From a virus, in the IMG/VR virus record IMGVR_UViG_3300001352_000058, positions 1-28,311 of that record: a stretch of 28,311 nt of DNA. One strand, 5' to 3'. A program made the translations under genes and the position numbers. Below, piece after piece: positions 1 to 28,311 of the stretch (position 1 is the stretch's first letter; every line of letters begins with the position of its first letter). The notes under the pieces were generated by a model, which was not told the DNA's origin, searched no databases, and saw only the letters and a list, made by a program, of their open reading frames with translations.

Positions 1-341
1 GCGTAGGTGTAGCTTGAATTATTAGTTCCAAAAGAACTTTCAACAGTAAACCCGTTTGAATTAAATGAAGAAACTTCTGATAAGCCCGACGCCGCTTGAG
101 CGCCGGATGAGTTAGAAGATAAGGTATTAAAAGGCGTTCTTGCACTATCAACAAGCCGATGATCTATAGCACCCCTAGACTTAATCCAAACTAACCCACC
201 CTCACCATCAAGGTCAATCCCGTTGTTGATCGTCTGTGTTGAACTGTTACCTGTGTAAAGGTAGGTGCTGAATACATCTTCAATATACTCACTCCCACCA
301 CCAACACCAGCGGCGGCTTGAACTACGTCTCTTACTGCCAT
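1..341 (-). CDS. Tail-fibre/surface protein, N-terminal part (cut by left edge)
   Basis: The reading frame opens with ATG at 341 and stays open to base 1, giving the first 113 residues of a longer protein. It starts MAVRDVVQAAAGVGGGSEYI and continues with a TQTINNGIDLDGEGGLVWIK segment followed by a Ser/Asn-rich stretch. This pattern (INNGIDL, GGLVWIKSR, then a D-H-x-L-x-D stretch) is what I know from large repetitive tail or surface proteins of aquatic phages (DUF7483-like). The start overlaps the stop of the upstream gene as TAATG, so translation is probably coupled. A role in host contact is inferred from family and position next to another fibre-like gene; the C-terminus is not visible. 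Confidence 0.7.
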   Translation of the reverse strand, partial: MAVRDVVQAAAGVGGGSEYIEDVFSTYLYTGNSSTQTINNGIDLDGEGGLVWIKSRGAIDHRLVDSARTPFNTLSSNSSGAQAASGLSEVSSFNSNGFTVESSFGTNNSSYTY

Positions 342-829
342 TACGCCATCCCCAGTCCGAGGACAAAGCCTCTCCAAGTTGTGCCACCGTCTGAGGTGAA
401 GAACGCCAGCGTGTCAACACCAGCGGCTGTCAGCGTGGGAGCCGTTGCCGCCGCCCAAGTAACACCTGAGAAGAAAGTTAAGGCCGCAGAGCCACCATTG
501 GTCACCTCAAGCACAAATGCGCTTACAGAGCCACTAGAGGCCACGTTGCTGACTGTTAGTGTTTGAGCGCCAGACAAGGTGTAGGTGAAGTAGTTGCCAG
601 CAGACAGGTCGATGTCGTGAGCACCCATTGCCACCTTGGTTTCTTTAACACCCGTCAGCGTAAGGTCGCTTGATCCAGTCCCACCGTGGGCCACCGCAAG
701 GTCGCCAGAGGCTGAGAACAGCGCGTCAATGGTGTCTAGGTCGGTGTTTATCTTGCCGCCCCATGTGTCGGCACTAGCACCGACTTCAGGCTTTGTTAAG
801 CTAAGGTTTGTGGTTGTGGTATCTGCCAT
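341..829 (-). CDS. Tail-fibre-like structural protein (162 aa)
   Basis: The protein begins MADTTTTNLSLTKPEVGASA followed by DTWGGKINTDLDTIDALF, an N-terminal signature common in phage tail-fibre and virion-associated proteins. The rest is rich in Gly, Ala, Ser and Thr with alternating hydrophobics (LTLTGV, YTLSGAQTLTVSNV), consistent with beta-structure. A ribosome-binding site AGAGGAAC sits just before the ATG, directly after the stop of the 842-1036 gene. Its TAA overlaps the start of the next fibre gene. The family placement is from recognition of the N-terminus; the exact structural role (fibre, adaptor or capsid decoration) is not determinable here. Confidence 0.75.
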   Translation of the reverse strand: MADTTTTNLSLTKPEVGASADTWGGKINTDLDTIDALFSASGDLAVAHGGTGSSDLTLTGVKETKVAMGAHDIDLSAGNYFTYTLSGAQTLTVSNVASSGSVSAFVLEVTNGGSAALTFFSGVTWAAATAPTLTAAGVDTLAFFTSDGGTTWRGFVLGLGMA

Positions 830-841
830 TTTGTGTTCCTC

Positions 842-1036
842 TTACTGACGTTCTGACGCCAATGACCGTTCAAATAATTGAGCAAAAGCATTTCTGCCAA
901 TCGTCATTTGATCTACATTAAATCTTGCCGAGCCTAACTTGCGGTCAAGGTCTGCAATGTGGTTTGCTAACAATCGCTGTTCTGGTGTTAACTGCTCAAG
1001 ATCATACTCAGTGCCGTCAATGACCGTTGTCTTCAT
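842..1036 (-). CDS. Small hypothetical protein (64 aa, DUF6447-like)
   Basis: The chosen start is the ATG at 1036 (MKTTVIDGTEYDLEQLTPEQ), which overlaps the TAA of the upstream gene as TAATG. A start six codons earlier is open but lies inside the upstream gene and lacks that coupling. The protein has a short N-terminal V-x-x-G-x-x-Y-D-L-x-x-L motif followed by one long helix with QRLLANHIADLDRKL, ending in ARNAF-like residues (IGRNAFAQLFERSL). This layout resembles the DUF6447 family often found beside virion genes. The helical part may form a coiled coil. Function unknown. Confidence 0.65.
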   Translation of the reverse strand: MKTTVIDGTEYDLEQLTPEQRLLANHIADLDRKLGSARFNVDQMTIGRNAFAQLFERSLASERQ

Positions 1037-1320
1037 TAGAACGTACCTTTCCAAACTCGAAATTTATCAAAGTCGCCTGACAATAACTTACGTTTAATAA
1101 CGTCTTTCATTGCAGGGTCGCCCCACTTAATTCCAGCTTCCTTGGCCCACATTTCAACAATGTGTAGCGGTATCTCGCCTACCAACCGACTCTCGCCAAA
1201 CACGCCACCGTTCATATCCTGAATGGCTTTTGCGCGCTCAATGTATACGTCGTTTTGATACTGCTTTTGTACGACGAACGTGCCGTCGTGGTTGTCAATA
1301 AACTTTTCACCAATCTTCAT
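1036..1320 (-). CDS. Hypothetical protein downstream of the capsid gene (94 aa)
   Basis: This is a compact soluble protein that I cannot assign to a named family. It starts MKIGEKFIDNHDGTFVVQKQ, a beta-rich opening (NHDGTFVVQKQYQNDVYIE), then a helical part with EIPLHIVEMWAKEAGIKWGD and a basic C-terminus (KDVIKRKLL). A good ribosome-binding site, AGGTGG, lies 6 nt before the ATG. It is the first gene after the terminator that follows the capsid gene, so it is expected at lower levels than capsid unless read-through occurs. A virion accessory role is a guess from position only. Confidence 0.65.
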   Translation of the reverse strand: MKIGEKFIDNHDGTFVVQKQYQNDVYIERAKAIQDMNGGVFGESRLVGEIPLHIVEMWAKEAGIKWGDPAMKDVIKRKLLSGDFDKFRVWKGTF

Positions 1321-1353
1321 TGCGCCACCTGTTTTTTGTTTTCAGTGATTCAA

Positions 1354-1379
1354 TAAAAGGCGGGGAGCCGTAGCCCCCC
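1354..1379 (-). terminator. Intrinsic terminator after the major capsid gene
   Basis: On the minus strand a 7-bp stem (GGGGGGC / GCTCCCC, one G-U pair) closes a TACG loop and is followed by GCCTTTTATT. The single non-Watson-Crick pair is G-U only in minus-strand RNA (it would be A-C on the plus strand), which fixes the direction. It lies 14 nt past the capsid stop. Confidence 0.85.
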
Positions 1380-1392
1380 AACCCTCACACAA

Positions 1393-2352
1393 TTAGCCTG
1401 TAATCGTGTTGTCGAAAATACCACCGTTAGCGGCTTCGTTCTTACAAACCAAGGTCAACTCGGTTGTAACCTGACGCTTGGTAGAGTCGCCAGTCTTAGC
1501 CAGTTCGATGTTCTTCGTTGGGCGCAGAACACCAACAGCCCACATATCCTTTTGCATGATGAACACGTCACGTGAACGGTTCTCACGGGTAGGCATGAAC
1601 TCAACCGTGCCCCAAGGAGTAACGTAGACAGCCAAGGACTTGATGACCTTTTCGTCGCCAGCCTGCACTTGTGAGCGCTGGTTGTTGTTACCAGTAAAGC
1701 CAAGCGCTTTGTTCATCTGGTATGCAGACAAATACACCACGTCAGGGCGACCACCGCTTTCCCAGATTGACTGCATGACAGTGTCAAACTTGTCCTGTGA
1801 GAAAGCCGTCAGTGCGGTTGTCTCATCAGTACGTGCGTCTGTACCGTCACCAGTTGCGTCAGCACCCTCGTTAGCACCGAAAGAGGTGTTAGAGGTCAAC
1901 CAGACAGGAGCGCCAGCCAACTCACGCGCAGTCGTGCTGTTACCAGCGACACGTGCGTTGTTGTCGAACAGGGCTTTCTCGATGTCCAATTTCTGCTCTT
2001 TTGCAACCTTCAAAACAGCATATGCCATCTCAGCGGCGCGGCCAGCTTTCTTCAAGCCAGTGTCGGTGTCAGCAATGGTCACAGCGTTCTTAAAGATCTG
2101 TGAGTAGTTGCCCAGACGGGTCGTGGCGGTACGTGCCTCTGCAACCGTATCATCCCCTTCGATATGGGCGTTCGCGGCGCTGGCGCGCAACGAATCAGTC
2201 ATCCACTCATGGAAAGTGTTGGTTGCTTTTACTTTAGCTACGCTAGAGTAGAAAGGCGTCTCGCTGGGAGACACGTCATAAATAATGTCTTGCAAGTCTT
2301 CACGAATGCCGACTGCGTCGTATGAATCAAATGTGTTGGTTGGCTGTGCCAT
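1393..2352 (-). CDS. Major capsid protein (SU10/DUF5309 type, HK97 fold, 319 aa)
   Basis: Builds the icosahedral shell. The N-terminal region TFDSYDAVGIREDLQDIIYD followed by VSPSETPFYSSV (about residues 7-40) is the signature of the SU10-like major capsid family (DUF5309), where N-terminal residues precede an HK97-type fold. Length near 320 aa fits the family. Later segments WTLxxxRP-like (GGRPDVVYLSAYQMN) and VEFMPTRENRSRDVFIMQ match the core domain. A ribosome-binding site AAAGGAA precedes ATG. It sits right after the scaffold gene and ahead of a strong terminator, as expected for the most abundant virion protein. Confidence 0.93.
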   Translation of the reverse strand: MAQPTNTFDSYDAVGIREDLQDIIYDVSPSETPFYSSVAKVKATNTFHEWMTDSLRASAANAHIEGDDTVAEARTATTRLGNYSQIFKNAVTIADTDTGLKKAGRAAEMAYAVLKVAKEQKLDIEKALFDNNARVAGNSTTARELAGAPVWLTSNTSFGANEGADATGDGTDARTDETTALTAFSQDKFDTVMQSIWESGGRPDVVYLSAYQMNKALGFTGNNNQRSQVQAGDEKVIKSLAVYVTPWGTVEFMPTRENRSRDVFIMQKDMWAVGVLRPTKNIELAKTGDSTKRQVTTELTLVCKNEAANGGIFDNTITG

Positions 2353-2363
2353 GATAAATTCCT

Positions 2364-3365
2364 TTAAGAGTTAAACATCAGGCTGAGTGCATCTTCAATG
2401 CTCCCAGACCTTTTAAGGTTGGTCTTCTTCTGCAAAACTTCCTTGTTGCTTTTCACCAGCTTCTTTGAGCCTGCCTTGATCGGTGTCGTTTTGGGACGTG
2501 CCGACTGAGCCTTCTCATCTGCTTTCTTCTTGCCACTCATAATCTCGCGGTACTTCATCGCATCACGCAACACGTGCAGTGCGCGACTCTCTACCACCTG
2601 ACTAATCTCATCCGCCGTGTAGCCGTAAGCCGCGCCAGCTTGCAAGATCTGATCCTTAAACTTGCCAGCGTGTGCTGGGTTTGCAAGTTCAGGAATAACG
2701 CTCTTCAGGTTTTCTACCTCCTGTTGGAGATATGCCTGTCGAGCCACCTGCTGTGCCTGACTCTGCTGTGCCGACAACTGCTGGAACTGAGCCTGCTGTT
2801 GCTGGTACTGCGCTACCTGCTCGTCATAGTTCAGTTTTGCTTCCATGTACCCAATTGGGTCGGAGTCAAAAAGTTCCCTTGTCGGAGCCTTTGGAGGAGT
2901 AGCAATCTGTCCACCTTGAATCTGTTGATACAACTGGGAGATCTGCTGTCTTTCATTCAATAAGGCCGCATAGACTTCTTCCGCTTGCTTTCGCTGGGCG
3001 GCGGCTTCCTGCATACCTTTTTGGACAAATTGTTGACCACTGTAACCTCGCTTCAACTCATTCAGGGTGACCTGTTTTTCCGTGCCATCAACTTTGATGG
3101 TGTAAACAGGTTCTGTCTTGTTGGCTTCGTCAGCGTCTTCTTCTTCGTCCTCCGCGTCGTCTTCGTCATCATCATTTGAGTCTTCTGACTCTTCTGAATC
3201 GTCTTCAGATTCTGCGTTTGCTTCTTCGGTGTCGTTGGTCTCTTCCGGTTCAGCTACTTCGTTAGTGTCGGTTTCTTCGTTTTCAACACTTTCAGGTGCA
3301 ATCATAGCACTAACTGCACTCTCAATGCTACCATCAAGTGCTACTTTTTCAGTCGTTTGATCCAC
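2364..3365 (-). CDS. Capsid scaffolding protein (333 aa, GTG start)
   Basis: Directs procapsid assembly and is normally removed or expelled later. The N-terminal 95 residues are extremely acidic, with long Glu/Asp/Ser runs; a middle coiled coil is very Gln/Ala-rich (AQYQQQQAQFQQLSAQQSQA); the C-terminus is basic (KKADEKAQSARPKTTPIKAG), the charge distribution typical of scaffold proteins whose C-terminal tail contacts capsid. The frame opens with GTG at 3365 (VDQTTEKVALDG), with no suitable ATG nearby, and overlaps the end of the upstream 87-aa gene by 25 nt. Position between portal and capsid supports the call. Confidence 0.85.
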   Translation of the reverse strand: MDQTTEKVALDGSIESAVSAMIAPESVENEETDTNEVAEPEETNDTEEANAESEDDSEESEDSNDDDEDDAEDEEEDADEANKTEPVYTIKVDGTEKQVTLNELKRGYSGQQFVQKGMQEAAAQRKQAEEVYAALLNERQQISQLYQQIQGGQIATPPKAPTRELFDSDPIGYMEAKLNYDEQVAQYQQQQAQFQQLSAQQSQAQQVARQAYLQQEVENLKSVIPELANPAHAGKFKDQILQAGAAYGYTADEISQVVESRALHVLRDAMKYREIMSGKKKADEKAQSARPKTTPIKAGSKKLVKSNKEVLQKKTNLKRSGSIEDALSLMFNS

Positions 3366-3604
3366 GGTACTGATTCTTTCTCTTGTTTATCGAAAAACGC
3401 TTCTTCTGTCAGGACAGTGTTGAAGTACGTATCGATGTTGCCCAACGCACGAATAATGTCGTGCGCATCGACCAGCGCGTCCTGAGACGCCTCTGGATTC
3501 AAGAACAAGCCAACTTGCTTGTCCCGAATTGCTTGCATCACCTCTTGGAATACGGGGTCGTTTTGTAGTTGCCGTATCTTTGATGCTTGATCTTTGATGT
3601 TCAA
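3341..3604 (-). CDS. Small protein between portal and scaffold (87 aa, TTG start)
   Basis: A mostly helical soluble protein (NIKDQASKIRQLQNDPVFQE then VMQAIRDKQVGLF) with no recognised family. The best start is TTG at 3604, directly after the portal TAA; a GGAAGG ribosome-binding site lies in the last portal codons about 6 nt upstream. The next in-frame ATG would remove 22 residues. The stop lies 25 nt inside the scaffold gene. Phages with SU10-like capsids often have a small ORF of this size here, but its role is unknown to me. Confidence 0.7.
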   Translation of the reverse strand: MNIKDQASKIRQLQNDPVFQEVMQAIRDKQVGLFLNPEASQDALVDAHDIIRALGNIDTYFNTVLTEEAFFDKQEKESVPWIKRLKK

Positions 3605-5704
3605 TTAGAACCTTCCGCCTACAACAGCTTGCGCTGGGGATTCTTGTGGATACCGGGGCTGGGCTTGCGCCGCTTTTACGCCAGCGACATCGACCGTGGT
3701 CTGGTATTGACCGTAAATCTTGGCCGCGTCAGTAAGCAACTCTTGATCCATCTTGTCGCGTTCGCGGTCATCCTGTGCAATGGCTTTCTGCGCGTCGATC
3801 TGCAACTTGAGCATTTGCACCTCTTTGTTGGCTTGAGCCTTGATCTGCTCGGCTTGGATGAGTGCCTGCGCCTGCTGGTCAACTGGTGGCTGTTGCTGTT
3901 GCTGTTGTGCCTGCTGTTGCAACATCTGCTCACGCTGGGCGTCCATTGGGGCAAAGTAACGGTCAGCGTTGCGTACACCCTGCACAGCCAGCATATCTGC
4001 CAGTGTGTTGCGGATGTTTGTCATTGTGACCAAGCCGTTGCCTGGGCCGTAACCCTGGTAGACCTGCATTTGCAGTTGTAAAGCCTGTGCAAGCGCCGCA
4101 GAGCGCTGATCTTCCCGACCAGTACCCAAGCCTACGTTTGCAGTTACATCCATCTTGGCGTTCCAATAGCGTGGGTCAACAGGCTGGTATTGACCGCCTG
4201 CCATACGCATCATCACAGCCTCATCAACGTTCTCGACCATCAGCTTTAACATCAGCTTGAACAGACGACGCATACCGCCCTCTGCCAAGTTACGCGCCAT
4301 AACCTCGACCTGACCAGCCGCCGCCTGTATGGTGGCGTTTACAGCCGCCGCAGTAGTTGACTGCATAGCATCAGGGTTTAAGCCGCTAGACGCCTTTGTG
4401 ACGCCTGTCTTGGACTCAATCTCAGCGTCCATGTACTGGATGGCAACTAGTGTCTGACCAGCCACAAACGGCACAGCCATATCGCGAATCATGCCGGGCG
4501 CTTTTGTACGGACAATGCCGCCAATCTCGTTGTTCAGCAAGTCATCGATGTTTACCTGACCGTCAACGATCTCACGTTGTGGGCTGTTAGTCAGAGCCAC
4601 GTTGTCCAGAACACCGCGCAACATCATTGTGCTGGCGTCCTGCTCGTTCATCAGTAGGTCGGCAATTGAGCGGCCAAAGAACGTGTGTGGCTCTGGGTCG
4701 ATCTCAAACACGGCAAACGGTACTTCACTGCAAGGCTCAACGCTCAACAGTTGGTAGTCATCGCCACCCATAATGCAACGTTGCATCTGGGCTACGCCTG
4801 TGCCGTCAACGTCAATCTTCATGTACGCCTCGGTGATCGCCACCAAGCGCATAGACGGGTCTTGGACGTTCTCTTGCGTGTAAGCGGTGTCATACCCCCT
4901 ACGCTCAAATTCTTCTTCGTTAGCGGTCGTGTCAGCAGTGCTGAGACCTGTTAGTTCTGAGACCTCTTCAAAGTCAAAGCCCATCGCTACAACGTCGCTG
5001 ACTCGCATCTGTGTGCGGTGTGCAACCACATACGAATCTTCAATGCGCTTTGCACCACGGTCAACAAAGAACTCTTCTGGCGGCACTGACTCGATGCACA
5101 TATCGCCGCGCTCTGTCGAACGTGAGATCTTTAGATCATGGCGTGGCATCTCCACCTGTATACCCATTGGATCAATTTCCATTGACTGGGTTACAGAATG
5201 CTCTAGCACGTCAACGCCGTCTTCATTGACAATGACCGAATATTCTTGGTCGTTTAAAGCGTTGTATTCGTAGATCTCTTGATCGGTATAGGTATCCCAG
5301 TAGGCTTTGACAACGCCGACCTTTTTGACCAGTGCGTCGTGGAATGCATCATTGATGATGCGGTAACCACCAAGTTCGTTGAACTTGTATTGCATATACT
5401 TGGTCGCCATCTCAGCAAACTGTACGTCTTCTGGGCCAGCAGGAACGTACTCAACAGCACGATCTGTGGATAAGAACACGCGCATCAGGCTGGGCTTGAT
5501 GGCTCGGACTGTGTCGCGCACCTTGGTCGCCACAACAGTGCTACGACCCTCTTCTTCGCCGATGTCTACTTCGCCATCAAAATAGCGTTGTGAGCGGATG
5601 CGATCAGGCGCAATCTCGCTCTCGACAAAATCAACAGCATCCATCAATGCCTCGCGGACAATGCCGTTGATCTCTGTCTCTGTCATTGGCGTTGGTTTAC
5701 TCAT
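3605..5704 (-). CDS. Portal protein (P22/SU10 type, 699 aa)
   Basis: Forms the dodecameric ring at one capsid vertex through which DNA enters and leaves. The size and the order of motifs fit the P22-like portal family: an N-terminal helical part (EINGIVREALMDAVDFVESE), RSTVVATKVRDTVRAIKPSL, then PSEEFF-like VPPEEFFVDRGAKRIEDSY and CSEVPFAVFEIDPEPHTFFG followed by RSIADLLMNEQD and a region preceding SSGLNPDAMQSTTAAAVNAT. The C-terminal tail is a Gln-rich helix (MLQQQAQQQQQQPPVDQQAQ), plausibly the barrel helix seen in P22. Its ATG follows the preceding stop with no gap (TAAATG). Confidence 0.92.
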   Translation of the reverse strand: MSKPTPMTETEINGIVREALMDAVDFVESEIAPDRIRSQRYFDGEVDIGEEEGRSTVVATKVRDTVRAIKPSLMRVFLSTDRAVEYVPAGPEDVQFAEMATKYMQYKFNELGGYRIINDAFHDALVKKVGVVKAYWDTYTDQEIYEYNALNDQEYSVIVNEDGVDVLEHSVTQSMEIDPMGIQVEMPRHDLKISRSTERGDMCIESVPPEEFFVDRGAKRIEDSYVVAHRTQMRVSDVVAMGFDFEEVSELTGLSTADTTANEEEFERRGYDTAYTQENVQDPSMRLVAITEAYMKIDVDGTGVAQMQRCIMGGDDYQLLSVEPCSEVPFAVFEIDPEPHTFFGRSIADLLMNEQDASTMMLRGVLDNVALTNSPQREIVDGQVNIDDLLNNEIGGIVRTKAPGMIRDMAVPFVAGQTLVAIQYMDAEIESKTGVTKASSGLNPDAMQSTTAAAVNATIQAAAGQVEVMARNLAEGGMRRLFKLMLKLMVENVDEAVMMRMAGGQYQPVDPRYWNAKMDVTANVGLGTGREDQRSAALAQALQLQMQVYQGYGPGNGLVTMTNIRNTLADMLAVQGVRNADRYFAPMDAQREQMLQQQAQQQQQQPPVDQQAQALIQAEQIKAQANKEVQMLKLQIDAQKAIAQDDRERDKMDQELLTDAAKIYGQYQTTVDVAGVKAAQAQPRYPQESPAQAVVGGRF

Positions 5705-7645
5705 TTATTGCGCTCCAAGTTGGCTAATTAAACCGTCGGGTTGTGAGGCTTCAAACACAGATGCGCGACGTGCGCCCTCTGCCCCCGTTAGGACGATCTT
5801 GCCATATTTGTTTATTAACCCAGCCAGTGCCGTTTGGTCTGTTAAAGCCTTGCGAACCACCTCTGGGTTGTCAGACATTGCAAGATCAAGAACTTGCATA
5901 CGCTGTGCATCAGTCAACATCGGAACCTCTTGCTTTAGCAAGCGAGACGCAGATTGCAACAGCCCAAACATATTTCCAGATGTAACATTGGCAACATCGC
6001 CAAGAGACATAGCTGTCCCAGCGTTATCCATCTCCTGTCGTAATGGCGTTGTAACTGACCCAGCTTCTGGGCGCACTTTTTTTGCAAGGTCAGAAGTTTC
6101 ACCTGCAAGAGCCAGTTGCTTTTGCAGTCTAACAATGTCATCGTTATCAAGGGCAACTCGCAAAGCCGCACCCATCTGTTTGTCTGGGTCTGCCAAGTTC
6201 GCAAATGTTGTCCCAGTACGTCGTGACTTATTTCGGATGCTGTCCATCACGCCAGCCTTGAATGCGGCATATTTCTGCGGAGACTCCTTTAACTGTTCGA
6301 CAAGAACCTCCAACTCGTCAACGTTTGCGGTTAGAGCCTTGCGGCCTTGGTCAAATGCCTCTGATGCTCCTTTAATGTTTGACCATTGCTGGCGTGTCCG
6401 CTTTAAGTCGGGGGAAACATCGTTAATTTGAGTACGCAATGATGACTCCACGTCTCCAACAGCAATAGCTAAATCATCTTTACCAACCCTAAATAATTCG
6501 TCTGTCTTTGAGTCAAGTGCGCGACGAACCATCTCGGCATCTTTTAATGTTGGCTGGCGAACCATGTCAACGACACCATCTTCACGTTTAACAAACAATG
6601 GGACGATATTGCGGATGCCGTATGCGGCGTTGATGTCCTGAACGGCATCTGGTATTGACCGCGCGGCCAACAACATATTGTCGGTCATCTCTTTTGTAAT
6701 CGCGGTATCTGGCATTTCGGCAAACAACTTTTTATACGCATCAGACTCAGATTTAAAAAGTTCTTTTTCTGTACGCTTAAACCCACGAATAACGTTTTCG
6801 TCCATGTTGAACGCAAGGCGCTCCTTTAGTGCCGATTCGGCAGTTCTGCCAGTCTCTTGAGCGCGAGATTTAGTTTGACCCAAAACACGGCGACCAGCTT
6901 TGCCGCCCTCGGCAACATAGCCTTTTAATGCAACCATTAGGCTCATGTTGTCTGTCATCAAACGACCGGATTCAAGGTCTTCAATAATTTCTTCAACAGG
7001 CTTTCCAGACTGTCTTTGCAGTCTCTGTAACTCGGCTTGGACAGCATTGCTTGCCTTGTCCCCAAACTTTGACTTAGCCCAGTCAACTATTCCACCGGCT
7101 TTAGACGCAATTTGACGCCCACCAAGAACCAAAGCAGGAGAAAGAGCCGCGCCAGTTATTGCTCCGGTAGCCGCGTCACCCGCCATGCCGCCGACAGTTT
7201 TGCTTTCGCTAGTGCCAAGACCAGTTAACCCGCCCTCTACCGCGCCGATGCCAGCAAGCCGACCCAAAGCCGCTGGAGCGGCAGTGCCACCAGATGCAAC
7301 CACAGCGGCAATAGTTGGAATGATGGCTCCAACAATTTCGGAGGTGATTGCTGTGCCGGGGTTTTCTTTTTTGAAGTTAGCAAGTTTTTGTCTTATTTCG
7401 TCACGAATAGCTTCGTAACCTTTGTCCTCTCCAATTCCAAGCGCTGATGCCGCCGCACGCACTCCAGCCTCAATCTCTTCTGCAAAACCAAAAGTTGCGC
7501 CTTGTGCAAGGCTTCTTATCATTTGGCTGTCAGCAGGCGCTTTTGGCTCCATGCCAAGCATTGCCAACTGTTCCGCAGAAAGACCTGATGATTGCTGTTG
7601 ACCGCCACCAGACAAGATAGACAGTTGCGCTGGATTAAGAGCCAT
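5705..7645 (-). CDS. Probable internal virion/DNA-ejection protein (646 aa)
   Basis: Residues 1-35 are a low-complexity leader (PAQLSILSGGGQQQSSGLSA). About residues 45-190 contain ATFGFAEEIEAGVRAA and two Ala/Gly-rich hydrophobic stretches (IVGAIIPTIAAVVASGGTAA; GDAATGAITGAALSPALVLG), and the remaining 450 residues are helical and charged. That architecture, membrane-active glycine-rich segments followed by long helices, is characteristic of short-tailed-phage ejection proteins. It lies beside two further proteins of this kind and directly upstream of the portal; its ATG overlaps the upstream stop as TAATG. The specific ejection role is inferred, not proven. Confidence 0.65.
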   Translation of the reverse strand: MALNPAQLSILSGGGQQQSSGLSAEQLAMLGMEPKAPADSQMIRSLAQGATFGFAEEIEAGVRAAASALGIGEDKGYEAIRDEIRQKLANFKKENPGTAITSEIVGAIIPTIAAVVASGGTAAPAALGRLAGIGAVEGGLTGLGTSESKTVGGMAGDAATGAITGAALSPALVLGGRQIASKAGGIVDWAKSKFGDKASNAVQAELQRLQRQSGKPVEEIIEDLESGRLMTDNMSLMVALKGYVAEGGKAGRRVLGQTKSRAQETGRTAESALKERLAFNMDENVIRGFKRTEKELFKSESDAYKKLFAEMPDTAITKEMTDNMLLAARSIPDAVQDINAAYGIRNIVPLFVKREDGVVDMVRQPTLKDAEMVRRALDSKTDELFRVGKDDLAIAVGDVESSLRTQINDVSPDLKRTRQQWSNIKGASEAFDQGRKALTANVDELEVLVEQLKESPQKYAAFKAGVMDSIRNKSRRTGTTFANLADPDKQMGAALRVALDNDDIVRLQKQLALAGETSDLAKKVRPEAGSVTTPLRQEMDNAGTAMSLGDVANVTSGNMFGLLQSASRLLKQEVPMLTDAQRMQVLDLAMSDNPEVVRKALTDQTALAGLINKYGKIVLTGAEGARRASVFEASQPDGLISQLGAQ

Positions 7646-8865
7646 TATTGCCCTCCAATAAATTTTTCTTGCATATCAGGTGAAAGCCTTTTAAATGCGG
7701 CAATCTGCTCTGGCGTCATTTGGCTCTGCAATTCTGGTGGCAACTGGACGCCGCCGCCATAACTAGGAATAGGCGATTCGCGCCTCTTACTTGTTCGGCG
7801 CTGAATATACTCGTTGTATGTGATGCCACTAGATAACTCTCGCGCATCTTGCATCAACTGGTTGTACAGTTTTTCTTGCGCGTTAATTTTGTCTTGGATG
7901 TGTTCTTGCAGGGCGTCTCCGCTTAAAGATGTATCCAAACCAGTTGAAAGAGCGAGGCCAAGTTCTTTTTCGCTCAATGCGCCAAATGTTGCGCTGTTAA
8001 TAATATCAATACCAAGACCATTTGCAATTGCCCTTAGTTCTGCTGTTGCTGAGTTAAACGACGGCAACAAAGATCTAATTACACCAGTCTGAGCGCCACC
8101 CTCTTTAACTAAGTCACGGGCGCGTGTTAGCTTTCCAATCTGCTCACCAAGTCCGCTTGCGCGACCAAATACTGCCGCACCCTTTTCAGATGCCATTTTT
8201 ATGCCAGCCAAGTTTAGCTGTCCCGACGCCTCCCTGCTTGCAATGGCGCTTGGAGTCTCTCCAAATGCACCCTCGACATCAACTCGTTTAGTCGTGCCTG
8301 TGGATGGGTCAAATACAACCTGATAAATCTGACCGGTGCTTGTATCCGTCTGTACACCGCTTGCTGTGGGACTTGCGGATTTTGCATACTTGGCTTGAAC
8401 AATTTGCTTTAGCACGTCTTTTGCAATAGCAGGCTGTGCGGCCACCATTTCAGCCGCCTCGTTCTCGCCCATGTTGCGTAGTTGAACAATAACGGCTTGA
8501 GCCGTCCTGTTGCCCACTGCCAACTCGTTAGCAGTTTTGATGCGGTCGGCCAACACAGCTTGCAAACCCTGATCTGGGTCAAGGCGCATTGTGTTAAAGC
8601 CCATTGCCAACCGAGACATTAGTGCCCCATCGTTATACCAAGGCGTATCCCTATTCGGGGGCTGAATGTTGCCAGACCTCATCTCGGGAAACTGAGTTTG
8701 TTGTGGTTGAGCCGCTGGCGGTACAGTCAGAGATCGCATTTCAGGCGACTGAGCCTGAACACTTGCCACCGGGTTTTGCCCCACCATTGGAAGTTGAGTT
8801 AGTTCCTCAGTAATTTGCGGTCTAAGGCTTTGCTGTAAAGCATCAAGTAACGTTGGTTTTGCCAT
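7645..8865 (-). CDS. Probable internal virion protein (406 aa)
   Basis: The N-terminus has two copies of a short motif, SPEMRSLTVPP and FPEMRSGNIQPP (about residues 40-70). The C-terminal half contains ELRAIANGLGIDIINSATFG then ALSEKELGLALSTGL and EYIQRR, a helical segment I recognise from virion proteins of many podoviruses encoded next to ejection genes. A perfect AGGAGG ribosome-binding site inside the last codons of the upstream gene precedes ATG by 6 nt. Role as an ejected or portal-associated protein is inferred from context and the shared segment. Confidence 0.65.
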   Translation of the reverse strand: MAKPTLLDALQQSLRPQITEELTQLPMVGQNPVASVQAQSPEMRSLTVPPAAQPQQTQFPEMRSGNIQPPNRDTPWYNDGALMSRLAMGFNTMRLDPDQGLQAVLADRIKTANELAVGNRTAQAVIVQLRNMGENEAAEMVAAQPAIAKDVLKQIVQAKYAKSASPTASGVQTDTSTGQIYQVVFDPSTGTTKRVDVEGAFGETPSAIASREASGQLNLAGIKMASEKGAAVFGRASGLGEQIGKLTRARDLVKEGGAQTGVIRSLLPSFNSATAELRAIANGLGIDIINSATFGALSEKELGLALSTGLDTSLSGDALQEHIQDKINAQEKLYNQLMQDARELSSGITYNEYIQRRTSKRRESPIPSYGGGVQLPPELQSQMTPEQIAAFKRLSPDMQEKFIGGQ

Positions 8866-8867
8866 TA

Positions 8868-10085
8868 TTAGCCTCCTGCGACACTAGCCGCAAGCGTTAA
8901 GTAATCAAAAAGCCCCGGATCTCGGCTTTGCGTCTGGGTTATAGGCGTTGGTGCCAAACCAATCGCTTTGTTAATAAAGTCAAGTGATTGACCGGGAGCG
9001 CCTACGGCTCCCTGATACTGACCTTGTGCGGCATTCAACAGCGCTTGGTTAATACCTCGCTCAAGCGCTCCCTGCGTCATTGCTTGGTTTTGGATGTCCA
9101 TGCCCATACCAAAGCCTAAGTTCGCCAAACTTCCAGTCTGCCCAGCCGCCGCAAGACGCTGTTGCGATCCAGAAAGATCCGCGCCTTGGTTTGCCAATGC
9201 CGCTTGCAATTGATTGTTCAGATTGAACTGAGACATATTGTTCAATGCGGCTTGGTTTGCAAGGTTTACCTGTTGCCCCAGTTGGGCGTTTGTAGTGCCC
9301 GCTTGCATTCTTGTAGCAATGTCTTGGCCTGCAAGTTGTTGCGCGTTTTGGTATCCACCCTGACGCAAAGCAGATGCCGCACGTGATGCTTGATCCAAGT
9401 AGTTACGGCCAAGTTCTGACTGCATCAGCGCCTGGCGTGATCCACCAAATGCGCCACCACGTGTAGCCTGTGCATTTAATTGCATGGCCTGCATTTGACG
9501 CGAACGATCCAAGTCTGACAGCGTTTGGTTAACTACTTGAGTCTCATAAGGATTTGTGTAGGCAGTTAAGTCGGTATTTGCAATTTGACCCGCAACTATT
9601 GGCGCTACGTTACCAGCCTGACTTGCAGTACCAGTTCCAGCACTGACCGTGATTGGTTTGTATGAGGTCTCGCCAGTAGCCGTAGTGATCGCGTTATTGA
9701 TACCAGTAGCCGCTGTATCAAAGATGTTTGGATTTTGCGTTACAGGTGCAGTTGGCGCAGGCGTGGTTGGCGCAGGCGTGGTTGGCGCGGCTGGTTGCTG
9801 GGTCTGCATATACTGATTGACGTTTTGCAGACCTTGGTCATAACTACCGTAACCAGATTGCGCCCACGAACTTGCAACTTGTTCAGGCGTCAAGTTATTC
9901 CGAGCCGCCGCATCAGCAATTGCTTGCGCGTTAGGCGCTGACGCCCAAAATGCCGACCCAGCATTCAACTGCTCTTGAGTAAAGCCCGGCATATCTCCAT
10001 TTACAGGAGCCGCTCCAGCATTCTGAGAAAAAACCGTTGGAGTGCTAGTAGCCGGGACTGCGTTGCCTGTTCCTGCGTTTGCCAT
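8868..10085 (-). CDS. Virion-associated protein with Pro/Thr linker (405 aa)
   Basis: The first 100 residues form a small helical part (TPEQVASSWAQSGYGSYDQG) followed by a PAPTT-repeat linker. From about residue 175 runs a conserved block YTNPYETQVVNQTLSDLDRS then RGGAFGGSRQALMQSELGRN, which I know from a family of podovirus structural proteins whose members share NPY...GGSR...L. The remainder is Asn/Gln/Ala-rich and helical. A ribosome-binding site AAAGGAT precedes ATG. It sits in the series of probable ejection proteins upstream of the portal. Exact function is not established. Confidence 0.65.
   Translation of the reverse strand: MANAGTGNAVPATSTPTVFSQNAGAAPVNGDMPGFTQEQLNAGSAFWASAPNAQAIADAAARNNLTPEQVASSWAQSGYGSYDQGLQNVNQYMQTQQPAAPTTPAPTTPAPTAPVTQNPNIFDTAATGINNAITTATGETSYKPITVSAGTGTASQAGNVAPIVAGQIANTDLTAYTNPYETQVVNQTLSDLDRSRQMQAMQLNAQATRGGAFGGSRQALMQSELGRNYLDQASRAASALRQGGYQNAQQLAGQDIATRMQAGTTNAQLGQQVNLANQAALNNMSQFNLNNQLQAALANQGADLSGSQQRLAAAGQTGSLANLGFGMGMDIQNQAMTQGALERGINQALLNAAQGQYQGAVGAPGQSLDFINKAIGLAPTPITQTQSRDPGLFDYLTLAASVAGG
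9751..9795. repeat. 15-bp tandem repeat encoding a PAPTT linker
   Basis: GTTGGCGCAGGCGTG occurs twice back to back (9751-9765, 9766-9780) and a third, diverged copy follows. In the minus-strand gene it encodes the Pro/Ala/Thr linker, so copy-number changes would only lengthen or shorten that linker. Confidence 0.85.
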
Positions 10086-10101
10086 AATCTTTATCCTTTA
10101 A

Positions 10102-10833
10102 TTAACCCCAATACCCACCCTGAGATGGGTCTGTACCAAATCCAGTATCTGTAACAGAGTCTGCGGAGTATGTGTTCATATTAGTGACAGGGGCGCGTGC
10201 ATCACCCGGTGTGCCGCCAGTTATTGCGCCCAAAATGCCGCCAAAACCCATTTTGCCAAAACTTGTCAGCCCATCATTGATTTTTTGGTTTTGCGCTGAT
10301 TGCTCGGCGAATGCCTGCGCTTTGCCAACTTCAGCCTCACGTTGTGCCCAGTAATTACCGCCGGGATCTTGTTGGCCACCGCCGCCGCCATAAGACATAT
10401 TTTGCGCCCCGGGCATACCAGCGTAAGGATTGGCTGGCGCATTAGAAATCATTGGCGTATCACTGAGGTTTTTGTAAAAGTCTGAGTATCGCTTGGCCTG
10501 GTCTGGAGCGCGAACACTTAACTCTTGCAAGGCCGCGTCGTACAGGTCACCAGATCTATAACCCCGCATACCATTTACCACTGACGGCTCTGGAAGACTG
10601 CTTTGGTACTGAGCGCCCTTTGGAGCCATGCCAAATGCTGACATTGCACCCATTGTGCCCTGCATTGCTGACTGCTCCATTGGAGACAAAGCCGCAACGT
10701 CTTGGCCGTAGTATGGCACGTAACCAATTTCAGCCGCTGACTTTGCTTGGTTAAGGTTCTGAATTACAGCATCTTCAAGCCACTTTGGGATCTCTTGTGC
10801 CGATGTTTTAGTTCCGCCTTTGCCACCACTCAT
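10102..10833 (-). CDS. Hypothetical virion protein (243 aa)
   Basis: The start chosen is ATG at 10833 (MSGGKGGTKTSAQEIPKWLE), 2 nt after the stop of the preceding gene and preceded by GGAG at 8-nt spacing; the frame is open further upstream but that part overlaps the 123-aa gene. The N-terminus AQEIPKWLEDAVIQNLNQAK and IGYVPYYGQDVAALSPMEQS resemble a small family encoded beside podovirus tail and ejection genes. The C-terminus is Gly-rich with a GGGGG run and a GFGGILGAITGG segment that could be membrane-active. Likely structural; specific function unknown. Confidence 0.65.
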   Translation of the reverse strand: MSGGKGGTKTSAQEIPKWLEDAVIQNLNQAKSAAEIGYVPYYGQDVAALSPMEQSAMQGTMGAMSAFGMAPKGAQYQSSLPEPSVVNGMRGYRSGDLYDAALQELSVRAPDQAKRYSDFYKNLSDTPMISNAPANPYAGMPGAQNMSYGGGGGQQDPGGNYWAQREAEVGKAQAFAEQSAQNQKINDGLTSFGKMGFGGILGAITGGTPGDARAPVTNMNTYSADSVTDTGFGTDPSQGGYWG

Positions 10834-10835
10834 AA

Positions 10836-11207
10836 TTAAATCTCCACGCTCATAGTTGTGAACTTTTCTTCCCAGCCAAGGTCGCCCAAGGCTTTGACCC
10901 AGCCCCTGCGACCCGCGAGGGTCATTGCGGAGCATCCATTAAGTTTGGCAAAGTAGATTGCCGAATCGCTGAAGTCCTTAATTTGATCTAGATCACCGCC
11001 TGCAAGAAAGATATGAAAAACCTTTTTTTGCGGATACTCAAGGATCTCTGTAACCATACAGCCTTTTGGTGCATTCCAGAACTGCATTGTGCCAAGTTTA
11101 ACACATTCAACTACATCTTGGAATAGGTGCGTACCACCAGAAAGTGCTAACGCCGATTCTAACCAAGGACGGCATCTTTCCAGTTCCAAGTCCAAATTGT
11201 CTGTCAT
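10836..11207 (-). CDS. Acetyltransferase-fold phage protein (123 aa)
   Basis: The sequence GGTHLFQDVVECVKLGTMQF, then CMVTEILEYPQKKVFHIFLA, GGDLDQIKDF and AMTLAGRRGWVKALGDLGWE follows the pattern of a small phage family with a GNAT-like fold, also reminiscent in position of the T7 gp13 type (internal virion/chaperone-like). The usual acetyl-CoA loop (R/Q-x-x-G-x-G/A) is not evident, so enzymatic acetylation is doubtful. It overlaps the upstream gene by an ATGA junction. It probably assists virion assembly, judged from its place between tail and ejection genes. Confidence 0.6.
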   Translation of the reverse strand: MTDNLDLELERCRPWLESALALSGGTHLFQDVVECVKLGTMQFWNAPKGCMVTEILEYPQKKVFHIFLAGGDLDQIKDFSDSAIYFAKLNGCSAMTLAGRRGWVKALGDLGWEEKFTTMSVEI

Positions 11208-11857
11208 TGCCTGAGTCGTGTAATCGCCAATGTAACCGCTGGTGATGATGGCGCAAAAGCCGTGGCCGCTGGCGCATCAATCCACAACGTCAGGTCGTTC
11301 ACCGCCCACATTGCTTGCAGGTATGACCCAGCAGTCATCGGGAAAGCCGCGGAACGACTCATAACGATATGGTGGCCATTGTCTGACAATGTAACCTTGA
11401 TTGTAGAACCGGGCACGTCTACGCCGTCAATTCGAGGCCAAAACCAGCCGCTTTTAGCGTTTGAAGAACTGGACAGCAGTTCAACTGCGAAAGCCAGCAA
11501 GTAAACACCATCTTCCTCAAACACGATCTTAGTGTTATCAGTAGGGTCTAGCGCAATGCCAGAATTAAAAGACGGGGCGTCCCAGCCAATGGCTTGAGCC
11601 GTGTTGATAGCCGTGGCCACTTGCACTGTTGTGCGGCTCAATGAGGCGTAGCCATCAGCCAATACAACCTGTCTGAACACGCCATCTTTTGAGACAACTG
11701 GGTAACCAGCGCGATCCCACAACAAAATACCGTCATCAGCCGCAACGTCAGACGGCAGTCGTGTGGACAGTAATGTGCGGATGCGCGACAGGTACGTGTT
11801 TAAACGCTCACCCCAAGGCTTCCAGTCAACGCCAAACGGTGGCGGAGGTATCCTCAT
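11204..11857 (-). CDS. C1q/TNF-like jelly-roll virion protein (217 aa)
   Basis: After a short Pro-rich opening (MRIPPPPFGVDWKPWGERLN) and a helical stretch (YLSRIRTLLSTRLP) the C-terminal about 135 residues read as a C1q-like beta-sandwich: FEEDGVYLLAFAVELLSSSS, WFWPRIDGVDVPGSTIKVTL, and the end AVTLAITRLRQ. Such domains form trimers and occur at the tips of phage tail and neck appendages. The ATG overlaps the stop of the gp10-like gene by 4 nt (ATGA), suggesting coordinated production with that tail protein. Trimeric appendage is inferred. Confidence 0.65.
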   Translation of the reverse strand: MRIPPPPFGVDWKPWGERLNTYLSRIRTLLSTRLPSDVAADDGILLWDRAGYPVVSKDGVFRQVVLADGYASLSRTTVQVATAINTAQAIGWDAPSFNSGIALDPTDNTKIVFEEDGVYLLAFAVELLSSSSNAKSGWFWPRIDGVDVPGSTIKVTLSDNGHHIVMSRSAAFPMTAGSYLQAMWAVNDLTLWIDAPAATAFAPSSPAVTLAITRLRQ

Positions 11858-13326
11858 CGCTTACCGCCCTGCGAGACATCAAGACGCATAATCCCAGCGC
11901 GCCAATCTTTAAGCGCCTCACCCTCAATCCTGACGCGAACCTGACGACCAGTAACCCGCACACTTGTCGGCGATGATAGCGAATAAGGGCCGTACTCACG
12001 CTCGGTGCTGTTTGGGTAGAAACGGCTTTTGAGTTTAATTTTTGCCTCGCCCTGAGTCGCCTCATCTGGAATGATTTGTGTGACGTGCATCACATTGTCG
12101 CCAGCCCCAATGTTAATTGGCCCACTCTCCACAAAAGCAACGCTATCACCAAAGTTGTGACCTTGCTCATGGTTGTATGCGTTCCCGTCGGCGTCAAACC
12201 AAACGGGCGTTGTCAAAGCCCCAGAGTCAAAACCAGCCGTCCTGCTTATTGAGCCAACAGCCCAGATGTTTTGAGTGTAGTCATACATGACATAGCTGTC
12301 GTTTTCCAAACTACCAGCGCTTGGGTAGAACCACCACACCTCGTTGTACTGGCCATTGTGAACAGCGTATGTCTTGCTGATCTGGCTAATGTTCATGTTT
12401 TTGAACACATAGTCCGAAACTTCGCAAACTAAGGTCTGGACAGATGAGCCGTTAAACACAAAGAAGTTCTCTTTGCTCATCCAAAACGCGCCCTCGCCCA
12501 CCGAAACTAATGACTTGCGAGAAACAGCGCCACAGGACGTTCCAACGCGCTCAAAGCCGTACACAGTAGGTGGGCCTGCATACGTTGCAATATGCGCGTC
12601 AGCGGTCGTTAAAATCAGTGTACGACCACGCATACGAACACCACAAACAATTTGACCACTTGTTTGCAGTTCAATGTCTCCAGCCTCGTTGGTGGCCAAG
12701 GGAGTCCAGTCTGTGTTGTCTTCACGATTGCACCACTGAACTTTTCGAGGGTTGCCACCAGCCCCGAAAGCAAAGATAAATCGCTCATCAGTAACCAGCA
12801 TTGCGTCACAGTTAATTGGCGCGTTGGCAAGTACCTCGGCAACACCACTGAAATCCCACTCGTACAGCTTACCGTCGTCAGGTGAACAGGCAACTAAGTA
12901 TTCACCCCAGTTGTCCAAAGACCATGTTGTGGCTTCTTGGAACACCCCAGTATCTGGGCGCTCCACGCCATAAGATCCAGTACCAAAATAAGTACCGCCA
13001 TAGCCAAGGTTCACAGCGGCGTCAATGCGTCCACTAGTCAACCCCACAGGAGTAATGTCCGTAACAGTACCACTAGCCGTTACAGCGTACAAGGCGTTGT
13101 GAGATCCGATTGCGTAGCGTGGATCGTATGAATTATCAACCCATGCGTGAGCACCACGGGGTGGGGAAGCAGAGATCTCTTCTGCTCGCAAAGTCCAACC
13201 ACCAACCGGGCGCAAAGACTTATCCTGCCAGCGAATCAGGTTTGATTTATTCCAACGCCCCGTCGCCTCGTAGTCAGTGCCGTGGTTGTAGACGCCTTGC
13301 GGTAATTCAAGTTTTACAAATGCCAT
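11854..13326 (-). CDS. Tail/DNA-stabilisation protein, P22 gp10-like (490 aa)
   Basis: Begins MAFVKLELPQGVYNHGTDYE then ATGRWNKSNLIRWQDKSLRP and VGGW, the start I associate with packaged-DNA-stabilisation proteins of the P22 gp10 family. Repeating motifs such as DERFIFAFGAGGNPRKVQWC, NREDNTDWTP, GRTLILTTADAHIATYAGPP and EAFW...FFVFNG fit beta-propeller blades. P22 gp10 forms the hexameric tail hub below the gp4 adaptor. Here the adaptor gene lies about 1.2 kb upstream with two fibre-like genes between. A short ribosome-binding site AAGG precedes ATG. Confidence 0.82.
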   Translation of the reverse strand: MAFVKLELPQGVYNHGTDYEATGRWNKSNLIRWQDKSLRPVGGWTLRAEEISASPPRGAHAWVDNSYDPRYAIGSHNALYAVTASGTVTDITPVGLTSGRIDAAVNLGYGGTYFGTGSYGVERPDTGVFQEATTWSLDNWGEYLVACSPDDGKLYEWDFSGVAEVLANAPINCDAMLVTDERFIFAFGAGGNPRKVQWCNREDNTDWTPLATNEAGDIELQTSGQIVCGVRMRGRTLILTTADAHIATYAGPPTVYGFERVGTSCGAVSRKSLVSVGEGAFWMSKENFFVFNGSSVQTLVCEVSDYVFKNMNISQISKTYAVHNGQYNEVWWFYPSAGSLENDSYVMYDYTQNIWAVGSISRTAGFDSGALTTPVWFDADGNAYNHEQGHNFGDSVAFVESGPINIGAGDNVMHVTQIIPDEATQGEAKIKLKSRFYPNSTEREYGPYSLSSPTSVRVTGRQVRVRIEGEALKDWRAGIMRLDVSQGGKR

Positions 13327-13334
13327 TTTTTACC

Positions 13335-14159
13335 TTATGCCGCTATTTTTGTCCAAACATCACTAGCAGGCGATATTGGCGTCCAAGTCTCAGAGGTGAC
13401 AAGTATTGGAACCCACTTCTCCCTACCAATTGCGCTGACAGATGACGTTAACGACGTTGCGCCGCTTGTTAGCCTGATCCTAACGATCTGAGGGCTTACA
13501 ACAGACTGAGCCTGGATTGTTGCACTGCCAGCCACCGAGAAAATCGCGTTAGCCGTGATTGATGCAACAGCGCTTGGGCTTGCGCTAACCTGCCTAATAC
13601 GAATGGCGTCATCGCCAGCAGTAACAGTTGCTGTGGCCGCTATTGCGGAACTAGCACCTCGGATAACAAAGCCGCTGGCCGTTGAGTTAACAGCCGTTGC
13701 CGCAACGATTGTCTGGAAGTTGGCGTAGTCGTATACCCCAGCGCCATATACAGACGTGCCGTAAGCAAACGCGCCAATCTCTTCCAGTACAAACTTTTCG
13801 CCAACAGATGTCGTTACGGTTGTGCCGCTTGAAACAGCACCAGAAGTAAAGACACCAACAGCGGTAGCCGATACCGTAGAAACGCCGTCTACTTGGCTAT
13901 CAGTTTGCCGTATACGGACAACGCCGGATGTGCCCGCAGATTGTGGTGATATTTGTGCCGCACTATTTGCAGTCAACCCGCCTACAGCCGTTACGCTGGC
14001 GCTTGCACTAATCGCCGCCGAACCAACAAGAATCCTTACTGGGGCGAAAGAGACAACAGCAGACGCGCTGACAACAGCAGGTAACACATCAACGCCGAAT
14101 GAATCAGCGCCGTATGTGTTCGTGCCGTAACTGTATCCGCTTAGGTCAACTGTTGCCAC
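13335..14159 (-). CDS. Repetitive Ala/Ser/Thr/Val-rich structural protein (274 aa, GTG start)
   Basis: Starts with GTG at 14159 (VATVDLSGYSYGTNTYGADS), preceded by AAAGAG. Tandem blocks of about 40 residues each begin VRI(L/R)/IRIR and continue with alternating Ala/Ser/Val, e.g. VRIRQTDSQVDGVSTVSATA, IRIRQVSASPSAVASITANA, VRIRLTSGATSLTSSVSAIG. A second motif, YGTNTYGADSFG, recurs as YGTSVYGAGVYDYANF, and the C-terminus repeats a WTPI motif (WVPILVTSETWTPISPASD). This is a beta-rich repeat protein, probably a fibre or appendage; I do not recognise a named family. Confidence 0.7.
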   Translation of the reverse strand: MATVDLSGYSYGTNTYGADSFGVDVLPAVVSASAVVSFAPVRILVGSAAISASASVTAVGGLTANSAAQISPQSAGTSGVVRIRQTDSQVDGVSTVSATAVGVFTSGAVSSGTTVTTSVGEKFVLEEIGAFAYGTSVYGAGVYDYANFQTIVAATAVNSTASGFVIRGASSAIAATATVTAGDDAIRIRQVSASPSAVASITANAIFSVAGSATIQAQSVVSPQIVRIRLTSGATSLTSSVSAIGREKWVPILVTSETWTPISPASDVWTKIAA

Positions 14160-14168
14160 GACTCTTTA

Positions 14169-14549
14169 TCAGTCGAGCGTAATGTCCAGATCACCAGTTG
14201 GGACGCGGAACACGTCGCCAATCTCAATTGACTTGGAACTTGTCAGCGCGGCATATGCCAGCAGGTTACCAGACGTACTTGCGTCATAAACGCCAACGTG
14301 AGAAACCGTGCCGTAGTTCGCAGTAGCAGTTGCGTACTCAACAGCCGCAGTGTTGCTGGCCGTGTTGCCAGTCACCGTAAAAGCAACAGACTGACGCACA
14401 TAGCCGCCACCAGTTACTTCTGTGCCGCTACCGTCTTCAGCAGGGTTTGTTGTGAACAGTGCTAAATACAGTGTGCCAGCCGCTGTGTATGGCGTAGCGC
14501 CGAAAACGTGACCTAAGACTTTTGTCTCAAGATAATTACTAAAACTCAT
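14169..14549 (-). CDS. Tail-fibre-like small beta protein (126 aa)
   Basis: MSFSNYLETKVLGHVFGATP followed by YTAAGTLYLALFTTNPAEDG is the opening of a small phage tail-fibre-like family (S-x-x-N-Y-L-E-x-x-L-x-x-H-V-F, then LYLALF). The rest alternates Thr/Ala/Ser with beta-strand hydrophobics, ending SIEIGDVFRVPTGDLDITLD. Its ATG overlaps the stop of the adaptor gene by ATGA. Likely a virion surface or tail protein; attachment partner unknown. Confidence 0.75.
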   Translation of the reverse strand: MSFSNYLETKVLGHVFGATPYTAAGTLYLALFTTNPAEDGSGTEVTGGGYVRQSVAFTVTGNTASNTAAVEYATATANYGTVSHVGVYDASTSGNLLAYAALTSSKSIEIGDVFRVPTGDLDITLD

Positions 14550-15172
14550 CCTAAACCCCTTACTTTTGGTACTAAAGAAACGCCGCTGTATTTAGCGTAT
14601 TGTGATGCCTCATTCAATCGGACAACTGAAGATGAATACAACTGCGCCCACACTGAGAGTCTTGCGTCATCTTGTAAGTAGGGCGCTGAGTGCATCAGTG
14701 ATCCATACAAGTAAACATCAGGAGCCGCAGTTAGTAACCAGTTTGTAGCATTTGAGGCTAAAGCTGGCACTTCAGCGTAGTATAACAGTTCAACATCAGT
14801 GTCTGCAATGGGCGTTGGGTATAAATGAAATTGCCCAGCCTCCAAGGTATACAGCGCAGGCGTTCCATACTGATCGTTGTTGACAGCACGTAAGTCGGCC
14901 ATTGTGGTCGAGTTAGTCATCTTGATTGGGGATGTGCCATTGCCCACAACATTGAAACGCAACGTCTCTACCCAATCAGCAGGGACTTGCATATACGCAT
15001 CGCCAGCAGACTGCTGACCATTGGATCGTGACTCCATTCTCCAGTGCCGGATGTCTCGGTTAACCGTAGATTCGCACAACGACACAAACGTCGGAATGAT
15101 CGACGTAAGGTCGTCTCGGTTAAGCGTATCTGCAATAGTTGTTTGCAGGTTCGTGTAGTTTGTTATCGCCAT
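14546..15172 (-). CDS. Head-tail adaptor protein (P22 gp4/SU10 adaptor-like, 208 aa)
   Basis: Bridges the portal and the tail. Helical N-terminus with TNYTNLQTTIADTLNRDDLT and IIPTFVSLCESTVNRDIRHW (about residues 4-45) followed by the central PADWVETLRFNV, LYTLEAGQFHLYPTPIADTD and VELLYYAEVPAL matches the adaptor family found in SU10-like and many marine podoviruses. The length is typical. The gene starts at a TAATG junction with the upstream ORF. In P22 the adaptor follows the capsid gene; here it lies far upstream of portal and capsid. Confidence 0.82.
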   Translation of the reverse strand: MAITNYTNLQTTIADTLNRDDLTSIIPTFVSLCESTVNRDIRHWRMESRSNGQQSAGDAYMQVPADWVETLRFNVVGNGTSPIKMTNSTTMADLRAVNNDQYGTPALYTLEAGQFHLYPTPIADTDVELLYYAEVPALASNATNWLLTAAPDVYLYGSLMHSAPYLQDDARLSVWAQLYSSSVVRLNEASQYAKYSGVSLVPKVRGLG

Positions 15173-15702
15173 TATCTGCTACTCAGTAAATTTAAAAGCC
15201 CTGTGGATTCTCGCTGTTCCCGTTCTTTTTTCAACTCTTCCTGTTTCCGCAACTCGTAAAACGGGTTGGGTGGCGGCAATGCTGGAGGCATCATCTCATC
15301 CGGAATTGTCCGTGGATTAGCGCCCATATCGACATTAAAGTACCCTTTTTTGGGGTCGTTTTTAAAACCAGTCCCCACTGAAGATATTACTGGCGCATTT
15401 GTATTTGGAGCCTCTATTGCCTTGTTAGTAGTGTACTGCGCGACATCAGAATAGTTAACTATTGGCGCTTGACCGTGGTATGCCTTGTGTACAAGGTTAG
15501 GGTCTCCAGTCATTGCGCCGTAAGCGTCTTGAGCCAAGCCTACAACATCAAGAGCGCCTTTTGCCATCTTGCTTGCCATGTATGCCGGGCCGAGACCAAC
15601 AGCGTACAACGCCATCGTTCGTGCAGTCTCTTGTGGAACACCGTTTTCCACCAAACTGTTAAGAACGTAATTTGTTATAGATTGCTCTTGTTGTCCAGCC
15701 AT
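15172..15702 (-). CDS. Hypothetical protein (176 aa)
   Basis: I do not recognise this family. An N-terminal helical part (ITNYVLNSLVENGVPQETAR, then MALYAVGLGPAYMASKMAKG) has a weakly hydrophobic middle that could touch a membrane. A central loop, a Pro-rich stretch (MMPPALPPPNPFYEL) and a basic coiled C-terminus (RKQEELKKEREQRES) follow. It stands between the tiny basic proteins and the adaptor, so a virion or assembly role is likely, but nothing more specific is supported. Confidence 0.65.
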   Translation of the reverse strand: MAGQQEQSITNYVLNSLVENGVPQETARTMALYAVGLGPAYMASKMAKGALDVVGLAQDAYGAMTGDPNLVHKAYHGQAPIVNYSDVAQYTTNKAIEAPNTNAPVISSVGTGFKNDPKKGYFNVDMGANPRTIPDEMMPPALPPPNPFYELRKQEELKKEREQRESTGLLNLLSSR

Positions 15703-15714
15703 GTTTTCACCACT

Positions 15715-15861
15715 TTACTTATTTTTCTTTGGCGGAGTATGCGACAAAACCTTACTGGCAGGCGTATGCTTTGCGCCAGTCATCAGGACACTGCCTGACT
15801 TGTGTGTTTTGCCCGTGTACACTTTTCCGCTAGGCAGGTAGTGAGTTTGGTTTTTAGCCAT
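15715..15861 (-). CDS. Tiny basic protein A (48 aa)
   Basis: Reads [20 protein letters not shown] then KSGSVLMTGAKHTPASKVLS. The paired G-K-x-Y-T-G-x-T-H and L-M-T-G-x-x-H-T-x-x-S-K-V-L motifs are those of a very small protein encoded near terminase and capsid genes in many phages. Its ATG overlaps the TAA of the next gene upstream (TAATG). Highly charged; possibly a nucleic-acid-binding virion component, though no function is established. Confidence 0.7.
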   Translation of the reverse strand: MAKNQTHYLPSGKVYTGKTHKSGSVLMTGAKHTPASKVLSHTPPKKNK

Positions 15862-16016
15862 TACTTCTTCCCTTTCTTCTTCACGGTTTTTGCCGCTTGC
15901 TTAAATGCCTTGGCAGATGGAGCGCCCTTGGCTCCAGCCTTTTTCATCTTCTCGCCAGAGCCGTCTTCAATGCGCTTGCGCTTGGCGTGGATGTTGGAAT
16001 AGAGACCTGTTTTCAT
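15861..16016 (-). CDS. Tiny basic protein B (51 aa)
   Basis: Reads [20 protein letters not shown], then [20 protein letters not shown] and a Lys-rich tail. M-K-x-G-L-Y-x-N-I-H-A-K followed by GSGEKM and GAP-x-AK-x-F is a widespread tiny phage/virus protein motif. It overlaps the upstream gene by ATGA and the downstream one by TAATG, which fixes both ends. Nearly a third of residues are Lys or Arg. Role unknown; DNA-associated virion protein is a guess. Confidence 0.75.
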
Positions 16017-16174
16017 TTCTTGTTTGCCTTTGCGCGCATATTACGCTGTGGCATGGCTCGACCCGCTTTGCTCATGGCAATAGCAACCGCCTGCTTTTGA
16101 GGCTTGCCAGACTTCATCTCTGACTTGATGTTCTTGGAAATGGTCTTGGCGCTAGAGCCTTTTTTGAGCGGCAT
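16013..16174 (-). CDS. DUF6496-type tiny basic protein C (53 aa)
   Basis: Reads [20 protein letters not shown] then [20 protein letters not shown], matching the DUF6496 pattern (P-L-K-x-G-x-S-x-x-T-I-S-x-N-I ... G[10 protein letters not shown]). This is the first gene of the three-gene tiny-protein set and the first after the promoter at 16207-16235. Its stop overlaps the next start (ATGA). Function of the family is unknown. Confidence 0.8.
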
Positions 16175-16206
16175 GGCTGAACCCCATTAAAAAATAGTCA
16201 ATTTTG

Positions 16207-16235
16207 ATTATACAGACAGCTTAATATCTAAGCAA
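16207..16235 (-). promoter_or_regulatory. Promoter for tiny-protein/late virion genes
   Basis: On the minus strand a perfect -10 TATAAT (16207-16212) lies 17 nt after a partial -35 TTGCTT (16230-16235). A perfect 5-bp inverted repeat, GCTTA-ATATC-TAAGC (16219-16233), fills the space between them and could be an operator. It lies just past the terL stop and 32 nt before the DUF6496 start. Confidence 0.6.
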
Positions 16236-17514
16236 TACCCTTTAAGTTACGCTTGATCGGGTCGCCCCAGCTTGATGTGGCGCGGTGGCCGACAGCCAAG
16301 TACCTAAACGCATCCGCACCATGCGATGCCCAGTCGTGAGACGGTCTAGATCGCCACACCTTGCCGTTGTCGTCGTATTCCCTGTGGTACTGCCTCAGTG
16401 CGTCAATACCGCGCTCACAGCGCTCTGCATCGAACCAGCAGTTGGTCAGCATTGATCTAACCGCTTGGATGCCGTCATCCACCATCAACTGCGGCGCAAC
16501 AGTAATAGGACGCGCCCCCAAGCTGTCCAGCACTTCCATGCGGCTTTTTCCACTGCCGAGTTCACGTACTCGCACGTCGTGTGGAAGTATGTGGTTGCCG
16601 TACACGTAGCCTTTTTCGTTAAGGACGCGCATATAGTGATCCAGCCCCACACCGCTTGACTCGTAGTAGTCAATGAGCCTGACCTCCGCCCCGACGTGCT
16701 GTGCGAACCAGATAGCCGTCGAGTCACCGATTCCCAAGTCCCACGCAGTCGTAACAGGTACGGATGGAGCATATTGCACAGTACCAATACGCCCTTGATC
16801 TTTGCAATCTCGCATCTCAGTAGCGTAATACGCACCCTCAGCGTGAACCAGAAAATCGCCCTCCCAAACGTGGTCATAAATGTCTGGCCTCTTCCTTTTG
16901 TCTTCTTGGCGCTCACGCTCTAACACGTCAGGGAACCAAGGGTTATCTTTCCAATTCATGTCCACCACAACAGCGTCATCAGGCGTTTGCTCAACGAACC
17001 GCTTATGTGTGGCGCTTTCTTTGCTCTCAGGGTTGTACGTCACCCAGATCTCTGAATTGTCTTCTCGCACCGTTGGGATCAGCTTACGCCATGCTGTCTC
17101 ACTGACGGTCTCCGCCTCGTCAATCCATGCAACCAAGATGCGAGCCTTGGACTTTAGGCTGTCCAGCGACCGACGTAGACCAGCGAACGTGTAGCTAATC
17201 ATCCCGTCCTTAGACCTGACAAACTTGTCGCCCAGTTCGTAATACTCTTCAAGCCAAGGCACACTGCGAATAGCCGCCTTGACCTCTTCCAGCGATGAGT
17301 CTTCCAGCGAGTTCATAAACTCACGGCCACAAAGTATCTGGCCACTCTTGCCCTCTTTGCCCCACTGGTAGCCTCTAACAGCCGTCATCAGTGCAAACGT
17401 GCGAGTCTTTGCGCTACCCCGCCCACCCTTTGCAACGCGATACCGAGCGTCCTTTGTAAAGACGGGTATTAGCTTTGGTGGGATCGTTAACTGCGCCTCA
17501 CTCATCTGGGCCAA
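16228..17514 (-). CDS. terL: Terminase large subunit (428 aa)
   Basis: ATP-driven packaging motor and nuclease. Walker A KGGRGSAKT is at residues 29-37, Walker B ILVAWIDEAE at 126-135 with catalytic Glu, and the coupling motif VTYNPES at about 158-164. The RNase H-like nuclease domain shows DLGIGDSTAI (259-268), HDVR (312-315) and HDWASHGADAFRY near 393-405, giving the acidic triad. Length fits PBSX/P22-type large subunits. The start overlaps terS by 17 nt; a second ATG three codons in would reduce this to 8. Confidence 0.95.
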   Translation of the reverse strand: MAQMSEAQLTIPPKLIPVFTKDARYRVAKGGRGSAKTRTFALMTAVRGYQWGKEGKSGQILCGREFMNSLEDSSLEEVKAAIRSVPWLEEYYELGDKFVRSKDGMISYTFAGLRRSLDSLKSKARILVAWIDEAETVSETAWRKLIPTVREDNSEIWVTYNPESKESATHKRFVEQTPDDAVVVDMNWKDNPWFPDVLERERQEDKRKRPDIYDHVWEGDFLVHAEGAYYATEMRDCKDQGRIGTVQYAPSVPVTTAWDLGIGDSTAIWFAQHVGAEVRLIDYYESSGVGLDHYMRVLNEKGYVYGNHILPHDVRVRELGSGKSRMEVLDSLGARPITVAPQLMVDDGIQAVRSMLTNCWFDAERCERGIDALRQYHREYDDNGKVWRSRPSHDWASHGADAFRYLAVGHRATSSWGDPIKRNLKGIA

Positions 17515-17887
17515 CCAGGCGGATAGTCACAGGCTGGCTCGTTGGAGTCATTGAGCCGTCGCTGGACGTTGCGTCCACCTTGTCTGAGTATCCATGCTTG
17601 GTCAAGATCATCTTGGTGATCGACGCATTGAAGTGCCCCATCAGACCATTCCTGATGAGTTCATCTTCTTGTTTTGCCAGTAGCTGTGTGTAAATGTGAG
17701 AAAACTCTTCTTTATCGTTGTCTCTTGCCCATGCTTGCAATGTCTCACGGGCTATACCAAGACGAACAGCCAGCCCAGCAATGCTTGGCAATGTGTTGTA
17801 GTCAGTTAGGTATCTGTGACACTCTTCCAGCAGTTCAGGCGTGTATTTTGTTGGCCTGCCGCCAGCGTGTTTTGTCAGTTCTGTCAT
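17498..17887 (-). CDS. terS: Terminase small subunit (129 aa)
   Basis: Recognises phage DNA and positions TerL. GGRPTKYTPELLEECHRYLT followed by LAVRLGIARETLQAWARDND forms the N-terminal helix-turn-helix, then FSHIYTQLLAKQEDELIRNG and LMGHFNASITKMILTKHGYS complete the helical oligomerisation region. This matches the P22 gp3-like/phage DNA-packaging small subunit family. A ribosome-binding site AGAGAGAAC precedes ATG, and the gene overlaps terL. Confidence 0.88.
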   Translation of the reverse strand: MTELTKHAGGRPTKYTPELLEECHRYLTDYNTLPSIAGLAVRLGIARETLQAWARDNDKEEFSHIYTQLLAKQEDELIRNGLMGHFNASITKMILTKHGYSDKVDATSSDGSMTPTSQPVTIRLVGPDE

Positions 17888-17925
17888 GTTGTTCTCTCTG
17901 TAAACAGGTGGAGAAACCGCTTTGG

Positions 17926-20004
17926 TTATTCTTGTCTTTCACCAAATTGGTCTAATAGTCCACCAGAGCCAGCGGCTCCAGCGGGAATAAGTGGTGCGGC
18001 TTGGAATAGCGGTACACCTTTGTCTTTACCACCCAGCGCCTTACGCATCTCTGGTGTGATCTCTATGTAACGCACTGGCTCTTTATCAGCCAAAAACATT
18101 TGGTCAACTTGTCTCTTGCTTTCACTTGGTAAGTTTTTGTATGTTTCGCCACGCCCATATAATTGCGAGGCCAACTGGTCTTTTGACTTTGTTCCAGCCA
18201 ACGAACCATCACTGACCTTTGAGCCATACTTCTTGGCGAACTTCTCCAAGTAATTGGGATATGTCTCGTCGTAATACTGTTTCATGCCCTGACCGCCAAG
18301 CATCTCTCCATCCATTACAAACGTGCCGCCCTCTTTGCCGTATGAATTGATTTTGATCGTCGCCTTTTTGCCAATGACTTTTGACAAGTCTTTGCCCATA
18401 TATGGCTGGATCAAGTTGCTATTGCCCTCAATGATCTTGCCGTCTTTGTCAATTGCGGCAAACACTGTGCCACCATCTTTTATTTTAAAGCGAACTTCCC
18501 GTGCGCCTATTTCGTCAACGTTGCCAACATCAAAACTCTCAACATATTTGCCCTTGCCAAAGCGGTCTGCAATACGCGATCCAGTTGGGATTCCGACCCT
18601 ATCTGAGCCGTTATCGATGGCATCCTTTACAGCCTTGCGCAGTGCTGTCTGATACCAAGTGTCTTTCATTGGAGCGTCTGGGACACTTTTTGACCGGACT
18701 AAAAATTCGTCAGAATTTAATCTTTCTTGTGCAATTTTTATTGCGCCTTCTTTAGTTCCGCTTAAATTGACGTCATTTGTGACATAGGTTATTTCATTAC
18801 CATCTTGGTCAAAAATACTCCACCCTGCGTCATCTTGCTCAAACTTTGTCGGAATACGATTTTGGTTTGATTTCCTGTACCCCTTTTCACGTCCTGCCTG
18901 ATGCCAGTCTGACTGCAACTCTTCAATCAAGGTCATCTTCTTGCCGTCAGCGTCTACACGGTCGTTTAAGCGTAAGTGCGCCATGACGTTTGGTTCATCC
19001 CAGTGAGATGACGTGTAAATTGGTGCGTCATTGATTTGCTTTTGCAACAGTTGGTTTTCGTTTTGCAATTTACTTATTTCGCCACGTATTTCATCTGTCC
19101 CGCTTGTGCCGTACATTTGATCGCGCAATTGCTGTATTCTTGCGGAGTTTGCTTCTTGTAACGCTCTTGGCTTTTCCCACTGGTTTGGCATTGTCAACAA
19201 CACCTCACGGTAGTTTTCACCACCGGGTAACGCCCACGACTCATATCGTGGTATTTTTTTACTTCGGACATTGCCCTCAAACTGCTCCCATGCCGTTCCA
19301 AGCCTGTCAGCCAAGTCCCAGTCATTGTTTTCCTCTGCGGCGTCAATTGCGCCTTGCCACTCTCCAGCCGTCCGGTATGGGAAAGGGTTTACAGACGTTT
19401 TGACCGCCTCACCAACATCTATTTTGTTAGCCTGCAAGAAATCAACCAACTCTTGCTTGGTAGCCTGTGGTCGGTTTGCAAAGGCATCCAGCACCCCAGT
19501 GGCTTGAAGTTCATCTCTCTTTACGTCAGCGCCTTTCAGTAGGTCGTTGAGTAGCGCCTGACCAGTACCCTTATTGCGTGGCAGGTTCAATGCCGCTTGC
19601 TCTGCCGCGCTGTAAAAGCCAGCAGGTGATACGGGAGCCGTTGGCGATAACGCCTGAGCAATAGTGCCGTCAGCGCTTTTTATGCTCATTCCAACAGGCA
19701 AGTTCTTTGGTAAGACTTTGGCCGCAGGCGCGCCAACAGGTAACATACCAAGCAACGTCATCGCCGCGTTACCAGTCTCTGGGCGCAAGAACGGCACGTT
19801 CGCCTGAGCGGAGTTGGTGATCGGCTCACCATACGCCATGCGCTGAAGTGTCTTTGGTATGCCCGTCTCTTTTATGAAATTGCCAACCATCTGAGCCTGT
19901 TGCGTTCGGTCAACGCCGTCCAAATAGCCTGTAAGGGCATCAACAAGTCCAGACACCCCGCCAAGAAACGGGTTTGAATAAGGTGTTGCGCGCATTTCAG
20001 CCAT
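17926..20004 (-). CDS. Large polyvalent-type protein upstream of terminase (692 aa)
   Basis: Residues 1-115 are loosely structured with a hydrophobic GNAAMTLLGMLPVGAPAA segment. From about 160, GVLDAFANRPQATKQELVDF and then a conserved core (SSHWDEPNVMAHLRLNDRVD; MTLIEELQSDWHQAGREKGY; TALRKAVKDAIDNGSDRVGI) resemble domains I know from giant phage and mobile-element polyvalent proteins that are injected with DNA. The C-terminus has KDKGVPLFQAAP, also typical of those proteins. No catalytic motif is evident. The gene lies between the early terminator and terS, where lambda carries Q and lysis genes. A ribosome-binding site is poor; the frame opens 10 nt after the -10-like TAAAAT. Confidence 0.7.
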   Translation of the reverse strand: MAEMRATPYSNPFLGGVSGLVDALTGYLDGVDRTQQAQMVGNFIKETGIPKTLQRMAYGEPITNSAQANVPFLRPETGNAAMTLLGMLPVGAPAAKVLPKNLPVGMSIKSADGTIAQALSPTAPVSPAGFYSAAEQAALNLPRNKGTGQALLNDLLKGADVKRDELQATGVLDAFANRPQATKQELVDFLQANKIDVGEAVKTSVNPFPYRTAGEWQGAIDAAEENNDWDLADRLGTAWEQFEGNVRSKKIPRYESWALPGGENYREVLLTMPNQWEKPRALQEANSARIQQLRDQMYGTSGTDEIRGEISKLQNENQLLQKQINDAPIYTSSHWDEPNVMAHLRLNDRVDADGKKMTLIEELQSDWHQAGREKGYRKSNQNRIPTKFEQDDAGWSIFDQDGNEITYVTNDVNLSGTKEGAIKIAQERLNSDEFLVRSKSVPDAPMKDTWYQTALRKAVKDAIDNGSDRVGIPTGSRIADRFGKGKYVESFDVGNVDEIGAREVRFKIKDGGTVFAAIDKDGKIIEGNSNLIQPYMGKDLSKVIGKKATIKINSYGKEGGTFVMDGEMLGGQGMKQYYDETYPNYLEKFAKKYGSKVSDGSLAGTKSKDQLASQLYGRGETYKNLPSESKRQVDQMFLADKEPVRYIEITPEMRKALGGKDKGVPLFQAAPLIPAGAAGSGGLLDQFGERQE

Positions 20005-20013
20005 AGTAAAACC

Positions 20014-20019
20014 ATTTTA
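20014..20019 (-). promoter_or_regulatory. Possible -10 box just after the early terminator
   Basis: Minus-strand TAAAAT lies 9 nt before the start codon of the 692-aa gene, with a weak -35 (TTGCAG, 16-nt spacing) inside the terminator hairpin. If used, it would give a nearly leaderless mRNA, which would agree with the lack of a clear ribosome-binding site. Confidence 0.3.
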
Positions 20020-20020
20020 C

Positions 20021-20051
20021 CAAAAAAAACGCCAACTGCAATAGCTGGCGT
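20021..20051 (-). terminator. Intrinsic terminator between ninG and the late block
   Basis: Minus-strand RNA forms ACGCCAGCT-ATTGC-AGTTGGCGT (one G-U pair) followed by eight T residues. It lies 33 nt past the ninG stop, and ends the leftward early unit unless antitermination occurs. Confidence 0.92.
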
Positions 20052-20083
20052 AACGGGGTCGCGAAACACCCGAAAGGAGAACT

Positions 20084-20626
20084 TCAGTTTAATCGCTCTT
20101 TGGCCAAAAGTCTAGCCTGTTCGTTGTAATGCCGGGCGATCTCAATCAGGGCTTCTTTGGTGTACTTTCTTATGGTGCTGTCAGCCTCCAGAAGTTCCAA
20201 TTGACGCTCACCTATTCGATCAATCAGCCTTTTGCGGTACTCCACGTGGTTGCCTGCAAGCCAGTTGTTGCAATGTTTGCATTGACCGTGGACGTTGTCC
20301 TCCACAAATCGCATATGAGGCGCAGAGCCGACCGAGCGGTAGTGGCCAGCGTCAAACGTGTTTGGCTTGTCTCCCAGATGTGTCTCACATGAGATACAGG
20401 TCTTCCCTTTGTCCCTTGCCCTGATGTAAGCGTTAAAGGCTGTCTGGGCTTTCTTGACCAGTTGGGGCTTGGTCTGCATAGCGTCCAGCTTTAGCTTGGT
20501 TTCTTTCTTTTCGGCCTTGTCTACCACCTGCCTTGCAATCTTCATTGCACAGGCTGGACTGCACACCTTTTGCATTGGCCTGACAGGGGTAAAAGGCACT
20601 TTACATTGTTTGCATTTTTTAGCCAT
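20084..20626 (-). CDS. ninG: NinG/Rap-like recombination nuclease (180 aa)
   Basis: Lambda NinG (Rap) is a Holliday-junction/structure-specific endonuclease. Here Zn-binding Cys pairs CKQC (5-8) and CSPAC (22-26) open the protein, followed by a charged helical part, CISC (77-80), FDAGHYRSVGSAPHMRF (about 91-107) with the His of the HNH-like site, and CKHCN (116-120). This order is diagnostic for NinG. The ATG at 20626 is preferred over the one at 20632 because GGGG lies 9 nt before it. The start overlaps the end of ninB by 8 nt. Confidence 0.92.
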   Translation of the reverse strand: MAKKCKQCKVPFTPVRPMQKVCSPACAMKIARQVVDKAEKKETKLKLDAMQTKPQLVKKAQTAFNAYIRARDKGKTCISCETHLGDKPNTFDAGHYRSVGSAPHMRFVEDNVHGQCKHCNNWLAGNHVEYRKRLIDRIGERQLELLEADSTIRKYTKEALIEIARHYNEQARLLAKERLN

Positions 20627-21026
20627 CAACATCTACCCCATTGTTGGCGCACCAAGCCTCCAACCAAGACACGAACTCGGACGCCTTTTCTTTGCTGAAC
20701 TTGCGGGTTTGGAAACCAAGCTGGATGACGCCAGTACCGTCTAGGTTTGGTATCAGCTTGCCAGACTCTTGGTTAGACTCGCGCAGGTAGGCATCGACAA
20801 GGATTCGCTTCCAGTCCTCTTCGTTATAAACACAGTTCAGATGACGTGCCTGTGTAGCGACCTTGCCGATATGTTGATGGTACAACTTCTCTTGCTGTCT
20901 TGTCTTGCTTTCACGCTTGATCTCCAGCACCAGCGGTATGCCGCCGTCAAGAGCCTCTTTGATCTTCGGCCACAGTTGGCGCAGTTGAGTCAGCGCTTGT
21001 TTGCTGTCCTGTAATGTCATTTTCAT
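20619..21026 (-). CDS. ninB: NinB-like recombination protein (135 aa)
   Basis: NinB (Orf) binds single-stranded DNA and helps Red-type recombination. The sequence PLVLEIKRESKTRQQEKLYH, then HIGKVATQARHLNCVYNEED, WKRILVDAYL and GTGVIQLGFQTRKFSKEKAS with FVSWLEAWCANNGV follows NinB closely, including the K-T-R-x-Q-x-x-L-Y/W block. AGGGAG sits 7 nt before ATG at 21026. Its pairing with ninG recreates the lambda nin arrangement. The first 80 nt overlap the end of another ORF. Confidence 0.9.
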   Translation of the reverse strand: MKMTLQDSKQALTQLRQLWPKIKEALDGGIPLVLEIKRESKTRQQEKLYHQHIGKVATQARHLNCVYNEEDWKRILVDAYLRESNQESGKLIPNLDGTGVIQLGFQTRKFSKEKASEFVSWLEAWCANNGVDVDG

Positions 21027-21186
21027 ATTCGTTCTCCCTAACTGCCGTCATGCAAGTGCGGATGTTGTGAGCGTGTCCAGCCCCACGCTTACTAGCAATG
21101 CGGTTAAGCGCTTCCCGTAGCCAAGCGTTGCGCTCGGCTTTGTCTTTGGCGTAGAACATCTGTACCAGTTCGCGAGCCGTTGCCAT
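20947..21186 (-). CDS. Helical hypothetical protein overlapping ninB (79 aa from ATG 21186)
   Basis: The frame reads MATARELVQMFYAKDKAERN then AWLREALNRIASKRGAGHAH and NIRTCMTAVRENEY, amphipathic helices that look like real protein. The frame is open upstream to an ATG at 21309 (120 aa), but that part overlaps the 40-aa ORF at 21239-21361, which has a far better ribosome-binding site. The last 80 nt overlap ninB. I cannot decide the true start; expression could be through coupling or by frameshift from the 40-aa ORF. Function unknown. Confidence 0.5.
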   Translation of the reverse strand: MATARELVQMFYAKDKAERNAWLREALNRIASKRGAGHAHNIRTCMTAVRENEYENDITGQQTSADSTAPTVAEDQRGS

Positions 21187-21238
21187 ATCGTCAATTCGCT
21201 TTTGCTGGGCGGCAACTTTTTCAAAGTGGGCGCGTTGC

Positions 21239-21361
21239 TCACCCGTAAATTTCGGTAAAGTCGCCTGTGGCCTTGAGCGCTTCTGTAATAACAAAGGTGC
21301 TGTACTCATTTGAACCGTCTTTCACTTGGTCAAGAATTTTTCGCGCAATTTCAATGCTCAT
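21239..21361 (-). CDS. Small ORF (40 aa)
   Basis: Reads MSIEIARKILDQVKDGSNEY then STFVITEALKATGDFTEIYG. It has GGAGAAAAACAC before ATG and its start overlaps the upstream zinc-ribbon gene stop (ATGA), both good signs of translation. The composition is ordinary and helical. It ends inside the longer open frame of the following gene (+1 relative). No family recognised. Confidence 0.6.
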   Translation of the reverse strand: MSIEIARKILDQVKDGSNEYSTFVITEALKATGDFTEIYG

Positions 21362-21567
21362 GTGTTTTTCTCCTGTAACTTGGCTGTCACGCAGTCTGAG
21401 CAGATAAATTTTTTAAACGTGCCGATCCAAGTGAGGCTTCCTCCTTTTGTTGTTTTGTCTTTTTGGCAACGTAGGCATAGTTGCTTTCGATGGCCCATCC
21501 ATTGGTTGTTTTCGCGCTCTGGTCTAGTGGCCGCACAATTTTGTTGTACAACTGAAAACTTGCTCAT
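21358..21567 (-). CDS. Zinc-ribbon-like small protein (69 aa)
   Basis: Two Cys pairs, CLRCQKDK (about 31-34) and CSDC (about 56-59), are 22 residues apart with a K-G-G-S-L and W-I-G-T-F-K-K-F-I-C frame between, fitting a zinc ribbon. An AAGGAGAAGAACAC ribosome-binding site precedes ATG. The N-terminus (SKFSVVQQNCAATRPERENN) is polar. Probably binds nucleic acid or a protein partner; target unknown. Lies in the leftward early unit. Confidence 0.7.
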   Translation of the reverse strand: MSKFSVVQQNCAATRPERENNQWMGHRKQLCLRCQKDKTTKGGSLTWIGTFKKFICSDCVTAKLQEKNT

Positions 21568-21589
21568 GTGTTCTTCTCCTTATTCGTAG

Positions 21590-21709
21590 TCACCCGCAAG
21601 CGAGTGCATAAGCAACGCCAACATAAAAAGACAAAGTACCGACACACCATATAAAAACCACACCTCCCAAGAGATCAACATATATTTGTTCCTTCAGATA
21701 CTCTCGCAT
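21590..21709 (-). CDS. Tiny single-span membrane protein (39 aa)
   Basis: Reads MREYLKEQIYVDLLGGVVFI then WCVGTLSFYVGVAYALACG. After a charged N-terminus a hydrophobic segment covers roughly residues 13-38, enough for one membrane helix. AAGGGAAGAAA precedes the ATG at 21709, supporting this start over a longer frame that runs back inside the winged-helix gene; the first 35 nt overlap that gene's end. A holin-like or host-modifying role is possible but only speculative. Confidence 0.6.
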   Translation of the reverse strand: MREYLKEQIYVDLLGGVVFIWCVGTLSFYVGVAYALACG

Positions 21710-22058
21710 TTTCTTCCCTTTCTTTAGTTTTTTCTGCCCTTGCTTGCTTTCGCAATTCTTTCCTGCGCTCGTACTCCATCCGACGGTCAAGGTTTGTCTT
21801 ACGCGGCTTGGGCTTGTCCAACTTGTCACCAGCGGCGTACACAGGCGTCTGGTAACGTCCTACCGTATCTTGCCGCCAATCACAAATGTGAATCAAGCCT
21901 TGACCGTGTAACGCTCTTATCCACCGCCAAGAGGTCAAGATGGCTATCTCCAAGGTGTCAGCCAAATCGTGAGCGCTCATCCGCCGGTCGAGATGCTCAA
22001 ACAACTTCCACGTCTTAGCCAAAATAATGTGATCAACCTGAATCAGTTTCTTAGGCAT
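21675..22058 (-). CDS. Winged-helix-like DNA-binding protein (127 aa)
   Basis: The start at 22058 (MPKKLIQVDHIILAKTWKLF) is preceded by GGGGAAG at 7-nt spacing and overlaps the upstream gene by 8 nt. Residues 10-75 (LDRRMSAHDLADTLEIAILT, SWRWIRALHGQGLIHICDW) look like a winged helix-turn-helix (helix-turn-helix followed by a beta wing GRYQTPVYAAG). The C-terminal 50 residues are a Lys/Arg/Glu-rich helix. Possible regulator or replication accessory; no named family recognised. Confidence 0.65.
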   Translation of the reverse strand: MPKKLIQVDHIILAKTWKLFEHLDRRMSAHDLADTLEIAILTSWRWIRALHGQGLIHICDWRQDTVGRYQTPVYAAGDKLDKPKPRKTNLDRRMEYERRKELRKQARAEKTKEREENARVSEGTNIC

Positions 22059-22518
22059 TGATAATCTTCCCCTTTTTTTGTTTAAGTGTTGCCGCAATTG
22101 TGTCCAACGCTTTGTCAAGCATCGCCAAGGTAGCGACCTCCATTTGTGCGTCATGCACCTCATAACCCGTTTTTATGGCAGAAAGTTCCTCGCCACGGCA
22201 AACGAACCTATCGTTTAACTCAAGAGACCGCTTGCAAACGGCGTAGAGGGCGCTAGAAGCGTCTAAAACTAGCTGACGGTACTCTGCCCCCACCCCAAGC
22301 ATACAAAGCGCCTCAGCGACGTTTATGACCCCGATTATGATGTCAGCCTCTTGGCGTGTTGCCGTGCCCTTGGTCAGCGAGTCGAGCGCACTCATGTTTT
22401 TCAGGTGCATGGTGACGTATTCGGATTCCTTTGCTGATACCTTCGTCATGCCTGTGACCAACCAATGCATAGTGTCAAGGCGCACGCCCCTTGGTTTGTA
22501 TTTTGAACGCTTACGCAT
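22051..22518 (-). CDS. Burkholderiales-phage hypothetical protein (155 aa)
   Basis: Starts MRKRSKYKPRGVRLDTMHWL and contains KNMSALDSLTKGTATRQEAD, IIIGVINVAEALCMLGVGAE, RFVCRGEELSAIKTGYEVHD and AQMEVATLAMLDKALDTIAA. I know this pattern from a protein of about 150 aa common beside replication genes in Burkholderia/Ralstonia-type prophages. AAAGGCCGC precedes ATG. The first 8 nt overlap the replication protein gene. Function unknown, all-helical; useful mainly as a host clue. Confidence 0.75.
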   Translation of the reverse strand: MRKRSKYKPRGVRLDTMHWLVTGMTKVSAKESEYVTMHLKNMSALDSLTKGTATRQEADIIIGVINVAEALCMLGVGAEYRQLVLDASSALYAVCKRSLELNDRFVCRGEELSAIKTGYEVHDAQMEVATLAMLDKALDTIAATLKQKKGKIINA

Positions 22519-23254
22519 CTTGCGGCCTTTTGAATGCTGAGTTAATCTGGTCTCGGATGTGCGCTGGCATTGGAACGGCTTTTTCCCTGTCAGCCATAAT
22601 CTCTTTGAGCGCGGCGTCTTGGTTGGCTGGTGCTGGCACAGTAGTCCGAGCAACGTCAGCCGCAACTTGGGCAAATGTCTGCTTGTCAGCTTTTTGTGAG
22701 CGAACCCAGTTGCGCCATGTTGCGTCCCATTTCAGCTTAACGCCCTTAGAGCCAGCAACCGATGTCCAGTAATCCCTAAACTCCTCCAAAACCTTACGCA
22801 AGTTCAGGTCTGGTCGTTCAGACTTTGACCACTCAGCTAATTCAGCATCAGGCTTCCAATCGGCTGGCAACCGCGACCCGCGTGTTGCACTTCTACTCTT
22901 CTTTGTCTCTGTCTCTGTCTCTGTCTCTGTCTCTGTCTCTGGTATAGCATCTTGATAGCACTCTGCTAGCACTTCGCTATCATCTACAAAAAAACCTTTA
23001 TCAATCAAATGCTTAAGACCAGTCTTTATGTCTGACTCAGGCATACGCAACCTAAAGGTCAATTCATCAATGGAGGCATCAAAAGTGCCATCCTTTGACT
23101 CACTCGCTAGCAACCACAACAAAGGTGCTAGCGCCTTGCTAGCAGTTGGTAGCGTCATAAAAGCACGGTCGTTAAGCAACTCCTTGTGCAACTTAATCCA
23201 AGGAGGGCAACGGTCTTTGTAGTGTTGAAAGTGTGACCAGTTTTTAGGCTTCAT
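22511..23254 (-). CDS. Replication initiator-like protein with internal repeats (247 aa)
   Basis: The ATG at 23254 (MKPKNWSHFQHYKDRCPPWI) is chosen; an earlier ATG is possible but inside the upstream gene. The N-terminal region (IKLHKELLNDRAFMTLPTAS, LLWLLASESKDGTFDASIDE, LTFRLRMPESDIKTGLKHLI, DKGFFVDD) is a winged-helix of the kind found in phage replication proteins. A linker with six Glu-Thr pairs separates it from a C-terminal part (ELAEWSKSERPDLNLRKVLE, FRDYWTSVAGSKGVKLKWDA, TWRNWVRSQ) common in helicase-loader/initiator-like proteins. As in lambda O, repeated DNA motifs lie within the gene. ATPase motifs are absent. Confidence 0.78.
   Translation of the reverse strand: MKPKNWSHFQHYKDRCPPWIKLHKELLNDRAFMTLPTASKALAPLLWLLASESKDGTFDASIDELTFRLRMPESDIKTGLKHLIDKGFFVDDSEVLAECYQDAIPETETETETETETKKSRSATRGSRLPADWKPDAELAEWSKSERPDLNLRKVLEEFRDYWTSVAGSKGVKLKWDATWRNWVRSQKADKQTFAQVAADVARTTVPAPANQDAALKEIMADREKAVPMPAHIRDQINSAFKRPQDA
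22905..22940. repeat. Six perfect GTCTCT hexanucleotide repeats
   Basis: GTCTCT occurs six times without interruption. On the minus strand it encodes (Glu-Thr)6 in the linker of the replication protein. Slippage would add or remove whole Glu-Thr pairs without shifting the frame. Confidence 0.95.
22942..23154. other. Candidate replication origin: phased YGCTAGCR-like repeats
   Basis: Two clusters of 8-bp GCTAGC-like sites occur in the replication gene. First cluster at 22942, 22953, 22964 and 22975 (exactly 11 bp apart; the third is the palindrome TGCTAGCA). Second cluster at 23105, 23126, 23137 and 23147. An A/T-rich stretch with seven A lies between (about 22983-23015). Helical phasing across different codon phases argues for a DNA-level role such as initiator binding. 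Confidence 0.55.
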
Positions 23255-23528
23255 CACTACTCTCCTCTGAGCCGTGATAAGCCTCATGCCTCAATTGTTT
23301 GGCTTGCTCAACAAGATATTCAAACCGTTCAATTGGGATTTTGACCATGCCGATGTTCTGCAACTGAGACTCGACAAATTCTTCAATGACGACATTCCCT
23401 TCGCCATCACCATATACAAGCAGTTCGTTCTGCTTTTCAAAACCAATGGGCATAGTGCTCACCTTTTCAACGCTCCCTAGAAAAGAAACAACGGCGGGAG
23501 AGGGAGGAACTCCATTCGGTCTGCTCAT
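23244..23528 (-). CDS. Hypothetical acidic protein upstream of replication gene (94 aa)
   Basis: Unrecognised. Starts MSRPNGVPPSPAVVSFLGSV; the more typical globular part begins near residue 26 (MPIGFEKQNELLVYGDGEGN, then VVIEEFVESQLQNIGMVKIP and IERFEYLVEQAKQLRHEAYH), with an acidic tail. The ATG at 23528 lies about 22 nt downstream of the probable transcription start of the promoter at 23557-23584; the internal ATG at 23453 also has a usable GGTGAG upstream. It overlaps the replication gene start by 11 nt, so coupling is likely. Confidence 0.65.
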   Translation of the reverse strand: MSRPNGVPPSPAVVSFLGSVEKVSTMPIGFEKQNELLVYGDGEGNVVIEEFVESQLQNIGMVKIPIERFEYLVEQAKQLRHEAYHGSEESSDEA

Positions 23529-23556
23529 GACTTCAGACCTAGCCGCGTTTCAAACC

Positions 23557-23584
23557 ATTATAGCTTAAAATTTGGGTCTGTCAC
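23557..23584 (-). promoter_or_regulatory. Leftward promoter ahead of replication genes
   Basis: Minus-strand -35 GTGACA (23579-23584, 5 of 6 match) and perfect -10 TATAAT (23557-23562) are 16 nt apart. The promoter overlaps the end of the 95-aa gene and would drive the 94-aa gene and the replication protein. Confidence 0.65.
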
Positions 23585-23845
23585 CCACTTTGGTTTTTTC
23601 CAACCATCATCACAGTCAAAACAACAAACATCTGCATTGGTGTCTTGGCAGTCGTATGTAAATTCATCAGGCTTGTCTTGCCGCTGAAACGCGCTACCAC
23701 TACTAGCCTTTTTTATCTCAACGCTATACGGGTCAACGTAAAAATCAATCTGGTCAAACAGTTGATGTAGGCTATCCCCAAAAGCAAAACCAACCCACCC
23801 GTTTGGGACTCCTTTTTCCATTACTCTAAAGTGATAGGCAATCAT
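23558..23845 (-). CDS. Hypothetical protein (95 aa)
   Basis: Starts MIAYHFRVMEKGVPNGWVGF and has AFGDSLHQLFDQIDFYVDPY in the middle, then a Cys-rich C-terminal part (YDCQDTNADVCCFDCDDGWK) with four Cys that might bind a metal. A strong AAAGGAGAGAAAA site precedes ATG. Overlaps the DUF3310 gene end by ATGA. Family not recognised; early leftward unit. Confidence 0.7.
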   Translation of the reverse strand: MIAYHFRVMEKGVPNGWVGFAFGDSLHQLFDQIDFYVDPYSVEIKKASSGSAFQRQDKPDEFTYDCQDTNADVCCFDCDDGWKKPKWVTDPNFKL

Positions 23846-24045
23846 TTTTCTCTCCTTTGAATCTCACGTTGTAAATACCAAACCGCTTTTTCCAAGTCTT
23901 CAATGGCGTCGTTTTTAAGGTCAGCACGCCAGATGTACTTGACAGCGTTGCCAAGACAGAAGTTCATGTGCTCGGTTATGTCTATGCACTCAACGTGGCT
24001 TGGGTGAGCCATGTAGTGCGCTGGGTTGTTGACTGGGTCGTGCAT
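23842..24045 (-). CDS. DUF3310 protein (67 aa)
   Basis: MHDPVNNPAHYMAHPSHVEC then IDITEHMNFCLGNAVKYIWR and ADLKNDAIEDLEKAVWYLQR. D-P-V-N-x-P-x-H-Y, the E-C-I-D-I-T and N-x-x-K-Y-x-W-R blocks are the DUF3310 signature. The family is related to a segment of T7 gp1.7 (nucleotide kinase-like), and some members may affect nucleotide metabolism; that link is from family knowledge. TAATG junction with the upstream gene. Confidence 0.9.
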   Translation of the reverse strand: MHDPVNNPAHYMAHPSHVECIDITEHMNFCLGNAVKYIWRADLKNDAIEDLEKAVWYLQREIQRREK

Positions 24046-24218
24046 TAGTCTGTGCCTCCAAAATTTTCCTTGTTCAAGTCGTTGCGCTGGATGTCCTCAA
24101 TCGCTTGGTGAGCGTTGTACATCAGGCTGTTCAGCCACATGATGGCTTCGATCTCTGTGTCAGGCTGTTGCCGCACCAGTGCGTTTAGGTCTGCCATAAA
24201 ATTATTCCAAGTTTGCAT
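24045..24218 (-). CDS. First leftward early gene, hypothetical (57 aa)
   Basis: The start at 24218 (MQTWNNFMADLNALVRQQPD) has AGGAGACGATT before it; a longer frame extends 12 codons into the promoter region but lacks that site. The rest is a helical protein (TEIEAIMWLNSLMYNAHQAI). It is the first gene after the leftward promoter, a typical place for small early regulators or host-takeover proteins. Function unknown. Its stop overlaps the DUF3310 ATG (TAATG). Confidence 0.65.
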   Translation of the reverse strand: MQTWNNFMADLNALVRQQPDTEIEAIMWLNSLMYNAHQAIEDIQRNDLNKENFGGTD

Positions 24219-24240
24219 AATCGTCTCCTGTGTTGGCTCA

Positions 24241-24269
24241 ACTATGACCCACAAAATTATTTTTGTAAA
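24241..24269 (-). promoter_or_regulatory. Main leftward early promoter
   Basis: Minus-strand -35 TTTACA (24264-24269, 5 of 6) and -10 CATAGT (24241-24246, 4 of 6) with 17-nt spacing, about 22 nt before the first leftward start codon. It lies directly against the putative operator at 24271-24285. Confidence 0.65.
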
Positions 24270-24332
24270 TTAGGGAAACTACCTAGAAATATCTTGGTTT
24301 TTCCATGTAATAATAAACACATCGCAACACAA
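24270..24332 (+). promoter_or_regulatory. Rightward promoter/operator module 1
   Basis: Contains the 15-bp site TAGGGAAACTACCTA (24271-24285), an extended -10 TGTAATAAT (-10 AATAAT at 24309-24314) with no good -35, and AACACATCGCAACACAA (24316-24332) at the expected transcription start. The same parts in the same order and spacing recur at 26461-26522. Confidence 0.7.
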
Positions 24333-24345
24333 AGGGAGAAACAAA

Positions 24346-24549
24346 ATGACAGCACAAAAAAATACTAGTTACATTTGCAGGTTAGTTCTTGCGGCTCATT
24401 TGCGTGCCGCCAAGCGTTTCGGAGTTGACCTAAAGCACGTTGCTTGCGTGATGGGTGAGTCAGATATTGTCTCAAAAGTTCGCAACAGCACCGGTTTACT
24501 CAAGACAGTCCGGATGGCCAATGGCAAGTATCAACACGTTGTTTGTTAA
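24346..24549 (+). CDS. First rightward early gene, hypothetical (67 aa)
   Basis: Starts MTAQKNTSYICRLVLAAHLR and includes AAKRFGVDLKHVACVMGESD and KVRNSTGLLKTVRMANGKYQ. Basic, mostly helical, possibly DNA- or RNA-binding by composition only. AAAGGGAGAAACAAA precedes ATG. Being first behind a phage early promoter, it may be a regulator or host-modifying protein; no family recognised. Confidence 0.65.
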   Translation: MTAQKNTSYICRLVLAAHLRAAKRFGVDLKHVACVMGESDIVSKVRNSTGLLKTVRMANGKYQHVVC

Positions 24550-24564
24550 AAAAGGAGAAACAAA

Positions 24565-24861
24565 ATGAACAAGATTCAAGAACTAGCCGCCAAGCGCATT
24601 GAAGACGTGCGCGCCAAGTGGCGCACTGATACGGGCGACGCCGCAATGGTCGAGGTCTACCTTGAGATGGGTCGCACACCAAAAGGGTACACAGACGATC
24701 AGATCGGTCGAATGGCGCGCATCTTTGACCTCAACGGTCGACTGACATCCGCGCAGGTCGCCAACATCCGCAACGCAATGATTAACCTAATACAGGTCTC
24801 GCAAATAGTCGAGCCAGAAGAGAAGCCAAAAAGAAAATACACGCGCCGACTCGCGTCGTGA
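24565..24861 (+). CDS. Hypothetical protein (98 aa)
   Basis: Starts MNKIQELAAKRIEDVRAKWR, central TDTGDAAMVEVYLEMGRTPK and DDQIGRMARIFDLNGRLTSA, C-terminal Lys/Arg-rich tail (EEKPKRKYTRRLAS). Helical, and the basic tail suggests nucleic-acid contact. Its ribosome-binding site and start (GGAGAAACAAAATGA) are identical over 15 nt to those of the preceding gene. No family recognised. Confidence 0.65.
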   Translation: MNKIQELAAKRIEDVRAKWRTDTGDAAMVEVYLEMGRTPKGYTDDQIGRMARIFDLNGRLTSAQVANIRNAMINLIQVSQIVEPEEKPKRKYTRRLAS

Positions 24862-24897
24862 TACTGTGTTACATTTGAGTAAAAGGGAAATTTAAAA

Positions 24898-25113
24898 ATG
24901 ACGGAGCATTTTAAAAACATCTACACGCTCAACACCAAGGGTGAGCGCAAGCTGGCTGATCTGGTCGGCCAGAACAAGAACGAAATCTACATTGACCACG
25001 TTATGGACTTGGAAAATGCGAAAGACCACGACGAACCAGCAATGGTTCTTTATGGGGATCGAGTCGTTTTCTTTGACGACTCTGATTTTGACGTGGCCAT
25101 CGCCACAAAATAA
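24898..25113 (+). CDS. Hypothetical protein (71 aa)
   Basis: Starts MTEHFKNIYTLNTKGERKLA then DLVGQNKNEIYIDHVMDLEN, with a C-terminal beta-like part (MVLYGDRVVFFDDSDFDVAI). AAAAGGGAAATTTAAAA precedes ATG. Small, acidic, soluble. Nothing in the sequence points to an enzyme; it belongs to the rightward early unit. Confidence 0.65.
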   Translation: MTEHFKNIYTLNTKGERKLADLVGQNKNEIYIDHVMDLENAKDHDEPAMVLYGDRVVFFDDSDFDVAIATK

Positions 25114-25124
25114 AAGGGAATCAA

Positions 25125-25463
25125 ATGGGAATCCAAAATATTGCAATTGAAAAAGCGCTAAGACTGCTACGCGCGTCTGGCGCGTCATATCACGTAATCC
25201 ACGACGACAAAGAATGGGGTGAGGCTATCAAGCCAAAGCGCGTCAAGAAAGAGTCCTTGTACCCGCGTGGCGCTTTGACGGCGCACGTCGTTAAGTATGT
25301 CAAAGACATCAAGCCGAATCAGACTGCAAAGATACCAGCGGGAGAGTACAACATTGATTCTGTTCGTTCCACTACAACAGGGTACTTGAGCCACACCTGG
25401 GGCAACGGCTCTTACATGATTCACAAAGAGCCAACTTACATTGAAGTATTGAGGTTAGCATGA
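25125..25463 (+). CDS. Hypothetical protein before the annealing gene (112 aa)
   Basis: Starts MGIQNIAIEKALRLLRASGA then SYHVIHDDKEWGEAIKPKRV, with a C-terminal segment KIPAGEYNIDSVRSTTTGYL and HTWGNGSYMIHKEPTYIEVL. Mixed alpha/beta protein, unrecognised. AAAAGGGAATCAA precedes ATG. Its stop overlaps the ATG of the annealing protein gene (ATGA), so the two are probably made together. Confidence 0.65.
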   Translation: MGIQNIAIEKALRLLRASGASYHVIHDDKEWGEAIKPKRVKKESLYPRGALTAHVVKYVKDIKPNQTAKIPAGEYNIDSVRSTTTGYLSHTWGNGSYMIHKEPTYIEVLRLA

Positions 25464-26059
25464 GCATTGAAACACTAATTAAAACCAACGTAAACGACCA
25501 CGTTGAAAAGAAAAACGGTCTGTCGTACTTGTCTTGGGCCTGGGCTTGGGCAGAGGCGCTAAAGGCTGATCCCAAGGCTACGTTCAAGGTCGAGATGTTT
25601 GGCGATAAGTGCTACATGGACATCAACGGCACTGCTATGGTTTGGGTCACGGTCACAATGTTTGACAAGCCCATGTGTTGCCAGTTGCCTGTCATGGACT
25701 TCCGCAACAAAGCCATACCAAACCCAGACGCCTTTGCGGTCAACACGGCCATCATGCGTTGTATGACCAAGGCTCTGTCTTTGCACGGTCTCGGTCTGTA
25801 CATCTACGCGGGCGAGGACTTGCCTGAACAGCCAAAGAAGATCATCACGACGCCAAACCAAGGTGCTCAAGACAACGTCTCAGAGCAGGACATGGAAGAT
25901 CTGCGCGACCTTGCTGACTTGCTAAACGAAATGGTAATTGGCGAACCAATCGCGGCCAAAGAATTGGTTACAAACCAAAACCTTGACGAACCACAGAAGC
26001 TGGCCCTGTGGACTCTGTTGAACTCAAAAACTCGCGCCGCATTAAAGAAAAAGGACTGA
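25460..26059 (+). CDS. Sak3-like single-strand annealing protein (DUF1071, 199 aa)
   Basis: Rad52-like annealing proteins pair complementary single strands during phage recombination. The N-terminal GLSYLSWAWAWAEALKADPK followed by ATFKVEMFGDKCYMDINGTA, VTVTMFDKPMCCQLPVMDFR and MRCMTKALSLHGLGLYIYAG are the DUF1071/Sak3 signatures (about residues 19-120). The C-terminal 70 residues are acidic helices. Followed by an SSB-like gene after 2 nt, a frequent partnership. No exonuclease of the lambda Exo type is in the window. Confidence 0.88.
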   Translation: MSIETLIKTNVNDHVEKKNGLSYLSWAWAWAEALKADPKATFKVEMFGDKCYMDINGTAMVWVTVTMFDKPMCCQLPVMDFRNKAIPNPDAFAVNTAIMRCMTKALSLHGLGLYIYAGEDLPEQPKKIITTPNQGAQDNVSEQDMEDLRDLADLLNEMVIGEPIAAKELVTNQNLDEPQKLALWTLLNSKTRAALKKKD

Positions 26060-26061
26060 AT

Positions 26062-26316
26062 ATGGAATACGACAACACCAACCGTGGCGTTATGTTTAAA
26101 AACGACCGCAAAGAAAAAGAGACGCACCCCGACCTAAAAGGTTCGATCAACATCGATGGCAAGGAGTTCTGGCTGTCTGGCTGGTCTAAGGTGACTGGCA
26201 AGGGCGACAAAATGTTGAGCCTGTCTGTAACACCAAAAGAGTCGCAGGGTAAGGCTATGCCTGCCCAAGCCAAGTCAGCGCCAGCGCCTGAACTTGATGA
26301 CGATATGCCGTTCTAA
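26062..26316 (+). CDS. SSB-like single-strand DNA-binding protein (84 aa)
   Basis: The ATG at 26062 (MEYDNTNRGVMFKNDRKEKE) follows the annealing gene by 2 nt. A central strand-like part (GSINIDGKEFWLSGWSKVTG, then KGDKMLSLSVTPK) reads as a short OB-like domain, and the C-terminus PELDDDMPF is close to the acidic SSB tail (DDDIPF) that recruits host proteins. Shorter than bacterial SSB (about 170 aa). Pairs functionally with the Sak3-like protein and could coat ssDNA during recombination or replication. Confidence 0.75.
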   Translation: MEYDNTNRGVMFKNDRKEKETHPDLKGSINIDGKEFWLSGWSKVTGKGDKMLSLSVTPKESQGKAMPAQAKSAPAPELDDDMPF

Positions 26317-26325
26317 GGAGGCAAG

Positions 26326-26469
26326 ATGGAAAAGAAAGACCCAACAACCAAGTTCATTACAATGCGTGTCCCAATGGCGTTGTATGAGCAAATCAAGGCG
26401 CAGTCAGTAGCTGAGTCTCGGTCTGTCTCTGGTCAGATCGCATATTTGCTAAAAAAACTATTAGGGTAA
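26326..26469 (+). CDS. Ribbon-helix-helix (Arc-like) regulator candidate (47 aa)
   Basis: Reads MEKKDPTTKFITMRVPMALY then EQIKAQSVAESRSVSGQIAY and LLKKLLG. F-I-T-M-R-V-P is the DNA-reading beta-strand, MALYEQIKAQSVAES helix 1 and SVSGQIAYLLKKLL helix 2, exactly the Arc/MetJ layout at about the length of Arc. AAGGAGGCAAG precedes ATG. Its last codons overlap the operator-like site at 26462-26476, so it may regulate the adjacent promoter and its copy at 24270. Confidence 0.8.
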   Translation: MEKKDPTTKFITMRVPMALYEQIKAQSVAESRSVSGQIAYLLKKLLG

Positions 26470-26522
26470 ACACCTATTCTTGCGTGTTGTGGCGTGTGTA
26501 GAATTAACACATCGCAACACAA
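26461..26522 (+). promoter_or_regulatory. Rightward promoter/operator module 2
   Basis: TAGGGTAAACACCTA (26462-26476) matches the module-1 site at 12 of 15 bases. -10 TAGAAT (26499-26504) lies 7 nt before AACACATCGCAACACAA (26506-26522), identical over 17 nt to module 1. No good -35 is visible, suggesting activator dependence. Confidence 0.7.
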
Positions 26523-26534
26523 CAGGAGATTGAA

Positions 26535-26729
26535 ATGCAAGACACAATTTTGGTACGCCAGCACCCACAGGCAAGCGACATGGTGGAGTTGTATTCGGTT
26601 CGTAAGACGGCGCGAGGTGAAGACTTTGTGCTGTGGGGAGCAGTCCACGCTGATATGCTGGACGGCCTTGGATTTGACTACCACTCAGAAGACCTTGCTG
26701 ACTTCGAGTTGGCGCTGGTGGCAAAATGA
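26535..26729 (+). CDS. Hypothetical protein (64 aa)
   Basis: Starts MQDTILVRQHPQASDMVELY then SVRKTARGEDFVLWGAVHAD and MLDGLGFDYHSEDLADFELA. Small mixed alpha/beta protein, acidic, unrecognised. CAGGAGATTGAA precedes ATG. First gene behind promoter module 2. Its stop overlaps the start of the next gene (AAATGA). Confidence 0.6.
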   Translation: MQDTILVRQHPQASDMVELYSVRKTARGEDFVLWGAVHADMLDGLGFDYHSEDLADFELALVAK

Positions 26730-26887
26730 TCGGCTACAACACAGGCAGGGTGGTGATCGGATGCCGCTGGGAGCCGTTTAAACGGTCTCACATGGACGAT
26801 CTAGGCATCTGGTGGCAGACAGTACTGCTAAGACAAAAAGAATCGCGCTGGGAGCGTTTTAAGAGGTTTTTTAAAGGAGATATGTAA
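26726..26887 (+). CDS. Small basic protein (53 aa)
   Basis: Reads MIGYNTGRVVIGCRWEPFKR then SHMDDLGIWWQTVLLRQKES and RWERFKRFFKGDM. It has a R-W-E-(P/R)-F-K-R motif twice (about residues 14-20 and 41-47), an unusual internal repeat in so small a protein. ATGA overlap at the start and TAATG at the end support translation. No family recognised. Confidence 0.6.
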   Translation: MIGYNTGRVVIGCRWEPFKRSHMDDLGIWWQTVLLRQKESRWERFKRFFKGDM

Positions 26888-27153
26888 TGACAGTAGAACA
26901 AGCCGCAGAAGAATTGTTGGAGACTCTTGAGTCAATGTACCAAAACGATTTTGGCGGATACCAGTGCAATGCTGGTGAGGCTAAAGATATTGATGCCGCC
27001 AGAGACAAACTAGGGCAGGCGTTAGACAACCGAACGTTCAATGAGTTGACGCAAGCCGAGATAATGCAAATGGATTTGTTGAAATACACATCAGTAGTTG
27101 ATTTAGCGTGGGCAATCGAGGCCAAGGTCAAGGAGAAAAACCAATGGATCTAA
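26887..27153 (+). CDS. Hypothetical acidic protein (88 aa)
   Basis: Starts MTVEQAAEELLETLESMYQN, has DFGGYQCNAGEAKDIDAARD and ends SVVDLAWAIEAKVKEKNQWI. Largely helical and acidic. AAAGGAGATATGTA precedes ATG, which overlaps the upstream stop (TAATG). No family recognised; rightward early unit. Confidence 0.65.
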   Translation: MTVEQAAEELLETLESMYQNDFGGYQCNAGEAKDIDAARDKLGQALDNRTFNELTQAEIMQMDLLKYTSVVDLAWAIEAKVKEKNQWI

Positions 27154-27338
27154 GAAAGCAAATCGAGGTCGCCCAGTCGCAGTCGTTTTCAAAAATGACC
27201 GGGGTTTACCTTTGCCCAGAACTAGAGATGCCCGCAGTTCGCCCAGGTGCTGATGACCACAGCCAGCATCCAAGCCGTCGAAACAACAGCTTGGTGTACA
27301 AGAGTGGTCATGTTGATTCAGTTAAGCCCAAAGGATAG
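27144..27338 (+). CDS. Hypothetical protein (64 aa)
   Basis: The ATG at 27144 (MDLRKQIEVAQSQSFSKMTG) is preceded by AAGGAGAAAAACCA and overlaps the upstream gene by 10 nt. The rest (VYLCPELEMPAVRPGADDHS, QHPSRRNNSLVYKSGHVDSV) has the R-P-G-A-x-D and P-S-R-R-x-x-x-L-V-Y pattern of a small phage protein family of unknown role. Its end overlaps the nuclease-like gene. Confidence 0.65.
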   Translation: MDLRKQIEVAQSQSFSKMTGVYLCPELEMPAVRPGADDHSQHPSRRNNSLVYKSGHVDSVKPKG

Positions 27339-27837
27339 CCATACAGCGTCCACAATGGGCGCTGACACGGTTGCTCTTTGCAAGATGCAGGGTTTTAGCC
27401 CAAGGCTGGAAAACGCATCACAGAGCCGCGAGGAGGCTAACGCGTTTGGCTACAAAGCCGAGTTTGCTGTGGCTCGACTATTCAACTGTGAGCCGCCAGT
27501 GCTGAACGTGCTAAGTGACGGCGGGATTGACTTGTGGATTGGCAACGTATCTGTTGATGTAAAGTTCACCAACAAAGAGTATGGATCTTTGATCTTTGAC
27601 AACTTAGACAAGTTCAGGGCGCAGATAGCTATACTTGTTGGCCGCACAGACGACCCAAACGTAATGAGGGTCAACGGCTGGATGTCAAAGAAAAACTTTG
27701 CCGCTAGATGTCAGTCCAAAAACTTTGGTTACGGTGATCGTTTGATTGTTGAATGGGACAACTTAAACAGCATCGAAAGCCTGTGGAAAATATTTGCAGA
27801 GTTAAAATTTGCACCAAACAAAAAGGTAAAAAAATGA
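27313..27837 (+). CDS. PD-(D/E)XK nuclease-like protein (174 aa)
   Basis: From the ATG at 27313 the protein shows GYKAEFAVARLF with E51, GGIDLWIG with D74 and VDVKFTN with D83-x-K85, the E...D...(D/E)xK arrangement of restriction-endonuclease-like nucleases (D from the strand after a loop, DxK on the next strand). The remainder (FRAQIAILVGRTDDPNVMRV, NGWMSKKNFAARC) is alpha/beta. The frame is also open from an ATG at 27247. Partner genes suggest DNA processing in recombination, but resolvase, exonuclease or defence-evasion roles are equally possible. Confidence 0.6.
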   Translation: MIQLSPKDSHTASTMGADTVALCKMQGFSPRLENASQSREEANAFGYKAEFAVARLFNCEPPVLNVLSDGGIDLWIGNVSVDVKFTNKEYGSLIFDNLDKFRAQIAILVGRTDDPNVMRVNGWMSKKNFAARCQSKNFGYGDRLIVEWDNLNSIESLWKIFAELKFAPNKKVKK

Positions 27838-28136
27838 GTTATCGGTATTATGAAATGAAAGCGATTGAGTGGGGAACGCAGAAAGGTATCACTCGACACA
27901 GCACGGGTCTGGCGCAAGCCAAGAAGACGCAAGAAGAACTAAACGAACTTATCGAGGCGCTGGAGGCGGGAGATAAGGATGCGCGTGACGACGCCTATGG
28001 CGACATACTGGTGACGCTAATTATGGGAGCGGCTTGCGAGGACACTGATCTTGTGGTGTGTTTGGAAAAGGCGTACAACGAAATTAAAGATCGCAAGGGT
28101 TGGCTGGATTCGTCAGGCACTTTTCACAAGCAATGA
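27834..28136 (+). CDS. MazG-like nucleotide pyrophosphohydrolase (100 aa)
   Basis: Would hydrolyse (d)NTPs or related nucleotides to monophosphate plus pyrophosphate. The MazG/all-alpha NTP-PPase motif appears as E34-E-L-N-E38 and D53-A-Y-G-D57 in QEELNELIEALEAGDKDARD and DAYGDILVTLIMGAACEDTD; the helical C-terminus (LEKAYNEIKDRKGWLDSSGT) also fits. Starts at an ATGA overlap with the preceding gene (ATG 27834). Phage members are thought to clear alarmones or altered nucleotides; the substrate here is unknown. Confidence 0.85.
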   Translation: MSYRYYEMKAIEWGTQKGITRHSTGLAQAKKTQEELNELIEALEAGDKDARDDAYGDILVTLIMGAACEDTDLVVCLEKAYNEIKDRKGWLDSSGTFHKQ

Positions 28137-28311
28137 AGTGCCCAGAATGCGGAGCATGGACAACGGTACTCGAATCAAGAATGCGCCAAGACAACACGCG
28201 GCGCAGGACTATTGAGTGCGGCAATATGCACAAATTTACAACAATCGAACGGGTGGAGGCTGTGAAGCAGGGTGGGGCTAGAACTCGCTCACGTCAATCA
28301 ACTCCCCCCGC
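28133..28311 (+). CDS. NrdR-like zinc-ribbon protein (cut by right edge)
   Basis: The frame opens with ATG at 28133 (ATGA overlap with the MazG-like gene) and remains open to the end of the window, 59 codons. MKCPECGAWTTVLESRMRQD followed by NTRRRTIECGNMHKFTTIER gives C3-x2-C6 and C29/H33, the layout of the NrdR-type zinc ribbon (CPxC ... RRRxxC ... FTT). NrdR's ATP-cone is not visible within the fragment. Phages carry short stand-alone relatives; function unknown. Confidence 0.7.
   Translation, partial: MKCPECGAWTTVLESRMRQDNTRRRTIECGNMHKFTTIERVEAVKQGGARTRSRQSTPP

Follow-up and report, generated by a model that had tools for sequence, protein, structure and literature searches.

The phage DNA analysed here (hereafter the window, the whole stretch of 28,311 nucleotides) harbours a replication gene with two arrays of short palindromes of the GCTAGC type, and these arrays are selected as DNA-level signals. 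Together with an adjacent purine tract, they most likely represent iterons for the protein encoded by the same gene and constitute a putative origin of replication within the initiator gene. Very probably, the encoded protein docks at these palindromes to begin replication of the phage DNA. Replication origins have been assigned in hardly any uncultivated phages, and this simple sequence pattern points to a candidate origin in hundreds of contigs. It also marks one in cultivated phages whose replication gene is annotated only by name, including phiPLPE, Cr-LKS3, and many Mycobacterium phages. The features of the element are listed in Table 1.

Table 1. Features of the initiator gene and its putative origin (positions in the window)
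Feature	Position	Strand	Basis or remarks
Replication gene (initiator / helicase-loader type), 258 aa	22511..23287	-	PHROG matches; second possible start codon at 23254
N-terminal winged-helix-like domain, proposed palindrome reader	22931..23254	-	AlphaFold model, structural matches, weak DnaD_N
DnaT-like C-terminal domain	22676..22873	-	Pfam DnaT E 0.026 (below cut-off), primosomal-protein PHROGs
Array A (cluster 2)	23105..23154		23105, 23126, 23137 perfect GCTAGC; 23147 one mismatch
Array B (cluster 1)	22942..22982		22942, 22953, 22964 (perfect), 22975; exact 11-bp steps
(GAGACA)n purine tract of the coding strand, encodes the ETETET linker	22896..22941	-	Tandem repeat; proposed opening / helicase-loading side
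A/T-rich stretch adjoining array B, alternative candidate for first opening	22983..23020		Lowest GC and stability bin in relatives

Palindrome units and purine tract in the window

Exactly four GCTAGC hexamers are present in the window, at positions 22965, 23106, 23127, and 23138. All four lie inside the initiator gene, as the first-pass annotation had reported. Their total is not raised compared with dinucleotide shuffles (4 against 6.3 expected), and only their clustering is unusual. The annotation had listed eight sites of the YGCTAGCR type in two clusters. Seven of them, at 22953, 22964, 22975, 23105, 23126, 23137, and 23147, match with at most one mismatch. The unit at 22942 (GTATAGCA) departs from the consensus at two positions, although it is in register with the 11-bp series. 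Seven near-matches fall within the densest 220 bp, whereas resampling the window 150 times with an order-2 Markov model gave 2.7 on average and never more than 5. The site positions confirm the stepping claimed for the first cluster (11, 11, and 11 bp), and the second cluster has steps of 21, 11, and 10 bp. The units occupy all three codon phases, in line with the claim that the repeats fall in different phases.

Array A encodes residues ~45-61, within the N-terminal domain, and array B, ~140 bp apart from it, encodes residues ~102-116 at the end of that domain. The location in the linker-coding part of the gene, as initially proposed, is only partly correct. The linker is encoded by the adjacent repeat, which on the plus strand reads (CTCTGT)8 and had been missed. 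This repeat is part of the element, so the element is larger than first noted. The A-rich stretch described between the clusters exists, but it is modest, with a lowest 20-nt GC bin of 0.39 in relatives.

The purine tract belongs to the conserved element. The coding-strand purine run after array B has a median length of 62 nt in the family of the window (A1) and 61 nt in a sister family (A2), compared with 15 nt in control windows; the GC content of the tract is ~47%. Codon usage in the A1 tract is strongly biased: glutamate is encoded by GAG in 90% of the cases (46% elsewhere in the gene), threonine by ACA in 90% (26%), and arginine by AGA in 77% (11%). Therefore, the amino acids of the linker appear to be dictated by the DNA, and ETETET would be a protein linker with a sequence set by a DNA signal.

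Conservation of the arrays in related genes

The search with the window protein revealed 80 viral loci. Loci with the same N-domain possess three to six GCTAGC, located at homologous positions, whereas the hexamer is scarce or absent in their flanks. No GCTAGC was found in the gene of loci matching the C-domain only, leaving out short fragments as well as L078 and L080, which are diverged. The counterparts of array A in relatives are GCTAGC at domain positions 111, 122, and 143. Array B is also kept, and three GATATC are present at the homologous place in the sister family.

Shuffling of synonymous codons within each gene yielded 0.2-1.8 GCTAGC, against the three to six seen. In 95 non-redundant related genes, reduced to <85% DNA identity, 407 GCTAGC were seen and 62.6 were expected from such shuffles (maximum of 400 shuffles, 85). 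A third gene set had 103 sites against 14.5 expected, with a maximum of 26. Because the synonymous-codon null is exceeded to this extent, the repeats are regarded as DNA-level signals. The density of GCTAGC is 153-fold higher in the array region than in the flanks. The codon alignment revealed that rare choices, such as CTA for leucine, are retained at the sites, and that adjacent third positions vary. Extra GCTAGC at other codons were found in L021, L026, L027, and L033, and the distant L305 (33.6% identity) carries GCTAGC at other positions. The first-pass annotation had proposed that relatives without conservation of the sites beyond the amino acids would speak against it; the comparison was run, and its outcome favours the annotation.

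When 2.9 million viral contigs were scanned with the pattern GCTAGC-N5-GCTAGC-N15-GCTAGC, without regard to the encoded protein, at least 119 loci were detected. The match was located in the N-domain gene in 117 of the 119 listed, always at domain position 111. A control scan with the mirrored palindrome CGATCG at the same spacing detected six loci. The two exceptions are L259 and L275. In L259 (11962-12229), GCTAGC arrays with 11-bp steps lie within or close to an ORF of 227 aa that adjoins an FtsK-like ATPase gene. No recognisable N-domain or initiator was found at these arrays, which possibly belong to another user of the palindrome. In L275 (3805-3842), where no N-domain was found, three GCTAGC (11 and 21 bp) are followed by a run of TTCGCGA-type repeats.

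Six members, L125, L133, L152, L154, L162, and L412, lack a perfect GCTAGC. The four that were read (L125, L133, L152, and L412) retain the 11-bp series as GATAGC, GCAAGC/GCTTGC, and GCTATC units, a hint that variants are tolerated or that the specificity is drifting. Avoidance of stray sites in a class-specific manner was considered and rejected: outside the gene, both palindromes are similarly depleted in the A1 and A2 classes, and avoidance of stray sites was no stronger than for other palindromes.

Palindromes of other initiator families

The palindrome goes with the N-domain family, being GCTAGC in the family of the window, GATATC in the sister family, and TCGCGA in actinophages. The sister family (QHFKDRRPPW type) comprises 77 distinct loci in all, including Xanthomonas phage PBR31, and its N-domain is clearly homologous to that of the window (hhalign 99.9%). 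Its GATATC sites are typically found at domain positions 264, 275, and 286, use three codon phases, and are 112-fold denser than in the flanks. Ninety-seven GATATC were counted in this family, compared with 25.5 expected from synonymous-codon shuffles (maximum 40). GCTAGC and GATATC differ by one base per half-site, and their predicted readers differ at Y12 versus F12, among other residues. All 32 GATATC genes compared have F after QH, and all 142 GCTAGC genes have Y. However, this difference is confounded with ancestry, because the GATATC genes form one family.

The third family corresponds to the RepA-like initiators of actinophages (Ksquared gp66 and its kin). They share a homologous DnaT-like C-domain with the window protein and have the same layout, with TCGCGA in two clusters at 10-11-bp steps and a purine tract, (GGAACAG)n, after the arrays. 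The TCGCGA sites of Ksquared are located at 158, 169, and 179, and at 371, 382, and 392. In 44 non-redundant actinophage genes, 279 TCGCGA were found, whereas 34.6 were expected (synonymous-codon shuffles, maximum 51). The TCGCGA pattern scan detected 89 viral loci. Together with two named phages these make 91 loci, 67 of which carry the actinophage N-domain with at least three TCGCGA in the gene. The actinophage N-domain is not alignable to that of the window (hhalign 0.6%), and therefore the common layout may result from common descent or from convergence. Initiator families with different palindromes provide a natural test set for the choice of sites by initiators.

Mycobacterium phage Ksquared gp66 (L471:2162-3031) and its relatives (L473-L561) suggest where the origin may lie in many phages of Mycobacterium and Gordonia. 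No palindrome runs were found in the Sbash repA (L472), nor in the C-domain-only relatives L030, L035-L037, L040-L043, L045, L050, L054, and L079. An identification of the actinophage genes with the RepA of PMC7157519 was dropped, as the RepA of phage Miko described there belongs to a different, plasmid-type family.

Arrays outside the initiator ORF

The genome search revealed prophage-like loci in Massilia, Noviherbaspirillum, and others. In many of these loci, and in related viral contigs, the N-domain ORF of ~100 aa stops before the array, and an AGAAGAG tract follows the array. Counting non-redundant prophage or phage loci, 18 have both the array and the purine tract outside the initiator ORF, and the 11-bp step is the commonest in these displaced arrays. 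Another ORF, mostly of ~550 aa, covers 13 of the 18 arrays; in L090, the one tested, it encodes a DEAD/ResIII-type helicase. The remaining five (L097, L099, L394, L397, and L398) have no covering ORF of at least 50 aa on that strand, although an antisense ORF is present in L394. A protein-level reason cannot explain these arrays. In a lineage other than Massilia, the N-domain ORF of L410 is followed, after its stop codon, by an array of GCAAGC units and a GACAGA tract (3276-3345).

Initiator protein and proposed mechanism

The window protein consists of an N-terminal winged-helix-like domain, followed by the ETETET linker and the DnaT-like C-domain. It matched phrog_26426 'replication protein' (E 9.5e-34) and phrog_3992 'primosomal protein' (E 3e-19), and its residues 29-99 matched phrog_186 'DnaD-like helicase loader' (E 2.8e-6). 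Weak matches to Pfam DnaD_N were detected in 13 of 67 relatives. The search of solved structures by sequence gave nothing meaningful.

The AlphaFold model of the N-domain has a pLDDT of 80.6. The top VIA rows for this model correspond to the N-domains of plasmid RepA initiators (Z 6.5-6.7, rmsd 3.5-4.8, 78-83 residues); the next unrelated winged helix has a Z of 6.0, and in VIA, common arrangements also reach a Z of 6.7. The E-values of Foldseek on the model were not significant, and the PLSDB search found no relatives of the N-domain on plasmids. Genes for replication are neighbours of the initiator gene in relatives, such as a DnaC-like gene downstream in phiPLPE and phiV208, and DnaB in Cr-LKS3.

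We infer binding, strand opening, helicase loading, and origin activity for elements of the window type. Binding by the initiator and an origin in cis are suggested because the palindrome is coupled to the N-domain, the units follow helical steps, the neighbours are replication genes, and the top structural matches are plasmid RepA domains. In the proposed mechanism, the palindromic hexamers would be bound by the N-terminal winged-helix domain, presumably in dimeric form and along a single face of the helix, in accordance with the 10-11-bp steps. Arrays A and B would be brought together, and the strain created in this way would open the DNA in the strand-asymmetric purine tract or beside it. 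Helicase loading would then fall to the DnaT-like C-domain, acting with host DnaB or with a phage helicase or loader encoded by a neighbouring gene.

The GC skew changes sign near 24.2 kb (24000-24500), where transcription diverges, which is indistinguishable from a coding-strand effect and uninformative on the origin. Upstream of the initiator gene, at 23475-23549 on the minus strand, there is a weak match to the Rfam int-alpA sRNA (25.3 bits, gathering score 35.8, E 0.019).

Alternative roles of the arrays

Initiators often regulate their own genes, and the same evidence for family-specific putative binding sites would also fit an operator, through which the protein would repress or adjust transcription by binding to the palindromes of its gene, with the origin elsewhere. 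We consider this unlikely, as the sites are located well inside or after the gene, away from the promoter, and an operator has no need for a conserved purine tract of ~60 nt. The roles of operator and origin are compatible and do not exclude each other.

Arrays of short palindromes also occur in partition sites, and the GCTAGC arrays of L259 adjoin an FtsK-like ATPase gene with no recognised initiator, which would agree with a function in partition, packaging, or host-factor recognition. Such a function is quite improbable for the window, since each family of initiator N-domains has a palindrome of its own, a pattern that a host factor or packaging protein would not explain.

Conserved amino acids or RNA structure are extremely improbable as the origin of the repeats, and the synonymous test refutes them as the only cause. 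The residues encoded at the repeats (ASKALAP, LLAS, and VLAE) are themselves conserved, and RNA folding is slightly, but only weakly, better than in shuffles (z -1.69). Yet the synonymous nulls are exceeded, three codon phases are used, arrays also occur outside the initiator ORF and even where no ORF covers them, and no Rfam family matches over the array. The earlier statement that protein constraint does not suffice for the repeats thus holds, given the synonymous null, the 117 of 119 listed DNA matches in the gene, and the persistence of arrays beyond the initiator ORF.

Comparison with known systems

The first-pass annotation had compared the element with the origin in the lambda O gene, and this parallel is supported by the layout, in which iterons are followed by a purine tract and relatives are adjacent to DnaC or DnaB (PMC5043065). 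In lambda, the origin lies inside the O gene and comprises initiator-specific repeats and an adjacent tract of nearly all purines on one strand, and the helicase-loading partner is encoded by the next gene (PMC5043065, PMC7466680). Similar to lambda O, the window combines repeats in the initiator gene with a strand-asymmetric purine tract, here recognised from sequence alone. However, the iterons of lambda are 19-bp inverted repeats, whereas those of the window are 6-bp palindromes at 10-11-bp steps in two clusters, and the lambda tract is A+T-rich, whereas the tract here is about half GC. The window protein had no match to the Pfam O family up to E 10 and no O-like PHROG.

Among solved folds, those that appear closest to the N-domain model are RepA_N-type plasmid initiators of the pSK41/pAD1 group (4pql, 4pta, 4pt7, and 5kbj). 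Plasmids of the RepA_N type have their origin iterons within the rep coding sequence, and the array of the window is likewise inside the gene. Nonetheless, these initiators belong to Gram-positive plasmids and use other iteron sequences. Pfam RepA_N had no match in the window protein or in the 67 relatives, and the RepA_N search of the own genome was uninformative, as the control genomes gave no signal either. Iterons and an origin inside the initiator gene are already a known kind of arrangement, as in lambda O and RepA_N plasmids, and the window gene belongs to neither family by its sequence. The DnaD-like helicase loaders are related to the window protein through the profile match to phrog_186 and the weak DnaD_N matches in relatives, and we know of no DnaD protein described with an origin in its own gene.

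No description of GCTAGC or TCGCGA arrays in phage initiators was found in the open-access literature. Within this literature, the short palindromic iterons at 10-11-bp steps, the GA tract, the palindrome switch, and the displaced version look undescribed. It is rather likely that they represent an undescribed and widespread class of phage origins, located in or beside the initiator gene, with 6-bp palindromic iterons at 10-11-bp steps and a purine tract that dictates the linker. In this class, the palindrome would have been swapped between families, and the origin of some prophages would have been displaced from the initiator ORF.

Among cultivated phages, the gp04 of Iodobacter phage phiPLPE has an N-domain with 54.5% identity to that of the window and five GCTAGC in its gene. 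The 'replication protein O' of Cylindrospermopsis phage Cr-LKS3 has an N-domain with 60% identity and six GCTAGC in its gene. The C-terminal parts of both proteins are unlike that of the window protein; both are annotated by name only, and their arrays are undescribed. The record of Limnohabitans phage DC33 (L304, PQ492659.1) has 39 kb and 52 annotated features and is filed under Inoviridae, which its size does not fit.
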